DNA from: Elusimicrobiota bacterium
GTDB lineage: Bacteria > Elusimicrobiota > Endomicrobiia > Endomicrobiales > Endomicrobiaceae
Length of the DNA: 64,000 bases
Reading direction: 5' to 3'
NCBI GenBank assembly: GCA_017528425.1
Contig: JAFXOV010000024.1
Coordinates: forward strand, 1-64,000
Under the pieces are notes generated by a model that was given only the letters and a program-made list of their open reading frames with translations, was not told where the DNA came from and ran no database searches. Shown here piece after piece: positions 1 through 64,000 of this stretch; positions within the stretch are counted from its first letter, which is position 1, and every line of letters begins with the position of its first letter. The position numbers and the translations under genes are program-made.

Positions 1-258
1 ATTACATTGTTTACTATCGTTGAACTGTTTATCACTTCTCCGTCTATTATTGTTGCTCCATTACCGAAAATATAATTACTATTTTCTCCGACGGTTAATA
101 CATAATTTCCTGAATTATTTATATTTCCGGTTATATCGCTTGCACTTGTCGTTAATTGTTTATTCTCGTTAATTATTACATTGTTTACTATCGTTGAACT
201 GTTTATCACTTCTCCGTCTATTATTGTTGCTCCATTACCGAAAATATAATTACTATTT
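1..258 (-). repeat. 174-bp tandem repeat inside the giant gene
   Basis: Bases 1-85 recur almost identically at 175-258, giving a period of 174 bp (58 codons, in frame). Each unit encodes FGNGATIIDGEVINSS and STIVNNVIINENK segments. The left copy is cut by the window edge, so further copies may lie outside. Confidence 0.85.
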
Positions 259-3200
259 CCTCCTTCTGCAAAAACTAAACTCGAATTATTTTCTATATCA
301 GCAGTTATATTGCTTGCATTTGCTGTTAAACTTCCACCATCTTTTATTTCTATTTTATTTTGTTCTATTACTGCTTCTGCTAAATTTATATCCACACCAC
401 TTATTGTTGTCGTACCTTTACCAATCACACCCGTTGTAAATGTTGTTGAAGATCCTGAAAGAATTAATTTATTATCATTTAAAACATCTATGTCTACATT
501 ATTTGTGTTGTCGAATATTACACCGGAAAGCTCGACTGTACCCGAGCTTGTTATTATTGCATTTCCGGTATTATTACTAAATTCTACATTTGTTAATTGT
601 AAATTTCCATTAGCATTATTTACTTTTATTGCTTCATTGAAACCTTCTAAATTTACATTATTAATTTGTAATGTATATTCTTCTGTCGTTAGTCCTTCCG
701 CATTCGTTGTACTTTTCAATATCTTATTATTACCGTTTATATTTAAGTTTCCTTTTAATTCGTTATTTATTGTCTCTATAGGATCTTCTATCCATTTTGT
801 TAAATAATCGGTTTCTTCCGTTACAGAATACGAACTTATACCATCATATATAGCATTTGCAAGTCCACCGTATCCTGTTGCTTCTATATTCAACAGTGTG
901 TTGGAATTAGAATCTACTTCCGTCGTTACTGCATAACTTAAATTTGTTGTATAAATCTTTAAATTATTCTGATCTATAGTTGCATTTATGTCGTTATCTG
1001 CTATTAGTATACTTGTTTTTGTTGCTTTATCGGACAACAAATGAATATCATTTATTAATGCACTGCTTTCATTACCGACGGTTTGAATATTTATTAAATT
1101 ATCTGCTTTTGCAGATTTTAAATCTACATCTAACTGATATGTCCAGTTTGCTCCATCTTCTATTACTATTGAACTTGCATTAATTGTTCCGGTTGAATTG
1201 TTCTGCGTATTTAAAATTGCTCCGTTACTTATTGATAATGTTGATGTATTTAAACTTTCTTCATTTAATAATTTAAGTCCGGTTCCTAATTTTATGTTGT
1301 TATTGTTTATATATACATCATCGTTAATCGTCACTTCATCATTATTAATATTTATTATTCCGGTCGATAAACCTGATATATTATATGCTATCGTTCCACC
1401 TGTTAAATCTACAGTTCCGTTGTTTGTAAAATCTTTTATTATTGAATTTGCATTAGCAGTAAGGGTACCACCATGTATTGTAAAATCTCCGTTAACAAAA
1501 TTATTTCCCTCGGTTATTATCAAATTACCGTCATAAAGATTTGTTGTTCCTGTCCAACCGCTCATATCTTCATTTAATATTACTTTACCATTTGCTGTTA
1601 AGGTTGTCGTTGAACTGTTAATATTTAAAATACTTGTATCATCTTCACTTGTTATTCTATCGTTGAATATTACATCAGCATTTTCACTTGCCCATAAGTT
1701 TATTGTTCCACCATTATCATATATTGCATTTGATATTCCGTTTGCTGTGTTTCCGGTAAATTCAACATCGTTCGTATTTGCTATCAAGTTTAGAACGTTA
1801 GAATTGTTTATAGCTCCACCTGTTCCATCTGTTGAGTTATTTAAAAACTGTACTCCGTCTTGAAATGTTATTCTTCCAGTTTTATTATTTATAGCTCCGC
1901 CATAATTTGTTGAATAATTTGAATCAAACAATGCATTATTTCCAATAATTAAATTCCCGTCGTTATATATTGCTCCCGAATATGTTGCACTATTTTCGAT
2001 AAATTTCGCATTATTTCCTATTGTTATATCGCTGCCACTATCTATGGCACCTGCACTTCCATGCTCTAATGCTTCATTCTTATAAAAGGTAACATTATCT
2101 CCTATTGTTACAATATCTCTGTTTGTACTTATTGCTCCACCTTGTGCACTTTTATCTTCCGTTCCTATTACCTTGTTGTAACTGAAGTTAGCATCGTTCC
2201 CGATATTCAAAATAGAATCTTCCGAATTAATTGCTCCTCCGAACATCGCTGTATTAGACGTAAAATTCACATTAGAACCTATATCTAAAATACCTCTGTT
2301 GTATATAGCTCCTCCTGAATCATCATTTTTATTAAAATTTTTCCAAACAAATTGTTCTCCAACACCTTTTTCAATATTCAATGTTTGTCCGTTTGATACC
2401 TTTATTCCAGCCTTACCATTTCCATCAACCTCATAACCATTGCCGAATATCGTTAATTGGGTACCACCTAATTGCCCTAAGTTTTCCGTAACTATTTCTT
2501 TTCCTGCGAATGAATATGAACGATACTGTGGAATTGTATCATTTACTACTTCTTTGAATGTTTTTGTTGTTCCTGTTTGTTCGTAATTTAACACACCTGC
2601 TGTATCACTCTTTGTAAATGTATATTCATAACCTCCATAATTTGCCGTTGTCAAAACATTTAATTCCGGTGATATTTCATTGTTGAATAATGTTATTTGT
2701 CCGTTACCAATATTTGTCCCCAATATATTTATCGCTGTTAAATTTAATGTTCCCTCTGCGGTATTTGTTACTGTAAAATTATCACTCGTATTGTTGCTTA
2801 AGTCCGTATCAAATTTTAGATTACTATTTTCTGTTGTTGTTAAATTATTTACTGTTATGTTATCTATTGCATTATTCAAAATGTTTAATGTTCCACTACT
2901 TAAATTTATATTTCCAGTGAAGAATTTATTTGTATTTGTATTATTACCATTAGTTTTTGCTTGTAATTCTATTTCTCCACCATATAAATTAACTTGTCCG
3001 TTATAACCACTCATATCTTCGTTTAATACTACTTTACCTATTGTAGGTAATGTTCCTGATGATTGATTTATATTTAATATACTTGTATCATCACTACTCG
3101 TTATTCTATCGTTAAATATTACACTTGCATTATCACTTGCCCACAAGTTTATTACTCCACCATTAGAATGTATTGCATTGGAAACTCCATTTGCAGTGTT

Positions 3201-6200
3201 CCCTGTAAATTCAACATTGTTCGTATTTGCTATTAATGATATACGAGCTCCATTTCCATTGTAAATTGCACCACCATAAGCATTACCTTCTGTGCTAACT
3301 ACAGTATTAGAACTAAATATAGCTCCGTCAAGAATTTGCAAATGTGTACCAGGATTATAGTTATAAATAGCACCACCATAAGAATCTAATTTCCCTACTG
3401 CATTATTAAATTTTATATTTGCATTTTCACCAACTAATATATTTGTATAAACACTATATATTGCACCACCTCTAGCCCTATCATTCAAACTTTCTGCTTT
3501 ATTTGAATTTAAGTTTAAATTATCACCAATGGTTATATTAGCAGAAGTAGCTGCAATAGCTCCACCATAAGACATATCACTAGCATTTGTAGAATTTGAA
3601 GAAAAAGTTATATTATTTCCAAACATAACTGTAGCTGCAACATCAATTGCACCACCATATGCAAGAAAACCTTGAGCGGTATTTGAAGTAAAGCTGATAT
3701 TATCTGAAAAATTTAATATAGTATTTCCTGTATTTACACCATCACAATTCTGATAAATAGCACCACCTCTAGCATATCCATTATTATTTACTGCATTATT
3801 TTCGTTAAAAACAGTTTCTGAACCGATACTCATATTTCCCATATTATAAATAGCACCACCACCTAAACTTTCTAAACCACTTATTGATTTCGCCGTATTA
3901 CTTGAAAAAATTATATTGTTTCCGATTATAACATTACCTTCTAAATTTGCTACTGCTCCACCATTTCTTGCTGTGTTAGAAGTAAATATAGCATTATCTT
4001 TTATTGTAAGCTCACAATTAGCACTTTCTTTATTATTCCAAATGTTATTTAAAATTGCTCCACCAAAATTATTTGATTGGTTATTTTCAAACAAAGAATA
4101 TTCACCTATTGTCAAATAAGCATTATATATTGTTCCCTCTTGATCTATTCCTGCCAAGTTATGAATTGCTCCTCCACCTGCTAAAATTCCGTCCGTGGTT
4201 TCAACTGCTGTTTCTTTATTATTTGAAAATGTTGCCGAACTCCCTATATTGAAATATCCTAAATTCAATATTGCTCCTCCTCCATTTCCTTGTGATACTG
4301 AATTATTATTAAATTTAGAATTTTTTCCAATTGTAAAATATTTATTTCCGGATTGAGACATTACTGCACCGCCGCCTCTGGTGGATGTATTACTTGTAAA
4401 TGTAACATTATCTCCTATATTTACAGCTCCAAAATAATCATGAATTGCTCCGCCTTGTATTGATGCTGTGTTTGAAGTAAAACTAACATTATCTGCTATA
4501 TTCAACTTTGCATTCGGATTATAGTTATATATTGCACCACCTCTTCCGTTATTTGTTCCTAGTGAAGAATTAGATGTAAAAGATATTCCTTCTCCTATAT
4601 TTAAGGTTCCGTGGTTCATTATTGCACCACCACTATGATTTGTTGTAAAACCATTTATATCTTTTACTCCTTCAATATTTAATATTTGATTTTCATAATA
4701 AATGGTTATACCTTCAACATTGTTTGCATCTATATCATATCCGTTACCGAATATCGTTAATTGTTCTCCTCCTAAATTTTCTAACCCTTCCGTTACTATT
4801 TCGTCTCCAGAAAAGGAATAACTTCTTATCGCCGGTTCTGTTTCATTTACTACTTCTTTAAATGTTTTATATCCCAATAATCTATAATTCAATACTCCTG
4901 CTACATCACTGTTTGTAAACACATATTCTTGACCACCATAGTTTCCTGTCGTTAACACATTCAATTCCGGTGATATTTCATCGTTAAATAATGTTATCTG
5001 TCCTATATTTTCATCTACTCCTAAAATATTTATTGCAGTTAAATTCAATGTTCCTATTGCACTATTTGTTACTGTAAAATTATCACTTGTATTGTTACTT
5101 AGATCTGTATCGAATTTTAAATTTGTATTTGATGTTGTTGTTAAATTGGTTACTGTTATATTATCTATTGAATTGTTTAATATATTCAATGTCCCGCTAC
5201 TTAAATTTATATCACCACTAAAGAATTTGTTTGTATTAACATTTGAACCTTCTTCTGTTTTTGCTTGTAATTCTATTTCTCCACCATGTAAAATTACTGA
5301 ACCTGTATATCCGCTCATATCTTCGTTCAATACTACTTTACCGTTAGCGGTTAAGGTTGTCGTTGAACTGTTGATATTCAAAATACTTGTATTATCTGTA
5401 CTTGTTATTCTGTCGTTAAATATTATATCTGCATATTGACTTGCCCATAAATTTATCGTTCCACCATTAGAATGTATTGCATTTGATATTCCGTTTGCTG
5501 TATTCCCGGTAAATTCTATATTGTTTGTGTTTGCTATTAAATTTACTGTTCTGCTATTTGGTATTTCCGTAATATTATCGTTATATAAATAAATAGCACC
5601 ACCACTTCCATTAGCTCTATTATTTATAAAAGATCCACCATCTAATAAAGTTAATATTCCTTCATTATGTATTGCTCCACCATTTTCTGTTTCAATATTA
5701 TTTGAGAAAGTTACATTTTTACCTATTGTTATATTTCCTCTTTTACTATTATATATTGCACCACCGCTTCCTGCTGAGCTATTTTCATCAAAAGTTGCAC
5801 TTTCTCCTATTGTAAAAATACCTGAATTTGTTATTGCACCACCACAATCCGTTTGTGCTGTATTGTTTATAAATCTTGCATTGTTACCAATGTTTACTGT
5901 TCCGGCATTAATAGTATTATCACTACTATAATTTAATATGGCTCCACCAAATTTATTTGCAGTGTTTGATATAAATGAAACATTATCTAAAATATTTATA
6001 ATACCACCATTATAATTTGATATTGCTCCACCACCACTTGTTGCTGTGTTGGATGTAAATGATGCTCCATCTTTTATTGTTAAATTGGCTATTGTTCCAT
6101 CATGATTTTTACAATTATGTATTGCTCCACCACTTCCTGATGTTCCGGTATTATTTGAAATAAAGTTTGCATTTTCGTCTATTAACATTGTTCCGAAATT

Positions 6201-9200
6201 TGCTATCGCGCCACCATTTGCACCATTAGCTGTAATCGTTGTTTTATTTAATTCAAATTTTGAATTTTTACCTATATTTATTGTTCCTGTTTCATTATAT
6301 ATTGCACCACCATTTTGTGTTGCTGTATTTGAACTAAACGTCGCATTATCTCCAATTTGTATATGTGTTGCAGTATTTGAACTACTGGAACCAACATATA
6401 AACTTGCTATTGCTCCACCATTGTATGCAGAATTATTATTAAATGTTGCTGTTGAACCGATTGTTATTATTCCGGAATTATTGAATATTGCTCCACCTAA
6501 ACCTATTGCCGTATTATTTAAGAATTTTGTATTTGAACTTATTGCTATTTGCCCTATAGTATCTTTATAATCATTTTTAGAATTGTATATTGCTCCGCCT
6601 TCATTGATTGAATTGTTATATTCAAAAACATTATTTTCACCTATTATTGCCGTTGCACTAATATTACTAAGTGCTCCACCATAATTTGCAGTATTTGAAC
6701 TAAATAAAATATAATCACCGATATTTACATTTGCTACAAAATCACCATTTATATACATTGCATTCGATATTGCACCACCATTAGTTGTTGCTTGATTCAA
6801 AACAAAACTTGTTCCGGAAGAAACGGTTAATGTTCCGCAATTTTCAATTGCTCCGCCTTCACCGTTTGTTGCTCTATTATTTTCAAAATAATTATCATTT
6901 CCAATGCTCATACTTCCTGATTCAAAATTTAGTAATGCACCACCTACCTGTGCCGAATTATTATAATAATATCCATTATCTTCTATATTTAAATATCCGT
7001 TATTATAAATAACACCGCCATAAAGTGTTGACGAATTTGTAGAAAAATTTATATTTGAACCTAAATTTAATGTCGCTCCTGAAGCAACATAAAATACACC
7101 ACCTTCACTGGTTTTGCTAAAACTATTCCAACTAAAATCTTCACCAATACTTTTATCAATGTTTAATATTTGGCTTTCAGATACATTTATTCCGGCTCTT
7201 TCATTTCCATCAATTTCATATCCGTTTCCGAATATTGTTAATTGTTCTCCACCTAAATTTCCTAAATCATCCGTTACTATCTCATCTTCCGAAAAAGAAT
7301 AACTTCTTATCGCAGGTTCTATTGCATTCACTACTTCTTTAAAAGTTTTTGCAACCAGTCCGGTTTTTTCATAATTCAAAACGCCTGATATATCACTATT
7401 TGTAAATGTATATTCATACCCACCATAATTTCCAGTAGTCAAAACATTTAATGTTGGCGATTTTCCATCATTAAACAAGGTTATTTGTCCACTATCCTCA
7501 TTTACTCCTAACAAATTTATTGCCGTTAAATTCAAGATTCCCGTCGCACTATTTTTTACTGTAAAATTATCACTTGTGTTATTACTCAAATCCGTATCAA
7601 ATTTTAGGCTTGTATTTACCGTACTTGTCCAAGTTGATAGTGTTACATTATCTATCGTATTATTTAGTATGTTCAAAGTTCCACTTGATAAGTTTATATT
7701 CCCACTGAAGAATTTATTTGTATTTATGTTGTCTGCTTCAGTTGTTTTTGCCTGTAATTCTATTTCTCCACCATATAAATTTACTTGGCCTGTATATCCG
7801 CTCATATCTTCGTTCAATACTACTTTTCCTACTGCATTTAATGTTGTCGTTGAACTGTTGATATTTAATGTACTTGAGTTTTTTTTACTTGTTATCCTAT
7901 CATTGAAAATTATATCGGCATTTTCACTTGCCCATAAATTTATTGTTCCTTTATTATCATCATGTATTGCATTTGATATTCCGTTTGCTGTATTTCCTGT
8001 AAATTCAACATTTTTTTTATTTGCTATAAGATTCAATGTACCTATACTTAAAATTGCTCCGCCATAAGATTGTGATATATTATCTGTAAAACTTGAATCT
8101 TCTATTATTAATGTTCCTCCATTAGAAAGTGCTCCAGCAGTAGTTGTAGCAGTATTTTTATTAAAAACCGTTGATTTTATTATTGTTGTTGCTAATATAT
8201 TACTGTTATCTATAGCTCCACCAACTGCAGCAGTATTAGAATCAAAAATACTTGAACTGATTATTATTGTTCCTGAACTATTATAAATTGCTCCGCCATA
8301 AGCAGATTTACCTGCTATACCAGTTGCTATGTTTGAACTGAACACATTTGAATTTATTGTTATTGTTCCAGTACTATTAAAAATTGCACCACCACGACCT
8401 GCTGAACTATTTTGTTCGAATGTTACATTTTCTCCTATTGTAATATTACCTGCATTATTTATTGCACCACCAGTTCCATCAGTTTGATTTCTACTGAACA
8501 TTGATGAACTTATTATTATTGTTCCACCTTCTTCATTAGCTATTGCTCCACCATAGCTTTGTGCAGAATTTCCAATAAAAGTAGAGGATGATATTGTTGT
8601 TGTTCCTTTTAAATTTTGTATTGCTCCTCCACTTTGTGTTGCTATATTTGAACTAAACGCTGTAGCATAAACATTTAGTATTCCATCTTCAGTGTTTTCT
8701 AGTGCTCCTCCCCACAAAGTAGCCATATTGTTTGTAAAAGTAGAAGAACTAATATCTGTTATTCCACCAAAATTAATTACAGCTCCACCACATTTTGCTG
8801 TGTTTGAAGTAAATACATTTGAATCTACATTCAAAGTATTGTTATTATAAATTGCGCCACCCCATCTGGTTCCCGTATTCGAAGAAAACTCAACATTTTC
8901 TGATATATTTGTTGTCCCTTCATTAAAAATAACAGTACCATGTCCAGTTTTACTAAAATTTTCCCAAACAAAATTTTCTCCTGTTCCTTTTTCGATATTT
9001 AATTTTTGACCGCTTCCTACTGTTATACCTGCTTTTGAACTTCCATTTACCTCATAACCGTTACCGAATATCGTTAGTTGTGTGCCACCTAAATTTCCTA
9101 AATCTTCCGTTACTATTTCATTTTCTGCTAATGAGTAACTCCTTACTAAGGGTTCCGTTGCATTTACTACTCCTTTAAATGTTTGTTGAACTCCCGTTTT

Positions 9201-11948
9201 TTGATAGTTTAATATTCCTGCTACATCGCTATTTGTGAACGTATATTCATATCCCCCATAACTTGCATTTGTTAATATGTTCAAGGTAGGTGATTTTGAA
9301 TTATTGAATAAAGTTATTTGACCACTATCTCCACTTACATCCAATATATTTATTGCTGCTAAATTTAATTCTCCTGTTGCATTATTTGTTACTGTGAAAT
9401 TATCACTTGTATTGTTGCTTAAATCCGTATCAAATTTTAAATTTGCATTTGCTGTTGTAGTTAAATTACTTACCATTATATTATCTACTGCACTGTTTAA
9501 TATGTTCAGTGTTCCACTACTTAAGTTTATATTCCCACTGAAGAATTTGTTCGTATTTACATTTGAACCTTCTTCTGTTTTAGCTTGTAATTCTAGTTCT
9601 CCATCATATAAAACAACTGTTCCTACATAACCACTCATATCTTCATTTAATACTACTTTACCTGCTATACCCGTTAATGGAGTTGAAATATTAACTTGTA
9701 AAGAATTTACTAATATTCCTGTTGAAATATTAATATGTAAATCACTTGAATAATATTCATCAGATGATATTCTATCGTTAAAAATAATTTTTGCATTTTC
9801 ACTTGCCCATAAAAATATTCTTCCACCACTATCATGTATTGCATTTGATACTCCATTTGCTGTATTTCCTGTAAATTCTATATTGTCTGTGTTTGCTATT
9901 AAATGTATTCTTCCGCTGTTATTAAATATTGCACCACCTCGAAAATTTGCTACATTATTTTTAAATTCTGTGCCACCTTCAATTGTCACTATTCCATAAT
10001 CATTACATATTGCACCACCTAATCGAGATGCTGTATTTGAAGAAAATATAACATCTGAACCTATATTCAAAGTCCCTTCATTAATATCATGAATTACCCC
10101 ACCATCATAATTTCCAACAAAATTACTCCAAGTAAAATTTTCACCAATGCCTTTATAAATATTCAATGTTTGATCCATACCTATCTGTATCCCATTTGTA
10201 CCATTTCCATCAACTTCATATCCATTACCAAATATCGTTAGTTGTGTGCCACCTAAATTTCCTAAATCTTCCGTAACTGTTTCATTTCCTGCTAATGAGT
10301 AACTTCTTATTGGAGGTTCCGTTTTATTTACTGCATTCTTTAAATCTAATTCTGCTCCTCTTTCATAATTTAATACACCAGTTGTTCCACTATTTGTAAA
10401 AGTATATTCATATCCACCATAACTTGCACTTGTTAATATATTTAATGTTGGTGATTTTGTATTCTTAAATAATGTTATTTGTCCGCTATCCTCATTTACT
10501 CCTAACAAATTTATTGCACTTAAATTCAATTCCCCGCTTGCACTATTTGTTACGGTAAAATTATCACTCGTATTATTGCTTAAATTTGCATCAAATTTTA
10601 AATTACTATTTTCTGTTGATGTAAAATTACTTACTGTTATATTGTCTATTGCATTATTCAAAATGTTTAATGTTCCACTACTTAAATTGATATCGCCACT
10701 AAAGAATTTATTTGTATTGACATTTCCACTTTTCTTTGCCTGTAGTTCTATTTCTCCGTTATACAGGTTTACTTTTCCTGTATAACCACTCATATCCTCA
10801 TTCAAAACTATTTTGCCATTTGCCGTTAATGTCGTTGTTGATTTATTTATATTAGTTGTTCCTGAACCCTTTATTCTGTCGTTAAATATTACATCTGCAT
10901 TCTCACTTGCCCACAAGTTTATTGTTCCACCACTACTATTTATTGCATTTGATACTCCGTTTGCCGTATTACCAGTAAATTCAATATTATTTGTGTTTGC
11001 TACTAAATTTATTGTTTTTCCTTCATTATATATTGCACCGCCGTTAGTTGCTGCTGTATTGTTTGTAAATTTTGCACCATCTAATATTGTTACTGTTCCA
11101 ACATTATAGATAGCACCACCAGAATTATATGCTTTGTTTGAATCAAATATTGCATTACTTCCTAATATCAAACTACCTTGATAATTATTGATTGCACCAC
11201 CATTTTTATATACATTGTTAGAAGTAAAAACAGAATCTGAGCCAATGGTTATTTTTGAATTAGTATTGTTAAAAATGGCTCCACCATATCCTCTTTTGTT
11301 TCCATCCCCAGTGCGAGCAAAATTATTATTAAATATCACATTATTACCTATTTGAATATCACCTTTTTCTGTATTATATATTGCTCCACCATATGCTCTT
11401 CCATTAATTTCAACAGAACTAACAGCAAAATTACCATCAAATTTACAGTTGTCATCTATTACTATCTTACCACCGTCGTTATAAATTGCTCCACCATACA
11501 TATATTTTCCACTACCACTAATTGCTTGATGATGAACATTATTAGATTTAAAAGTTATATTATCTCCAATATTCAAATTCCCTTTATTATAAATTGCACC
11601 ACCTTTAAAATAGAGGATATCGTCAACTTCTGTATATTTTTCGTCATTATTAAAATTGCTCCAAACAAAACTGTTCCCAGAACCTTTATTTATATTTAAT
11701 GTGTTATCTTTACCTATTGTTACTCCCATATAATTTGCTCCATAAACTTCGTAACCATTACCATACACTGTCAAATTGCCTAATAACACACCCAAATCTG
11801 CAGTTACTGTTTCTTTTTTTGTTAATGAATAAGTTTTGTTTGAACCTGAAGCAGTTATAGCCGTTTTTAGATTACTATAAGCTGCAAGAGCAAAGGAAGA
11901 GAATAATATTATCGATGCTAAAACTAAAAATGATTTTATCTTTTTCAT
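1..11948 (-). CDS. Giant Pmp-like repeat surface protein (probable autotransporter/adhesin), C-terminus outside window
   Basis: A single open frame runs from an ATG at 11946-11948 off the left edge (at least 3982 codons). I read it through and saw no stop. Six anchor motifs (NEDMSG; ATG codons at 10791, 9636, 7803, 5316, 3012, 1563) all fall in the same frame, so no net frameshift exists. The N-terminus MKKIKSFLVLASIILFSS followed by FALA-AYSN is a Sec signal peptide. The rest is Asn/Ser/Thr/Gly-rich with about 60 GGA[I/V/L] motifs (GGAIYN is commonest) alternating with F-x-x-N motifs such as FSSNTA and FTSNTA. This is the hallmark of chlamydial polymorphic membrane protein (Pmp) passenger domains, which form a beta-helix. 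A Shine-Dalgarno GGAG lies 7 nt before the ATG. A C-terminal autotransporter barrel is expected beyond the window but not seen. Surface adhesin is inference; that it is secreted and repetitive is directly visible. Confidence 0.9.
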   Translation of the reverse strand, partial: MKKIKSFLVLASIILFSSFALAAYSNLKTAITASGSNKTYSLTKKETVTADLGVLLGNLTVYGNGYEVYGANYMGVTIGKDNTLNINKGSGNSFVWSNFNNDEKYTEVDDILYFKGGAIYNKGNLNIGDNITFKSNNVHHQAISGSGKYMYGGAIYNDGGKIVIDDNCKFDGNFAVSSVEINGRAYGGAIYNTEKGDIQIGNNVIFNNNFARTGDGNKRGYGGAIFNNTNSKITIGSDSVFTSNNVYKNGGAINNYQGSLILGSNAIFDSNKAYNSGGAIYNVGTVTILDGAKFTNNTAATNGGAIYNEGKTINLVANTNNIEFTGNTANGVSNAINSSGGTINLWASENADVIFNDRIKGSGTTNINKSTTTLTANGKIVLNEDMSGYTGKVNLYNGEIELQAKKSGNVNTNKFFSGDINLSSGTLNILNNAIDNITVSNFTSTENSNLKFDANLSNNTSDNFTVTNSASGELNLSAINLLGVNEDSGQITLFKNTKSPTLNILTSASYGGYEYTFTNSGTTGVLNYERGAELDLKNAVNKTEPPIRSYSLAGNETVTEDLGNLGGTQLTIFGNGYEVDGNGTNGIQIGMDQTLNIYKGIGENFTWSNFVGNYDGGVIHDINEGTLNIGSDVIFSSNTASRLGGAICNDYGIVTIEGGTEFKNNVANFRGGAIFNNSGRIHLIANTDNIEFTGNTANGVSNAIHDSGGRIFLWASENAKIIFNDRISSDEYYSSDLHINISTGILVNSLQVNISTPLTGIAGKVVLNEDMSGYVGTVVLYDGELELQAKTEEGSNVNTNKFFSGNINLSSGTLNILNSAVDNIMVSNLTTTANANLKFDTDLSNNTSDNFTVTNNATGELNLAAINILDVSGDSGQITLFNNSKSPTLNILTNASYGGYEYTFTNSDVAGILNYQKTGVQQTFKGVVNATEPLVRSYSLAENEIVTEDLGNLGGTQLTIFGNGYEVNGSSKAGITVGSGQKLNIEKGTGENFVWENFSKTGHGTVIFNEGTTNISENVEFSSNTGTRWGGAIYNNNTLNVDSNVFTSNTAKCGGAVINFGGITDISSSTFTNNMATLWGGALENTEDGILNVYATAFSSNIATQSGGAIQNLKGTTTISSSTFIGNSAQSYGGAIANEEGGTIIISSSMFSRNQTDGTGGAINNAGNITIGENVTFEQNSSAGRGGAIFNSTGTITINSNVFSSNIATGIAGKSAYGGAIYNSSGTIIISSSIFDSNTAAVGGAIDNSNILATTIIKSTVFNKNTATTTAGALSNGGTLIIEDSSFTDNISQSYGGAILSIGTLNLIANKKNVEFTGNTANGISNAIHDDNKGTINLWASENADIIFNDRITSKKNSSTLNINSSTTTLNAVGKVVLNEDMSGYTGQVNLYGGEIELQAKTTEADNINTNKFFSGNINLSSGTLNILNNTIDNVTLSTWTSTVNTSLKFDTDLSNNTSDNFTVKNSATGILNLTAINLLGVNEDSGQITLFNDGKSPTLNVLTTGNYGGYEYTFTNSDISGVLNYEKTGLVAKTFKEVVNAIEPAIRSYSFSEDEIVTDDLGNLGGEQLTIFGNGYEIDGNERAGINVSESQILNIDKSIGEDFSWNSFSKTSEGGVFYVASGATLNLGSNINFSTNSSTLYGGVIYNNGYLNIEDNGYYYNNSAQVGGALLNFESGSMSIGNDNYFENNRATNGEGGAIENCGTLTVSSGTSFVLNQATTNGGAISNAMYINGDFVANVNIGDYILFSSNTANYGGALSNISATAIIGENNVFEYNNSINEGGAIYNSKNDYKDTIGQIAISSNTKFLNNTAIGLGGAIFNNSGIITIGSTATFNNNSAYNGGAIASLYVGSSSSNTATHIQIGDNATFSSNTATQNGGAIYNETGTINIGKNSKFELNKTTITANGANGGAIANFGTMLIDENANFISNNTGTSGSGGAIHNCKNHDGTIANLTIKDGASFTSNTATSGGGAISNYNGGIINILDNVSFISNTANKFGGAILNYSSDNTINAGTVNIGNNARFINNTAQTDCGGAITNSGIFTIGESATFDENSSAGSGGAIYNSKRGNITIGKNVTFSNNIETENGGAIHNEGILTLLDGGSFINNRANGSGGAIYLYNDNITEIPNSRTVNLIANTNNIEFTGNTANGISNAIHSNGGTINLWASQYADIIFNDRITSTDNTSILNINSSTTTLTANGKVVLNEDMSGYTGSVILHGGEIELQAKTEEGSNVNTNKFFSGDINLSSGTLNILNNSIDNITVTNLTTTSNTNLKFDTDLSNNTSDNFTVTNSAIGTLNLTAINILGVDENIGQITLFNDEISPELNVLTTGNYGGQEYVFTNSDVAGVLNYRLLGYKTFKEVVNETEPAIRSYSFSGDEIVTEGLENLGGEQLTIFGNGYDIDANNVEGITIYYENQILNIEGVKDINGFTTNHSGGAIMNHGTLNIGEGISFTSNSSLGTNNGRGGAIYNYNPNAKLNIADNVSFTSNTASIQGGAIHDYFGAVNIGDNVTFTSNTSTRGGGAVMSQSGNKYFTIGKNSKFNNNSVSQGNGGGAILNLGYFNIGSSATFSNNKETAVETTDGILAGGGAIHNLAGIDQEGTIYNAYLTIGEYSLFENNQSNNFGGAILNNIWNNKESANCELTIKDNAIFTSNTARNGGAVANLEGNVIIGNNIIFSSNTAKSISGLESLGGGAIYNMGNMSIGSETVFNENNAVNNNGYARGGAIYQNCDGVNTGNTILNFSDNISFTSNTAQGFLAYGGAIDVAATVMFGNNITFSSNSTNASDMSYGGAIAATSANITIGDNLNLNSNKAESLNDRARGGAIYSVYTNILVGENANIKFNNAVGKLDSYGGAIYNYNPGTHLQILDGAIFSSNTVVSTEGNAYGGAIYNGNGARISLIANTNNVEFTGNTANGVSNAIHSNGGVINLWASDNASVIFNDRITSSDDTSILNINQSSGTLPTIGKVVLNEDMSGYNGQVNLYGGEIELQAKTNGNNTNTNKFFTGNINLSSGTLNILNNAIDNITVNNLTTTENSNLKFDTDLSNNTSDNFTVTNTAEGTLNLTAINILGTNIGNGQITLFNNEISPELNVLTTANYGGYEYTFTKSDTAGVLNYEQTGTTKTFKEVVNDTIPQYRSYSFAGKEIVTENLGQLGGTQLTIFGNGYEVDGNGKAGIKVSNGQTLNIEKGVGEQFVWKNFNKNDDSGGAIYNRGILDIGSNVNFTSNTAMFGGAINSEDSILNIGNDANFSYNKVIGTEDKSAQGGAISTNRDIVTIGDNVTFYKNEALEHGSAGAIDSGSDITIGNNAKFIENSATYSGAIYNDGNLIIGNNALFDSNYSTNYGGAINNKTGRITFQDGVQFLNNSTDGTGGAINNSNVLNLIANTNDVEFTGNTANGISNAIYDNGGTINLWASENADVIFNDRITSEDDTSILNINSSTTTLTANGKVILNEDMSGWTGTTNLYDGNLIITEGNNFVNGDFTIHGGTLTANANSIIKDFTNNGTVDLTGGTIAYNISGLSTGIININNDEVTINDDVYINNNNIKLGTGLKLLNEESLNTSTLSISNGAILNTQNNSTGTINASSIVIEDGANWTYQLDVDLKSAKADNLINIQTVGNESSALINDIHLLSDKATKTSILIADNDINATIDQNNLKIYTTNLSYAVTTEVDSNSNTLLNIEATGYGGLANAIYDGISSYSVTEETDYLTKWIEDPIETINNELKGNLNINGNNKILKSTTNAEGLTTEEYTLQINNVNLEGFNEAIKVNNANGNLQLTNVEFSNNTGNAIITSSGTVELSGVIFDNTNNVDIDVLNDNKLILSGSSTTFTTGVIGKGTTTISGVDINLAEAVIEQNKIEIKDGGSLTANASNITADIENNSSLVFAEGGNSNYIFGNGATIIDGEVINSSTIVNNVIINENKQLTTSASDITGNINNSGNYVLTVGENSNYIFGNGATIIDGEVINSSTIVNNV
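1530..1797 (-). repeat. Giant-protein module block, copy F (incomplete)
   Basis: Sixth copy. It matches the others from the IANTN segment to the anchor (here NEDMSGWTG) and then diverges into a different Asn-rich passenger sequence. It marks the end of the modular part, about 1.5 kb before the left edge. Confidence 0.8.
2420..3243 (-). repeat. Giant-protein module block, copy E
   Basis: Fifth copy of the block, preceded by a helix segment with about 15 GGA[I/V/L] motifs. Edges are approximate. Confidence 0.85.
4727..5550 (-). repeat. Giant-protein module block, copy D
   Basis: Fourth copy of the block. The helix segment before it (about 5550-7205) is the longest, with about 18 GGA[I/V/L] motifs. 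Edges are approximate. Confidence 0.85.
7205..8040 (-). repeat. Giant-protein module block, copy C
   Basis: Third copy of the block. It is preceded by a helix segment with about 10-12 GGA[I/V/L] motifs, many with the variant ISSSxF spacing. Edges are approximate. Confidence 0.85.
9045..9910 (-). repeat. Giant-protein module block, copy B
   Basis: Second copy of the block, slightly longer because of a short insertion before the NEDMSGY anchor. Only about three GGA[IV] motifs separate it from copy A, the shortest helix segment in the protein. Edges are approximate. Confidence 0.85.
10210..11010 (-). repeat. Giant-protein module block, copy A
   Basis: First of six copies (N-terminal) of a block of roughly 270 codons. 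It runs from a LxANTNNIEFTGNTANG segment through NEDMSGY, KFFSG.INLSSGTLN, LSNNTSDNFTV and YGGYEYTFTNS to a GNLGGTQLTIFGNGYEV segment. Edges are approximate. Seven GGAI motifs lie between the signal peptide and this copy. Confidence 0.85.
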
Positions 11949-12107
11949 AAAAAAACTCCATATAAAAATATTAATAAATATCGAAAATGTCCTTGAAAGA
12001 ATTGATGCATTCTCTGCAGACGAAACAAAAAAGCATACTTTGATTTACAAAATTATGTTTTATCTTAGAAAATTTATTCAATCAAGTTCAAAATTTTAAA
12101 CCGTAAA

Positions 12108-12152
12108 ATCCCATATTACTACCCTACGGGATAACATCATTTTTGCGATGTT
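12108..12152 (-). promoter_or_regulatory. Structured leader of the giant gene: two abutting hairpins
   Basis: Hairpin 1 pairs AACATC with GATGTT (12133-12138 with 12147-12152, loop 8). Hairpin 2 pairs ATCCC with GGGAT (12108-12112 with 12128-12132). They abut with no gap. GGG at 12128-12130 could instead pair with CCC at 12122-12124, so two mutually exclusive folds exist. No U-tract follows, so it is not a simple terminator. It matches no riboswitch I recognise. Confidence 0.4.
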
Positions 12153-12166
12153 CTACCGAAACTTTA

Positions 12167-12175
12167 ATTATATCA
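12167..12175 (-). promoter_or_regulatory. Extended -10 promoter of the giant gene
   Basis: The minus strand reads TGATATAAT, a perfect extended -10 box. The -35 17 nt upstream is weak (TTTTAA). It lies just after the stop of the ABC transporter gene and would start an mRNA near 12160, giving a leader of about 210 nt before the giant gene. Confidence 0.6.
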
Positions 12176-12200
12176 AATAAGCACTTGTATTAAAATGATT

Positions 12201-12977
12201 TTATTCTATATTATCCAACAACTTTTTTGTGTATTCATGTACGGGGTGTTCAAAAATTTCTTCTTTACTTTTTTGTTCCACTATTTCCCCTTTATACATT
12301 ACGGCAACATAATCGGAATATTTCTTTGCTATCAAAATATTATGAGTTATCATTATCATCGTTAAATTTAATTCTTTTTTAAGTTCCGCAAACAGTTCCA
12401 AGATTTGTTTTTGGACGGTTAAATCAAGTCCGGATGTCGGCTCGTCGGCGATAAGAAGTTTAGGATTGTTTATTATAGCCATAGCAATTAAAATTCTTTG
12501 TTTTTGACCGCCCGATAACTGATGCGGATAAGAATTATAAATTCTTTCAAAATCGTCGAGTTTTACTTTTTCAAAAACTTCTTTTACTCTTTTTATTTTT
12601 TCTTCTTTGCTTAAATTTTTATTGTATACTTCCAATGCTTCCGAAACTTGTTTTCCCACGATTATTACAGGATTTAAATAAGAGTGAGGATCCTGCAAAA
12701 CTATAGAAAGTTCTTTTCCTCTTGTTTTATTTATATTTGAAATTAAATCATTACCGCAAAATGTTATATTTCCTTTTTCTATTTTACCGTTATCAATTGA
12801 AATAAGTCCCATTAAGCCGAGTGCAAGCGTGCTTTTACCCGAACCGGATTGTCCGACTATAGCACAAGTTTTTCCCTCTTCAATATCAAGACTTACATTT
12901 TTCAAAACTTCCTGATATTTTGAATTCACATAATAACCGGCATATAGATTTTTAACAGATAAAATTATTTTATTCAA
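12201..12977 (-). CDS. Peptide/nickel-type ABC transporter ATP-binding protein (DppD/OppD-like)
   Basis: The ATPase couples ATP hydrolysis to import through the two permeases encoded just upstream. Visible motifs are a Walker A (GQSGSGKST, about residue 42), a Q-loop (VLQDPHSYLNP, typical of the Opp/Dpp family), a signature LSGGQKQR and a Walker B LLIADEPTSGLD. At 258 aa it is shorter than usual OppD (about 330) and lacks the C-terminal oligopeptide-transporter extension. The start is TTG at 12975-12977, with AAGGGA about 8 nt upstream. No second ATPase (OppF) or binding protein follows, and next downstream is the giant gene with its own promoter. The partner components must be elsewhere or absent. 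The substrate is not determinable. Confidence 0.88.
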   Translation of the reverse strand: MNKIILSVKNLYAGYYVNSKYQEVLKNVSLDIEEGKTCAIVGQSGSGKSTLALGLMGLISIDNGKIEKGNITFCGNDLISNINKTRGKELSIVLQDPHSYLNPVIIVGKQVSEALEVYNKNLSKEEKIKRVKEVFEKVKLDDFERIYNSYPHQLSGGQKQRILIAMAIINNPKLLIADEPTSGLDLTVQKQILELFAELKKELNLTMIMITHNILIAKKYSDYVAVMYKGEIVEQKSKEEIFEHPVHEYTKKLLDNIE

Positions 12978-13010
12978 AATTTTTCCCTTATTTTATTCAA
13001 CTATTTTTTA

Positions 13011-13040
13011 TAGATTGCCACGCTTCGCTCACAATGACAA
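13011..13040 (+). repeat. Dispersed palindromic repeat, GCCACG-type copy
   Basis: TAGATTGCCACGCTTCGCTC followed by ACAATGACAA. It shares the TATAGATT...AATGACA frame with the other copies but has a different core. It lies between oppC and oppD. Confidence 0.6.
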
Positions 13041-13060
13041 ATCAAAAAGAAATTAACTTT

Positions 13061-13090
13061 TATAGATTCCGTATCAAGTACGGAATGACA
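13061..13090 (+). repeat. Dispersed palindromic repeat, TTCCGTA copy
   Basis: The core has a perfect 7-bp inverted repeat TTCCGTA-TCAAG-TACGGAA, flanked by TATAGA and TGACA. It is 20 bp from the GCCACG-type copy, so two elements interrupt the transporter operon. Confidence 0.7.
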
Positions 13091-13103
13091 AACTAACAAA
13101 AAC

Positions 13104-13940
13104 TTACTTAATATTTTCTTCCTTAGGATCAAAAATATCCCTTATTGCTTCGCCTACCAAATTAAATGCTAACACTGTTACGAGTATTGCAATACCGGGA
13201 AAGAGAGATAACCACCATGCCATATAAATATAATCTTTACCCGATGTAAGAATTTGCCCCCACGACGGCATCGGAGGTTGGACTCCCAGCCCCAAAAACG
13301 AGAGAGCGGATTCCGTAAGTATTGCTCCGCCTATCGCAAGTGACGAATATACCATTAACGGTGAAATAATGTTCGGCAATATGTGAACAAAAAATATTTT
13401 TATATTGCTTATTGCCATCATTTTGGAAACCAAAATAAATTCTCTTTCTTTCAGTGATAATACTTCCGCTCTAACAAGTCTTGCAAGTCCCGGCCATGAT
13501 GTAACACCGATAACAATCATAACGTTGTAAATATTAGGTTCTATAAACGCTATAACAAGTATAATAAGGAAAAATGTAGGAAAACATAAAACGATATCGG
13601 TAAATCTCATTATTATATAATCTATTTTGCCGCCGTAATAACCGGAAATTATCCCTAAAAAAGTTCCTATAACAAGAATTATAAATACTGAAATGAATCC
13701 TACGGCAAGTGATATTCTTGCACCGAAAATCATTCTTGTAAAAACATCTCTTCCCAAATCATCAGTTCCGAAAATATGATTTATTGAAGGAGATTGTAAT
13801 CTTTCAAACACATTTTGTTCCGACGGGGTATAAGGAGAAATAACGGGAGCAAATAAAGCAACAACTATTAACAAAGTTATTACTGTTAATCCCGTTAAAG
13901 CAAACTTATTTTTTAATAATTTTATTAAAACATTTTTCAT
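13104..13940 (-). CDS. Peptide-type ABC transporter permease (DppC/OppC-like)
   Basis: This is an inner-membrane permease subunit of 278 aa. The N-terminus has a cytoplasmic stretch then a TM segment (FALTGLTVITLLIVVALFAP), followed by the family's SPYTP and GTDDLGRDVFTRMIFGARIS motif typical of DppC. The C-terminal half has the EAA loop region (ILPNIISPLMVYSSLAIGGA) and GLGVQPPMPSWG. It forms the translocation channel with the next gene upstream. It is 30 nt downstream of the oppB-like gene and is separated from the ATPase gene by two palindromic repeats. Confidence 0.92.
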   Translation of the reverse strand: MKNVLIKLLKNKFALTGLTVITLLIVVALFAPVISPYTPSEQNVFERLQSPSINHIFGTDDLGRDVFTRMIFGARISLAVGFISVFIILVIGTFLGIISGYYGGKIDYIIMRFTDIVLCFPTFFLIILVIAFIEPNIYNVMIVIGVTSWPGLARLVRAEVLSLKEREFILVSKMMAISNIKIFFVHILPNIISPLMVYSSLAIGGAILTESALSFLGLGVQPPMPSWGQILTSGKDYIYMAWWLSLFPGIAILVTVLAFNLVGEAIRDIFDPKEENIK

Positions 13941-13970
13941 TCTTATTGTTTATTAATTACCAATTGTCGT

Positions 13971-14939
13971 CTATTTGTACTTAATCCTCGGATCCGCATA
14001 AGTATATAAAATATCCGCAATAATATTTCCGAGCAATGTAAGTATTGCCGTCAATGTAGCTATTCCCATAACTATCGGGTAATCTCTTGCCATTACTGCT
14101 TCATAACCTAATCTTCCTATACCGGGATATGAAAATATCGTTTCAAAAATAAAACTTCCGCCAATAAGTCCGGGAATAGAAAGACCAATTATCGTTATCA
14201 TCGGTAAAAGTGTATTTTTTAATGCATGTTTAAAAATAACTTGTTTTTCTGTTAACCCTTTTGCATAAGCAGTTTTAATATAATCTTGTTTTAAAACTTC
14301 GAGCATTCCCGAACGAGTATATCTTGATAAAGATGCAAGAGAAACTATAACCGAAACAGCCACGGGCAATATCAAATGTTTTGTAATATCAAAAATTTTT
14401 TCGAATATGTTCATCGTATCAAAATCAAAAGACACAAGCCCCGATATCGGCAGCCACCCCAATTGAACGCCGAACAATATCATAAACATTAAAGCCAACC
14501 AAAAGGACGGAACGGAATAAGATATGAACAAAAGAATAGTTATAGATTTATCCGCAAAAGAATCCTTTTTTATGGCACAATATATTCCGAGAGGTATGGA
14601 AATAAGACAAATAAAAAATAACGATAAAACATTAAGTAAAATAGTTGCAGGTAACCTTTCGAATATTTTATCTCTGGCAGAACGAGAATCCTTAAAAGAA
14701 TTTCCGAAATCAAAGACAACCAATCTTTTAAGCCAATCGGCATATTGAACATAAAAAGGTTTGTCTAAACCGTATAATTGTTGTAACCTTTCTTTTGCTT
14801 CTGCAGTAACTTTCATATTCATATCGGTGATCGAATCGGTAGGTTTACCGGGAGTAATGTGCATAATGAAGAAAGTTATTATTGTTATTCCTATAAGTAT
14901 CGGAATTGATGATATTATTCTTTTAATAAAGTAGTACAT
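13971..14939 (-). CDS. Peptide-type ABC transporter permease (DppB/OppB-like)
   Basis: This 322-aa inner-membrane protein opens with YFIKRIISSIPILIGITIIT, the typical DppB/OppB first TM, followed by FFIMHITPGKP. Later features are GDVLS-like GNSFKDSRSA, five further hydrophobic segments and the EAA motif region (KHALKNTLLPMITIIGLSIP) and ETIFSYPGIGRLGYEA. It is 5 nt downstream of def, so it shares an operon with alaS and def. It partners the DppC-like protein. Confidence 0.93.
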   Translation of the reverse strand: MYYFIKRIISSIPILIGITIITFFIMHITPGKPTDSITDMNMKVTAEAKERLQQLYGLDKPFYVQYADWLKRLVVFDFGNSFKDSRSARDKIFERLPATILLNVLSLFFICLISIPLGIYCAIKKDSFADKSITILLFISYSVPSFWLALMFMILFGVQLGWLPISGLVSFDFDTMNIFEKIFDITKHLILPVAVSVIVSLASLSRYTRSGMLEVLKQDYIKTAYAKGLTEKQVIFKHALKNTLLPMITIIGLSIPGLIGGSFIFETIFSYPGIGRLGYEAVMARDYPIVMGIATLTAILTLLGNIIADILYTYADPRIKYK

Positions 14940-14944
14940 ATCAG

Positions 14945-15439
14945 TTATATTCTTTTGAAAACATCGGTTTTAAGAGATGAAACTTTATCTAAAAAGATAA
15001 AACCGTCTAAATGGTCTATTTCGTGTTGAATTGTTATAGATTCAAACCCATGAGTTTTTAATAATTGTTTTTTCCCTTCTATATCCAGATATTCAACTTC
15101 TATTTTATTTTTTCTTACTACATTACCCGTAAAATCGGGAACACTCAAACAACCTTCTCTCGATTTAAGTTTGCCCGAACTGTAAGTTATTTTAGGATTT
15201 ATCATTATTAAAAAGCCGTTATTGTGGTGCGGTTTGGGGTTTAAAGAAATATCTACCAAAACTATTCTTAGTAATACCCCAACCTGAACGGCAGCTATTC
15301 CTACACAATGACTTGACGACAACATAGTTTCTCTCATATTAGCTATGAGATTTTTTATTTTATAATCTATTTTTTCTACCGGCAAGCTAACCTGCTTTAA
15401 TATCGGATTTGGAATTGTTACTATATCTAATATCGGCAT
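14945..15439 (-). CDS. def: Peptide deformylase
   Basis: This enzyme removes the formyl group from the N-terminal Met of nascent proteins. All three metal-site motifs are present in its 164 aa: motif I GIAAVQVG, motif II EGCLS (metal-binding Cys) and motif III QHEIDHLDG (HEXXH). The length is normal for the family. It is one nucleotide after the ACT-domain gene and 5 nt before the permease gene, so it sits inside the alaS operon. An initiator tRNA-fMet is also present in the window. Confidence 0.95.
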   Translation of the reverse strand: MPILDIVTIPNPILKQVSLPVEKIDYKIKNLIANMRETMLSSSHCVGIAAVQVGVLLRIVLVDISLNPKPHHNNGFLIMINPKITYSSGKLKSREGCLSVPDFTGNVVRKNKIEVEYLDIEGKKQLLKTHGFESITIQHEIDHLDGFIFLDKVSSLKTDVFKRI

Positions 15440-15440
15440 T

Positions 15441-15977
15441 TTATATCTTCTGGGAATCTGCTTGGTTTACAAAAATTTCAACGTTAAGTTCTTGTGCCAA
15501 AAGTTTTATCTTGTTTTTAAAATCGTCCATCTTAACTGTTTTAGGAATATTTACTTCCAACAACATTATGTAAACTTTATCTTTCTTACCTGAAATTTTT
15601 GTTTGAACATCTGTTATATTTACTTTTTTGTCGGCCAAAAATTTGCTTACGTTATAAACAATGCCTACTCTGTCGGAACCGTAAACGGCAATAATATAAT
15701 CGCCGAAATTCTTTTTGCTTGTTTTAGGTTTATCAACTTCGTTTATGGAATACGATAATCCCAACTTTTTCATTGAAGAATTTAAACTTCTTTTTATTTT
15801 TGAAACATCCGAATTTTTCGGACAATCCAAAAGCAATATAACGGCAAACTGCCCCGATAACAATGTCATTGTGGAATCTTCGATGTTGCAACCTAACTTA
15901 AAAAGAATTTCCGATATTGAACTTACAATACCTGTTCTGTCTTTTCCTATTGCCGACAAAGATAACATTTTTTTCAT
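15441..15977 (-). CDS. Tandem ACT-domain protein (GcvR-like)
   Basis: This 178-aa cytoplasmic protein has two ACT domains, roughly residues 4-80 (SAIGKDRTGIVSSISEIL) and 92-170 (VYGSDRVGIVYNVSKFLADK). The D-R-x-G-I-V core in each is the usual ACT ligand-binding turn. Such proteins sense amino acids; the best known relative is the glycine-cleavage repressor GcvR, but no DNA-binding region or gcv gene is visible here. Its first base overlaps the last base of the alaS stop, so it is translationally coupled to alanyl-tRNA synthetase. A role in amino-acid sensing is inference. Confidence 0.8.
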   Translation of the reverse strand: MKKMLSLSAIGKDRTGIVSSISEILFKLGCNIEDSTMTLLSGQFAVILLLDCPKNSDVSKIKRSLNSSMKKLGLSYSINEVDKPKTSKKNFGDYIIAVYGSDRVGIVYNVSKFLADKKVNITDVQTKISGKKDKVYIMLLEVNIPKTVKMDDFKNKIKLLAQELNVEIFVNQADSQKI

Positions 15978-18601
15978 TATTTTAATATTTCCCCTATATT
16001 TTCTATAACAGATTTTAAATTATCTGTTTTCTTACCGCCACCTTGTGCAAAATCAGGTTTTCCTCCGCCGGAACCTTCAATTTTTGCAGCAAATTGTTTT
16101 GCTATTTTTCCTGCGGCATAACCTTTTTTAACTATATCCTGGCTTACGGATATAACAAAAGATATTTTGTCTTGAAGTTTCGATGCTATAACTATAATTG
16201 CCGATGCTTGTTTTTCTTTTACTTTATCCACCATCTCTCTTAAAGTTTTTACATCAACACCTTCAACATCAAAAGCAATTACGTTAATACCATCAATATC
16301 TATTGCAGATTTTATATATTCGTCTATTTCGCCTGCAATTAACTTACTCTTTAAAGAAGAAATTTCCGTATCGAGATTTTTTGCATCCTGCAACATTTTC
16401 TCAATTGCGGGAACAACCATAACTTTTGAAGTTTTTAATAATGCCGCAATTTCATCTATCTTGTTTTCCAAACTGTCAACATATTTTTCGCATGCGCTAC
16501 CGCAAACCGCTTCTATTCTTCTTATTCCGCTGCCTACGGAACTTTCGGAAACAATTTTAAACATTCCGATATCACCTGTTTTTTGAACATGTGTTCCGCC
16601 GCAAAGTTCCATTGAATAATATTTGTCGTCGGTTTCTATTACTTTAACCGTTCTTACAACATCACCGTACTTTTCACCGAAGAGAGCCATAGCACCTTCT
16701 TTCCTTGCTTGTTCTATAGGCATTTCTGTAATAGATACCGGATAATTTTGTCTTATGGCTTTATTTACATCTTTTTCTATTTTCTTAAGTTCCGCTTTTG
16801 TTACCGCTTTAAAGTGGTTAAAGTCGAATCTTAAATTGTCGGGACAAACCAAAGATCCCGCTTGAGCAACATGGTTACCGAGCACAGATCTTAAAACTTT
16901 CTGCAACAAATGTGTTGCGGTATGATGTCTTGCGGTTTGGTTTCTCTTTTCCGTATTTATCGATGCAGTTAAAATATCACCTGCTTTTACTTGCCCTTTT
17001 TCAATTATAACTTTATGAACAAAAAGTTTTCCTATAGGTTTTGTAACGTCGGTAACTTCTATATCTGCGGATTCGTTAAACATTGTTCCGATATCAGCAA
17101 CCTGTCCGCCGGATTCGGCATAAAAAGGAGAATTAGACAAAATCATTTCGCCTTTTTCACCTTTAGATAACGAATCAACTTTTTTACCGTCTTTTACAAG
17201 TGCAACAACTTTTACGGAAGAACTGTTTTGCGTGTATCCCTCAAATGTTGTATCGCCGCACTCTTTATGTAATACGGAATAGAAAGTTATATCTTGTTCT
17301 CCCGAACCGCTCCATGCACCTCTGGATTTTTCCTGAGCAAGTTTTTTCTCCTGCTCAAATCCTTTTTCATCTATAGTTAAACCGTTCTCAAGTGCAATTT
17401 CTTTTGTAAGTTCGTGAGGGAATCCGTATGTGTCGTAAAGTTTAAATACATCTTCACCTTTTAACTCGCTGACTTTTTTTGCTTTATATTGAGATATAAG
17501 ATTATTTAATAAATCTGTTCCGGTATTTAATGTTTCAAGGAACTTTTCTTCTTCAACTTTTGCCATAGACTTTATGTTGTCGAGTCTTGCGGTAAGTTCC
17601 GGATATGCCGGTTTCATAACGTCGTGAACAACATCTACGAGTTTATACAAGAAAGGTTCGTTCATACCGAAAACTTTTCCTTGTCTTACTGCTCTTCTTA
17701 AAATTCTTCTTAAAACATATCCTCTGCCTTCGTTTGAAGGATGAATACCGTCAGAAATTAAAAATGTAATTGCTCTTGCATGATCTGCAATCATTCTCAA
17801 TTTAGGTATGTTATCGTTAAACGAAACTTTTAACAATTCCGATGCCGCGTTCATCATAGGCAAGAACAAATCCGTATCGAAAACATTGTTTTTGCCGTTG
17901 GCTGCAGCAACTATTCTTTCAAGTCCCATACCGGTATCTATATTTTTTCTTCCCAACGGTTTTAACGAACCGTCTTCTTGTCTGTCGAACTGTGTAAAAA
18001 CAAGATTCCATATTTCGAGATATCTGTTACAATCGCACCACGGACCGCATGTGGGTTTATGGCAACCCATATCTTCACCTAAATCTATCAATATTTCCGA
18101 GCACGGACCGCAAGGACCTGTTGGCCCCATCGTCCAGAAATTAGTTTCGTCACCCATTTTTATTATTCTTGATTCCGGAACAAACTTTTTCCACATTTGT
18201 CCCGCTTCATCGTCGTCCTTATAAATTGTTGCATACAATTTTTCTTTAGGTAACTGCATATAGTTGGTAAGGAAATCCCATGCCCATGCAATAGCTTCTT
18301 CTTTAAAATAATCGCCAAAAGAAAAGTTACCCAACATTTCGAAAAATGTTAAGTGTCTGTTGGTTACTCCCACTTGATCTATATCTGATGTTCTAAAACA
18401 TTTTTGTGAGGATGTTGCTCTTGTAAAAGTATCCTTACTTTGACCTAAAAAATGTTTTTTAAATTGAACCATTCCCGCAGAAGTAAACAATAATGTTTTA
18501 TCTCCCGAAGGTACTAAAGAATCCGACGGTACAACTTTGCAACCTTTTTCACTAAAAAAGTCCAAAAAAGTTTTCCTGATATACGCTGATTGTTTATTCA
18601 T
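15977..18601 (-). CDS. alaS: Alanyl-tRNA synthetase
   Basis: This 874-aa enzyme charges tRNA-Ala and edits mischarged Ser/Gly. The N-terminal catalytic domain shows SAGMVQFKKHFLGQ, FRTSDIDQVGVTNRHLTFFE and GPTGPCGPCSEI. The editing domain has HTATHLLQ and the zinc-binding CGGTHV. The C-terminal domain ends with the glycine-rich GSGGGKPDFAQGGG motif. An in-frame upstream ATG at 18658 would add 19 residues not typical of AlaRS, and it lies upstream of a strong promoter. The start MNKQSAYIRK at 18601 fits the family and sits 8 nt after the -10 box, suggesting a leaderless mRNA. First gene of the alaS-ACT-def-transporter operon. Confidence 0.97.
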   Translation of the reverse strand: MNKQSAYIRKTFLDFFSEKGCKVVPSDSLVPSGDKTLLFTSAGMVQFKKHFLGQSKDTFTRATSSQKCFRTSDIDQVGVTNRHLTFFEMLGNFSFGDYFKEEAIAWAWDFLTNYMQLPKEKLYATIYKDDDEAGQMWKKFVPESRIIKMGDETNFWTMGPTGPCGPCSEILIDLGEDMGCHKPTCGPWCDCNRYLEIWNLVFTQFDRQEDGSLKPLGRKNIDTGMGLERIVAAANGKNNVFDTDLFLPMMNAASELLKVSFNDNIPKLRMIADHARAITFLISDGIHPSNEGRGYVLRRILRRAVRQGKVFGMNEPFLYKLVDVVHDVMKPAYPELTARLDNIKSMAKVEEEKFLETLNTGTDLLNNLISQYKAKKVSELKGEDVFKLYDTYGFPHELTKEIALENGLTIDEKGFEQEKKLAQEKSRGAWSGSGEQDITFYSVLHKECGDTTFEGYTQNSSSVKVVALVKDGKKVDSLSKGEKGEMILSNSPFYAESGGQVADIGTMFNESADIEVTDVTKPIGKLFVHKVIIEKGQVKAGDILTASINTEKRNQTARHHTATHLLQKVLRSVLGNHVAQAGSLVCPDNLRFDFNHFKAVTKAELKKIEKDVNKAIRQNYPVSITEMPIEQARKEGAMALFGEKYGDVVRTVKVIETDDKYYSMELCGGTHVQKTGDIGMFKIVSESSVGSGIRRIEAVCGSACEKYVDSLENKIDEIAALLKTSKVMVVPAIEKMLQDAKNLDTEISSLKSKLIAGEIDEYIKSAIDIDGINVIAFDVEGVDVKTLREMVDKVKEKQASAIIVIASKLQDKISFVISVSQDIVKKGYAAGKIAKQFAAKIEGSGGGKPDFAQGGGKKTDNLKSVIENIGEILK

Positions 18602-18609
18602 AATAGATA

Positions 18610-18638
18610 ATTTTAGCAAACTATAAAGACAATGTAAA
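18610..18638 (-). promoter_or_regulatory. alaS promoter (probable leaderless start)
   Basis: On the minus strand TTTACA (18633-18638), a 17-nt spacer and TAAAAT (18610-18615), with TGC just before the -10 (extended -10). Exactly 8 nt separate the -10 from the ATG, so transcription should begin at or within a few bases of the start codon. No Shine-Dalgarno is present. Confidence 0.75.
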
Positions 18639-18707
18639 CGGCAGAAGGATATATGCATGGATATATGGATGTATAAAAAAATGCAGAGTATTTTTGGTTG
18701 AAAATAC

Positions 18708-18735
18708 GAGATCCCGCATCGAGTGCTGGATGACA
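18708..18735 (+). repeat. Dispersed palindromic repeat, ATCCCGCA copy
   Basis: GAGATCCCGCATCGAGTGCT then GGATGACA. The stem ATCCCGCA / TGCTGGAT has one mismatch. It lies between cdsA and the alaS promoter, in the same orientation as the other copies. Confidence 0.65.
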
Positions 18736-18753
18736 GTATAGCGGTATGAAAGA

Positions 18754-19542
18754 TTAGTATTTCATGAATTGTATAAGGTAATAAAATATCGGAGCGCAGA
18801 ACAAATAAGAATCAAATCTGTCGAGCATTCCGCCGTGTCCCGGAAGAATGTTACCTGAATCTTTTATATTGCAATCTCTCTTGAATAAGGATTCAGCAAG
18901 ATCCGAAAATTGACCTACAAAAGAAATAACAAGAGCAAATATTATCGCTTCACCGTTTGTTATAACTTGTTGCAAGAATAAATGTCTGTATATCAAAGAA
19001 ACGATTATTGCGGTAACAATACCTGCTATCGCACCTTCTATAGTTTTTTTAGGACTGATAAGAGGAGCAAGTTTGTGTTTACCGAATGCTTTACCTATAA
19101 AATATGCTCCCGTATCCAACATCCAAATATTAACAAACAAAAATATGATGTAATGCATACCGTATTTAGGAATATCTCTTATTAAAACCATATGAAACAG
19201 TGCCCAGGTAATAAAAAATGTTCCGAAACACGTAACTACCAAAGATGCGGAAATATTTTCTATTGATTTTCTGAACATTGCAAAAAAGAATATTACAAAT
19301 ACGGAAATTATTGCTGTTTCCTGCACGTATGTTCCCGTGCACAAAGCAAGATAAAAAACTATCGCTGCCAAAGTTCCGAAAAAGCTTAAAGGATTATATT
19401 TTTTACATACGGAATAAAATTCCATAACGGAAAACAAAATTACGGCAAAAAACATAATGTAAAAAGCGAGTCCGCCGTAATATATACATGCAATAACTAC
19501 AGGTATTCCTACTAATGCGGTCAATATTCTTGGTATTAACAT
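18754..19542 (-). CDS. cdsA: Phosphatidate cytidylyltransferase
   Basis: This enzyme makes CDP-diacylglycerol from phosphatidate and CTP for phospholipid synthesis. The 262 aa contain about eight hydrophobic segments. The C-terminal signature appears as ISPKKTIEGAIAG, then SFVGQFSDLAESLFKRD and GHGGMLDRFDS, the conserved Cds motif. The gene follows uppS by 3 nt, the usual pairing in bacteria. It is the last gene of the rpsB operon and is followed by a palindromic repeat. Confidence 0.95.
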   Translation of the reverse strand: MLIPRILTALVGIPVVIACIYYGGLAFYIMFFAVILFSVMEFYSVCKKYNPLSFFGTLAAIVFYLALCTGTYVQETAIISVFVIFFFAMFRKSIENISASLVVTCFGTFFITWALFHMVLIRDIPKYGMHYIIFLFVNIWMLDTGAYFIGKAFGKHKLAPLISPKKTIEGAIAGIVTAIIVSLIYRHLFLQQVITNGEAIIFALVISFVGQFSDLAESLFKRDCNIKDSGNILPGHGGMLDRFDSYLFCAPIFYYLIQFMKY

Positions 19543-19545
19543 TTT

Positions 19546-20268
19546 TTATTCCTTCCCCGACGAAACTTTTCCGAATCTTCTATCTCTTTTCTGGTACTCT
19601 ATAATTGCTTTACAAAATTCGTCTTCGTCAAAATCCGGCCACAAAACATCGGTTATATAAATTTCCGTATAAGCTAATTGCCATAATAAAAAGTTTGAAA
19701 TTCTCATTTCTCCCGACGTTCTTATCAACAAATCGGGATCAGGCAACCCTTTTGTGTACAAACAATCCGAAAAATCTTGCTCGGTAGGGTTTGTTATTCC
19801 CTTATCTATCAAACTTTTACAAGCCATTAAAATTTCTTGTCTGGAACCGTAATTTAATGCAAGATTCAAAACAAGACTTTTCATATCTTTTGTTTTATCT
19901 ATAGCTTCTTTTAATTCTTTTTGAATATCTTCCGACATTCTTGAAATATCACCACTTACTCTAAATGACACCCCATTTTCAATCATATTCTCCAATTCAC
20001 TTTTCAAATATGTTTTCAGTAATGTCATTATTCCGGATATTTCGTCTTTCGGCCTTTGCCAATTCTCGGTAGAAAAAGCATATAGGGTCAAAACTTGTAT
20101 ATTGAGCTTTCTTGCAAACTCAACTATCTTTTTAACAGTCTTGACCCCATTAGTATGACCGATTATTCTGGGCAACATTCTTTTTTTTGCCCATCTTCCG
20201 TTACCGTCCATAATTACTGCAATATGTTTCGGTAACTTGGTTAAATCTATTTGTTCTTTCAAAGACAC
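19546..20268 (-). CDS. uppS: Undecaprenyl diphosphate synthase
   Basis: This cis-prenyltransferase makes C55-PP, the lipid carrier for peptidoglycan and O-antigen sugars. Its 240 aa include the catalytic motif IMDGNGRWAKKR with the essential Asp, GHTNGVKTV, FSTENWQRP, and the C-terminal DLLIRTSGEMRISNFLLWQ and EIYITDVLWPDF. Length is typical. It sits between the ferredoxin and cdsA. The product feeds the polysaccharide cluster at 28-36 kb and the MurJ pathway. Confidence 0.96.
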   Translation of the reverse strand: MSLKEQIDLTKLPKHIAVIMDGNGRWAKKRMLPRIIGHTNGVKTVKKIVEFARKLNIQVLTLYAFSTENWQRPKDEISGIMTLLKTYLKSELENMIENGVSFRVSGDISRMSEDIQKELKEAIDKTKDMKSLVLNLALNYGSRQEILMACKSLIDKGITNPTEQDFSDCLYTKGLPDPDLLIRTSGEMRISNFLLWQLAYTEIYITDVLWPDFDEDEFCKAIIEYQKRDRRFGKVSSGKE

Positions 20269-20289
20269 TTTTTTACTACTTTATAAAAA

Positions 20290-20463
20290 TTACTTTTGAG
20301 ATATTGCGTTTACAGGGCAATTTGCTGCACATGCACCACATTCAACACATGCATCACCAATTACATACTTGCCGTCATCACCTGCTTTTATTGCTTCTAC
20401 AGGACAATTTGCTGCACAAGAACCGCAACCTACACATGTTTCCTTATCTATTGAATAAGCCAT
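20290..20463 (-). CDS. 2[4Fe-4S] ferredoxin, 57 aa
   Basis: This small gene encodes MAYSIDKETCVGCGSCAANC followed by PVEAI, a short linker, and ACVECGACAANC-PVNAI. Two CxxCxxCxxxCP clusters of exactly the bacterial 2[4Fe-4S] type are complete, so it is a small cytoplasmic electron carrier. GGGAGG lies 8 nt before the ATG. It sits 22 nt after frr and 21 nt before uppS, all on the same strand, so it is inside the ribosomal/lipid operon. Its electron-transfer partner is unknown. An [Fe-S] isoprenoid enzyme (IspG/IspH) is a possible client but that is speculation. Confidence 0.95.
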   Translation of the reverse strand: MAYSIDKETCVGCGSCAANCPVEAIKAGDDGKYVIGDACVECGACAANCPVNAISQK

Positions 20464-20485
20464 TTTACAACCTCCCTTTTTTTGG

Positions 20486-21046
20486 TTATATTTTCATTAA
20501 TTCATCTTCTTTTTGTTTTACCAACTCTTCTATTTTGCCTACATAAGTATCCGTCAATTTTTGAACATCAACTTCATATTTCTTTCTGTCGTCTTCGGTA
20601 ATTGCTTTTTCTTTTTCCAATTTCTTTATTTCGTCAACGATATGTCTTCTTTCGTTTCTTATTGCAACTTTATAATCTTCAGACATTTTGTTAACAACTT
20701 TAACAATTTCTTTTCTTCTTTCTTCCGTAAGTGCAGGTATTGAAATTCTTACGATTTTACCGTCATTTACAGGTGTAAGACCTAAATCGGATTTCAATAT
20801 AGCTTTTTCTATAGCACCGAGCTGTGTTAAATCCCAAGGTCTTATTTCCAATGTTCTTCCGTCGGGAACACTAACTCCCGCAACTTGATTTAAAGCCAAT
20901 AATGAACCATAACTTTCAACTTTTATTCCGTCTAAAAGAGCTGCGTTTGCTCTGCCAGTTCTAACTGTAGAAAAATCATGTTTTGTTTTTTCTATTGTTT
21001 TTTTCATAGCATCTTCGCCGGATGCCAAAAGTTCTTTAGGTAACAT
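20486..21046 (-). CDS. frr: Ribosome recycling factor
   Basis: With EF-G this factor splits the post-termination ribosome. The 186 aa show the standard RRF pattern: MKKTIEKTKHDFSTVRTGRA near the N-terminus, then GRTLEIRPWD, AILKSDLGLTPVNDGKIVRI, PALTEERRKEIVK and a C-terminal helix ending in VKQKEDELMKI. Length is typical. It is 10 nt downstream of pyrH, the conserved pyrH-frr order. Confidence 0.97.
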   Translation of the reverse strand: MLPKELLASGEDAMKKTIEKTKHDFSTVRTGRANAALLDGIKVESYGSLLALNQVAGVSVPDGRTLEIRPWDLTQLGAIEKAILKSDLGLTPVNDGKIVRISIPALTEERRKEIVKVVNKMSEDYKVAIRNERRHIVDEIKKLEKEKAITEDDRKKYEVDVQKLTDTYVGKIEELVKQKEDELMKI

Positions 21047-21056
21047 TACTCCTCCG

Positions 21057-21755
21057 TTATTTGGATACTATAGTCCCGATTTTTTGTTTGTTCAACACTT
21101 TTTTTAAGTTGCCTTTTTTGTGGAAATCGAAAACATAAATATCAATATCGTTTTCCATGCACAACAAAAAAGCGGAAATGTCCATTATTTTTAAATTTTT
21201 ATTTATTGCTTCACTGTAGGTTATTCTATCATATTTCTTTGCTTTAGGATCTTTCTTTGGATCTGCGGAATAAACACCGTCAACTTGTGTAGCTTTTAAC
21301 AAAATGTCGGCTTTTATTTCACAAGCTCTTAATGCAGCCGTGGTATCCGTCGTGAAAAAAGGGCTTCCCGTTCCGCCGCCGAATACAACCACATAACCTT
21401 CTTTTAAATATTTATCTGCTTTTGCTTGAGAAAATGTTTCACAGAAATTTGAAACACCGCTTGCGGCAAGTGCAACAGATTTTATACCGTTGGATTTTAA
21501 ACCTTCGGATATTGCTATCGCATTCATTACGGTGGCAAGCATACCCATTTTATCCGCCGATACTCTGTCTATTTCTTTTCCGGCACCTCTCCAAATGTTT
21601 CCCGCACCTACAACAATAGAGAGTTCTACTTTTTTCGATAAAACAGATTTTATTTCATCTACAACTTTTTGAAGACTTTCGGAACAAATGGATTTACCGT
21701 TGCCCGATAAAGTTTCTCCTGAAAGTTTAAGTAAAACTCTCTTATTATTTTTCAT
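21057..21755 (-). CDS. pyrH: UMP kinase
   Basis: This amino-acid-kinase-fold enzyme phosphorylates UMP to UDP. The 232 aa begin RVLLKLSGETLSG. Later come VVGAGNIWRG, MGMLATVMNAIA (UMP-binding helix), VVFGGGTGSPFFTTDTTAAL and ATQVDGVYSADPKKDPKA, all diagnostic. It follows tsf by 4 nt. Confidence 0.97.
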   Translation of the reverse strand: MKNNKRVLLKLSGETLSGNGKSICSESLQKVVDEIKSVLSKKVELSIVVGAGNIWRGAGKEIDRVSADKMGMLATVMNAIAISEGLKSNGIKSVALAASGVSNFCETFSQAKADKYLKEGYVVVFGGGTGSPFFTTDTTAALRACEIKADILLKATQVDGVYSADPKKDPKAKKYDRITYSEAINKNLKIMDISAFLLCMENDIDIYVFDFHKKGNLKKVLNKQKIGTIVSK

Positions 21756-21759
21756 TTAA

Positions 21760-22602
21760 TTATTCACCTATTTTAAATCTTGCAAAATTCTTAACAACTA
21801 TATCTTTGCTGACTTTTGCTATAACATTTTTAATAGATTCTTTTTCTTCTCTCATATAAGGTTGTTCCATCAAACATATTTGAGAATAGAATTTGTTCAA
21901 TTTTCCCAAAACGATTTTATCTATAATGTTAGCAGGCTTTCCTTCTTCCTGAAGTTGTTTAACATAAATTTCTTTTTCTTTTGCAATTTCATCTGCGGTA
22001 ACTTGATCTCTTGTTATATAAAGAGGACTTACGGCAGCTATTTGCATTGCAATTTCTTTTTCAAGATTTTTGAAAGCATCACTTGCTATAACATCTGCAG
22101 GAGCTTCGAAATCAACCAAAACTCCCAATGAATTGTTCATATGAATATATGAAGAAATTTCACCGGTTGTTGTATATTTCGCGGTTCTTTTCAAAACAAT
22201 GTTTTCACCTATTGTTCCAATAGCTTCTTTTATAACTTCTTGAACTGTTCTTGTATCATCGAATTTTTGTTCCAAGATATTATCCTGGGAAGAAGATTTC
22301 ATAACGAAAGATGCCAAACTGTTTGCAAGTTCTTTAAATTTGTCTGTTCTTGCAACGAAATCCGTTTCGCAGTTTAATTCAACAAGTACACCTTGTTTTT
22401 TGTCATCGCTGAGTTGAGCAACAACGACACCCTGCTTTGCGGATCTGTCTGCTCTTTTAACGGCAGATGCGATACCTTTTTCCCTTAATATTTTTACTGC
22501 TTCTTCTATATTGTTATTTGCTTCTTTAAGAGCATTGTTACAATCTTTTATTCCTGCTCCGGTCATTTCTCTTAATTTTGTTATAAGTTCAATAGCTGAC
22601 AT
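21760..22602 (-). CDS. tsf: Elongation factor Ts
   Basis: This is the nucleotide-exchange factor for EF-Tu. The N-terminal UBA-like domain contains LREMTGAGIKDCNNAL and AVKILREKG. The core shows VELNCETDFVARTDKFK, the TDFV motif that contacts EF-Tu. The C-terminal part includes NIIDKIVLGKLNKFYSQICL. Length (280 aa) is near the norm. It starts 2 nt after the rpsB stop, the standard rpsB-tsf pairing. Confidence 0.97.
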   Translation of the reverse strand: MSAIELITKLREMTGAGIKDCNNALKEANNNIEEAVKILREKGIASAVKRADRSAKQGVVVAQLSDDKKQGVLVELNCETDFVARTDKFKELANSLASFVMKSSSQDNILEQKFDDTRTVQEVIKEAIGTIGENIVLKRTAKYTTTGEISSYIHMNNSLGVLVDFEAPADVIASDAFKNLEKEIAMQIAAVSPLYITRDQVTADEIAKEKEIYVKQLQEEGKPANIIDKIVLGKLNKFYSQICLMEQPYMREEKESIKNVIAKVSKDIVVKNFARFKIGE

Positions 22603-22604
22603 AA

Positions 22605-23396
22605 TTACTCTCCTTTAACTTCTTCTGCTTTTTCTGCTTCTGCTTCCGCTGCGGCAACTTCTTCTTCTTTTACTTCAGCTTGAGCTTCTGTTGTTCCGTC
22701 AGCTTGTTTATTTTCTATTCCTTTACCTTCGAGAATTGCATCTGCAATAACCGAGCAGAATAATTTTACGGCTCTTATTGCATCATCGTTTCCCGGTATA
22801 GGATGATCTATTAAATCAGGATCACAGTTTGTATCGCAAACTGCAACTACGGGAATATTTAATTTTCTTGCTTCTGCCAAAGCTGTAGCTTCTTCAACAG
22901 GATCTATAATGAACATAACTTCAGGAAGCTTGTTCATTTGTTTTAAACCTTCAAGAGATTTTTCAAGTTTAATTCTTTCTTTTTCTTTTTGAGATTGTTC
23001 TTTCTTTGAGAGAACTTGAAATATTCCGTTTTCTTTCATAGCTTCAAGTTCTTTTAATCTTGCGATAGATTTCTTTAATGTTTCGAAATTTGTAAGAGTT
23101 CCACCCAACCATCTTTCACAAACAAAATAAGAACCGCATCTTAAAGCTTCTTCTTTGATAGGTCCTTGAGCTTGTTTTTTTGTTCCTACGAAAAGAACAT
23201 CTTTTCCTTCTGCAGCATAATCTCTTACAACTTTGTAAACTTTTTTAAGTTCTTTTAAAGTTTTTTGAAGATCAATGATGTGAATTTTGTTTCTGCTTCC
23301 AAAAATGAATTTTCCCATTTTTGGGTTCCATCTTCTTGTCTGATGTCCGAAATGAACACCGGATTCCAACAACGACTTCATTGTTACGTTTGCCAT
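22605..23396 (-). CDS. rpsB: 30S ribosomal protein S2
   Basis: This 263-aa S2 protein has [17 protein letters not shown] at the N-terminus, [40 protein letters not shown] and the [12 protein letters not shown] / [13 protein letters not shown] region. An acidic Glu/Ala-rich tail of about 30 residues follows the conserved fold. AAAGGAGAG precedes the ATG. It is the first gene of the rpsB-tsf-pyrH-frr-fdx-uppS-cdsA operon and has a leader of about 125 nt. Confidence 0.98.
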
Positions 23397-23558
23397 TTTA
23401 CTTCTCTCCTTTAGTTTTTTTCATCTTTTAAGATGACCTCCACAAGTTTCAGAACTCAAACCCTTTTTACAGGGACTTTTGATTAATCCGCTTGTGTGTG
23501 TATTTTAGCCTGCTGACTAAATTTTAAAGATTGTACCAAAATTATTATATTTTTTCAA
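23397..23558 (-). promoter_or_regulatory. rpsB promoter and leader
   Basis: The minus strand has TTGAAA (23553-23558), a 17-nt spacer and TACAAT (23530-23535) with an upstream TGG. The -35 sits inside the end of folK. The leader of about 125 nt contains a short palindrome TCATCTT-TT-AAGATGA (23421-23436) just before the ribosome-binding site, and a GTCCC...GGG element. S2 leaders are often autoregulatory, but I cannot assign a known family. Confidence 0.6.
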
Positions 23559-24030
23559 TACATTTTATATATGTATCTTTTTGTAAAGCATTATTTAAAG
23601 TTTTTATTGTTTTGTGTTGTGTCGGATGAACGAAATTCGAAGCAATTTCTTTCATCGGTACAAGAACAAATGCTCTGTTTGTTATTTCTTTGTGCGGTAT
23701 TATAAGATTTTTACTTTTTATCACCTGTTTACCGTAAAATAATATATCAATATCTATAACTCTCGGTCCCCAATGATAAGTTTTTGTTCTTCCCAACTTT
23801 TGTTCCGTTTGCTTTAAAACTTTTAACAATTCCCGCGGATTTAAATTTGTTTTAAATTTTCCGGCAATATTATAAAAGTTTCTTTGTTTGGGTCCCACAG
23901 GTTCCGTTTCATATAAAGAAGATATCTTTATTTCTTTTATATTGTTCTTACTTAACTCGGCAACAGCTTTTTCCAAATTCTTTTTCCTGTTACCGATATT
24001 TGAACCTAATGATAAATATATTGTTGTCAT
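23545..24030 (-). CDS. folK: HPPK (folate pathway pyrophosphokinase)
   Basis: This enzyme, 6-hydroxymethyl-7,8-dihydropterin pyrophosphokinase, transfers pyrophosphate from ATP to the pterin in folate synthesis. The 161 aa open with YLSLGSNIGNRKKNLEKAV, then ETEPVGPKQRNFYN, and the substrate loop WGPRVIDIDILFYG with the metal-binding Asp pair. C-terminal IPHKEITNRAFVLVPM is also standard. No other folate gene is nearby. A TATAAT box ends 7 nt before the ATG with no good Shine-Dalgarno, so it may also be leaderless, but its -35 is poor. Confidence 0.95.
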   Translation of the reverse strand: MTTIYLSLGSNIGNRKKNLEKAVAELSKNNIKEIKISSLYETEPVGPKQRNFYNIAGKFKTNLNPRELLKVLKQTEQKLGRTKTYHWGPRVIDIDILFYGKQVIKSKNLIIPHKEITNRAFVLVPMKEIASNFVHPTQHKTIKTLNNALQKDTYIKCIEKI

Positions 24031-24082
24031 GTTTTATATTATACATTTTATTTAAAATAAAATTTCGTATGTCGAAAAAATT

Positions 24083-24111
24083 TTGAAAATAAAGAATAAA
24101 AAATATATAAT
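24083..24111 (+). promoter_or_regulatory. Promoter of the aquaporin gene
   Basis: TTGAAA (24083-24088), 17-nt spacer, perfect TATAAT (24106-24111). Transcription would begin near 24118, just before the AAGGAG ribosome-binding site of the aquaporin gene. Confidence 0.8.
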
Positions 24112-24140
24112 TTATGAAAATTTATTTAAGGAGAAAGTAA

Positions 24141-24818
24141 ATGAAAAAGTATGTTGCAGAATTTACCGGAACATTTTTCTTAGTGTTCATCGCTTGCGGA
24201 GTTGCAGCAGTATCAGGTTGCAAATTTCCGGAAGCAGGTTACATTGCCACAGCTTTAGCTTTCGGTTTAACAATCGTTGCTATGGCTTATTCTATCGGTA
24301 ATGTTTCAGGTTGTCATGTAAACCCTGCCGTTTCTATCGGAGTATGTGTTGCAGGTAAAATGAGTGTCGGAGAATGTGTAAAGTACATCATTTCACAATT
24401 CTTAGGTGCAATTTGCGGTGCAATAGTATTGGGTGTTTGCTTGGGCAGTTTTGCCGCTTTGGGTGCTAACGGTTTCGGAGGAACATTATCCAACGGAGTA
24501 ACGGTTACGGCTGTTATGGCTATAGTAATGGAAATAATTCTTACCTTTGCTTTCGTTTTGGCTATTCTCGGTGTTACCGACAAAGCATCAAACGGAGCTG
24601 TTGCAGGTTTGGTTATAGGTTTAACACTTGTTGTTATTCATTTAATCGGTATTCCTTTCACGGGAACATCAGTAAACCCAGCAAGATCTTTCGGCCCTGC
24701 ATTGTTCCAAGGCGGACAAGCTTTAGCACAAGTTTGGGTATTTATAATTGCTCCCGCTGTCGGCGGAGCTTTAGCCGGTGTATTCTATAATTTGGTTTTG
24801 AAAGAAAAACAAAACTAA
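24141..24818 (+). CDS. aqpZ: MIP-family channel (aquaporin)
   Basis: This 225-aa inner-membrane channel has six TM segments and both half-helix signature motifs, GCHVNPAVSIG (first NPA) and GTSVNPARSFGPAL (second NPA with the R-S-F-G of water-selective AqpZ proteins). The N-terminal KYVAEFTGTFFLVFIACG is also typical. Selectivity-filter residues suggest water rather than glycerol, by resemblance only. It is monocistronic, with its own promoter and a strong terminator, and is the only plus-strand gene in the first 34 kb. Confidence 0.93.
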   Translation: MKKYVAEFTGTFFLVFIACGVAAVSGCKFPEAGYIATALAFGLTIVAMAYSIGNVSGCHVNPAVSIGVCVAGKMSVGECVKYIISQFLGAICGAIVLGVCLGSFAALGANGFGGTLSNGVTVTAVMAIVMEIILTFAFVLAILGVTDKASNGAVAGLVIGLTLVVIHLIGIPFTGTSVNPARSFGPALFQGGQALAQVWVFIIAPAVGGALAGVFYNLVLKEKQN

Positions 24819-24831
24819 TTTACCTTATAAC

Positions 24832-24870
24832 AAAAAGACACCTGATGATTTTTCATCAGGTGTCTTTTTT
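24832..24870 (+). terminator. Terminator after the aquaporin gene
   Basis: AAAAGACACCTGATGA pairs with TCATCAGGTGTCTTTT across a 5-nt loop, followed by T's. It is a strong intrinsic terminator 14 nt after the stop codon. Confidence 0.92.
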
Positions 24871-24889
24871 ATAGCTGAACGGATTTATC

Positions 24890-24989
24890 TTTTAAATTAT
24901 AACTTCGTATTTATCTCAATCGAGTACCAATCGCTACCGCTTTCTTTCACGTACACTTCATTCACCAAATACTTCGTTATAATTTAAAA
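24890..24989. repeat. Imperfect 23-nt inverted repeat around a 54-nt centre
   Basis: Left arm 24890-24912 and right arm 24967-24989 pair at 20 of 23 positions: a 14-bp outer stem, a 3x3 mismatch, then a 6-bp inner stem. Both arms carry ACTTCGT in direct orientation at the mismatch. The centre has two near-repeats AATCGAGTACC and AATCGCTACCG. Function unknown. Confidence 0.6.
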
Positions 24990-25036
24990 TATTAAAATCC
25001 TTTGAGAGCAACAAAGACAAATAGGAAAAATATTTT

Positions 25037-25065
25037 TATAGATTCTAAATCAAGTTCAGAATGAC
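25037..25065 (+). repeat. Dispersed palindromic repeat, TTCTAAA copy
   Basis: TATAGATTCTAAATCAAGTT then CAGAATGACA. It shares the flanks and the TCAAG loop with the 13061 copy, but its stem is eroded (TTCTAAA against TTCAGAA). Confidence 0.6.
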
Positions 25066-25266
25066 ATCATTTTTTTGTTGTTGTTTTGTCGTTGGAGACC
25101 TTAAGATTTTGAGTTACCTTGTTCTTGCCATTCAAAGAGTTTTCAAGTTTTTGCTTAGAATAAAGCATTTGCCGACTGCGGTGTACAAAAGTGAAACGGT
25201 ACATAAAGGAGGCAAATGTGAAATTATAAGCCAAAAATAAAACTCGTTTCGGTTAGAATTTAAAAT

Positions 25267-25286
25267 AAAAAAGCACTTGTGCTTTT
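25267..25286 (-). terminator. Terminator at the end of uvrC
   Basis: Palindrome AAAAGCAC-TT-GTGCTTTT directly after the uvrC stop, followed on the minus strand by a T-rich run. The placement supports the short uvrC reading frame as complete. Confidence 0.65.
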
Positions 25287-26585
25287 CTATTTTAAAAATT
25301 CTTTTGCACGTAGTTGCTTATGGAAAGTTATCGCAAATCGGTGCGCCTCATCTCTTATCGCCTGTAAAAGTCTCAATCCCAACGAATTTCTCGGCAACAT
25401 TAGGGATTTCGGTTTGCCTACCATAAAGACTTCTTCTTCTTGTTTTGCCAAAGAAATCATAGGTATGTAAATGCCTATTTCATCCAGTGCGGACTGTGCA
25501 TAGGAAAGTTGAATTTTTCCCCCGTCGATAACAATCAAATCGGGAAACTGTTCGTTTCTTCTGATAATGCCGGAATATCTTCTGAATACAGCTTCTTTTA
25601 TCATGGCAAAATCGTTTATTTGGTTAACTGTTTTTATTTTAAATTTTCTGTAACCGGATTTGTTCGGTTTACCGTTTACAAACTGAACCATGGATGCAAC
25701 GGGGTTTGTTCCCGACGTGTTTGAAATATCAAAACATTCCATAACGGCAGGAAGTTTATGAAGTTTTAAAACTTGTTTTAATTCCTGCAAAGAATCCGTC
25801 TTGGAAACATATTGGTTAATATCTTCTATACTTATTTCTCTTATAGCAACTCTTTGGCTTATGGATTGTATTGCAAAAAGTCTATCTCTTATTTCTTTTG
25901 CTTTTTCGTATTCCTGTTTATTGCTTAACTCAACCATTTCTTTTTGCCAGGTATCTGCCAACTTTTTTAATTTACCGTTAAAAAAAGTTTCCACTTCCTT
26001 TAAATTGTTTTTGTAATCTGCGGAAGATATTTTCCCCATACACGGACCGAAACATAAACCGGTATGATAATACAAACAGGATTTCACTTTTTCCAATTTC
26101 GGTAACTCTTTCTCGGAAAAGTTTATTTTGCATGGTCTTATCTTAAAAATTTTATTTAACCAAAGTATCAACTTTTTAATGTATGTAAGTTGCGGATACG
26201 GTCCGAAATATAATGCACCGTCTTTTATAACTTTTCTCGTCATCACAAGTCTCGGAAAATCTTCCGCTACGGTTAACTTTATATACGGATAAGTTTTATC
26301 ATCTTTCCACATCGCATTAAAATAAGGTTGAACTTTTTTTATGAGCTGTCTTTCAACAAGAAAAGCTTCTCTTTCGGAAGCACATAAAATATAGTTTATG
26401 GTTTTCATCGCACTTATTATCGAAAATGCTTTGCTGTCCGTATCGGAATGAAAATAAGATGATATTCTGTTTTTTAAATCCTTGGCTTTACCTATGTATA
26501 TAATGTTTGCTGCGGAATCTCTCATTATATACACGCCGGGAAGATGCGGAATATTTACGGTATAATCGTTAACTGGTTTTTGCAT
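25287..26585 (-). CDS. uvrC: UvrC excinuclease subunit lacking the C-terminal HhH domain
   Basis: UvrC makes the dual incisions around UvrAB-marked DNA lesions. The N-terminal GIY-YIG nuclease is intact (LPGVYIMRD about residue 15, IIYIGKAKDLKNR about residue 28). Next come a UVR helix pair (KEMVELSNKQEYEKAKEIRD) that binds UvrB and an RNase H-like 5'-incision domain (ECFDISNTSG, DLIVIDGGKIQL, IRDEAHRFA). The protein ends at FHKQLRAKEFLK, 432 aa, whereas usual UvrC has about 600 aa with a tandem helix-hairpin-helix domain after this point. A terminator follows the stop at once, and no HhH-like sequence is readable after it. It overlaps murJ by 17 nt. Confidence 0.92.
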   Translation of the reverse strand: MQKPVNDYTVNIPHLPGVYIMRDSAANIIYIGKAKDLKNRISSYFHSDTDSKAFSIISAMKTINYILCASEREAFLVERQLIKKVQPYFNAMWKDDKTYPYIKLTVAEDFPRLVMTRKVIKDGALYFGPYPQLTYIKKLILWLNKIFKIRPCKINFSEKELPKLEKVKSCLYYHTGLCFGPCMGKISSADYKNNLKEVETFFNGKLKKLADTWQKEMVELSNKQEYEKAKEIRDRLFAIQSISQRVAIREISIEDINQYVSKTDSLQELKQVLKLHKLPAVMECFDISNTSGTNPVASMVQFVNGKPNKSGYRKFKIKTVNQINDFAMIKEAVFRRYSGIIRRNEQFPDLIVIDGGKIQLSYAQSALDEIGIYIPMISLAKQEEEVFMVGKPKSLMLPRNSLGLRLLQAIRDEAHRFAITFHKQLRAKEFLK

Positions 26586-28128
26586 TTCTTTTCTTTTTTA
26601 AAGAATATAATATTTGGTCCATTTCTTGAGATTTTAATATTTTTAAGAAAATAATAAAAGAGATTATCGAACAAATTATGGAAATCATCAATGCAACTAT
26701 CATAGGTAAAACTTTTATTTGCATTATTTCGTATGCTATTATACCCATAAGTGTAGATGCTATCAATGCTTTTATCGACGATACTAAAATTCTTCTTGCA
26801 CCGATTTTACCGATTCTTTGTTTAAGTTTATAAAACAACATAAACACATTCATATATGCACAAGCCGAAGTTGCAAGAGCAAGTCCTCCCACACCTAACG
26901 GTTTCATTAAAGCAACACACAATATCACATGAACAAACATAACCACGAATGCTATCTTAACGGGAGTTTTTGTATCTTGAAACGAAAAAAACGTGTTGGC
27001 AAAAATTTTTGTAATAGCAAAAGCAGGAAGCCCCAACACATAATAAAAAAGAGCTTTATTTGTAAGAAGTGATGCAAACGTATCAAACTTTCCCCTTTCA
27101 AACAAAACTTGTATTATCGGTAACCCTATAGCCATAAGGCCAACCGTTGCCGGAAGCAAAGCTATTATGGAAATTCTTATGGAAAAATTTAATGTTTCTT
27201 TCAATTCTTCTATATTTTTTGTAGCAACCGATTTCGACATCATCGGTAACGAAACGGTTGCCATCGCAAGCCCGAATATAGCAAGAGGAAGTTGCATTAA
27301 TCTGTTTGAATAATATAAAGCCGTTATCGCACCGTTACCTAAAAACGAAGCACATATGGTATCTACAAAAGTGTTTATTTGGTCTACCGAAATACCGATA
27401 ATGGAAGGTATCATTAAAAATATTATTTTTTTTATGCCCGGATGATTAAAATGAAAATCAAAATGCAGGTGCCACCCCAAATTTCTTAAAGTAGGATACT
27501 GCATAAGGAAATGTCCCAACCCGCCGAAAATAACACTTATCGCAAGCCCTTTAATTTGGTTACCGGGCGACAATAACGGTGCCAACGCCAATATATATAT
27601 AATTTCGGCAAAACTTAAATTTGCGGGGGCTATTGCCGGTATAAAAAAAGAATTTAATGTGTTTAACAATGCTAAAAGCATTGCAGCCAAACAAATAAAT
27701 AAAAGGAACGGAAACATAAGTCTCGTAAGTTCTATGGTAAGAGCCAACTTTTCAGGATCGGAAGTAAAACCGTAAGCTATTATTTTTACAAGCAGCGGTG
27801 AAAAAAACATTCCCAGTATGGTTATAACCAACAATACCAAGAACAATAATGTAAAAACAACATTGATTAATTTTTGAGTTTCAGACTTTGTTTTTGTGTG
27901 AAGATATTCCGAAAATACGGGTATAAATGCCGCCGAAAACGAACCTTCACCCAACATTCTTCTTATAAGGTTAGGAATTCTGAATGCCGCATAAAAAGCA
28001 TCCGCAAACATTCCTGCACCGAACATATAAGCAACAAGCATATCTCTGATGTATCCGAACACTCTCGATACTGTTGTTCCGGCACTTACACTGCCCGCAT
28101 ATTTGATGATTTTTTTTATTTCAATCAT
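26569..28128 (-). CDS. murJ: Lipid II flippase MurJ
   Basis: MurJ flips lipid II across the inner membrane for peptidoglycan synthesis. The 519-aa protein has about 14 hydrophobic segments. It shows the family's N-terminal SAGTTVSRVFGYIRDMLVAY and the RMLGEGSFSAAFIPVFSEY motif with its conserved Arg and acidic residues. It begins only 15 nt after the rpsT terminator, so its transcription must come from readthrough or an unseen promoter. The downstream uvrC overlaps its 3' end. Confidence 0.95.
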   Translation of the reverse strand: MIEIKKIIKYAGSVSAGTTVSRVFGYIRDMLVAYMFGAGMFADAFYAAFRIPNLIRRMLGEGSFSAAFIPVFSEYLHTKTKSETQKLINVVFTLLFLVLLVITILGMFFSPLLVKIIAYGFTSDPEKLALTIELTRLMFPFLLFICLAAMLLALLNTLNSFFIPAIAPANLSFAEIIYILALAPLLSPGNQIKGLAISVIFGGLGHFLMQYPTLRNLGWHLHFDFHFNHPGIKKIIFLMIPSIIGISVDQINTFVDTICASFLGNGAITALYYSNRLMQLPLAIFGLAMATVSLPMMSKSVATKNIEELKETLNFSIRISIIALLPATVGLMAIGLPIIQVLFERGKFDTFASLLTNKALFYYVLGLPAFAITKIFANTFFSFQDTKTPVKIAFVVMFVHVILCVALMKPLGVGGLALATSACAYMNVFMLFYKLKQRIGKIGARRILVSSIKALIASTLMGIIAYEIMQIKVLPMIVALMISIICSIISFIIFLKILKSQEMDQILYSLKKKRNAKTS

Positions 28129-28140
28129 TTTGTTCCGTGA

Positions 28141-28176
28141 AATAAAAAAAGCCGATACTTTTTAAATATCGGCTTT
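28141..28176 (-). terminator. rpsT terminator
   Basis: On the minus strand AAAGCCGATA pairs with TATCGGCTTT across a 9-nt loop (stem arms 28167-28176 and 28148-28157), followed by a T-run. It lies 17 nt after the rpsT stop. Confidence 0.9.
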
Positions 28177-28192
28177 AAAATTCATTTTAAAA

Positions 28193-28474
28193 TTACTTCT
28201 TAAGCGATGCAACTTTTTTAGACAATCTTGCTTTTTGGTTAGCTGCTGCATTTTTATGAATAACATTTTTCTTCTTTGCTTTATCCCATTCTGAAAAAGC
28301 TGCTTTAAGAGCTGCTACTGCTGCATCAAAATCTTTAGCTTTTACTGCAGCTTCAACTTTCTTGGATAATGTTCTTATTTTACTTTTCATTGCTGCATTT
28401 CTTGCTGTTCTTTTTTCTGTCTTTCTTGCTTCTTTAAGAGCAGATGTGTGTCTTCCTGTTTTTAACTTTGCCAT
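28193..28474 (-). CDS. rpsT: 30S ribosomal protein S20
   Basis: S20 is a primary 16S rRNA-binding protein. The 93-aa, Lys/Ala-rich sequence shows RHTSALKEARKTEKRTARN, KVEAAVKAKDFDAA and the conserved VIHKNAAANQKARLSKKV. An in-frame ATG 21 nt further upstream exists, but GGAGG sits just before MAKLKTGR, so 28474 is chosen. It ends in a clear terminator and seems to be transcribed alone. Confidence 0.96.
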   Translation of the reverse strand: MAKLKTGRHTSALKEARKTEKRTARNAAMKSKIRTLSKKVEAAVKAKDFDAAVAALKAAFSEWDKAKKKNVIHKNAAANQKARLSKKVASLKK

Positions 28475-28606
28475 TATATTTCCTCCAAAAATCATTACAA
28501 AATTATAATTAAGTTGTCATATTTTACATTTTTATTTTAGTATCGTCAAGCAAAAACAAATAGTATAATATTTACAAAAAATCGAATTTATTTTTCCTTT
28601 TACAAA

Positions 28607-29710
28607 CTATAACTTTAAATAAAAATCTTCAATTTTTTTCGCCGTATATTTGATATCAAAACCAGCTTTTTCTACAAATTTTGAGCAATCCTTTCTCTCA
28701 AAGTTTTTTATTTTGTCTACAATAATATTTGCCCATTCTTTTGCGGATTTGCTTAATAATATTTTTGTTGTATTACAAATCATTGTTTCTTGGGGAACTC
28801 CATTAGACAAAAAACAAGGAAGGCCACAACTTTGAGCTTCTATTGCAACTATTCCCATGCCTTCAAACAAAGAAGGAAATACAAAACAGTCCATTGCTTG
28901 ATATATTTTTTCTATATCTTTTCTAACTTCCAAAAAAACAACATATTTTGTTAAGTTTAAATTATAAACTTGCTTTTTAATTTCATTTTTTAAAGGTCCG
29001 TCTCCGACTAACAACAAAACTGAATTTTTATTCTGTTTATGTATTTCACTAAAAATATTTACTAAGAAAGAGAGATTTTTTTGTATTGCAAACCTACCTA
29101 TATTCCCTATAACAAATCTGTTTTCAATGTTTAATTCCTTCCGTATTTCGTTCCTTACATTGCTATTAAATTTAAATATTGTTGTATCTATTCCGTTATT
29201 TATTATCGTGTAATTGTTCCCGAAATTTTTTTTACCTGATGAATCAGAACATGCAATTTTTTTTGTTATAAATGGTTTACTTAGGAAAAATAAAAATCGG
29301 TTCCTTAAGTTTTCTAAAAATTTTTCTCCCAACCTGGGATTATGTGTATGTTGAACAATATTCTTAACTCCATAAAATTTGGCAATAGGGAAAAAAATAA
29401 AACTAAAAGATTCTATATGAGAATGAATTATACTATATTGATGTGTTTTAAAAAAATCTCTAACTGCTTTAATAAATATCCATGGCTTTTTAAATGACGG
29501 ATACGGCAACTTATAAATATTCCCACCCAATTTTTTTATTTCTCCATCAATTGTAGGATAAGAATCTTTAAAATATAAATAATCAAATTGGACTTTTGAT
29601 CTGTCTATATTTTTATGCCAATTTAAAATAACACTTGATACACCACCACCTAAATATAGACAATCCGATATGTGCAAAATCCTAATAGTATTTTTGTTTT
29701 TTTCTTCCAT
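28607..29710 (-). CDS. Glycosyltransferase family 4-like (GT-B fold)
   Basis: This 367-aa cytoplasmic enzyme would add a sugar to a growing surface glycan. The N-terminal half has ILHISDCLYLGGGVSSVI (acceptor-side GT4 motif) and IIHSHIESFSFI. The C-terminal half has VIGNIGRFAIQKNLSFLV, LLVGDGPLKNEI and the donor-binding FPSLFEGMGIVAIEAQSCGL with the E-x7-E pattern. Donor and acceptor are unknown. It is the last gene of the leftward polysaccharide operon, 2 nt after the preceding gene. Confidence 0.88.
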   Translation of the reverse strand: MEEKNKNTIRILHISDCLYLGGGVSSVILNWHKNIDRSKVQFDYLYFKDSYPTIDGEIKKLGGNIYKLPYPSFKKPWIFIKAVRDFFKTHQYSIIHSHIESFSFIFFPIAKFYGVKNIVQHTHNPRLGEKFLENLRNRFLFFLSKPFITKKIACSDSSGKKNFGNNYTIINNGIDTTIFKFNSNVRNEIRKELNIENRFVIGNIGRFAIQKNLSFLVNIFSEIHKQNKNSVLLLVGDGPLKNEIKKQVYNLNLTKYVVFLEVRKDIEKIYQAMDCFVFPSLFEGMGIVAIEAQSCGLPCFLSNGVPQETMICNTTKILLSKSAKEWANIIVDKIKNFERKDCSKFVEKAGFDIKYTAKKIEDFYLKL

Positions 29711-29712
29711 AT

Positions 29713-30663
29713 TTACGATATTTTGTTTATTAACTTATAAATTTTACCTGCCAAATTGAAATTTACACAAGCAATCAAAAAGAAACATTTTTTACTGATT
29801 TTATCTTTTATCATTAAATATCTAAAAAAATTGGATTTTAGTTCTTTCAATACTAAATTAGCACTCTCCATATCGGGATTTTCCTGCAAAGATATAAAAC
29901 CGAGCCACTGTGCCAAAAGGCATAATCTAAAGTTATATATTTTTTCTTTCAAAGAAAATAACTTTTGTTTTTCGGCATAAATCATTTCTATATTTTGAAT
30001 TTTTAGGAAAGGTAAGAAATTTTTCTTGAATTTTTTAGTGTGTTGCCTTGAAGTAGGATTACACCTGTAATAACATTTGTAATCCTGCAAACAAACAACT
30101 TTTTCTATTCTGGTAAAATTTGTAAAATTATACAAGACATCCTGAGCATAAGTTTCCACAAAACGAAGATTTTTTACCACATCTTTTCTGTATAATTTGT
30201 TCCAAACGTACATGCTGTTATAAAACGCTTCAAACGCTTCGTTAGGTGTTAAAATTTCTTTTTTAGGATAGACGGTATTTTTAACCCAATTGCTTTCGGT
30301 TCCTTCAAACCAATTACAAACAACCAAACCCGCATCTGTTCTTATCATCGCATTATACAATGTTTCATACATATCCGGTTCAATATAGTCGTCGGAATCT
30401 ATATATCCGATATAATTTCCGGTAGCAATATCAAGTCCTGCATTTCTTGCTACTGCAGGTCCGCCGTTTTCTATATGCAAAACTTTTATTCTTGCATCTT
30501 TTGTTGCGTACTCGTCACATATTTTTCCGCAATTATCGGGAGAACCGTCATCAACCAGTATTATTTCCAAATTTTTATACGTTTGGTTGATAATACTGTC
30601 AACACATTGTCTTATATACGGCTCAACATTATATACCGGTACTATTACCGAAATCTTATCCAT
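29713..30663 (-). CDS. Family 2 glycosyltransferase (GT-A fold)
   Basis: This 316-aa enzyme begins ISVIVPVYNVEPYIRQCVDS, followed by LEIILVDDGSPDNCG, NGGPAVARNAGLDIATG and the metal-binding YIGYIDSDDYI. That order is diagnostic of GT2. The C-terminal portion is variable and mostly alpha-helical. It closely resembles the neighbouring gene at 30693-31727 in its first 110 residues, suggesting duplication within the cluster. Sugar specificity is unknown. Confidence 0.9.
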   Translation of the reverse strand: MDKISVIVPVYNVEPYIRQCVDSIINQTYKNLEIILVDDGSPDNCGKICDEYATKDARIKVLHIENGGPAVARNAGLDIATGNYIGYIDSDDYIEPDMYETLYNAMIRTDAGLVVCNWFEGTESNWVKNTVYPKKEILTPNEAFEAFYNSMYVWNKLYRKDVVKNLRFVETYAQDVLYNFTNFTRIEKVVCLQDYKCYYRCNPTSRQHTKKFKKNFLPFLKIQNIEMIYAEKQKLFSLKEKIYNFRLCLLAQWLGFISLQENPDMESANLVLKELKSNFFRYLMIKDKISKKCFFLIACVNFNLAGKIYKLINKIS

Positions 30664-30692
30664 AAAATATCCTTTTTAACATTAACTAAAAT

Positions 30693-31727
30693 TCATTTTA
30701 TAAAAAGCAAATACCCGCTTTTTAATATATACATAAAAAATAAAGATAAATAGAAATAACCTTTATGGAATAAATTTACAGGGAAAAACTTTATTCCTTT
30801 CGGTTTGTTATTAATAGCTATCAAATATATTTCTCTCGGTATTTTGGAAAGGAAACGTTTACTTTCTTTAATTTTTTCTCTAATTTCAAAAAAATTAAAA
30901 TCCGCCTGTAAGTATAATATATAAAAAATAAATTTATTTATTCTAAATCCAATTGCATTTAAATAACTATCTTCATTTTTATGATTTTTTAATATCGTTA
31001 ACATTTCATATATCAAATCAATAATATCACCAACATATCTCTTGGAATATCTTTTTGTCACGGAATTATAATTTTGGACATAATTGTAATAAAAAAGATT
31101 AGAAGCAAGAAATATTGAATTCGAACATAACAAGTATTTAATTAAAAAACATAAATCGTCCCCCTGACAAAGCTTTTCGCTGAATCTTATGTTGTATGTT
31201 TCAATTATTGACTTTTTAAATAAACAAGTTGAAACAAAGTTATCGATACCGTCATTTTTTATAATGCATTTCAACAAATTATTTTTCTCATTTTCTTTAT
31301 ATGCTTTTTGCTCAAAACCAAAAATATTGTTTTTTTCTTTTCTTTTATAAATAGTTTTTGCCCCATACTTAACAATATCGACATCAAAATTCAATAATAA
31401 TTCCAACACATCTTCAAATGTTTTAAGCCCTATATAATCATCTCCATCAACAAATGCTATATATTCACCTTTTGCAATATTAAGTCCGTCATTTCTTGCA
31501 GCAGATACACCTGCATTTTGCTTATGTATTACTTTTATTCTGTTATCTTTCAATGCATATTCATCACATATTCTGACACTGTTGTCCGCAGAACCGTCAT
31601 CAACCAATATTATTTCCAAATTTTTATATGTTTGATTAACTATACTATCAACACATTGTTTCAAATATTGTTCTATATTATATATGGGAATTATTACACT
31701 TATTAAAGGTTTTATATTTCCTTCCAT
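30693..31727 (-). CDS. Family 2 glycosyltransferase (GT-A fold), paralogue of next gene
   Basis: The 344-aa protein shows LISVIIPIYNIEQYLKQCVD, LEIILVDDGSADNSV, NAGVSAARNDGLNIAKG and YIAFVDGDDYI. Its N-terminal domain is very like the following gene (YKNLEIILVDDGS is identical in both). The C-terminus is hydrophobic (YFYLSLFFMYILKSG) and may associate with the membrane. The 5' end overlaps the O-antigen ligase gene by 16 nt. Confidence 0.9.
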   Translation of the reverse strand: MEGNIKPLISVIIPIYNIEQYLKQCVDSIVNQTYKNLEIILVDDGSADNSVRICDEYALKDNRIKVIHKQNAGVSAARNDGLNIAKGEYIAFVDGDDYIGLKTFEDVLELLLNFDVDIVKYGAKTIYKRKEKNNIFGFEQKAYKENEKNNLLKCIIKNDGIDNFVSTCLFKKSIIETYNIRFSEKLCQGDDLCFLIKYLLCSNSIFLASNLFYYNYVQNYNSVTKRYSKRYVGDIIDLIYEMLTILKNHKNEDSYLNAIGFRINKFIFYILYLQADFNFFEIREKIKESKRFLSKIPREIYLIAINNKPKGIKFFPVNLFHKGYFYLSLFFMYILKSGYLLFIK

Positions 31728-32857
31728 AATTTAACACCTGTGTTTCTTTCTTTATAATCACAAACCAAAGTTATGTAAATAATCGTAAACCAAAGAGGAA
31801 TTGTATTATAATTTGTTATTATCATTGATGTAACCATTAAACTTATAAAAATTGCTGCAAACAAAAACATATCTCTGGTGAACAACAACTTTATATATTT
31901 AAATAAAATCATACAGTAGGAAATTAATCCGATTATTCCGAAGTTTAATGCCACAGACAAGAAAGTATTATGTGCAGAAGCGAAATTTGTAATCGCCTGT
32001 CCGGAAGAAACACCGTACCCTAAAAAAGGTTTTTCCTTAATAAAAGATATGGCATTCTCCCATAAAGCAAGTCTTATTCTGTTACTATCATCATAGTAAG
32101 GATTTATAACAAATCTGTCAATTAAGTTTTGAGGTAATAAAAAAAACACAATAAGAAACAAAATAATGATTGAAAATATTTTTAAACAACTATACTTAAT
32201 ATCATAAAATAATAAAAAAATACTTGCTATAACCGTAGATAAAAAAGCTGCTCGAGATCCTGTTAACAACATAGCATACAAGATACTGAATGATATTAAT
32301 ATATACAATATTTTAGGGAAGATTTTTTTACTTAATATGATTTTTTTGATAGAAAACAAAAATGTAATCGACAGATAACTTGCTAAATAATTCGGTTCCA
32401 TTAATCTGTCAAAAACAGGATATGTATATCTTCCCATCTCGTATTCCGATTTGAATATAAATAACAATACAGATATTATAAAGCCGGAAAACATAAAACA
32501 ATTAGATATAAACTTTAATTCCTTTAAATTGGCTTTATGCAACGTTAATAAAAAGAACATAATAAAAAATAAAACAATACTACCGATGCTTTTTGATGTG
32601 TCAAAATTATCAATAGTCGTTGTAATATGAAAAATTGTAATTAACAACAAAACGGCAATAGCAACATGTTGGGATTGAAATCTTATACCATCATTGAGAA
32701 TAGAAATAAAGCATAAAAATATTACAAATAATATTACCGGATAATAATACATTAAGCTAAGACTTGCTCCGCTAAAAGGAACTCCCATAATAGCTATGGC
32801 AAAAGCTAAGATACTGAGCTTTATTTTTTCAGTTGAACAAATATTTCTGTTAATCAT
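31712..32857 (-). CDS. O-antigen ligase/polymerase family membrane protein
   Basis: The 381-aa protein has about ten to eleven TM segments. The large loop after LLTGSRAAFLSTVIASIF carries SRA, and a following FASAHNTFLSVALNFGIIGL contains the H-N-x-x-L and G-x-x-G pattern of the Wzy_C/WaaL superfamily. Members either ligate O-antigen to lipid A-core or polymerise repeat units in the periplasm, and sequence alone does not decide which. It overlaps both neighbours, so it belongs to the polysaccharide operon. Confidence 0.82.
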   Translation of the reverse strand: MINRNICSTEKIKLSILAFAIAIMGVPFSGASLSLMYYYPVILFVIFLCFISILNDGIRFQSQHVAIAVLLLITIFHITTTIDNFDTSKSIGSIVLFFIMFFLLTLHKANLKELKFISNCFMFSGFIISVLLFIFKSEYEMGRYTYPVFDRLMEPNYLASYLSITFLFSIKKIILSKKIFPKILYILISFSILYAMLLTGSRAAFLSTVIASIFLLFYDIKYSCLKIFSIIILFLIVFFLLPQNLIDRFVINPYYDDSNRIRLALWENAISFIKEKPFLGYGVSSGQAITNFASAHNTFLSVALNFGIIGLISYCMILFKYIKLLFTRDMFLFAAIFISLMVTSMIITNYNTIPLWFTIIYITLVCDYKERNTGVKLWKEI

Positions 32858-33944
32858 AGTATTTTTGATATTTTTTACTCATTAATTTTGCCGAAAATTT
32901 ATCTTGTATCAAATCAACCGCATTAGTTGAGTATAAATTGTAATCTGTTTTTAAAATATCATTGATTTTATTTTGCAGATTTTCCGAGTTTTGTGTTTCA
33001 AAAAACAAACCGATATTCTTTGTGTGTTCTAAGATATACTCATGTTGCGAAATATTCGATAATACACAAGGCAAACCGCATGAAAGAGCCTCCAACACTC
33101 CGTTAGGTAAACCTTCAGACAACGAAGTAGATACATGATAGTCACTTGCCTGTAAATATTCTTTTATATTATTAATATAACCGGTAAACAAAACATTTTT
33201 ATTATTTCTAAGTTCATCTTTACATATTTTTTCTAAATTCCCGTTACCGCAAAAAACAAAAAACAACTTATCATTTTTTATTTGTTTTATAACATTTACC
33301 AATGTTAACGGATCTTTTCTTTCTATAAATGCGCCGCACCAGATAAATATTTTTTTATCCGTCGGTAAATTCAATTTTTTTCTCAATTCAATTTTGTTTT
33401 CTGCCGGTTTAAAAACTTCGGTATCTGTTCCATTATCTATATAATTAAATTCAATGTCTTCATTTCGTTTGTTCAAAATATCTGCCAATTGTTTTGAAAC
33501 GCAAATATTGTTTTTTATTCTTTTTAAAGAAAAGTTCATTGCCCGGCACATCAAATATCCTAAAAAATTCCCGTAAAACATTTTAAAATCCATGTTGTAA
33601 TCACAGTGAACAGTAACCATTCTTTTATATTCTTTCAATGCTGTTGCAGAAAAGAGAGCAGATCTGAAGCAATGTGAATGAACAATATCCGGTTTAATTT
33701 CTTTCATAATCTTTTTTAATTTTAACGGACCTGTAAAAAAAGAAGATATTCGACTTAAATTTAATGATTTAACATCCACTTTTAGTTTTTGAAAATCTTG
33801 CAGCAATGATTTCTCGGGTTCTTTAGATAGCGTTATTATGTAAGGTTCAAACCGTGTCCTGTCTAAATTTTTAACTAAATTATACAAGACAATGACAGGC
33901 CCTGTTTTTTGAAGAGTAGAGATAACATAACAAATTTTTTTCAT
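32850..33944 (-). CDS. Glycosyltransferase family 4-like (GT-B fold)
   Basis: This 364-aa enzyme has an N-terminal ICYVISTLQKTGPVIVLYNL and DIVHSHCFRSALFS. The C-terminal donor domain shows KIFIWCGAFIERKDPLTLVN, VFCGNGNLEKI and SLSEGLPNGVLEALSCGLPC. It is probably cytoplasmic and adds a hexose-type sugar, but specificity is not readable. Its 5' end overlaps the preceding gene by 4 nt (ATGA type) and its 3' end overlaps the ligase gene by 8 nt. Confidence 0.9.
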   Translation of the reverse strand: MKKICYVISTLQKTGPVIVLYNLVKNLDRTRFEPYIITLSKEPEKSLLQDFQKLKVDVKSLNLSRISSFFTGPLKLKKIMKEIKPDIVHSHCFRSALFSATALKEYKRMVTVHCDYNMDFKMFYGNFLGYLMCRAMNFSLKRIKNNICVSKQLADILNKRNEDIEFNYIDNGTDTEVFKPAENKIELRKKLNLPTDKKIFIWCGAFIERKDPLTLVNVIKQIKNDKLFFVFCGNGNLEKICKDELRNNKNVLFTGYINNIKEYLQASDYHVSTSLSEGLPNGVLEALSCGLPCVLSNISQHEYILEHTKNIGLFFETQNSENLQNKINDILKTDYNLYSTNAVDLIQDKFSAKLMSKKYQKYYD

Positions 33945-34744
33945 CTCAAAATCCTTTTATAGAATATTGCTCTTATCTTGTTCGGCATCAAAACTTGTGC
34001 GATAAATCTTATTGTTACATTGAATAAATAATGCGGATAATTTATTATTCCCATTTTTAACATTTGTTTTAAAAGTTCTTTATTACTTTTAAAATATTTG
34101 TATCCGCCCCTACGGGTAAACATTTCACTATCAGTTCTAAAATCCAAAAGAAATTCAGGAATATTTTTCATTTGATAATTTGCTTTTACAAGCCTTACCC
34201 ATAAATAGTAATCTTCCATTTGATAAAAAGTTTGATAATTCCCCGCTTTCAAAACATCTTCTTTTTTAAACATCACGGTCGGATGATTGAACGGAGACCT
34301 TGTTTTAATATATTTTTTTATTTTATCGTCTTCCAAAGGAACTTTTCTTACGGATATTGCTTTGCCATTATGTGAATCAAATTCCCGTATATAACCGCCG
34401 ACTATGGTTAAATTCGGATTTCTCTCAAATTCTTTCAATTGAAGTTCAAATCTGCCAGATAACGATATATCGTCGCTATCCATTCTTGCAACAAGCGGAT
34501 ATTTACACTTCAAAAGCCCTTGCTGTAATGCAATTCCCAAACCTGAATTTTTTTCAAGTCTTAGAGTATCTAGAAAATTTTTATATTCATTTAAAATTTT
34601 TTCTAATTCATTTGGAATAGGGCCATCAACAACCAAAACTATTTGATCGGGTTTTACGGTATTGCTTAAAACGCTATCAATAGCTTGTTTAAGCCAAACA
34701 GGATTATCTTTATAATACAACGACATTAAAACCGAAAAACCCAT
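33941..34744 (-). CDS. Family 2 glycosyltransferase (rhamnosyl/galactosyl-type)
   Basis: This 267-aa GT-A protein starts FSVLMSLYYKDNPVWLKQAI, followed by QIVLVVDGPIPNEL, NSGLGIALQQGLLKCKYPLV and ARMDSDDIS, then HPTVMFKK and QMEDYYLWVRL. This combination is typical of O-antigen and capsule GT2 enzymes. The upstream in-frame ATG at 34786 lies directly on the -10 box and lacks a ribosome-binding site. The ATG at 34744 has GGAG 6 nt upstream and matches the family start, so I chose it. First gene of the leftward cluster. Confidence 0.9.
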   Translation of the reverse strand: MGFSVLMSLYYKDNPVWLKQAIDSVLSNTVKPDQIVLVVDGPIPNELEKILNEYKNFLDTLRLEKNSGLGIALQQGLLKCKYPLVARMDSDDISLSGRFELQLKEFERNPNLTIVGGYIREFDSHNGKAISVRKVPLEDDKIKKYIKTRSPFNHPTVMFKKEDVLKAGNYQTFYQMEDYYLWVRLVKANYQMKNIPEFLLDFRTDSEMFTRRGGYKYFKSNKELLKQMLKMGIINYPHYLFNVTIRFIAQVLMPNKIRAIFYKRILR

Positions 34745-34786
34745 TAAAAACTCCGTTTTTGAAGTATGGATATATAACGATTTCAT

Positions 34787-34825
34787 ATTATAGCAATTTT
34801 AATAATGATTTTTTAATGCTATAAT
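34787..34825. promoter_or_regulatory. Divergent extended -10 promoters of the polysaccharide cluster
   Basis: TGCTATAAT occurs on the minus strand (TATAAT at 34787-34792) and again on the plus strand (TATAAT at 34820-34825). They drive the leftward glycosyltransferase operon and the rightward sugar-phosphate transferase, so both halves of the cluster start from one short region. Confidence 0.75.
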
Positions 34826-34857
34826 AAGAGCCCTTGATATAAACAGGAATAAACTTT

Positions 34858-36198
34858 ATGAGATTTTTGTTTTTATTATTAGATTTTATAGTTTTCTTTA
34901 TAACAACGGCTTTCATTATAACCATTCGTTCTATAAGCGGCTCTTGGGACTTTTCGTTTTTTTTAAATAACTGTAAAGTAATGGTCCCGATTTTCATATT
35001 AAATGTAATATTACTTTTAATTTTTTCTTTTTACGATTTAAAAAAATACAACAAAATAATTAAAAACGATTTTATAGAATTATCTCTTTCTTTTATAATT
35101 GCATTTGTTTTATCCGCAGCGGGAATATATTTCGGTGTTCATATATTTAATATTCCGACGCCGAAAACAAACTTATTATTGATTTTGTTAATTTTTTACA
35201 CCTATGTTTTTTTATCGAGAAAAGTTTATGACAGTTTACATTTTTTACAAATAAACATTATTACTTTGGGAACAAGTTCCGCTTTAAACAAAATTAAAGA
35301 AAAATTAAAAGATATAGCCGAATATAAAATAGTTTCCGAATTAAACAGCATCGAAGAAATGCCACAGAATTTAAATGCAACCGATGTTGATTTCATATTG
35401 GTATCAAACGACATTTTAGAACAAGAAAAAGATACGGCAAAATTAATTCTAACAAAATTTGTTGCCAACGGAGTTATTTGTTTAACGGATTTAATGTTTT
35501 TTGAATATGTTTTTTCAAGATTACCCGAAGAAACTTTAAGAAACACTAACCAATTAATAAAAGAAATAAGTGTTAAACAAAAAGATTTTATTTATGATGT
35601 TATTAAAAGGCTTTTCGATATTTCCGTATCGGTTTGTTTAATGCCAATATTTCTGCCGATAGGATTAATAATTTATTTTTTAATTTTAATTATAGACAGG
35701 CAAAAACCGATATTCTTCCAGGAACGAGTTGGTTTCAAAGGAAAAGCTATACAGATATGCAAATTCAGAACGTTAATTACTGGAACCGAGACACCGACAA
35801 AATTAGGTAAAGTCCTGAGAAAGTTCAGGTTAGATGAAATACCCCAACTTATAAACATTTTAGACGGAAACATTTCAATCGTCGGGCCAAGACCGTTATG
35901 GATGAAAGAATATCTGTTTTTAAACAACTATATTCTTTCCAATAGTTTAAGAACTTTGGCAAAACCCGGACTTACAGGTTGGGCACAGCTGAACTTCAAA
36001 GCTCCCCCTGTATATGTTGTATTGGATACACCAAATTTTGAAAACAATAACCAAAAAGATGAGTATTTTAAAGATGCTTTTGTAAGATTGGCCTACGATG
36101 TTTGGTATGTAAAAAATGCCTCCGTAATGCTCGATATAGAAATAATGTTGAAAACAGCCAAAAGAATGTTCGTTAAAGATAATACTTTGACAAACTAA
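34858..36198 (+). CDS. Undecaprenyl-phosphate sugar-phosphate transferase (WcaJ/WbaP-like)
   Basis: This membrane enzyme moves a sugar-1-phosphate from a nucleotide sugar to undecaprenyl phosphate, the first step of O-unit or exopolysaccharide assembly. The 446 aa have four N-terminal TM segments, a CoA-binding-like middle domain, a fifth TM (SVCLMPIFLPIGLIIYFLIL) and the C-terminal catalytic domain with FFQERVGFKGKAIQICKFRT, LRKFRLDEIPQLINILDGNI and SIVGPRPLW, then KPGLTGWAQL. AGGA sits 9 nt before the ATG. It is divergent from the glycosyltransferase operon and ends in a bidirectional terminator. Confidence 0.93.
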   Translation: MRFLFLLLDFIVFFITTAFIITIRSISGSWDFSFFLNNCKVMVPIFILNVILLLIFSFYDLKKYNKIIKNDFIELSLSFIIAFVLSAAGIYFGVHIFNIPTPKTNLLLILLIFYTYVFLSRKVYDSLHFLQINIITLGTSSALNKIKEKLKDIAEYKIVSELNSIEEMPQNLNATDVDFILVSNDILEQEKDTAKLILTKFVANGVICLTDLMFFEYVFSRLPEETLRNTNQLIKEISVKQKDFIYDVIKRLFDISVSVCLMPIFLPIGLIIYFLILIIDRQKPIFFQERVGFKGKAIQICKFRTLITGTETPTKLGKVLRKFRLDEIPQLINILDGNISIVGPRPLWMKEYLFLNNYILSNSLRTLAKPGLTGWAQLNFKAPPVYVVLDTPNFENNNQKDEYFKDAFVRLAYDVWYVKNASVMLDIEIMLKTAKRMFVKDNTLTN

Positions 36199-36246
36199 AA
36201 ACGATGTATAATCTACAATAATTGTAAACTATACATCGTTTATTTT
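36198..36246. terminator. Bidirectional terminator between sugar transferase and ribH
   Basis: AACGATGTATA (36200-36210) pairs with TATACATCGTT (36230-36240), with a further inner TACAAT/ATTGTA stem. T-rich tracts follow on both strands, so it can stop the rightward transferase and the leftward rib operon. Confidence 0.85.
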
Positions 36247-36254
36247 AAACTACT

Positions 36255-36716
36255 TTATATTTGTTCGTATAAACTTACCATCTCTATTGCAGTTAATGCA
36301 GCATCGGAACCTTTGTTTCCTGCTTTTGTTCCGGCTCTTTCGATTGCCTGTTCTATGGAATCTGTTGTTAATACTCCGAATGATACGGGAACTTTACTCG
36401 ATAAACCAATCATTGCAACACCTTTTGATACTTCCGCGGATACATAATCAAAATGCGGGGTTGCTCCTCTGATAACGCAACCCAAGCAAATGATTGCATC
36501 ATATTTCCCTGAATCTGCCAATTTCTTTGCCACAGCGGAAATTTCAAATGCTCCCGGAACCCAAACTGTTGTTATGTCGTCTTCTTTTGTTCCGTGTCTT
36601 TTTAAAATATCTACGGCACCGGAAATAAGTTTATTTGTTATAAACTCGTTAAACCTTGATACTACAATTGCAAACTTTTTACCTTCTGAATTTAATTGAC
36701 CGTTTATTGTTTTCAT
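36255..36716 (-). CDS. ribH: Lumazine synthase (6,7-dimethyl-8-ribityllumazine synthase)
   Basis: The enzyme condenses the ribityl-pyrimidine with dihydroxybutanone phosphate, the penultimate riboflavin step, usually as an icosahedral 60-mer. The 153 aa show [55 protein letters not shown] and [20 protein letters not shown] with [14 protein letters not shown]. All are catalytic-site segments. GGAGGG precedes the ATG. It is the last gene of the FMN-regulated rib operon. Confidence 0.97.
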
Positions 36717-36732
36717 TTTTCCCTCCGAAAAC

Positions 36733-37950
36733 TTAAATAAGTTTTAGTTTATGTCCCATTTTTTCTTTTTTAGTTTTTAAATATCTTTTATTTACTGCGT
36801 TCGGTTTCATTTCTATAGGAACTCTTTTTGTTATTTTTAATCCGTATCCGTCAAGACCGATAATTTTTTTTGGGTTGTTTGTCATTAGTTTTATGCTCGA
36901 TATTCCGAGCTCGCACAAAATTTGTGCACCTATACCGTAATCTCTTAAATCGGGAGCAAAACCTAAAGCAACATTTGCTTCAACGGTATCAAGACCTTGT
37001 TCCTGCAACTTGTATGCTTTCAATTTGTTTGCAAGGCCTATTCCTCTGCCTTCCTGATGCATATACAAAACTACTCCCGTTCCTTCTTGTTCTATCATCT
37101 TTAATGCCGTTTCCAATTGTTCCCCGCAATCACATTTTAAAGAATGGAAAATATCGCCCGTTTCACAGGAAGAGTGAACTCTTACCAAAACATTCTTTTT
37201 GCCTTTAACATCGCCTTTAATTATTGCAAGATGTGTTTCCTTTGTTATCGTATCTTCGAATAAAGCAAGTTTAAATGTACCGAACTTCGTAGGAAAATTT
37301 ACGGTAACAACTTCTTTTATAAGTTTTTCCGTTTCTCTTCTGTACTTAATTAAATCCTGAACGGTAATAATTTTTAATTTATGTTTTTTTGCAAAAGATA
37401 AAAGATCTTTCATTCTTGCCATTGTTCCGTCATCTTTCATTATTTCACATATTACAGCACTGCCGTCAAGGCCTGCAAGTAAAGATAAATCTACCGATGC
37501 TTCGGTATGACCTGCTCTGACTAACACTCCTCCTTCTTTATATCTTAAAGGGAAAACGTGTCCCGGTCTTACAAAATCGGAAGGAATAGTTTTGTTGTCT
37601 GCCAAAGCTTTAATTGTTTTTGCTCTGTCATAAGCTGAAATTCCGGTTGTTGTTCCTTTTTTATAGTCGATAGATTCCGTAAATGAACAAGAATATTTAT
37701 TACTTACAACATTTTTTCTTTCCATAACAGTAATTTCAAGTCTGTCTAATGTTTTACCGTTAACGGGAGCACATATTAATCCACGAGCATTTTTTGCCAT
37801 AAAGTTAATTATTTGAGGCGTTACTTTTTGTGCGGCACAAACCAAATCTCCTTCGTTTTCTCTTGCGGGATCATCAACAACAATTACCATTTTCCCCGCT
37901 TTTATATCTTTTACCGCCGCTTCAACCGATGCAAAATTTTTATTCCTCAT
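36733..37950 (-). CDS. ribBA: Bifunctional DHBP synthase / GTP cyclohydrolase II
   Basis: The fusion supplies both riboflavin precursors. The N-terminal half (about residues 1-200) is dihydroxybutanone-phosphate synthase, with [20 protein letters not shown] (active-site Glu and acidic loop) and [20 protein letters not shown] then HTEASVDL. The C-terminal half is GTP cyclohydrolase II, with [20 protein letters not shown] (zinc Cys residues), [24 protein letters not shown] and LMTNNPKK. The length of 405 aa is normal. It lies 23 nt after ribE and 16 nt before ribH. Confidence 0.97.
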
Positions 37951-37973
37951 TTTTATTACACTCCCAAAATATT

Positions 37974-38597
37974 CTAAATAAATCCGTTTTCTTTTAATAA
38001 ATCTATCGTTATTTCTTTTTTGTTTTCTTTCTTGTTGAACAATTTTTCTACATATTTTGCAAAAACATCAATTTCTATATTAACAACATCTCCAACACTT
38101 CTTGTGTGAAATATTGTTTTGTTAAATGTTTCCGGTATCATTGTAGCCGAAAAACAAGTTTCGTTATTTTCCGCAACAGTTAAACTAATACCGTCTATCG
38201 CAATGAAACCTTTTTTAACTATATATTTTTTTATTTCTTCGTTAACACTAAAAGAAATGAAATAAAAGTTCCCGCTTTTTTTTATATCGACAATTTTTGT
38301 CGATGTATCTATATGACCGGAAACTATGTGACCGCCTAATCTGGTTTGTAATGTTAAAGCTCTTTCCAAATTAACTAAAGAGTTCTTTTTAAGTAATGAA
38401 ATATTTGTAATGTCGCTTGTTGTAGGACTATAATCAAAAGAAAGATTTTTACCGTTAATTTCCGTAACCGTTAAACATGCACCGTTAACAGCAACACTGT
38501 CACCTGTTTTTATATCATCCAAACAGGTTTCTATCTCTATTTTTGAATCTGTAATATTCGTTACTTTACCAATATCTTCTATTATTCCGGTAAACAA
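37974..38597 (-). CDS. ribE: Riboflavin synthase alpha chain
   Basis: It dismutates two lumazines into riboflavin. The 207-aa protein has two tandem lumazine-binding barrels, TGIIEDIGKVTNI with GDSVAVNGACLTV in the first and VSGHIDTSTKIV with KGFIAIDGISLTV in the second. The longer frame begins with an ATG at 38621 inside ribD. The family always starts at FTGIIE, and here the codon before it is TTG (38595-38597) with AAGGAG 6 nt upstream, so I chose the TTG start. That puts it 10 nt after the ribD stop. Confidence 0.94.
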   Translation of the reverse strand: MFTGIIEDIGKVTNITDSKIEIETCLDDIKTGDSVAVNGACLTVTEINGKNLSFDYSPTTSDITNISLLKKNSLVNLERALTLQTRLGGHIVSGHIDTSTKIVDIKKSGNFYFISFSVNEEIKKYIVKKGFIAIDGISLTVAENNETCFSATMIPETFNKTIFHTRSVGDVVNIEIDVFAKYVEKLFNKKENKKEITIDLLKENGFI

Positions 38598-38607
38598 TTT
38601 AAACTCC

Positions 38608-39693
38608 TTATCTTTTTGCAAAAATTGCTATATCGTTACCAAAGTTTTTTATTTCAAATTTTTTAAATTTTAACGAATCTTTTATAAATTTTACTCCGTC
38701 ACCTTCAACAAAAGTTTTCGCATTTCTTCCGCCGACAATTATCGGAGCAATAAATAAAATAACTTCATCAACTTTTTTTGCACTAATAACGGAAGAATTT
38801 ATTTCCCCTCCGCCTTCGATTAATATTCTCTTTAAAGCCATCTTATTTAGTTTTTCTATTATCACATTAAAATCTTTTTTTGCTTGCTTAAAGTTTATGG
38901 AAACCAACTTTATACACTCTTTATTAAAATGTTTCGGTATTCTTTTTGTTTTTTCATCGTATAATATTATCGTAGGTATTGTACCGTCGACAACATTATA
39001 GTTGGAAGGAATTTTTAATTTTTCATCCAAAATTACTCTTACAGGGTTTTTACCGTAACCTCTTGATGACAACATAGGATTATCTTTAAGAACCGTGTTT
39101 GTTCCTACAAGAATTGCATCAAATTTCGTTCTTAGTTTATGAACGAACTTTCTCGATTTTTCGTTTGATATCCATTTCGAATCACCCATATAAGTTGCGA
39201 TTTTACCGTCTAAGGAAACTGCTGATTTTATAAGTATATACGGTTTTATATTCTTTATATGATTAATATACTCTTTGTTTAATTGTTCGGCTTGTTTTTC
39301 CAATATACCGTTAATCACGGTTATTCCTGCCGTTTTTAATTTTTTAAAACTTTTACCGCTAGTTAACGGGTTAGGATCTTTCATTGCACAAACAACTGTT
39401 TTTATTTTAGATTTTATTATTAAATCTACACAGGGTGGACATTTTCCCCAATTATTGCAAGGTTCCAAGTTAACATATAAAGTAGAACCTTCAACTTTTG
39501 TTTTTGAAGATTTTATTGCATCTGCCTCTGCATGAGCGGCACCGAAATATTTGTGATAACCCTTTGAAATTATTTTACCGTCTTTTACCAATAATGCACC
39601 TACCATCGGATTAGGAAAAACATAACCGGTTCCTTTTTTTGCCAAATCCAATACTAACTGCATGTATTTTTTATGTTCTTGTTTTTTTATCAT
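38608..39693 (-). CDS. ribD: Bifunctional pyrimidine deaminase/reductase
   Basis: This fusion performs the second and third steps of the pyrimidine branch of riboflavin synthesis. The N-terminal deaminase domain shows PNPMVGALLVKDGKIISKGY, AHAEADAI (zinc His and catalytic Glu) and LEPCNNWGKCPPC. The C-terminal reductase has KSAVSLDGKIATYMGDSKWI, GTNTVLKDNPMLSSRG and ILIEGGGEINSSVI (NADPH-binding). The length of 361 aa is typical. It is first in the operon, directly after the FMN riboswitch terminator. Confidence 0.96.
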   Translation of the reverse strand: MIKKQEHKKYMQLVLDLAKKGTGYVFPNPMVGALLVKDGKIISKGYHKYFGAAHAEADAIKSSKTKVEGSTLYVNLEPCNNWGKCPPCVDLIIKSKIKTVVCAMKDPNPLTSGKSFKKLKTAGITVINGILEKQAEQLNKEYINHIKNIKPYILIKSAVSLDGKIATYMGDSKWISNEKSRKFVHKLRTKFDAILVGTNTVLKDNPMLSSRGYGKNPVRVILDEKLKIPSNYNVVDGTIPTIILYDEKTKRIPKHFNKECIKLVSINFKQAKKDFNVIIEKLNKMALKRILIEGGGEINSSVISAKKVDEVILFIAPIIVGGRNAKTFVEGDGVKFIKDSLKFKKFEIKNFGNDIAIFAKR

Positions 39694-39694
39694 A

Positions 39695-39732
39695 AAATAA
39701 AAAACCCCGAAAAATATAAAATAATTTTCGGG
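39695..39732 (-). terminator. Riboswitch-controlled terminator before ribD
   Basis: On the minus strand CCCGAAAA (39725-39732) pairs with TTTTCGGG (39706-39713), then a T-rich run. Its 5' arm CCCGAA can also pair with TTCGGG at the 5' edge of the aptamer, which overlaps P1. That gives a plausible antiterminator when FMN is absent. Confidence 0.85.
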
Positions 39733-39754
39733 AACGACTAATAAAACATATTGT

Positions 39755-39885
39755 TTCTTCTCTCATCCGGACTGTACCGTCGGCATCCGATTCTCACGGA
39801 TTCATTTCACCTGCTATGGTGAAGTCGTAGGCTTAGCTCTTTTGGAGCATCACTACCGGTAAGGATTTTCACCTTCCCCGAAGAA
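39755..39885 (-). ncRNA. FMN riboswitch (RFN element)
   Basis: The minus strand carries the RFN landmarks in order: CTTCGGGGAAGGTGAAAATCC, CTTACCGGTAGTGATG, GAGCTAAGCC, CCGTGAGAATCGGATGCCGA, ACAGTCCGGATGAGAGAAG. P1 pairs TTCTTC (39880-39885) with GAAGAA (39755-39760). It binds FMN and controls ribD-ribE-ribBA-ribH, most likely by transcription termination. Confidence 0.97.
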
Positions 39886-39932
39886 TTATTTTTATTTATT
39901 GTATATCTTTTATATATAAAAAGCAACAACCG

Positions 39933-40424
39933 CTATTTTTTTTGAGTTATGGTAAGATCCGGAATCGGCATAGAAACATATTCTATTCCTGCTTCCTTAA
40001 ATAACTCTTTAAAAGTTTCATCCGGATATTCTATACTCATAACTACTCTTTTGATTTTTGCATTGGCTATCATCTTTGCACACAATATACATGGAGAATG
40101 TGTACAATACAATGTTCCGCCGTTTATATTTATACCATGTGTTCCGGCCTGAATTATTGCATTCTGTTCAGCATGAATAGCTCTGCAAATCTCGTGTCTT
40201 GTTCCGGAAGGGATGTTCAACGCATTTCTTAAACAACCGAGTTCCAAACAATCTTTTATATTTGCAGCAGCGCCGTTATAACCGGTAGTTAAAATTCTTT
40301 TATCCCTTACAATAACTGCACCTACATGGTGTCTTACACAAGTTGACCTTTCGGCAACAAGCCATGCAAGTTTCATAAAATATTCGTCCCAAGACGGTCT
40401 TGATATCTTTTCAATGTTTTCCAT
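39933..40424 (-). CDS. dCMP/cytidine deaminase family protein (ComEB-like)
   Basis: This 163-aa zinc enzyme probably deaminates dCMP to dUMP for dTTP synthesis. It shows SWDEYFMKLAWLVAERSTC, HHVGAVIVRDKRILTTGYNG, the zinc/catalytic HAEQNAI and the Cys pair in THSPCILCAKMI. An extra Cys/His set (CLELGCLR, plus the RHEICR segment) matches the second zinc site of the ComEB/dCMP deaminase group. The ATG lies 8 nt after a consensus promoter with no Shine-Dalgarno, so it is a leaderless candidate. It precedes the rib riboswitch but is transcribed separately. Confidence 0.92.
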   Translation of the reverse strand: MENIEKISRPSWDEYFMKLAWLVAERSTCVRHHVGAVIVRDKRILTTGYNGAAANIKDCLELGCLRNALNIPSGTRHEICRAIHAEQNAIIQAGTHGININGGTLYCTHSPCILCAKMIANAKIKRVVMSIEYPDETFKELFKEAGIEYVSMPIPDLTITQKK

Positions 40425-40432
40425 AATTAAAG

Positions 40433-40461
40433 ATTAAACAAAAAACTAATACCATTGTCAA
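40433..40461 (-). promoter_or_regulatory. dCMP deaminase promoter (probable leaderless start)
   Basis: Perfect TTGACA (40456-40461), 17-nt spacer, TTTAAT (40433-40438), then exactly 8 nt to the ATG. This is the same geometry as alaS and the heptosyltransferase-like gene. Confidence 0.78.
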
Positions 40462-40491
40462 ACTATTTATCTTTTTTATTTATTGTTTTCA

Positions 40492-40520
40492 TAGACAAAT
40501 TTTTCATATTTAAGTAGAAT
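40492..40520 (+). promoter_or_regulatory. Promoter of the GH94 phosphorylase operon
   Basis: TAGACA (40492-40497), 17-nt spacer, TAGAAT (40515-40520). The start would be near 40527, with GGAG about 9 nt before the ATG at 40562. It is divergent from the dCMP deaminase promoter. Confidence 0.72.
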
Positions 40521-40561
40521 ATACAAGATAATACGTGTATTTTATTTGCGGAGATTAAGTA

Positions 40562-43228
40562 ATGAAAAATTTATGGTCTTATGATAAACAAGGTCAATGT
40601 GTTGTAAAAGATGCAAGGAGTTTAAAACAACCTCTTATTCACATGATAGCAAATTGTCCGAAATATTTTTCTATATGTGATAATTTTTTAAGAGGTTTTT
40701 CCGGATTTGATTATACAAGAATGTTCGGCGAGTTTGACGGACCGAATTTTCCTAAGGGGCAAGCAAGATTTATTTGGATAAGAGAAGGCAAACAAACCTG
40801 GCTCGTAAACAATTACGATTTAACCGATAGACAAACTTCCAACCCGAAATATGAAATGGGTTTAGGCTATGTAAACTTTTACGGTTCTTCCAAAAAATTG
40901 AATTTGGATGTTAAAACAACAATATTCGTTCCGTTGGAAGAAATGGCGGAATTGTGGCTTGTAGATATTACAAACAATTCAAAGAAAGATAAAGTTATAG
41001 ATTTTATACCGACAGTACCTATTTACGGCGGAAGCAGAGCTTATGTTGAATATCACAGAGATGTTGTAAGACTTTATAATAAGAGCGAAGTAAAAAACAG
41101 TATAAAAATTCTCCCGGGACTTGAATGGATAGAAGGTTCTACCGATTCAAGTGATATTTGTTACTTTATGAGCGCGGAAACTCAAACAGGCAAAAAAGGC
41201 AACAGATTCTATTCCGACAGAGAAACTTTCCTCGGGCCTAACAATATGTGGTTAAAACCTGATTCAATATTAAACGATATTGCTCCGCAAAAACAGTGTT
41301 ACGGTAAAGAAGCGGTAGGTGCAATAGAATTTAAGAAGATAAAAATCCCTGCAGGAAAAACAGTAAGTTTTGTAGTAATAAACGGTATAACATTTACAGG
41401 CAGTAAAGACGCAGATAAATTAATAAAAAAATATTCTTATAAAAATGCAGTTAAAGCATTTGACGATTTAAACAAGTATTGGCAGGAAAGAGCATCAAGA
41501 GTTCAAATAACAACGGCAAACAAAGATTTTGATAATTTGTGGAACAATTGGTGGTGCTACCAATTATCTATGAGATATTGGTTCGGAAATACTGCTCACC
41601 CTCAAACAGATTACGGTTCAGACTTTGCAGGTTGGAGAGATTTCTGGCAAGATATGATGGCTGCAACAGTTATCGATCCGAAAGGTCTTGAAGAAAGAAC
41701 GATGAAAACTCTTGAAGGTATAAGACTCGACGGAACAAATGCCACAAGATTTTTTGCAAGAACAAAAGAGTTCGGCAGTGACGAAGTTAACGGTTTATGG
41801 TGTGACCATCCTTATTGGACGGCACAAACAGTTATGATACTTGCAAACTTTTTAGGTGACAAAAAATTCTTATTCAGAGACGGAATAGGTTATTTTAAAG
41901 ATTGTTATCAAAACAGAGGCGAATCCAAAAACGACAAATGGAAAAAAGGTTATATCGAAAATCAAAAAACTACAACCGGTAAAAAATATACCGGAACAGT
42001 TATAGAACATATGCTTGTTCAAATAGAAACTATGTTCTACGACGTAGGAAACAACAATCTTTTAAAGCAAAAAAGAGCAGACTGGAACGATGCTGTCGAC
42101 CAAGTTAAAGGTGAAAATGTAACATTCTCGTTCGCACTTGCTCAAAACTGTAACGAAATTGCAGATTTGTTGGAAAAAACAGCCAACGATTTAAACATTA
42201 AAGAAATAGAAGTTTTTGCAGAACTCGCAGACTTAATACAAAATTTTGACGATAAAGCAAAAGATATTCCCGCAAAACAAAGACAAGCTGTTTTGGCAAA
42301 ATATTTAAGTAAAGTTAACGATGCAATTTCGGGTAAAAAAGTTAAAGTTAAAATTTCTAAAATATTGAAAGATTTGAGAACAAAAGCTCAGTTTGTTATA
42401 GACAATGCAAACAAAAAAGCTTTCAACGGATATTATTACAGCGGATACATTTTTGCAAACGGAAAGCCTGTAGATACAATTTGGAATAAATCGGCATTGA
42501 ACAAAAAGAATCCTACATCAAACGATTTTGAAATGATGTTGATGCCGCAAACATGGTCTCTTGTTTCAGGCGGAGCAAAGAAAATCGGTGCAGAACAAAC
42601 AGTTATAGATTCAGTATTTAAATATTTGTTCGATAAAACAACGGGTGCTTTAAAATTAAATTATCCCGCATACACAAAATTTAATAAAACTATCGGAAGA
42701 ATAACGGGTTTTGCTCCGGGAACAAAAGAAAATAATGCATTATTTTCTCATGCAAACTTGTTCTTTGTTTGGGCTTTAATAAAACAAGGTATGCCTGATT
42801 TAGCTTATAAAGTATTTTCGGGAATAAATCCTTTAAATCACGAACATGAAATCATAAGAACAGGTCCGTGGATACCGGAATATTATATTTCAAATGATAA
42901 CCCGAACATTGCAGGCAGAGGAGAATATCCTGTTCTTACAGGTTCTTGCGCTTGGACAAGATATGCCTTCCAAAACTTTTTCTTCGGTGTAAAAGGTGTA
43001 TTTGAAGGTTTATCCATAGATCCGCATTTACCTGCAAACAAAGATTTTAAAAATTGTAAATTATTTATAAAATTCAGAAATGCAAATTATGATATCAGTT
43101 TTTCAAATCCGCAACTAAAGAAAAATTCCGTAGCAAAAGAAATTATTGTTGACGGCAAAAAGATTGAAGGCAATATTATAAAACCGTTTAAAAACGGAAC
43201 TCATAAAGTCAGTGTAATATTAGGATAA
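40562..43228 (+). CDS. GH94-type glycoside phosphorylase (cellobiose/beta-glucan phosphorylase-like)
   Basis: The family splits beta-linked glucosides with phosphate to give glucose-1-phosphate. In the 888-aa protein, the N-terminal beta-sandwich contains NYDLTDRQTSNPKYEMGLGY and a helical linker follows. The catalytic (alpha/alpha)6 barrel has WFGNTAHPQTDYGSDFAG then WRDFWQDMMAAT (Asp360/Asp364 region, matching the family's general-acid motif), LPMPQTW-like MLMPQTWSLVSGGA and GRITGFAPGTKENNALFSHA. The C-terminal cap follows WTRYAFQNFFFGVKG. No signal peptide, so cytoplasmic. Exact disaccharide specificity is not readable. It heads a rightward operon with a secreted protein and rmlCD. Confidence 0.87.
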   Translation: MKNLWSYDKQGQCVVKDARSLKQPLIHMIANCPKYFSICDNFLRGFSGFDYTRMFGEFDGPNFPKGQARFIWIREGKQTWLVNNYDLTDRQTSNPKYEMGLGYVNFYGSSKKLNLDVKTTIFVPLEEMAELWLVDITNNSKKDKVIDFIPTVPIYGGSRAYVEYHRDVVRLYNKSEVKNSIKILPGLEWIEGSTDSSDICYFMSAETQTGKKGNRFYSDRETFLGPNNMWLKPDSILNDIAPQKQCYGKEAVGAIEFKKIKIPAGKTVSFVVINGITFTGSKDADKLIKKYSYKNAVKAFDDLNKYWQERASRVQITTANKDFDNLWNNWWCYQLSMRYWFGNTAHPQTDYGSDFAGWRDFWQDMMAATVIDPKGLEERTMKTLEGIRLDGTNATRFFARTKEFGSDEVNGLWCDHPYWTAQTVMILANFLGDKKFLFRDGIGYFKDCYQNRGESKNDKWKKGYIENQKTTTGKKYTGTVIEHMLVQIETMFYDVGNNNLLKQKRADWNDAVDQVKGENVTFSFALAQNCNEIADLLEKTANDLNIKEIEVFAELADLIQNFDDKAKDIPAKQRQAVLAKYLSKVNDAISGKKVKVKISKILKDLRTKAQFVIDNANKKAFNGYYYSGYIFANGKPVDTIWNKSALNKKNPTSNDFEMMLMPQTWSLVSGGAKKIGAEQTVIDSVFKYLFDKTTGALKLNYPAYTKFNKTIGRITGFAPGTKENNALFSHANLFFVWALIKQGMPDLAYKVFSGINPLNHEHEIIRTGPWIPEYYISNDNPNIAGRGEYPVLTGSCAWTRYAFQNFFFGVKGVFEGLSIDPHLPANKDFKNCKLFIKFRNANYDISFSNPQLKKNSVAKEIIVDGKKIEGNIIKPFKNGTHKVSVILG

Positions 43229-43231
43229 AGC

Positions 43232-43744
43232 ATGAAAAAATTATTAGTTTTATTTACTTTATTATTTATTTTTTCCGGAATGATATATTCCGATTCAGTA
43301 AATGTAAGGGTAATCGTTGATTCTATGGATGTCGTTTCTCCTGACGGAGATATAAAGAATTATACTATTGCGGAAGAAGTTCCGGAGATAGATTATTCGT
43401 CCAAAATTATTGCAAACGGAATGTTAATTTTAAACTATCATTCCATAGGTATAGTTTTGAAAAATAAGCAAGGTCTATTTATATCAAAACATCCTATCAG
43501 CAATGTATTAATTTTCTCTAAGGTAGAAAACACAAGATCAGGTCCTATTCTTATATATTTTACTTCAACAACCATAGCACAAATGAGTGCCGACACCATT
43601 TTTTCTTTAAAGTATGATGAAAAAGATAATTCCGTAACAATGGGAATTATAGACGGAAATGCACTCTTAAAAATAGATGAAGAAGAAATAGAATTGGTAA
43701 CGGATGAAACATTTAAATACAAAATAAAAGGTGAGAGAAGCTAA
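43232..43744 (+). CDS. Secreted protein of unknown function
   Basis: I do not recognise this 170-aa protein. It opens with a clear signal peptide (MKKLLVLFTLLFIFSGMIYS, cleavage near YS-DS). The rest is beta-rich and acidic, with alternating hydrophobic residues (NVRVIVDSMDVVSPDGDI, MGIIDGNALLKIDEEEIEL). The pattern NGMLILNYHSIGIVLKNK and the final GNALLKI...ELVTDETFKYKI vaguely recalls FecR-type periplasmic domains, but I would not assign it. It starts 3 nt after the GH94 stop and its stop abuts rmlC, so it is co-transcribed with both. Confidence 0.75.
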   Translation: MKKLLVLFTLLFIFSGMIYSDSVNVRVIVDSMDVVSPDGDIKNYTIAEEVPEIDYSSKIIANGMLILNYHSIGIVLKNKQGLFISKHPISNVLIFSKVENTRSGPILIYFTSTTIAQMSADTIFSLKYDEKDNSVTMGIIDGNALLKIDEEEIELVTDETFKYKIKGERS

Positions 43745-44305
43745 ATGCCATTTAAATTCCATAATTTGTCAATAAAAGATGTTGTGTTGATAGAATCGGT
43801 AAAATTTAAAGATGACAGAGGCTTTTTTGAAGAGGTTTTCAAAGTCCCGGATTTTAACAATTTGGGAATAAATTTGGATGTTAAACAAATAAACTTTTCA
43901 CATTCAACCAAAGGCGTTTTAAGAGGATTACATTATCAATTGGCACCTTTTGCTCAAGCAAAACTGGTAAGAGTTATTCACGGAAAAATCTTTGATGTTG
44001 CCGTAGATTTAAGAGTAGGTTCTGCGACTTTTGGAAAATGGGTAGGTGCGGAACTTTCGCCCGAGGGTAAAAATATGTTATTTATTCCCGAAGGGTTTGC
44101 TCACGGATTTGAAGTTTTGTCCGATGAAGTTGATTTCGAATATTATTGTTCAAATATATATTCCCCCGAACATGAAAGAGGTATCTTGTATAACGATCCT
44201 TTCTTAAAAATTGATTGGCATACAATAAATCCCAAACTGTCAAAAAAAGATTCGGTTTATCCTACATTCGAATTTGCAGAACACAATTTCGAGATAAAAG
44301 TTTAG
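43745..44305 (+). CDS. rfbC: dTDP-4-dehydrorhamnose 3,5-epimerase
   Basis: RmlC epimerises the keto sugar in dTDP-L-rhamnose synthesis. The 186-aa cupin shows DDRGFFEEVFK, INFSHSTKGVLRGLHYQ (active-site His), AKLVRVIHGKIFDVAVDLR and FIPEGFAHGFEVLSDEVDFE with the catalytic His and Tyr region YYCSNIYSPEHERGI. Length is typical. It follows the secreted protein directly and precedes rmlD by 26 nt. RmlA and RmlB are not in the window. Confidence 0.96.
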   Translation: MPFKFHNLSIKDVVLIESVKFKDDRGFFEEVFKVPDFNNLGINLDVKQINFSHSTKGVLRGLHYQLAPFAQAKLVRVIHGKIFDVAVDLRVGSATFGKWVGAELSPEGKNMLFIPEGFAHGFEVLSDEVDFEYYCSNIYSPEHERGILYNDPFLKIDWHTINPKLSKKDSVYPTFEFAEHNFEIKV

Positions 44306-44331
44306 TATAGTTTAACAACATTTGGAGTTTT

Positions 44332-45162
44332 ATGAAATATATTATTACCGGAAGTTCCGGACAATTAGCTGAAGCTTTTATTAAAAAATTTACCGAATTA
44401 AATTTTGATTTCATTGCTCCTTCAGAACAAGATTTAGATATCACAAATAAAGAAAAAATCGCTAATATATTCTCTCAATATAAGCCGAATATAGTGATAA
44501 ACTGTGCCGCATACAACAATGTGGAAGCCGCACAACAAGATAACACTAAAGCTATTCTAATAAACAAAACAGCGGTAACAAATTTAGTCAAAGAATCTAA
44601 AAAACACAACGCAAAATTTGTTCATTTCGGAACTGATTATGTTTTCGACGGAACAAAAAATGATTTATATGTAGAAACCGACAAAACAAACCCTTTAAAC
44701 GAATACGGAAAAAGCAAACTTGCCGGAGAGCAGGAAGCTTTAAAATATAATAACAGTTTAGTTTGCAGATTAAGTTGGGTTATCGGTGAAGGACAGCAAA
44801 ATTTTTTGTTTAAACTTTACGGTTGGCTAAAAAGCAATAAAACAGTAAAAGTTTCGAGCGACGAAGTTTCCGTTCCTTGTTTTAGTTTTGATATCGCAAA
44901 TACCGTTATTAAGGCAATTGATAACGGATTATCCGGACTGTATCATCTTACAAATTCAGGAAAATGTTCAAGGTATGAACTTGCAAAAGAATTTGTAAAA
45001 ATTAAAAATTTTGATAATGAAATACTTCCCGTCCCAATGGCAAGTTTTAACTCCAAAGTACAAAGGCCTTTAGTTACGGCAATGTCGAACAAAAAAATAT
45101 CCAAAGAATTAAATATAACCATCCCTGAGTGGAAAGAATCTCTGCGACAATTTATAATTTAA
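44332..45162 (+). CDS. rfbD: dTDP-4-dehydrorhamnose reductase
   Basis: RmlD uses NAD(P)H to make dTDP-L-rhamnose. The 276-aa short-chain reductase starts with the Rossmann motif IITGSSGQLAEAF, then VINCAAYNNVEAAQ, FVHFGTDYVFDGTKN and the catalytic YGKSKLAGEQ (Y-x-x-x-K). LVCRLSWVIGEG and GLYHLTNSGKCSRYELAKEF are also family features. GGAG lies a few bases before the ATG. It completes the GH94-orf-rmlC-rmlD unit; the rhamnose would be used by the nearby glycosyltransferases. Confidence 0.95.
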   Translation: MKYIITGSSGQLAEAFIKKFTELNFDFIAPSEQDLDITNKEKIANIFSQYKPNIVINCAAYNNVEAAQQDNTKAILINKTAVTNLVKESKKHNAKFVHFGTDYVFDGTKNDLYVETDKTNPLNEYGKSKLAGEQEALKYNNSLVCRLSWVIGEGQQNFLFKLYGWLKSNKTVKVSSDEVSVPCFSFDIANTVIKAIDNGLSGLYHLTNSGKCSRYELAKEFVKIKNFDNEILPVPMASFNSKVQRPLVTAMSNKKISKELNITIPEWKESLRQFII

Positions 45163-45190
45163 AATTTATAATTAACGGCAAATGACAGAC

Positions 45191-45889
45191 CTAATGAAAT
45201 AATCTCAATTTTATTACTTTAAAAAGGTATTTTATTAAAGTGAAAGGTTTTAATTTGGATGTACCCGACGCTCTTTCCAAAAAAGCTATAGGATATTCCT
45301 TAATATTTGCTTTTGTTTTCTTAGTATAATAAAGCATTTCCGTTACGATAAACGGATCTGAAGCTTTTAGTTTATCTACATATTGTTCAACTATTTCTTT
45401 TTTAAACATTCTGTAACCGGATGTAGCATCCGCAACTTTTACACCTATACAGAATTGTAAATATCTTCTGGAAAGATGACTTACTATTTGTCTTAAGAAA
45501 CCTCTTTGTGTGTCGGAACCGCCTTTAACATATCTTGAACCGATAACGACATCACAACTGTTAATGAGTTCCCTGAAATCTTTAATATATTTAGGATTAT
45601 GTGAACCGTCACCATCTAATTCAACAATATATTTATAACCTTTTTGTATTCCCCACTTGAAAGCATCTATACCGGCATATCCTCTGCCTCTTTTTTCTTT
45701 TCTCAGAAGCAAATGTACTTTAGGATTTTCTTTCTCCATTTCTTCTACGATTTTGTATGTTCCGTCAGGAGAAACATCGTCTGCAACTAAAACTTCTATA
45801 TCTTCAAGCCCGCAATTTAATATATCATTAACAACATTTTTTATATTTGTTGCTTCATTATAAGTACAAACAACTGCCAAAGTATCCAT
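45191..45889 (-). CDS. Polyprenol-phosphate mannosyltransferase-like GT2 (DPM1 type)
   Basis: This 232-aa GT-A enzyme shows LAVVCTYNEATNIKNVV, DIEVLVADDVSPDGTYKIV, RGRGYAGIDAFKWGIQKGYK, YIVELDGDGSHNPKYI (metal-binding D-x-D) and GSRYVKGGS. These match soluble DPM1-type enzymes that charge polyprenol phosphate with mannose or glucose. It lacks the TM tail found in some relatives. It is convergent with rmlD and lies 8 nt after the GT9 gene, so the pair form an operon. Confidence 0.9.
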   Translation of the reverse strand: MDTLAVVCTYNEATNIKNVVNDILNCGLEDIEVLVADDVSPDGTYKIVEEMEKENPKVHLLLRKEKRGRGYAGIDAFKWGIQKGYKYIVELDGDGSHNPKYIKDFRELINSCDVVIGSRYVKGGSDTQRGFLRQIVSHLSRRYLQFCIGVKVADATSGYRMFKKEIVEQYVDKLKASDPFIVTEMLYYTKKTKANIKEYPIAFLERASGTSKLKPFTLIKYLFKVIKLRLFH

Positions 45890-45897
45890 TTTATCCT

Positions 45898-47031
45898 CTA
45901 ATAAATATAAGTTTGTATTGCATCTAAAACATTTTCTACGGAAACTTTATCCATACATTTAACTTTTTTGTTGCAGTCGGGTTTATAACAGCAATTGCAT
46001 TCCATAGATACTATTTTTATTCCCCTGCCGTACATTTCGATTTCGTTGTATGATGTAGGTCCGAAAATAGCAACAACATTCTTTTTAAGTCCTAATGCCG
46101 CATGCATTGCCATTGTATCACCGCAAACTACCAAATCGCACAAATTTACCATCGCAAAAAATTCTTGAACGGAATTATCCGTTCCCGTCGAATATACATT
46201 TTTAATTTTCTGTTTAAGTATTAATTTTATTTCTTCTTCATCATCTTTTCCGCCGAGTAACAAAATATTGTAACCCTTAGATGATAAAGTCTTTATAAGT
46301 TTTATATATTTTTCTATTCTCCATTTTTTCATAACCCATCTTTTTCCCGCGCTCGGATTAATACCTATAACTTTATTTTTGTTTAGTTTTAATGAAGAAC
46401 GTAATTTTTTTGCTTTTTGTTCTGCCTCTTTAGATACAGGAACAACTATTTCATAATCATCTTTTTTTAGTTCGCAGATGTTTGCCATCCAATATTGGTA
46501 AGTATGTTCGTTTTCTTTTTTTAAATTATCATATGCACTTGCAGGCAACCATTTTCTTGCATATTCGTTTGAACCGACTATTTTTCTTGATTTATCGAGA
46601 TAATAACCGATTATCTTATCCGCAAAAACAAGTTTTGTAAAAGATAAACTTTCCGGTGATAAATCCAAATTTATAACTATATCGTATTTTGTTGAAGATA
46701 AAAATTCAAAAACTTTGTTATCGTTGGGAATAATAATATCTATATATTTATTACCCACCAAAACATCAACATTCTTTTTATCTACCAACCAATCTATAGT
46801 GGAATTTTTATATTTTTCTTTTAGCCCTTCCAAAATAAAAGTTGTTCTTAAAACATCACCCATCGCACCCAATTTAACTATCAAAATTTTTGTTTGTTTT
46901 GATTTTTTGTTTACAGAAACATACTTTTTACATGAAGAACAGACAGCCCCGTTTTCTTTTTGATATTTGCAAGGTCTGTCTAAAGGAAAATTTATACAAT
47001 CCGAATATAACTTATAATTTGCTTTTTTCAT
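45898..47031 (-). CDS. GT9 glycosyltransferase (heptosyltransferase-like) with Cys-rich ends
   Basis: This 377-aa GT-B enzyme resembles LPS heptosyltransferases: ILIVKLGAMGDVLRTTFILE at about residue 50, IDWLVDKKN, DKIIGYY, GINPSAGKRWVMKKW and the donor-site LCDLVVCGDTMAMHAALGLK and VAIFGPTSYNE. Unusually, a 45-residue N-terminal extension holds CxxCxxY-type cysteines (PCKYQKENGAVCSSCKKYV), and the C-terminus has MECNCCYKPDCNKKVKC. These could bind a metal together. I chose ATG 47031 rather than the ATG 18 nt upstream because the -10 box ends 8 nt before it and no Shine-Dalgarno is present. Confidence 0.87.
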   Translation of the reverse strand: MKKANYKLYSDCINFPLDRPCKYQKENGAVCSSCKKYVSVNKKSKQTKILIVKLGAMGDVLRTTFILEGLKEKYKNSTIDWLVDKKNVDVLVGNKYIDIIIPNDNKVFEFLSSTKYDIVINLDLSPESLSFTKLVFADKIIGYYLDKSRKIVGSNEYARKWLPASAYDNLKKENEHTYQYWMANICELKKDDYEIVVPVSKEAEQKAKKLRSSLKLNKNKVIGINPSAGKRWVMKKWRIEKYIKLIKTLSSKGYNILLLGGKDDEEEIKLILKQKIKNVYSTGTDNSVQEFFAMVNLCDLVVCGDTMAMHAALGLKKNVVAIFGPTSYNEIEMYGRGIKIVSMECNCCYKPDCNKKVKCMDKVSVENVLDAIQTYIY

Positions 47032-47039
47032 AATTCGTG

Positions 47040-47068
47040 ATTTTAGCAAATTATAAATTGTTGGTCAA
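47040..47068 (-). promoter_or_regulatory. Promoter of the GT9 gene (probable leaderless start)
   Basis: TTGACC (47063-47068), 17-nt spacer, TAAAAT (47040-47045) preceded by TGC, then exactly 8 nt to the ATG. It is nearly identical in layout to the alaS promoter. Confidence 0.75.
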
Positions 47069-47075
47069 AAAAAAT

Positions 47076-47104
47076 TTGACAAAATAAATTTAAAAATATA
47101 GAAT
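47076..47104 (+). promoter_or_regulatory. tRNA-fMet promoter
   Basis: Perfect TTGACA (47076-47081), 17-nt spacer, TAGAAT (47099-47104). It is back-to-back with the leftward GT9 promoter; their -35 boxes are only 7 nt apart. Confidence 0.8.
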
Positions 47105-47128
47105 ACTTGAATATTGATTATCGGGAAT

Positions 47129-47205
<77 letters not shown>

Positions 47206-47208
47206 TTT

Positions 47209-47242
47209 GAAAAAGACTTGTTCATTGAACAAGTCTTTTTTT
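47209..47242. terminator. Bidirectional terminator after tRNA-fMet
   Basis: AAAAGACTTGTTC pairs with GAACAAGTCTTTT over an ATT loop, with T-runs on both strands. It ends the tRNA (+) and the convergent C_GCAxxG_C_C gene (-). Confidence 0.92.
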
Positions 47243-47693
47243 ATTTCTCATTTAACATTTTCTCTACTATTTCTGTTGCATATACAACAAACATTTCACA
47301 TGGTCTTACTTTATAGTATTCGGGTGTTCTTTTTTCCGGCATAGAAACATCTTTCTTTATATTTGCAAGTGACATTAATAATTCTTTACAAATTATAGTT
47401 CCGAACTTATCCGTAAATTGTTTTGCCAAATTTTGTATCAACTTATAATGCTGATTTTTTAAATTCAAATCTTGGCTATCTATATAACCGTATTTTAAAC
47501 CTGCAATCATAAACATTGCCGTTACAGCTCCGCAAACTTGTCTTAATCCCCCCATTCCACCGCCGAAAGATGAAGACAATTTTAAACCTGTTTCCAAATC
47601 CATACCTAAATCTTGGCAAAATGCAGCAAATACGGCTTGTGAACAGTTATATCCTTTTCTAAAATATTCCTGAGCTTGTTCCTGCTTTGTCAT
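47241..47693 (-). CDS. C_GCAxxG_C_C family protein
   Basis: This 150-aa protein has a YNCSQAVFAAFCQDLGM N-terminus, then the signature FGGGMGGLRQVCGAVTAMFM (C-G-A-x-x-A at the GCAxxG position), and later Cys residues in TIICKELL and RPCEMFV. The family is redox/metal-associated in anaerobes but has no firm function. Its reading frame ends inside the terminator shared with tRNA-fMet. An inverted repeat (47707-47730) sits 14 nt before its start, between it and the divergent barrel gene. Confidence 0.88.
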   Translation of the reverse strand: MTKQEQAQEYFRKGYNCSQAVFAAFCQDLGMDLETGLKLSSSFGGGMGGLRQVCGAVTAMFMIAGLKYGYIDSQDLNLKNQHYKLIQNLAKQFTDKFGTIICKELLMSLANIKKDVSMPEKRTPEYYKVRPCEMFVVYATEIVEKMLNEK

Positions 47694-47706
47694 ATTAAAA
47701 CCCCGT

Positions 47707-47730
47707 TAAACTTAATTTAAGTTAAGTTTA
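47707..47730. promoter_or_regulatory. Candidate operator: 9-bp inverted repeat
   Basis: TAAACTTAA (47707-47715) and TTAAGTTTA (47722-47730) are exact inverted repeats around a 6-nt centre. A perfect 15-bp palindrome AACTTAA-T-TTAAGTT also lies within it. It is between two divergent genes, a typical place for a dimeric regulator. No regulator gene is nearby. Confidence 0.5.
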
Positions 47731-47767
47731 CATTATTTTTAACTTTTTATCTATTACTAAAAAATAC

Positions 47768-47773
47768 TATAAT
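47768..47773 (+). promoter_or_regulatory. -10 box of the barrel-protein gene
   Basis: Perfect TATAAT. The -35 position (TTTTAT) is weak. The AAGGAG ribosome-binding site follows at about 47792. Confidence 0.55.
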
Positions 47774-47805
47774 ATTGTTTGTTATTATTTTTTAAGGAGT
47801 TATTT

Positions 47806-48639
47806 ATGAAAAAGCTTGTATTTTTATTAGCATTTTTACTTCTTTCAACTTACGGATATAGTGCGGAAGTTTCAAAACAAGATTGGGAAGAGTATCAACA
47901 ATACAAAAAAGAAAAAGCTGAAAAAGTTGTTAATGTGTCCGATGAAGAATACGAACAATATCAGCAATATTTAAAGGAAAAAGAACAAAAAGAAGGAACT
48001 ATTAATCAAGATGCTAATGCAGAAGAAAAAGATATAAACAATAAAGGATTAAATAAAGAAGAAATAACAGAATCAAGTTCACAGACAGAAACAAAAAGTA
48101 AAACGAGCGAAAATGAAATTATCCTCAAATTTGGAAAAATTTTAACATCAAGTATGGAAACAGAAATTGAAAATACATATTATGGAACTTCTGACACAAT
48201 AGAAAACACAAGCTCAGATGGTTGGAAGATTAGAGCAGAATATTTTCATTATATAGCAAAAAATACTGCCCTTGGTTGTGGTATAGATTACGAGACAAAT
48301 TTTGAAAGCGATGAAACAAATATTTTCGATATAGATTTTTTAATAAAACAAAGATTTCCCTTACGATATAGAGAAAAAACATATTTATATTTAAGTAGTG
48401 GATTTGGTTACGGAACAACAACCGGAGAAACTAAAGGATATATAGATGAATATTATTATTTAGAAACAAAAGGAGGTTTTCATTTTATTTTCTCTTTTGG
48501 TATAGATTTCACTCCTTTTATTATAGATTTGTCTTACTCTTATAATAATGTTGATGTAAAAACAAATGTTCCTTATGGCAAGGTAGATGTAAACTATTAT
48601 AGCCTTATTTTGTCACTATGTTATAAATTCACCATTTAA
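47806..48639 (+). CDS. Outer-membrane beta-barrel protein with EYQQY repeats
   Basis: This 277-aa exported protein has signal peptide MKKLVFLLAFLLLSTYGYSA. Next come two copies of a charged helix motif (QDWEEYQQYKKEK and DEEYEQYQQYLKEKEQK), a Glu/Thr-rich linker, and about 175 residues of alternating aromatic/polar strands (LYLSSGFGYGTT, FSFGIDFTPFIIDLSYSY) ending in YKFTI, an aromatic-type barrel C-terminus. I do not recognise a specific family; it looks like an OmpA/OmpX-type 8-strand barrel with a periplasmic coiled helix. The earlier ATG at 47779 lacks a signal; ATG 47806 has AAGGAG upstream. A TATAAT at 47768-47773 is the likely -10. Confidence 0.82.
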   Translation: MKKLVFLLAFLLLSTYGYSAEVSKQDWEEYQQYKKEKAEKVVNVSDEEYEQYQQYLKEKEQKEGTINQDANAEEKDINNKGLNKEEITESSSQTETKSKTSENEIILKFGKILTSSMETEIENTYYGTSDTIENTSSDGWKIRAEYFHYIAKNTALGCGIDYETNFESDETNIFDIDFLIKQRFPLRYREKTYLYLSSGFGYGTTTGETKGYIDEYYYLETKGGFHFIFSFGIDFTPFIIDLSYSYNNVDVKTNVPYGKVDVNYYSLILSLCYKFTI

Positions 48640-48667
48640 CACAAAACTTTATAGTTATGTTATACAA

Positions 48668-48710
48668 AAAAGAAACAGCAACTCGAATTTGAGTTGCTGT
48701 TTCTTTATAT
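48668..48710. terminator. Bidirectional terminator between the barrel gene and tRNA-Leu
   Basis: AGAAACAGCAACTC (48671-48684) pairs perfectly with GAGTTGCTGTTTCT (48691-48704), 14 bp, with T-rich tracts outside on both strands. Confidence 0.95.
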
Positions 48711-48737
48711 AACTTTTAATTGAACATTTTTCGGAAG

Positions 48738-48823
48738 TGCCGAGGGCGGGACTTGAACCCGCACGCCGCCTAAGCAACTTGAGATTTTGAGTCTCACGTG
48801 TCTGCCAATTCCACCACCTCGGC
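48738..48823 (-). tRNA. tRNA-Leu (CAA)
   Basis: An 86-nt class II tRNA: acceptor GCCGAGG/CCTCGGC, anticodon loop CTCAAAA (anticodon CAA, reads UUG), long variable arm and T-arm GCGGGTTCAAGTCCCGC. The 3' CCA is not encoded (discriminator A then CTT), unlike the tRNA-fMet 1.5 kb away. Confidence 0.96.
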
Positions 48824-48870
48824 AATGTCCAACTATTTTACATTATAATTTTATTTTAGTCAATAAACTA

Positions 48871-49620
48871 TTACTTCTGTACTTTTCCCTGATTTGCTAC
48901 AGCTTCCATAGCTTTTTTAACTGCTTCGGGATCTCCTACATAATAACTCTTTATAGGCTTTAAATTTTCATCTAATTCATAAACCAAAGGCATTGCCGTA
49001 GGGATATTCAAATTGACGATATTTTCGTCGCTGATATTATCTAAATATTTTACCAATGCTCTTAAACTGTTACCGTGAGCAGCTATTATTATTTTTTTAC
49101 CTTCTTTTATCTTGGGAGCAATTTCACTGTTCCAAAAAGGTATAACTCTTGCAACGGTATCTTTTAAGCATTCCGTTAAAGGAATATCTTTTTTATCTAC
49201 ATTTTTATATCTGGGATCGTTACCTGCATATCTTTCATCGCTTGTTGAAAGAGGTTCAGGCGGAGTATCATAACTTCTTCTCCATATTTTTACTTGTGCT
49301 TCACCGAACTTTGCTGCAGTTTCGGCTTTATTTAAACCTTGTAAAGAACCGTAATGTCTTTCGTTTAATCTCCAAGATTTTTCTACAGGTATCCACAACA
49401 AATCCATTTGTTCCAAAACATTGTTTAATGTTTTAATAGCTCTTTTCAAAACAGAAGTATATGCCAAATCAAAAGAAAAACCTTCTTTCTTTAAATCTTG
49501 TCCTGCTTTTATAGCTTCTTGTGTTCCTTTCTCGGATAAATCAACATCTGTCCAACCCGTAAATTTATTTTCTTTGTTCCAAACACTTTCTCCGTGTCTT
49601 ATCAAAACTAACTTGTACAT
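48871..49620 (-). CDS. gpmA: 2,3-bisphosphoglycerate-dependent phosphoglycerate mutase
   Basis: It interconverts 3- and 2-phosphoglycerate in glycolysis. The 249-aa sequence has the phosphohistidine motif [20 protein letters not shown], then [34 protein letters not shown] and the second His in [18 protein letters not shown]. This is the dPGM type, not the cofactor-independent type. GGAGG precedes the ATG. Extended -10 promoter just upstream; tRNA-Leu lies 47 nt downstream in the same direction. Confidence 0.97.
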
Positions 49621-49671
49621 CTTTACATCCTCCCATATATTCTAAAATTATTATTAATAACATATTTTGAT

Positions 49672-49680
49672 ATTATAGCA
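49672..49680 (-). promoter_or_regulatory. gpmA promoter, extended -10
   Basis: The minus strand reads TGCTATAAT (TATAAT at 49672-49677) directly after the znuB-like gene's stop. It gives gpmA its own promoter within a co-directional gene string. Confidence 0.65.
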
Positions 49681-49685
49681 TTTTA

Positions 49686-50492
49686 TTATCTTTTTTTATA
49701 AAACAGAGATATAACAAAAATTAAACAAGCCACCAAAATTATTGTTGCTCCGACAGGCACAGAAAAAAATGTGGAAAGAAACAGACCGGTAATACAAGCC
49801 GTTATTGCAAATACCACCGACAAGAAATACATTTTTGTTAAACTGTAAGTAAGTTGATATGCCGTAGCCGCAGGCAACGATACCAAACTATATATCAAAA
49901 GGCCTCCGATTGATTTTAAGTTTATACTTATTGCCGAGCATACAAGTAACATCATTAATATAAAAACCAAATTTTCCGGTATCCCGCACGATTTTGAAAT
50001 TTCTCTGCTGAAAAATAATGCAATTATTCCTCTATGGAAAACAATAGCAAATATTATTAACACAAAAACAACTATTAAATTAAAAATAATATCTTTTGAA
50101 GAAGATATCAATAAATTTCCCCAAAAGAACGAGAACAAATCCGTTAAACGCTCTTTAAATAAACCTGCAACAACAAAAGCTATAGCAATACTGAAAGAAA
50201 ACAATAAAATTATTGCAACATTATTTTGGCTTTTGATTTTTTTAGATATCGGGCTTATCATAAATGCCGATAATATACAGAATAAAAAGCCTGATAAAAT
50301 CGGATTTATACCGAGAAACAAACCTATTACCGCACCCGCAAAAGCACAATGGGCAATAGTAACACCGATAAACGGAATATTTAACAATAATATCCACACT
50401 CCGATAATTCCGCAAGATAAACCTGCTAAAATCGATAATATTATTGCTCTGTTAAAAAAAGAATAATTAAAAAAATCTAAAAGTTCGAACAC
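49686..50492 (-). CDS. Zn/Mn-type (ABC-3 family) ABC transporter permease
   Basis: This 268-aa inner-membrane protein has about eight to nine hydrophobic segments. ILAGLSCGIIGVWILLLNI and FIGVTIAHCAFAGAVIGLFLG match the ABC-3 (ZnuB/TroC) N-terminus, including the S/C-H-A motif. It overlaps the ATPase gene by 16 nt. The family imports Zn, Mn or Fe, but the binding protein here is unusual, so the substrate is open. Confidence 0.9.
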   Translation of the reverse strand: MFELLDFFNYSFFNRAIILSILAGLSCGIIGVWILLLNIPFIGVTIAHCAFAGAVIGLFLGINPILSGFLFCILSAFMISPISKKIKSQNNVAIILLFSFSIAIAFVVAGLFKERLTDLFSFFWGNLLISSSKDIIFNLIVVFVLIIFAIVFHRGIIALFFSREISKSCGIPENLVFILMMLLVCSAISINLKSIGGLLIYSLVSLPAATAYQLTYSLTKMYFLSVVFAITACITGLFLSTFFSVPVGATIILVACLIFVISLFYKKR

Positions 50493-51145
50493 ACTTCCCC
50501 TTTCTCAAGTACTATTTCTTTGTTACAACATTTCGGTTTTTGTTCTAAATTGTGCAATATAATCAAAATCGTATGTTCTTTATCCGAATGTATTTTTTCT
50601 ATAATTTCAATAATGTTTTTTTGAGATTTTATATCGAGGTTAGATAACGGTTCATCCAACAAAATAATATCTGCTTGTTGAGCTAAAACTCTTGCTATAG
50701 AAACTTTCTGCATTTCACCGCCGGATATCTTTCCTATGGGTACATCCAACAAATCGTATATATCAAGTTTTTTTGCAATCTCTGTTACAAATGCCTTATC
50801 CTGATTCGATAAACTTTTAAAAATACCTTTTCTTGCCGTTATACCTATTTCTATAACCTGTTTAACTGTTATGGGAATATTTTCTTCAAACTTATTTATT
50901 TGAGGAATATATCCGATTTGTTTTTTTATTTCGTTGTTTAATTGATTGTTAAATATTTTAACTGTTCCGCTTGTGGGTTTTATTAAACCGTTTATCAATT
51001 TAAACAAAGTTGTTTTACCGGCACCGTTATGACCGGATATACTTACACAATCTCCTTTGTTTATATCGATATTTATATTTTTAAGTATATACTTATTATT
51101 CGAAGTTATTAGATTTATATTTGATAAAGATATGGCAGAAATCAT
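50477..51145 (-). CDS. Zn/Mn-type ABC transporter ATP-binding protein
   Basis: The 222-aa ATPase has Walker A GHNGAGKTTLF, Q-loop IGYIPQINKFEENIPITVKQ (ZnuC-type), signature ISGGEMQKVSIARVLAQ and Walker B ILLDEPLSNLD. The stop of the binding protein gene overlaps its start by 4 nt (ATGA type). It is the middle gene of the three-gene transporter. Confidence 0.93.
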   Translation of the reverse strand: MISAISLSNINLITSNNKYILKNINIDINKGDCVSISGHNGAGKTTLFKLINGLIKPTSGTVKIFNNQLNNEIKKQIGYIPQINKFEENIPITVKQVIEIGITARKGIFKSLSNQDKAFVTEIAKKLDIYDLLDVPIGKISGGEMQKVSIARVLAQQADIILLDEPLSNLDIKSQKNIIEIIEKIHSDKEHTILIILHNLEQKPKCCNKEIVLEKGEVCSNF

Positions 51146-51957
51146 TCTTCTAGTGCCTTATTTATTTTATCTATATTATTTTTCAAAGTATTTATATATG
51201 ATTTACCGAGAGCAAAGTTGCTTATAACAACATGCTTTATTTTAAGATCTTCGGCGATATTTCTTCCCACATCCGTTCCGGCTTGCAAATTATCGACAAT
51301 ATATTTAACTTTTTCTTTTTTTATTTTTTTTGTAAGAAACAACATTTCCGCTGAAGTAATACTGTCTGCTTTACCGTAAGTAGCAACAACATCAAAACCC
51401 AACCACTGCAAAAAAGGTGCTATTTTATTGTTACATACGATTTTTTTATTGTACTTATTATAACTATTCTTCATTATTTCTTCTGTCACGAAATTTACCC
51501 TAAAAGAATAATCCAATAAGTTCTGTTCATAAAAACTTTTATTGTCTTGGTCCCATATAGATAACAAATCGTATAATTCCTGTGCGGCTCTAAGTTGTAT
51601 ATACGGAATCATCATATTCCCTTCAGTTTTTACTTCTCTGTAAACTATACCTAATTTACTTATTTTAAACTTTAAATTTTTTACCCAAGGTTGCCAATAA
51701 TGGTATAACACAATATTACATTTCGAAATTTCTTTTATTGTTTGTGCATCAACGTCATAATTTCCCGGACATATTGTGGTAGGAATAATTGTAATCACAT
51801 CAACTTTATCTTTACATATTTCGTTTATCAAAACAGCCAGATTTGATGTAGTAACGGCTATTTTTATTTTTTTATCGAGGTTTGGGTTTGAATAAGCAAA
51901 AAGCATATTAGGAGTAAGAATCAAAAGAGATATTATAGCTATCAACTTAATTTTCAT
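51142..51957 (-). CDS. TroA/ZnuA-fold substrate-binding protein with atypical metal site
   Basis: This 271-aa exported binding protein of an ABC-3 transporter has signal peptide MKIKLIAIISLLILTPNMLFA. The fold is readable (IKIAVTTSNLAVLINEIC, TIKEISKCNIVLYHYWQPW, EMLFLTKKIKKEKVKYIVDN). The His ligands normal to ZnuA/TroA are not evident: CPGNYDV replaces the H-containing first motif, MIPYIQLRAA stands where PHxWLD is usual, and NNKIAPFLQWLG where HxAFGYF is usual. I chose ATG 51957 because GAGG sits 6 nt before it; longer versions start inside the FtsB-like gene. Confidence 0.8.
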   Translation of the reverse strand: MKIKLIAIISLLILTPNMLFAYSNPNLDKKIKIAVTTSNLAVLINEICKDKVDVITIIPTTICPGNYDVDAQTIKEISKCNIVLYHYWQPWVKNLKFKISKLGIVYREVKTEGNMMIPYIQLRAAQELYDLLSIWDQDNKSFYEQNLLDYSFRVNFVTEEIMKNSYNKYNKKIVCNNKIAPFLQWLGFDVVATYGKADSITSAEMLFLTKKIKKEKVKYIVDNLQAGTDVGRNIAEDLKIKHVVISNFALGKSYINTLKNNIDKINKALEE

Positions 51958-52270
51958 TTTTATCCTCATTATTTTCTTGTTCCGGTTCTTCAAAAACATA
52001 TACAACTTCATTTTCGGCAACATAATTTAAATCTGCTTTTACCGCTTTTTCCATTTCTTTCGGTTTTGTTTTTAAATAATTCAATCTCTTTTCAAATTTT
52101 TCGTTTTCCGGAATGATTTTTTCTATATTTGTTTTAAGTTCATGAATTTTTGACAGTAATGAAATAAAATCTCTTGTGGAAGGATTGGCAAGTATACAAA
52201 ACAACGTAATAAAAATAATTCCCCAAAAAAGATATTTATAAATAGTATCGTTTTTTTCATTCTTTTTCAT
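51947..52270 (-). CDS. FtsB/DivIC-like septum-formation protein
   Basis: This 107-aa protein has one TM helix (YLFWGIIFITLFCILAN, about residues 13-29) and then a coiled coil (LLSKIHELKTNIEKIIPENEKFEKRLNYLK). It ends with LNYVAENEVVYVFEEPEQ and an acidic tail. The topology and the K-A-D-L-N-Y-V-A-E-N-E-V-V-Y motif match FtsB/DivIC, which link the divisome to septal peptidoglycan synthesis. It starts 10 nt after mnmA and overlaps the binding protein gene. Confidence 0.82.
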   Translation of the reverse strand: MKKNEKNDTIYKYLFWGIIFITLFCILANPSTRDFISLLSKIHELKTNIEKIIPENEKFEKRLNYLKTKPKEMEKAVKADLNYVAENEVVYVFEEPEQENNEDKNEN

Positions 52271-52280
52271 ACATTTCTCT

Positions 52281-53318
52281 CTAAACTATAATTCCTCCGC
52301 CGACAACATAAGAACCGTTATAAAATACGGCCGATTGTCCCGGTGTAACTGATGCCTGTTCTTCTTCAAATAATATTATATCTTTTGAAACAAGAGCTTT
52401 TGCCGGTTGATGCATTCTTCTTATTTTAACATCTGCGTTAAAATCTTTACCGTCAAATTTATCCGAAACAAAAGTTATATCTTTAATTTTTGCAACTCTC
52501 GAAAAAACATCGTTTTTTGTTCCTACGATAAGTGTATTTGTTGCTTTGTCCATTTTAAGAACATAAACGGGTTCCGGAGTTGTAATACCCAACCCGCTTC
52601 TTTGTCCTATTGTATAAAAAATTAAACCTTTATGCTTACCCAGTTTTTTACCGTTAACATCAACTATAAGTCCGGGTAACACTTTTTTATTAAAATCTTT
52701 AATATTCTTTTGTAAAAATTCGTGATAAGTTTTTTCTATAAAACAAATTTCCTGGCTATCGGGCTTATTTGCGACAGGAAGATTTGCGGATGTCGCAATA
52801 TTTCTTATTTCTTCTTTCGTATAATCCGCCAACGGAAACATTAATGATTTAAGTTCGTTTTGTGTTAATCTGTATAGAAAATACGTTTGATCTTTTGTTT
52901 TATCTTTTCCGATTTTCATTTTAAATTCACCGTCTTTTTCTTCTATTTTGGCATAATGACCTGTAGCCAAGTAGTTGAACCCGTTTTTTTTAGCATAATC
53001 TAGCAACAAGCCGAACTTTATTTTTTCGTTGCAAAGTATACACGGGTTCGGCGTAGTTGCCGACAAATAAGACGATATAAAATTGTTTATAATAGTATCT
53101 TTAAACTCTTTTTGTAAATCTAGAACATAATGCTTGATATTTAAAAAATCACAAACCTTCTTTGCATCTTCTATTGCCTGCAAAGAAACGGATGCTCTTG
53201 AATGAGAATCATATAATTTCAAAGTAAGGGCGGAAACATCAAATCCCTGTTGTTTTAATAAATAGGCCGTTGTGGAAGAATCTACTCCGCCGGATAATGC
53301 TACTAAAACTTTTTTCAT
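52281..53318 (-). CDS. mnmA: tRNA-specific 2-thiouridylase
   Basis: MnmA installs the 2-thio group on U34 of Lys/Glu/Gln tRNAs. The 345-aa enzyme shows the PP-loop ALSGGVDSSTTAYLLKQQG, the catalytic-Cys segment NPCILCNEKIKFGLLLDYA, GFNYLATGHYAKIE, KDQTYFLYRL and the second Cys in DSQEICFIE. The C-terminal barrel includes RMHQPAKA and VTPGQSAVFYNG. A palindromic repeat lies in the 70 nt between it and purE. Confidence 0.96.
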   Translation of the reverse strand: MKKVLVALSGGVDSSTTAYLLKQQGFDVSALTLKLYDSHSRASVSLQAIEDAKKVCDFLNIKHYVLDLQKEFKDTIINNFISSYLSATTPNPCILCNEKIKFGLLLDYAKKNGFNYLATGHYAKIEEKDGEFKMKIGKDKTKDQTYFLYRLTQNELKSLMFPLADYTKEEIRNIATSANLPVANKPDSQEICFIEKTYHEFLQKNIKDFNKKVLPGLIVDVNGKKLGKHKGLIFYTIGQRSGLGITTPEPVYVLKMDKATNTLIVGTKNDVFSRVAKIKDITFVSDKFDGKDFNADVKIRRMHQPAKALVSKDIILFEEEQASVTPGQSAVFYNGSYVVGGGIIV

Positions 53319-53350
53319 TTTTAAACCATAAACTACTAACTATATTGAAG

Positions 53351-53376
53351 AGATCCCGCATCAAGTACGGGATGAC
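53351..53376 (+). repeat. Dispersed palindromic repeat, ATCCCGCA copy
   Basis: AGATCCCGCATCAAGTACGG then GATGAC. The stem ATCCCG/CGGGAT is intact with loop CATCAAGTA. It lies between purE and mnmA. Confidence 0.72.
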
Positions 53377-53388
53377 AGAAGACATGAG

Positions 53389-53922
53389 TTATTTTTTTGT
53401 TTCTTCTAAGTATTTTTGATAGCCGATTTTGTTTAATTTCTCATCTTTACTTAGAATTTGTTCTTTCATTTCTTTTCTGTATTGTAACAACTGTTCGCAA
53501 ACAGCTTTATTGTTTATTGCTATAATTTCTATAGCGAATATTGCGGCATTTTTCGCACCGGCTTTACCTATAGACATACATGCTACCGGTATTGAAGGCG
53601 GCATTTGTGCTATTGAAAAAAGTGCATCCATTCCGGAAAGAGATTTCCCTTCCATAGGAACACCTATTACCGGCAACACCGTTTCGGAAGCAACTACTCC
53701 CGGAAGAGCCGCAGACATTCCTGCAACGGCAATAAAAGCTTTTACACCGCTTTTTATTGCATTATTTACGCACTCTTTTACAAACTCTGCCGTTCTATGT
53801 GCAGATGCAATATTTACGGAATATTTAATGCCGAATTTATCAAATATTTTCAAGGTTTCGGCAACTACCGGCAAATCTGAATCCGAACCCATTATAACTG
53901 CGACATCTATTTGTTTATCCAT
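53389..53922 (-). CDS. purE: AIR carboxylase (PurE), class II-like
   Basis: It forms CAIR in purine synthesis. The 177-aa protein shows IMGSDSDLPVVAETLKIFDK, NIASAHRTAEFVKE and VAGMSAALPGVVASETVLPV then IGVPMEGKSLSGMDAL. E. coli-type class I enzymes have GGAAHLPG; here the His is replaced (MSAALPG), and SAHRTAE resembles class II enzymes that use CO2 directly. No purK is present in the operon, which fits. It overlaps the purD end by 16 nt. Class assignment is moderate. Confidence 0.93.
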   Translation of the reverse strand: MDKQIDVAVIMGSDSDLPVVAETLKIFDKFGIKYSVNIASAHRTAEFVKECVNNAIKSGVKAFIAVAGMSAALPGVVASETVLPVIGVPMEGKSLSGMDALFSIAQMPPSIPVACMSIGKAGAKNAAIFAIEIIAINNKAVCEQLLQYRKEMKEQILSKDEKLNKIGYQKYLEETKK

Positions 53923-55196
53923 TTTAATGCCCTCTGTGCAATATCTTTTCTGTAATGCATTTTATCGAAAGTTACTTTAGGTATTACGCTATAAACTTTA
54001 TCTATTGCCGATTTTATATCATCTGCAATAGCGGTTAAAACCAAAACTCTTCCACCTGATGTTAAAACATTACCTGCATCATCTTTCTTTGTTCCGGCAT
54101 GAAAAACAATCGCTTCTTCATCTTTTACGGTATCTAATCCGGAAATTTTAATATTTTTTTCATATTTTTCAGGATAACCGCCGGAAGCAAGAACAACACA
54201 TACTGCAGATTTTTTTGACCATTTTATATCTATTTCGTTTAATGTACCGTTAATGGTATGTTCAACAATATCTACCAAATCAGTTTCAAGTAACGGCAAT
54301 ATAACTTGTGTCTCGGGATCTCCGAATCTGCAATTAAACTCCAAAACATAAGGTTTTCCGTTATCTACCATAAAGCCTATATATAAAATACCTTTATAGT
54401 CTATATTTTCTTTTTGTAAGCCGTTCATAATATTTGGCATTACCTGTTCTTTTACTTGTTTTAAAAGTTCGGGAGTTGCTATCGGTGCAGGAGCATAAGC
54501 ACCCATACCGCCGGTATTCAAACCTTTATCTCCGTCATCAACTCTTTTATGATCTTGTGCTGCCGGCATTATAGAAAAATGTTTCCCGTCAACAAAGACC
54601 AACACGGAAGTTTCCTGCCCTTCCAACCATTGTTCAAAAATTATTTTATCGCCGGCAGAACCGAAAGCTTTATCTTGCATCATATCTTTTATGGCATCAA
54701 GCGCTTGTTGTCTGTTTTGGCACATTACAACACCTTTACCCGCTGCAAGACCGTCTGCTTTTACCACAACCTTTTTATTTTCTTCCCATTCGTTTTCAAG
54801 AAATTGTTTTGCCGAATTATAGTCGGTAAACGTATGATAAGCTGCGGTAGGAACATTATATTTTTGCATAAAATCTTTTGCAAAACTTTTACTTGCTTCA
54901 AGCAATGCACCTTTTTTCGAAGGTCCGAAAATTTTTAAACCTTTGGAATTAAAAAAGTCCACAACTCCCAATGCCAAAGGAACTTCCGGCCCGACGAATG
55001 TATAGTCTATTTTGTTTTCTGTTGCAAATTTTGCAAGAGATTCAAAATCGTCAACCTTAATATTTATTATTTCCGCCTGTTTTGAAATTCCCGCATTACC
55101 CAATGTACAATAAATTTTATCTACTTTCGGGCTCTGTGCAAGTTTCCAAATAATGGCATGTTCTCTTCCGCCGTTACCTATAACTAAAAATTTCAT
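53907..55196 (-). CDS. purD: Phosphoribosylamine-glycine ligase (GARS)
   Basis: An ATP-grasp enzyme that makes GAR in purine synthesis. The 429 aa begin FLVIGNGGREHAIIWKLAQS, with DYTFVGPEVPLALGVVDFF, VVVKADGLAAGKGVVMC (ATP-grasp), NTGGMGAYAPAP and VLEFNCRFGDPETQVILPLL. Length is normal. It follows the small Cys-rich gene by 12 nt. Confidence 0.97.
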   Translation of the reverse strand: MKFLVIGNGGREHAIIWKLAQSPKVDKIYCTLGNAGISKQAEIINIKVDDFESLAKFATENKIDYTFVGPEVPLALGVVDFFNSKGLKIFGPSKKGALLEASKSFAKDFMQKYNVPTAAYHTFTDYNSAKQFLENEWEENKKVVVKADGLAAGKGVVMCQNRQQALDAIKDMMQDKAFGSAGDKIIFEQWLEGQETSVLVFVDGKHFSIMPAAQDHKRVDDGDKGLNTGGMGAYAPAPIATPELLKQVKEQVMPNIMNGLQKENIDYKGILYIGFMVDNGKPYVLEFNCRFGDPETQVILPLLETDLVDIVEHTINGTLNEIDIKWSKKSAVCVVLASGGYPEKYEKNIKISGLDTVKDEEAIVFHAGTKKDDAGNVLTSGGRVLVLTAIADDIKSAIDKVYSVIPKVTFDKMHYRKDIAQRALKWINK

Positions 55197-55208
55197 TTTT
55201 GCCCCACA

Positions 55209-55511
55209 CTAAAAAATGTACTTATCAAAGAATTTAACTACAACCAAAAATGTTAAAAAAGCGATTATAAAGGTTGCTATCATTATGTACCAATTTGATT
55301 TTATCAGTGTCGATATACTATTATTCTTGCCGCTTTTTTGCATTGCATATTTACATCTTAATTCTTTACTCAAATCTGCATACTCGGTAAAGTTTGAACA
55401 AGAATCTTGTTCTTTCTTCCATTTGCAATCCACCATACAAAAAACTTTTCCATCGCCGTTTACATCAACATTGTTGTCACCCTGAAAAAGACAAGTAATA
55501 CAGCTTTTCAT
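55209..55511 (-). CDS. Cys-rich single-pass membrane mini-protein of unknown function
   Basis: I do not recognise this 100-aa protein. The first half has six Cys (CITC near the N-terminus, FCMVDCKW, DSC and LRCKY), a pattern that could bind zinc or form disulfides. It also has a DVNGDGKVFC stretch and many charged residues. A single TM segment follows near the C-terminus (YIMIATFIIAFLTFLVVVKF), ending KYIF, which suggests a cytoplasmic or periplasmic Cys domain anchored by a tail. It lies between purQ and purD with gaps of 16 and 12 nt, so it is in the pur operon. Codon use looks like its neighbours. Confidence 0.75.
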   Translation of the reverse strand: MKSCITCLFQGDNNVDVNGDGKVFCMVDCKWKKEQDSCSNFTEYADLSKELRCKYAMQKSGKNNSISTLIKSNWYIMIATFIIAFLTFLVVVKFFDKYIF

Positions 55512-55527
55512 TTTTATTGCTCCTTTT

Positions 55528-56310
55528 TTATTTTAAATAGTCTATGGCATTTTGGAATATCTTTTTTCCCCATCCGTACACACCGTCATAACCTTCTCTT
55601 GACGGATGTTGTAATGCATAAATATATCTTTCCGGATGAGGCATAAGGCCAAACACATTGCCTTTTTTATTACAAACACCTGCTATCGCATTTAATGAGC
55701 CGTTCGGATCTTGCGGATAAACGGTATCCTTTCCGTTCTTATCGCAATATCTGAAAACAACTTGATTATTTTTTTCTATATCATCAAGTATTTTTTTATC
55801 GGCAACAAATTTTCCTTCACCATGCGCAACGGGAAGAGATATTACATCAGGCAAATCTCTCGTCCACAAGCATAATGTTCTGTCGTTATTTTTCTTTTCC
55901 GTCTTCAAATGAACCCATCTGCATTCAAATTTATTTGAATCGTTATAAGACAATGTAGAAATTTGTTCGAAATTTTCCGGTTTAGGTAAAAGTCCCATTT
56001 TTACGAGAATTTGAAAACCGTTACAAATACCGATTATCGGTTTACCGGACAATGCGAATTTTTTAACATTGTCACCCAACTTATACTTTATTTCATTTGA
56101 CAAAATTTTACCGGAAGCAATATCATCTCCGTAAGAAAATCCTCCCGGAACTGCCAAAACATCATAAGATAAAATTTTGTTTTTACTTGATATCAATTCA
56201 TTTATATGAACTCTGTCGACTGTTGCTCCGCAAAGCTCAAATGCCGACTTTAATTCATAATCACAATTTGTTCCTGCCGTTCTTATAATAATTACTTTTA
56301 TCTTTTTCAT
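55528..56310 (-). CDS. purQ: FGAM synthase glutaminase subunit
   Basis: It supplies ammonia to PurL. This class I amidotransferase shows VIIIRTAGTNCDYELKSAFE, LAVPGGFSYGDDIASGKILS, the nucleophile in IIGICNGFQILVKMGLLP (Cys96 of the chosen start) and the His/Glu pair in LMPHPERYIYA. The ATG at 56340 lies inside purL; I chose 56310 (MKKIKVIII), 5 nt after the purL stop, giving 260 aa. No strong Shine-Dalgarno decides between them. Confidence 0.93.
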   Translation of the reverse strand: MKKIKVIIIRTAGTNCDYELKSAFELCGATVDRVHINELISSKNKILSYDVLAVPGGFSYGDDIASGKILSNEIKYKLGDNVKKFALSGKPIIGICNGFQILVKMGLLPKPENFEQISTLSYNDSNKFECRWVHLKTEKKNNDRTLCLWTRDLPDVISLPVAHGEGKFVADKKILDDIEKNNQVVFRYCDKNGKDTVYPQDPNGSLNAIAGVCNKKGNVFGLMPHPERYIYALQHPSREGYDGVYGWGKKIFQNAIDYLK

Positions 56311-56315
56311 TTTGT

Positions 56316-58715
56316 TTACCATTGCAAAGTTTTTTGCCATGCCTTTTGTAAATTTTTTATATTTTCCTTAACGGAAATTTTTGATTTTTTAGATTCCAAT
56401 TTTAATAATTTATCGTTGGAAACTTCACCGATTTTAGATACAACGATACCTTTAAACATCTTTTCGAATTTCACAACATTTTCCGGTGAAACTTCAACTA
56501 TAAATCTTGTATTACTTTCAGAAAATAACGTTTCAGCTATCGTCATTTTCTCAGAAGTTTTTATTGCATCCGCATTTATGTTAACACCTTTATCTCCTGC
56601 AAAAGCCATTTCGGAAATCGATGTGATAAGTCCGCCTTCGGAACAATCGTGACAAGATTCCAACAATCCTTCATTTATTGCACTGAAAATTGTTTTCATT
56701 ATTTTCTTGGATACTTTAACATCCAAGTCGGGAACTATACCGTTTTTAAAATTCTTAACTTTTGAATAAACGGATGCACCCAATTCATTTTTGGTTATAC
56801 CTATCAAATAAATACTGTTACCTGCATTTTTCAAATCCATGGTAATAGTTTTATTAACATCTTCAATTACAGACATTGAAGATACCAGGAATGCCGGCGG
56901 AATAGAATATGTTTTACCGTCGATTGTATATTCGTTATACAAGCTGTCTTTACCGGAAATAAACGGAACACCGTAACCTAAAGACAAATCATAAGCAGCT
57001 TGTGATGCTCTTACAAGACTACCTAAAATTTCCGGTTTATTGGGATTTCCCCAACAGAAATTATCGAGCAAAGAAATTTTTTCGGGATCTGCGCCGACAC
57101 AAACTGCATTTCTCATTGCTTCTTCTATTGAAGATGCCGTCATTTTATAAGTATCAACTTTACCGTATTCGGGATTTATGCCGTTAGATAAAACAATACC
57201 TTTTTTTGTTCCTTTAACAACCGTATAAGGCCAAATTACTGCTGCATCCTGAGGGCCTGAATTTGTTATTGAACTTCCCTGTAAAGGTTTTACTACGGTT
57301 TGTCCTTGAACTTCGTGGTCATATTGTCTTATTATCCAATCTCTGGAACAAACATTTATATCCGCTAAAACTTTTTTAATATCTTCCTGCAAAGTTTTTG
57401 CCGATACTTTTACAGGAGATTGTTTCTTTATCGGTTTTTGTTTCCAAACTGCTTTTCTTGTAGGTTTCGGAACTCCGCCGTGCAAGAAAGACATTTCCAT
57501 ATTTGCAACAACTTCATTACCGTATTTCAATAAAAGTTTACCGTCGTTTGTAAACTTTCCTATAAATGTAGCTTCTACATTTTCTTTTTTGAATAAATTT
57601 AAAATTTTATTTTTATTTTTCGGAGGTACCGCGAAAACCATTCTTTCCTGAGCTTCGGAAATCCATATTTCCCAAGGAGCAAGTCCTTTATATTTTAAAG
57701 GAACTTTTTCAAGTTGTATAACAAGACCTGTTTTTTCTCCGAGTTCACCGGCAGCACTTGAAAGACCGCCTGCTCCGCAATCCGTTACTGCTCTGTATAA
57801 TTTAAGATCTCTTGCTTTAAGCATTGTATCCAAAACTTTCTTTTCTACAATAGGATTACCTATCTGAACTGCACTTACATCGGATTCTTTATCGAGTTCA
57901 ACGGAAGAAAATGTTGCACCGTGAATTCCGTCTCTGCCTGTTCTACCGCCGACTACCAAAACCAAATCTCCGGGCTTAACTTCTTTTTCCGACATATTTT
58001 TAGGAATTATTCCCATTGTTCCGCAATATACTAACGGATTTGCCATATATCCTTTATCGAAAAATACTCCGCCGTTAACGGTAGGTATTCCCATTCTGTT
58101 ACCGTAATCTCTAACACCCGACACAACACCTTTTGCTATTCTTTTCGGGTGATGCATTCCTTCGGGAACTTCACTTGATTTTGTATCGGGAAGGCCGAAA
58201 CAAAAAACATCGGTATTAGCCAAAGGTTTTGCTCCGAGACCTACTCCCAAAATATCTCTTATAACTCCACCTATACCGGTTGCAGAACCTCCGTAAGGTT
58301 CAAGAGCCGAAGGATGGTTATGTGTTTCAACTTTAAAAGCAACACCGTTTGTTTTATCGAAATCTATAACACCGGCATTGTCTTTAAATACGGAAATACA
58401 CCAATCTTTGTTCAATTTCATCGTTGCATTAAAGATTGTTTCTTTCAAAAGATTTTTGTATTTCGTGACTTTTTTCTTGCCGCCTTTCTCCTCGGTATAT
58501 TCAATGTTACCGGTAAGAGTTTTGTGTTTACAATGTTCACTCCAAGTTTGAGCTATGGTTTCGAGTTCAACATCGGTCGGATTTCTCTTTATGTTACGGA
58601 AATATTTCTGAACTTCCTTCATTTCCACAAGTGAAAGAGAAAGAACACTTTTTCTGCTTAATTCTACCAACTGTTTGTCGTTTAAATTTAAAATTTCTAT
58701 TGTGTTTACTTTCAT
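56316..58715 (-). CDS. purL: FGAM synthase large subunit
   Basis: This ATP-dependent enzyme converts FGAR to FGAM. The 799-aa protein shows TWSEHCKHKTL, FKVETHNHPSALEPYGGSAT, GGRTGRDGIHGATFSS, GDGGLSSA-like CGAGGLSSAAGELGEK and a second-half FISGKDSLYNE and HDCSEGGLITSISEMAF. It is the small-PurL type that needs separate PurS and PurQ, but about 60 aa longer than B. subtilis PurL, with an insertion around NVCSRDWIIRQYDHEVQGQT. It overlaps purS by 4 nt. Confidence 0.96.
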   Translation of the reverse strand: MKVNTIEILNLNDKQLVELSRKSVLSLSLVEMKEVQKYFRNIKRNPTDVELETIAQTWSEHCKHKTLTGNIEYTEEKGGKKKVTKYKNLLKETIFNATMKLNKDWCISVFKDNAGVIDFDKTNGVAFKVETHNHPSALEPYGGSATGIGGVIRDILGVGLGAKPLANTDVFCFGLPDTKSSEVPEGMHHPKRIAKGVVSGVRDYGNRMGIPTVNGGVFFDKGYMANPLVYCGTMGIIPKNMSEKEVKPGDLVLVVGGRTGRDGIHGATFSSVELDKESDVSAVQIGNPIVEKKVLDTMLKARDLKLYRAVTDCGAGGLSSAAGELGEKTGLVIQLEKVPLKYKGLAPWEIWISEAQERMVFAVPPKNKNKILNLFKKENVEATFIGKFTNDGKLLLKYGNEVVANMEMSFLHGGVPKPTRKAVWKQKPIKKQSPVKVSAKTLQEDIKKVLADINVCSRDWIIRQYDHEVQGQTVVKPLQGSSITNSGPQDAAVIWPYTVVKGTKKGIVLSNGINPEYGKVDTYKMTASSIEEAMRNAVCVGADPEKISLLDNFCWGNPNKPEILGSLVRASQAAYDLSLGYGVPFISGKDSLYNEYTIDGKTYSIPPAFLVSSMSVIEDVNKTITMDLKNAGNSIYLIGITKNELGASVYSKVKNFKNGIVPDLDVKVSKKIMKTIFSAINEGLLESCHDCSEGGLITSISEMAFAGDKGVNINADAIKTSEKMTIAETLFSESNTRFIVEVSPENVVKFEKMFKGIVVSKIGEVSNDKLLKLESKKSKISVKENIKNLQKAWQKTLQW

Positions 58716-59179
58716 TTTATTAAATATTCCTGAATTAAAGTATTTGCAAGCAACCCTGTTGCTATTTTTTTCAATTTTTTATCGTCTATATTTTTACCTT
58801 TAAGACAATATTTTTTCCCTGTTTTTACAACCAAATCTTCTTTTATTCCCAAATCTTTTATTGCTTTTACAACACTTTCGCTTACCGTATCTGTTACTCC
58901 GTGTTTATACCAAACTTCTATTGAGTTTTTATCTAATTTTTTATCATCCAAAGAGTTATATTGTTTTATTGTATAATCTTCGGTTATCTTGTCGCTTAAT
59001 AACTCTTTTGCCACAACATCCGCTTGTTTTCCCGTTATGTTCCCGTTAATTCTGTAAACAGCAACATAATCAACGGAAGAAATATCTTTTATTCCGATAC
59101 CTGCTATATCGGAAACGGTATGAAGACCTTGGGGATCAACAAAACCTTTTTTAGTTTTAATCTCGATTTCAAATATCAT
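58712..59179 (-). CDS. purS: PurS, tandem duplication of the FGAM synthase small subunit
   Basis: PurS bridges PurL and PurQ, and is normally about 80 aa acting as a dimer. Here 155 aa hold two PurS-like domains: residues 1-75 (IKTKKGFVDPQGLHTVSDIA, ISSVDYVAVYRINGNI, IKQY) and about 86-155 (IEVWYKHGVTDTVSESVVKA, KEDLVVKTGKKYCLKGKNID, LIQEYLI). Both keep the V-x-D-x-x-(A/G)-x-x-(I/V) and final Y pattern. This looks like a covalent PurS dimer, similar in principle to the N-terminal domain of large PurL. It starts 1 nt after the purC stop. Confidence 0.88.
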   Translation of the reverse strand: MIFEIEIKTKKGFVDPQGLHTVSDIAGIGIKDISSVDYVAVYRINGNITGKQADVVAKELLSDKITEDYTIKQYNSLDDKKLDKNSIEVWYKHGVTDTVSESVVKAIKDLGIKEDLVVKTGKKYCLKGKNIDDKKLKKIATGLLANTLIQEYLIK

Positions 59180-59180
59180 T

Positions 59181-60062
59181 TTAAAAATTCCTACCTGTTA
59201 TTTTTTCATAAGCTTCTATATATTTTGCTTTTGTTTTATTTACCACTTCTTCCGGAAGAACAGGAACCGGAGGTTGTTTGTTCCATTTAATCTGTTCGAG
59301 ATAATCTCTCACATATTGTTTATCCAAACTGTCTTGAGATTTTCCCAAAACATATTTATCTTTTTCCCAGAATCTTGATGAATCCGGTGTAAAAATTTCA
59401 TCTATCAAAATAAGTTTCCCGTCATATATACCAAATTCCAATTTTGTATCTGCTAAAATTATTCCTCTTGCAGCACAATAATCACTTACCTTTTTGTAAA
59501 GCGTTATCGACATTTCACTTATTTGTGCAGCCAAATCGTCACCTATTCTTCTTGCTGTTTCTTCAAAAGAAATATTTTCATCGTGTTCACCGTCATCTGC
59601 TTTTGTTGATGGTGTAAATATTGGTGTAGGTAACTGCTGTGATTGTTGCAAACCTGCCGGGAGTTCTACTCCGCAAACCGTTTGACTTTTCTGATATTCT
59701 TTCCAACCCGAACCTGCAAGATATCCTCTGACTATACATTCGATATCTACTCTTTTTGCTTTTTTAACAATCATCGCTCTGTCTCTTAAGAACTCATATT
59801 GTTTGAGTTCTTCAGGAAATTCGTCAAAATTTCCCGTAATTATATGGTTTGGAATTATATTTTGAACAAAATCAAACCAAAACATGGATATCTTATGCAA
59901 AATTTTACCTTTGTCGGTAACCAAAGGCGATAATATATAATCAAAAGCGGATATTCTGTCCGTTGCGACAATAAGAAGTTTATCCTCTTGATACTGATAA
60001 ACATCTCTGACTTTACCCGAATGCAACAATTTACAACCTGAAAGTTCCGGTGCCGTAATCAT
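59181..60062 (-). CDS. purC: SAICAR synthase
   Basis: It joins CAIR and aspartate. The 293-aa enzyme shows LHSGKVRDVYQYQEDKLLIV, DRISAFDYIL, VDIECIVRGYLAGSGWKEYQ and GIILADTKLEFGIYDGKLIL with DEIFTPDSSRFW. This is the eukaryote/Gram-negative-like longer type. AGGAGA is about 10 nt before the ATG. It is the first gene of purC-S-L-Q-orf-D-E and has a consensus promoter. Confidence 0.97.
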   Translation of the reverse strand: MITAPELSGCKLLHSGKVRDVYQYQEDKLLIVATDRISAFDYILSPLVTDKGKILHKISMFWFDFVQNIIPNHIITGNFDEFPEELKQYEFLRDRAMIVKKAKRVDIECIVRGYLAGSGWKEYQKSQTVCGVELPAGLQQSQQLPTPIFTPSTKADDGEHDENISFEETARRIGDDLAAQISEMSITLYKKVSDYCAARGIILADTKLEFGIYDGKLILIDEIFTPDSSRFWEKDKYVLGKSQDSLDKQYVRDYLEQIKWNKQPPVPVLPEEVVNKTKAKYIEAYEKITGRNF

Positions 60063-60094
60063 TTTATGGTATCTCCTATAAATGTGTTCTTTTT

Positions 60095-60123
60095 ATTTTA
60101 TCTTTTTTGTTATATAAATTCAA
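60095..60123 (-). promoter_or_regulatory. pur operon promoter
   Basis: TTGAAT (60118-60123), 17-nt spacer, TAAAAT (60095-60100). The leader is only about 25 nt, too short for a purine riboswitch. The -35 begins 6 nt after the histidine kinase stop codon. Confidence 0.75.
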
Positions 60124-60128
60124 ATAAA

Positions 60129-62321
60129 CTAGCAAAAAAATCCCTTATCTTTTTTGGAAGATAAAGGTAATGTAATGGTAAATATAGATCCTTCACCATA
60201 CTTTGATTCAAAAGACATATCTCCGTCATGTGCTTCGACTATCATTCTTCTTGCGACATAAGAACCGATACCAGAACCTGACTTGCTCGAGGGTTTTGTT
60301 GTAAAAAATGCGGAGAAAATCTTAGCTTTATTTTCCGGTTTTATACCTATACCGTTGTCCTTTATAATAATTTGATATTTGTTTTTATCAGGCAAATATT
60401 TTAATGAAACTCTTATTTCCGGGACAAATGGTTGAGATTTATCAATATCATTAATCAAGGGATTTTGCATATGTTGTTCTTTTTCAATAATCGCTTCAAA
60501 AGCATTATCTATACAATTAAAACAAACTTCCTGTATTTGATATTTTATACCGTATATTTTATCGTTATCCGACGGTATATCAAGAACAATAGGAACTTTT
60601 TCTCTGTGATGTTTTACATGAACCAACATTACCGCAGGATCAACAATTTCTTTCATCGAGAAAATTTCTTTATTCGTTACAGATCCTTTCGGTTTTGCAA
60701 AATCTAAAATTCCGGTTAAAACCGTATTCGTTTTTTTTACGTTTTCGTTAATTGAAAGGATGAGCTCATTCATACTTTTTATCATTTCGTTTATATTTGG
60801 ATGTTGTTCTATGAAAGCTTTATGCCCCTCGGAAAAATCTTTGACATCATAACTTAACAGTTCTGCCGCTAATCCAAAACTGTTTAGCCTGTTACGTATC
60901 TGGTGAGCCATACCATCAGCCATACCACCGATTGAAGCAAGTTTTTCGGCTTCGAACAGTCTTTTTTGTTGTTTTTGAGATCTTTCCAAAAACAAACAAT
61001 TTTCTATTGCAAGTGCAGCTTGATTTGACAACACACCAAATACTTCAACATCTCGCGGAGAATATAATGTTCTGTTTTCTTTATCTCCCAAAAATAAAAA
61101 GCCTATAATTCTATCTTTAAATATGGACGGAATTATTAAAGTTATTCCCGGATTTATTTTCATAAGTTCGTTTTTATATTGTTCCGGAAGTGCAGAAAAG
61201 AAAAAAGGTTTTTTCTTCTTTTTCATAAAATCCATAAAACCAATATCTTTCGGAAGATCTTTTAATACTTTTTTTTCTCTACCTCTATAATCGATATTCA
61301 CATAAACATTTTTTGCTTCATCGAAAATATATAAACTTACGAAAACAATTTTAACCGATCTCTTTATTATCCTTACTATCAATTTCGATAATTTTGAAAT
61401 ATCGTAGTCTTTTTCTATCATACCGGTCGAAGCTTGCATTAACAACTGTTGATATTGTTCCTGTTCTGCCAACAGAAATTTTTCAGCTTTTTTCTGAAAA
61501 TAATTTGCTATAAACTGGCCGGAAGTTGATAATATAAATAATATAATACATGATATGAGCCATTGACCTGTTTTATATCCTATCCAAATCGGAGACAATA
61601 AAATAAACAAATATATGGAAACCCAAATGAATGTTTTTGTTACGGCAAGTTTTATATCCATCAGGTTATACTTTATTATACTCATTGCCATAATTACGAT
61701 AAATAAAAGAATAAGTATATACCCAAACGGATACAATTCCAACGGATATTTCGTAATATAATCAACCCCTCCGAAAGAAGTTATGCAAAAAGCAACCAGT
61801 ATATACTTCGTTTGCTGCTGTTTTATTGCACTGAAATTCGGATTGTGAACATTTTTTAACAATAACAAAATAGCATAACAAAATAAAACCAAAAACTGGA
61901 GCAGAATTATAAAATATAATTTACCGGCAATCGGATAATATCCCCAAAAACATATCTTTATTCCGCTATAAAATACCGGCGTGAAAAAATTTATTATCGC
62001 ACAGGGAATAGTCAAAATTGTGAGAAACTTAAGCATTTTTTCATATTGTTTATCTTTGTTCAAAAAAACAGTAACAAAATAAAACATACAAATTGGAATA
62101 GTTAAAACGCCGACAAAACCGATCTTCGCATAGTGATAAGCCGTAATAATATTCCTAGACCAATACATTAAGGAAAAAGGAAACAACCATAAAAATACTG
62201 AAAGGCAAAAAAGTAAATATACTTGATTTATAAGTTGTTTCTTGTTTTTTAAATAAACAAACAACCCCATAAACAAAAATAAAACAGATGTTATTGTTGG
62301 AAATAAAGCATATAGGTTCAT
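60129..62321 (-). CDS. Membrane sensor histidine kinase with 7TM-type N-terminus and GAF domain
   Basis: This is a 730-aa inner-membrane kinase. About eight hydrophobic segments fill residues 1-275, in the HisKA_7TM style (FPFSLMYWSRNIITAYHYAK). A GAF domain follows (about 310-445, with IGFLFLGDKENRTLYSPRDV). The kinase core has H-box GMADGMAHQIRNRLNSFGL (His473), N-box VCFNCIDNAFEAI, G1 KDNGIGIKPENKA and G2 SGSGIGSYVARRMI. It lacks a receiver domain, and no response regulator is in the window. It is 29 nt after the aldehyde dehydrogenase gene. The signal is unknown. Confidence 0.9.
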   Translation of the reverse strand: MNLYALFPTITSVLFLFMGLFVYLKNKKQLINQVYLLFCLSVFLWLFPFSLMYWSRNIITAYHYAKIGFVGVLTIPICMFYFVTVFLNKDKQYEKMLKFLTILTIPCAIINFFTPVFYSGIKICFWGYYPIAGKLYFIILLQFLVLFCYAILLLLKNVHNPNFSAIKQQQTKYILVAFCITSFGGVDYITKYPLELYPFGYILILLFIVIMAMSIIKYNLMDIKLAVTKTFIWVSIYLFILLSPIWIGYKTGQWLISCIILFILSTSGQFIANYFQKKAEKFLLAEQEQYQQLLMQASTGMIEKDYDISKLSKLIVRIIKRSVKIVFVSLYIFDEAKNVYVNIDYRGREKKVLKDLPKDIGFMDFMKKKKKPFFFSALPEQYKNELMKINPGITLIIPSIFKDRIIGFLFLGDKENRTLYSPRDVEVFGVLSNQAALAIENCLFLERSQKQQKRLFEAEKLASIGGMADGMAHQIRNRLNSFGLAAELLSYDVKDFSEGHKAFIEQHPNINEMIKSMNELILSINENVKKTNTVLTGILDFAKPKGSVTNKEIFSMKEIVDPAVMLVHVKHHREKVPIVLDIPSDNDKIYGIKYQIQEVCFNCIDNAFEAIIEKEQHMQNPLINDIDKSQPFVPEIRVSLKYLPDKNKYQIIIKDNGIGIKPENKAKIFSAFFTTKPSSKSGSGIGSYVARRMIVEAHDGDMSFESKYGEGSIFTITLPLSSKKDKGFFC

Positions 62322-62350
62322 AAAATTAATTTCCTGTTAAAATTTTAATA

Positions 62351-63925
62351 TCAATCTCTTGTTAAACTTATGCCTTGTAAATGGCTTGTTTTCTGCCAAA
62401 TATAATTCATTTCTCCATATGGACCACCGGTTTTGCCTATTCCGCCGTGACTTGAAAGAAACAAAGATACTCCGATATGTTTAGAATTAATTCTTAATAA
62501 ACCGCTTTTATCAACATGTTTCATGAATTGTCTTGTATAAAAAGCAGATTTCACCCATACGGAAGCTCTTAAACCGTATTCGTTTGTTTCTGCTAAATTC
62601 ATCATTTTTTCAAATATATCCGCATCTCTTTCTTGTTTATCCTTTAAATCCGATTTGATTTTTATTATTGGAATTACCGGGAAAAAATTTTCATCTTTTA
62701 TTATTTTTATATTAAATAATTCCGGATTATCCGAATCTATTTCCACAAGTGTAGGTTGAAAATATATTCCGTTTTCTGCTACTGTTCCGTTATAATTTAC
62801 TCTGTTTCCTCCACACAAAAGTTTTGCTCCTTTTGATAATGCATCTTCCAATGCGGCAATACATTCCGACATTTTTATGACCGGAGTTAAACATGTTTCC
62901 ATATTTGACGGTAATCCGAATTTTAAATCGTTAACTTTTTTTATCATCAATTCGGAAAAACTATTAAATGCATCCTCATGAACTATCAGAGTCTTCGGAA
63001 CCATACATATTTGTGTTGAACCGAGATATGCATCCATAGCAGAATCAACAGCACCTTCGATATTGCTTCCTTCCCAAACAAATAAATTGTCATTGCCTGA
63101 AAGTTCGAGTATTGCTTTTTTATTGTGTTCACAAGCTTTTTTCCCGATTTCCAAACCTTGTTCGCTATCTCCAAAAAAGAAAATATCATTAACCTTAGGA
63201 TTGTTCATCCACTCATCCATAAAAACTTTAGAGTTACCAACAACTATATTTACGGCAGACTCCGGTGCATTATTATCTCTCAAAGCTTTTATTACTACTT
63301 TTTTCCATAACTGAATTGTAGCAACCGGCGCTTTCAATGGTGGTTTTATTATAAGTGCATTCCCCGATAACAAAGCGAATGCCGCTATAAGAGAATTACT
63401 TGCAGCCGCATTTTTTGGAGGACATACAACAACCACACCATCCGCTTTTCTGACTAAATAAATTCTTTCATTCCCTTGTTTACCGACTTCGTCCCATAAT
63501 TCATCCTTAAATCTATCCATGGTTTCTTTACAAAAAACTTGTTCTAATCCCAAATATTCCCAACCGGCAAGCTTACATGGGTGTCCTTCTATTGCGAACA
63601 ATTTTATAAACTCATCCATATTTGCAACGAGATTATTGTATACATCATATAGAATCTTTCTCCTTTTAGCTACAGGCATATCTCTCATTATTTTTGACGC
63701 TTTATATGCGGATTCTATTGCCCTTTTATTTAGTTCGTTATCACCCACACAATATTTCGCATAAATATATTTATCGACTTCTTCGGGCCTTTCACCTTTT
63801 TTCAGTTTGGATATAATCTGATAAGTTTTTTTAAAATCCAAAATAGTCTGATCGGCATAAGGGAAATATTCATATTTCCCGGTATCAACATCTTTTCCGT
63901 CGACAAATAGAGAGAATTGTTCCAT
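62351..63925 (-). CDS. Aldehyde dehydrogenase superfamily protein
   Basis: This is a 524-aa NAD(P)-dependent oxidoreductase. Visible are an N-terminal helical region, the cofactor-binding VVVVCPPKNAAASNSLIAAF and NALIIKPPLKAPV, FFGDSEQGLEIG (nucleotide loop), the general-base Glu274 in AILELSGNDNLFV and the nucleophile Cys307 in GSTQICMVPKTL. The C-terminal part has IIKDENFFPVIPI and YGLRASVWVKS. Compared with typical members it has ELSG in place of ELGG. The substrate is unknown. GGAGG lies 8 nt before the ATG. Confidence 0.87.
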   Translation of the reverse strand: MEQFSLFVDGKDVDTGKYEYFPYADQTILDFKKTYQIISKLKKGERPEEVDKYIYAKYCVGDNELNKRAIESAYKASKIMRDMPVAKRRKILYDVYNNLVANMDEFIKLFAIEGHPCKLAGWEYLGLEQVFCKETMDRFKDELWDEVGKQGNERIYLVRKADGVVVVCPPKNAAASNSLIAAFALLSGNALIIKPPLKAPVATIQLWKKVVIKALRDNNAPESAVNIVVGNSKVFMDEWMNNPKVNDIFFFGDSEQGLEIGKKACEHNKKAILELSGNDNLFVWEGSNIEGAVDSAMDAYLGSTQICMVPKTLIVHEDAFNSFSELMIKKVNDLKFGLPSNMETCLTPVIKMSECIAALEDALSKGAKLLCGGNRVNYNGTVAENGIYFQPTLVEIDSDNPELFNIKIIKDENFFPVIPIIKIKSDLKDKQERDADIFEKMMNLAETNEYGLRASVWVKSAFYTRQFMKHVDKSGLLRINSKHIGVSLFLSSHGGIGKTGGPYGEMNYIWQKTSHLQGISLTRD

Positions 63926-63946
63926 AAAACTTTTCCTCCGCTTTAT

Positions 63947-64000
63947 TTATTTTTTGTCTCTAATTTCCAAGTAAGATATGTGGTAATAAATGAATCTATA
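63947..64000 (-). CDS. Possible C-terminal end of an upstream gene
   Basis: An open frame of 17 codons plus TAA enters from the right edge, ending YLEIRDKK-stop 21 nt before the dehydrogenase start. It may be the tail of the preceding operon gene, but it is too short to test. Confidence 0.3.
   Translation of the reverse strand, partial: YRFIYYHISYLEIRDKK

Follow-up and report, generated by a model that had tools for sequence, protein, structure and literature searches.

The closest described systems to the protein reported here are the chlamydial Pmps, such as PmpB and PmpD of C. trachomatis (PF02415, PMP_M and PF03797), with which it shares a beta-helix built of GGA/FxxN rungs, a middle domain in which the Asp at the transition is invariant, a C-terminal autotransporter barrel and, putatively, a signal peptide. 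Chlamydial Pmps comprise 9-25 rungs, and a 'Rung 0' Asp that seeds the Asn ladder is found in all 123 of those examined (PMC10715098). Outside Chlamydia, Pmp-like proteins have been reported from Akkermansia glycaniphila (A0A1C7PBX1, with 43 coils), Phycisphaerae, Methanobrevibacter and Trichomonas (PMC11166332, PMC10715098). They present the same tetrapeptide motifs and predicted beta-helix as the protein studied here, which contains repeated middle domains, a trait not described for them in these two sources. Passenger replication is known from BigE, a beta-proteobacterial autotransporter of 10,429 aa whose passenger segment is replicated eight-fold (PMC3419190). Both proteins have tandem replication of a passenger segment, short internal repeats and a single barrel, whereas BigE carries a BrkA-related passenger and an EstA-type barrel, and not Pmp motifs. 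Finally, Elusimicrobiota show a statistical excess of huge proteins (>5000 aa), to which the survey describing it assigned no orthologous-group class (PMC11573180), and the literature searched contained nothing relevant on Pmps or autotransporters in Elusimicrobia.

The present protein, referred to here as the giant, is encoded by a rumen Ruminimicrobiellum (Elusimicrobiota, Endomicrobiaceae), and differs from the chlamydial Pmps in its phylum, in its six serial passengers in place of one and in its length of at least 4,760 aa. The window, that is, the whole stretch of 64,000 nucleotides that was analysed, corresponds to C34:1-64000 of a draft genome (G000, 2.08 Mb in 64 contigs). At 3..11948 on the minus strand it contains a frame of 3982 codons that starts with ATG, immediately 3' of a GGAG ribosome-binding site, includes no stop and is open at the contig start, with its 3' end past the contig edge. 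The GC content by codon position is 36/40/15% (genome GC 32%), the pattern expected for a true coding sequence. By inspection, the N-terminal residues 1-23 (MKKIKSFLVLASIILFSSFALA, followed by A; 11880..11948, minus strand) look like a putative Sec signal peptide. The frame contains 55 strict GGA[ILV] motifs, or 63-68 when relaxed forms are counted, and 72 FxxN motifs; in 500 residue shuffles of the protein the corresponding means were 0.8 (maximum 5) for GGA[ILV] and 24.6 (maximum 38) for FxxN. Both motifs alternate over long stretches, with a GGA-to-GGA gap of 24-38 residues within a run. The Pfam profile Chlam_PMP (PF02415) matches the giant with 140.9 bits (E 4.6e-43, curated cut-off 20.6 bits) and the NCBIfam profile POMP_repeat with an E-value of 8.6e-8. 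The first-pass annotation, which had described one frame open over 11.9 kb with at least 3982 codons, about 60 GGAI-type motifs and a GGA/FxxN alternation as in chlamydial Pmps, is thus borne out by the absence of stops, the motif counts, the shuffles, the spacing and the profile search that it had proposed as a check.

The frame is organised in six tandem passenger modules, all on the minus strand. Each of them follows the same layout, in which a cap (SYS[LF]...VTEDLGNLGG.QLTIFGNGYE) precedes 2-16 GGA/FxxN rungs and these are followed by a domain of about 240 aa, hereafter the middle-like domain. Module 1 (aa 1-548, 10305..11948) consists of the cap, 7 GGA motifs and the middle-type domain; module 2 (aa 549-936, 9141..10304) has 2 GGA motifs, module 3 (aa 937-1548, 7305..9140) 10, module 4 (aa 1549-2375, 4824..7304) 16 and module 5 (aa 2376-3143, 2520..4823) 15, while module 6 (aa 3144-3982, 3..2519) goes on into a second contig, C18. 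Within the window, the protein's longest run comprises 16-20 motif rungs, which falls inside the chlamydial range of 9-25. The size of the giant results from copying whole passengers and not from one very long helix. On the basis of this anatomy, the giant is very probably a series of six Pmp passengers. A structure prediction for one module, also proposed beforehand as a check, gave a regular beta-helix for residues 937-1800 (864 aa), a stretch that includes module 3, with an overall pLDDT of 83.8; the repeat runs are mostly above 90, and values below 50 occur inside the middle-like domain in this model, which was built without a deeper alignment. When the 864-aa model was compared with the PDB by Foldseek, generic beta-helices alone were retrieved, all of them non-significant, and a profile search against PDB sequences with the modules or the middle domain gave no match.

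The middle-like domain is present in five full copies within the giant, the others being 71-79% identical to the reference copy. These are copy 1 (10305..11012, Asp seed aa 357), copy 2 (9141..9911, aa 725), copy 3 (7305..8036, aa 1350; model pLDDT 88, pTM 0.85), copy 4 (4824..5546, aa 2179) and copy 5 (2520..3242, aa 2947), all on the minus strand. A sixth is divided into a first half in the window (1419..1793, minus strand, Asp seed aa 3430) and a second half directly N-terminal of the barrel (C18:88600-89007), and the region between both halves ends in a 174-bp tandem repeat. Autochaperones and the middle region of chlamydial Pmps occupy the position directly before the barrel. The same genus also has ordinary autotransporters with one or two modules, and in these the final copy of the domain mostly ends 308-367 aa from the C-terminus, adjoining the barrel. 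The Asp in the '[IV]IFNDRI' motif of this domain is invariant (29 out of 29 aligned copies), typically lies about 30 residues, or about one rung, C-terminal of the last FxxN Asn, and occurs once per module and six times in the giant. It would match the chlamydial Rung-0 Asp, an equivalence drawn from position and not from superposition.

When the model of copy 3 was compared with the PDB, pertactin was the top match (E 2.1e-4, probability 1.00), followed by Hap, EspC, IgA1 protease, Hbp and SepA, all of them autotransporter passengers. The TM-scores are low (<=0.43), so that the likeness to pertactin covers part of the fold and is not a superposition; weak matches to PF03212 (Pertactin) agree with a pertactin-like fold. 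Both from its position and from this partial likeness in the model, the domain resembles an autochaperone. Pertactin and other type Va autotransporters share with it the partial fold and the pre-barrel position; unlike them, the giant repeats the pre-barrel-type domain internally, in five full copies. In contrast to the middle domain of chlamydial Pmps, that of the giant is not recognised by PF07548, which found no match in the giant or in 30 copies of the domain, and the giant is therefore not claimed as a member of the chlamydial Pmp family proper. A phage tail-fibre origin is unsupported, as a Foldseek comparison between the middle domain and viral models returned nothing significant. In a tree of middle domains the giant's copies are intermixed with those of sister species and support is mostly low, so the order of duplication cannot be read from it.

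Several elements of this architecture are already known, namely non-chlamydial Pmp-like proteins, a Pmp-like autotransporter of 43 coils, eight-fold passenger replication and the huge proteins of Elusimicrobiota. As far as the literature searched shows, the new elements are the combination of traits, the recurrence of a middle/autochaperone-like domain that bears a seed Asp, and the recognition of the Endomicrobiaceae giants as Pmp-type autotransporters. The lengthening of an autotransporter by copying whole passengers, including the presumed folding domain, makes the folding of very long exported passengers accessible to testing.

In established autotransporter biology, the passenger folds outside the cell, C-terminus first. 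The complete explanation considered here, namely that the giant is a Pmp-like type Va autotransporter forming a long jointed fibre that serves as adhesin or spacer, is probably correct. The signal peptide would direct crossing of the inner membrane, and the only C-terminal barrel, on C18, would be inserted through BamA; the genome encodes an Omp85 protein of the BamA type (1053-aa frame, E 3.2e-64), and BamBCD have been reported absent in Endomicrobiaceae (PMC11257099). By the presumed export route and folding order, the passenger would then exit C-terminus first, and six right-handed beta-helix segments would form outside, each beginning at its own middle/autochaperone-like domain, whose invariant Asp would seed the ladder of Asn residues in the FxxN rungs. 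Together these segments would make up a long, jointed fibre on the cell surface, rich in variable loops and tying the cell, as adhesin or spacer, to the surface of a partner, for which rumen ciliates are the leading, though speculative, candidate. The balance leans, by a modest margin, towards each module being a self-contained folding unit. A further proposal, that the internal middle-like domains act as a folding relay in which each nucleates its own segment on emerging and thereby lifts the length limit of autotransport, is doubtful at present. If it were true, symbionts could build modular fibres of 4,000-8,000 aa or more, of a length set by the number of modules, to grip gut protists.

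As for its function, an adhesin role of some kind is rather likely. Endomicrobia are enriched on rumen ciliates, where they account for up to 10% of the bacteria in ciliate fractions (PMC6217230), and Endomicrobiaceae 16S from picked Isotricha falls within the Ruminimicrobiellum radiation (PMC11257099, citing unpublished data). This association makes ciliate attachment the leading idea, and self-association its main rival. Ciliates can be named as a tentative target of the giant, with the chances somewhat against them; if they are indeed bound, the giant would be a candidate attachment factor in a bacterium-protist association of the rumen, paralleling the Pmps in Chlamydia. A protein of self-association (Ag43-like clumping or biofilm formation) or a protective coat, in place of an adhesin for a foreign host, is somewhat unlikely. 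The structural neighbours of the module, all non-significant, include Antigen 43 and PfbA, loop-rich multiple modules could interlock from cell to cell, and homo- and hetero-oligomers are reported for fragments of chlamydial Pmps (PMC8326573). Nothing specific speaks against this reading, but the protist association reported for the lineage fits attachment at least equally well (PMC11257099, PMC6217230). More improbable is a polyprotein, with the exported passenger being cleaved into Pmp units that work independently of each other and not as one fibre. The low-confidence stretch modelled within each module's middle-like domain would suit such cleavage, as does the post-export processing of chlamydial PmpD passengers mentioned in PMC3419190, yet no conserved protease site was identified.

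The preferred reading, a single anchored fibre, depends on the continuation of the frame into the barrel on C18, a contig of 90 kb. Both C34 and C18 end within one 174-bp (58-aa) repeat, which in the window occupies 1..329 (minus strand), where it is cut by the contig end, and continues at the right end of C18 with 4.8 copies. The terminal 320 bp of C34 have this right end as their sole other match in the genome. From the contig edge, C18 carries 812 aa in the same frame, with the same repeats and a PF03797 barrel (E 1.7e-27) followed by a stop. Between both ends no exact overlap of 10-300 nt was found, and with 7 mismatches in 99 nt the repeat copies that face each other are probably separate ones. 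The whole protein would measure at least about 4,760 aa if these copies were one; since they differ, a minimum of about 4,820 aa is more likely.

The gene order of sister species agrees with this junction. Directly upstream of the giant lie an ABC transporter ATPase gene of the oligopeptide type (OppD/OppF-like; 12201..12977) and, as further synteny anchors, two oligopeptide-type permease genes (13104-13940 and 13971-14939), all on the minus strand. In G006, G003 and G002 the ABC ATPase is directly followed by a homologue (81-88% identical) of the 777-784-aa autotransporter that adjoins the barrel on C18. In G001 and G009 its direct successor is a second ABC ATPase, which is the next gene along C18. 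As the flanks of both contig ends adjoin in the sisters, the giant represents an extra gene within an oligopeptide-type transporter cluster, and its absence from the locus in the sister species examined indicates that it is dispensable for the genus. In the present genome, two ABC ATPase genes bracket the autotransporter genes (window 12201-14939 and C18 84513-90092), whereas in G001 and G009 they are adjacent.

From the common repeat and this synteny, the continuation of the giant into the C18 barrel appears highly probable, in line with the leftward extension to an autotransporter barrel that had been suggested as a check. A frame that is not joined to that barrel, either ending near the contig edge, being a broken remnant or being released without anchor, is very improbable. 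The junction does fall in an unassembled repeat, but a unique repeat is common to both contig ends in one frame, the flanks are syntenic in sisters, 3982 + 812 codons contain no stop, and there are homologues (G001:C250, G002:C26) whose repeats and barrel share a single frame or come close to doing so. An assembly artefact in which modules were collapsed or joined from different genes of the family is hardly credible, despite the fragmentation of the draft into 64 contigs, several of which carry related Pmp genes, because at the DNA level the modules are no more than 72-78% identical and the exact repeats between them measure about 40 nt, a divergence at which an assembler is unlikely to confuse them, and similar giants exist in a closed PacBio genome.

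That closed genome (G019), which matches Endomicrobium proavitum, encodes Pmp frames of 8,163 aa (C1:792767-817255) and 7,051 aa (327293-348445), both ending in PF03797 barrels and with an identical C-terminal stretch after the barrel. Other relatives have frames of 6,626 aa (G003) and 6,578 aa. Giants with barrels in a closed genome and in other relatives show that such proteins are real and a family trait. Accordingly, the first-pass statement that the protein is far bigger than chlamydial Pmps (roughly 1000-1800 aa) holds as a contrast with Chlamydia, yet its size is ordinary within Endomicrobiaceae. PF02415 was detected in 30 of 61 related genomes, all 30 among the 37 of the same family and none among the 24 outside it. 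Pmp giants probably explain part of the excess of huge proteins in Elusimicrobiota. The giant shares phylum and size class with the proteins surveyed there, and the Endomicrobiaceae ones seen here are Pmp-type autotransporters, so that at least part of that excess now has a molecular identity. Relatives with one passenger occur as well. One of them, in G002, has the same repeats and a 62-65% identical C-terminus and is distributed over two frames, probably split through an indel in the repeat; G001 contains a comparable one. The number of passengers thus differs between species.

Besides the giant, G000 contains two further Pmp-type pieces, C61 (L021) 1-9582, of 3194 aa, with the N-terminus present and the C-terminus cut by the contig end, and C37 (L022) 1-9042, of 3014 aa, with the barrel present and the N-terminus cut by the contig end. 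Both may belong to one protein of >6,200 aa, comparable to the frame of 6,626 aa in G003. In C37 (aa 2520-3004), as in G034:C41 and G015:C50, an OmpA peptidoglycan-binding domain follows PF03797 in the same frame. Such a domain behind the barrel is unusual among autotransporters and could tether a long fibre to the cell wall. In the one-passenger relative in G001 (L065, G001:C250 10887-15284), the barrel is followed by a charged tail that is coiled-coil-like and about 100 aa long. The middle-like domain is carried by Candidatus Ruminimicrobiellum and by other Elusimicrobia of the rumen. Weak copies (L041, L043, L044) were also seen in Gastranaerophilales/Melainabacteria and in one alphaproteobacterial gut genome, where their similarity possibly reflects exchange among gut bacteria. 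Elsewhere in the window, two tRNA genes are located at 47129-47202 and 48738-48823, and the gene at 38608-39693 is preceded by an FMN riboswitch (RF00050, 99 bits; 39751-39889, minus strand).
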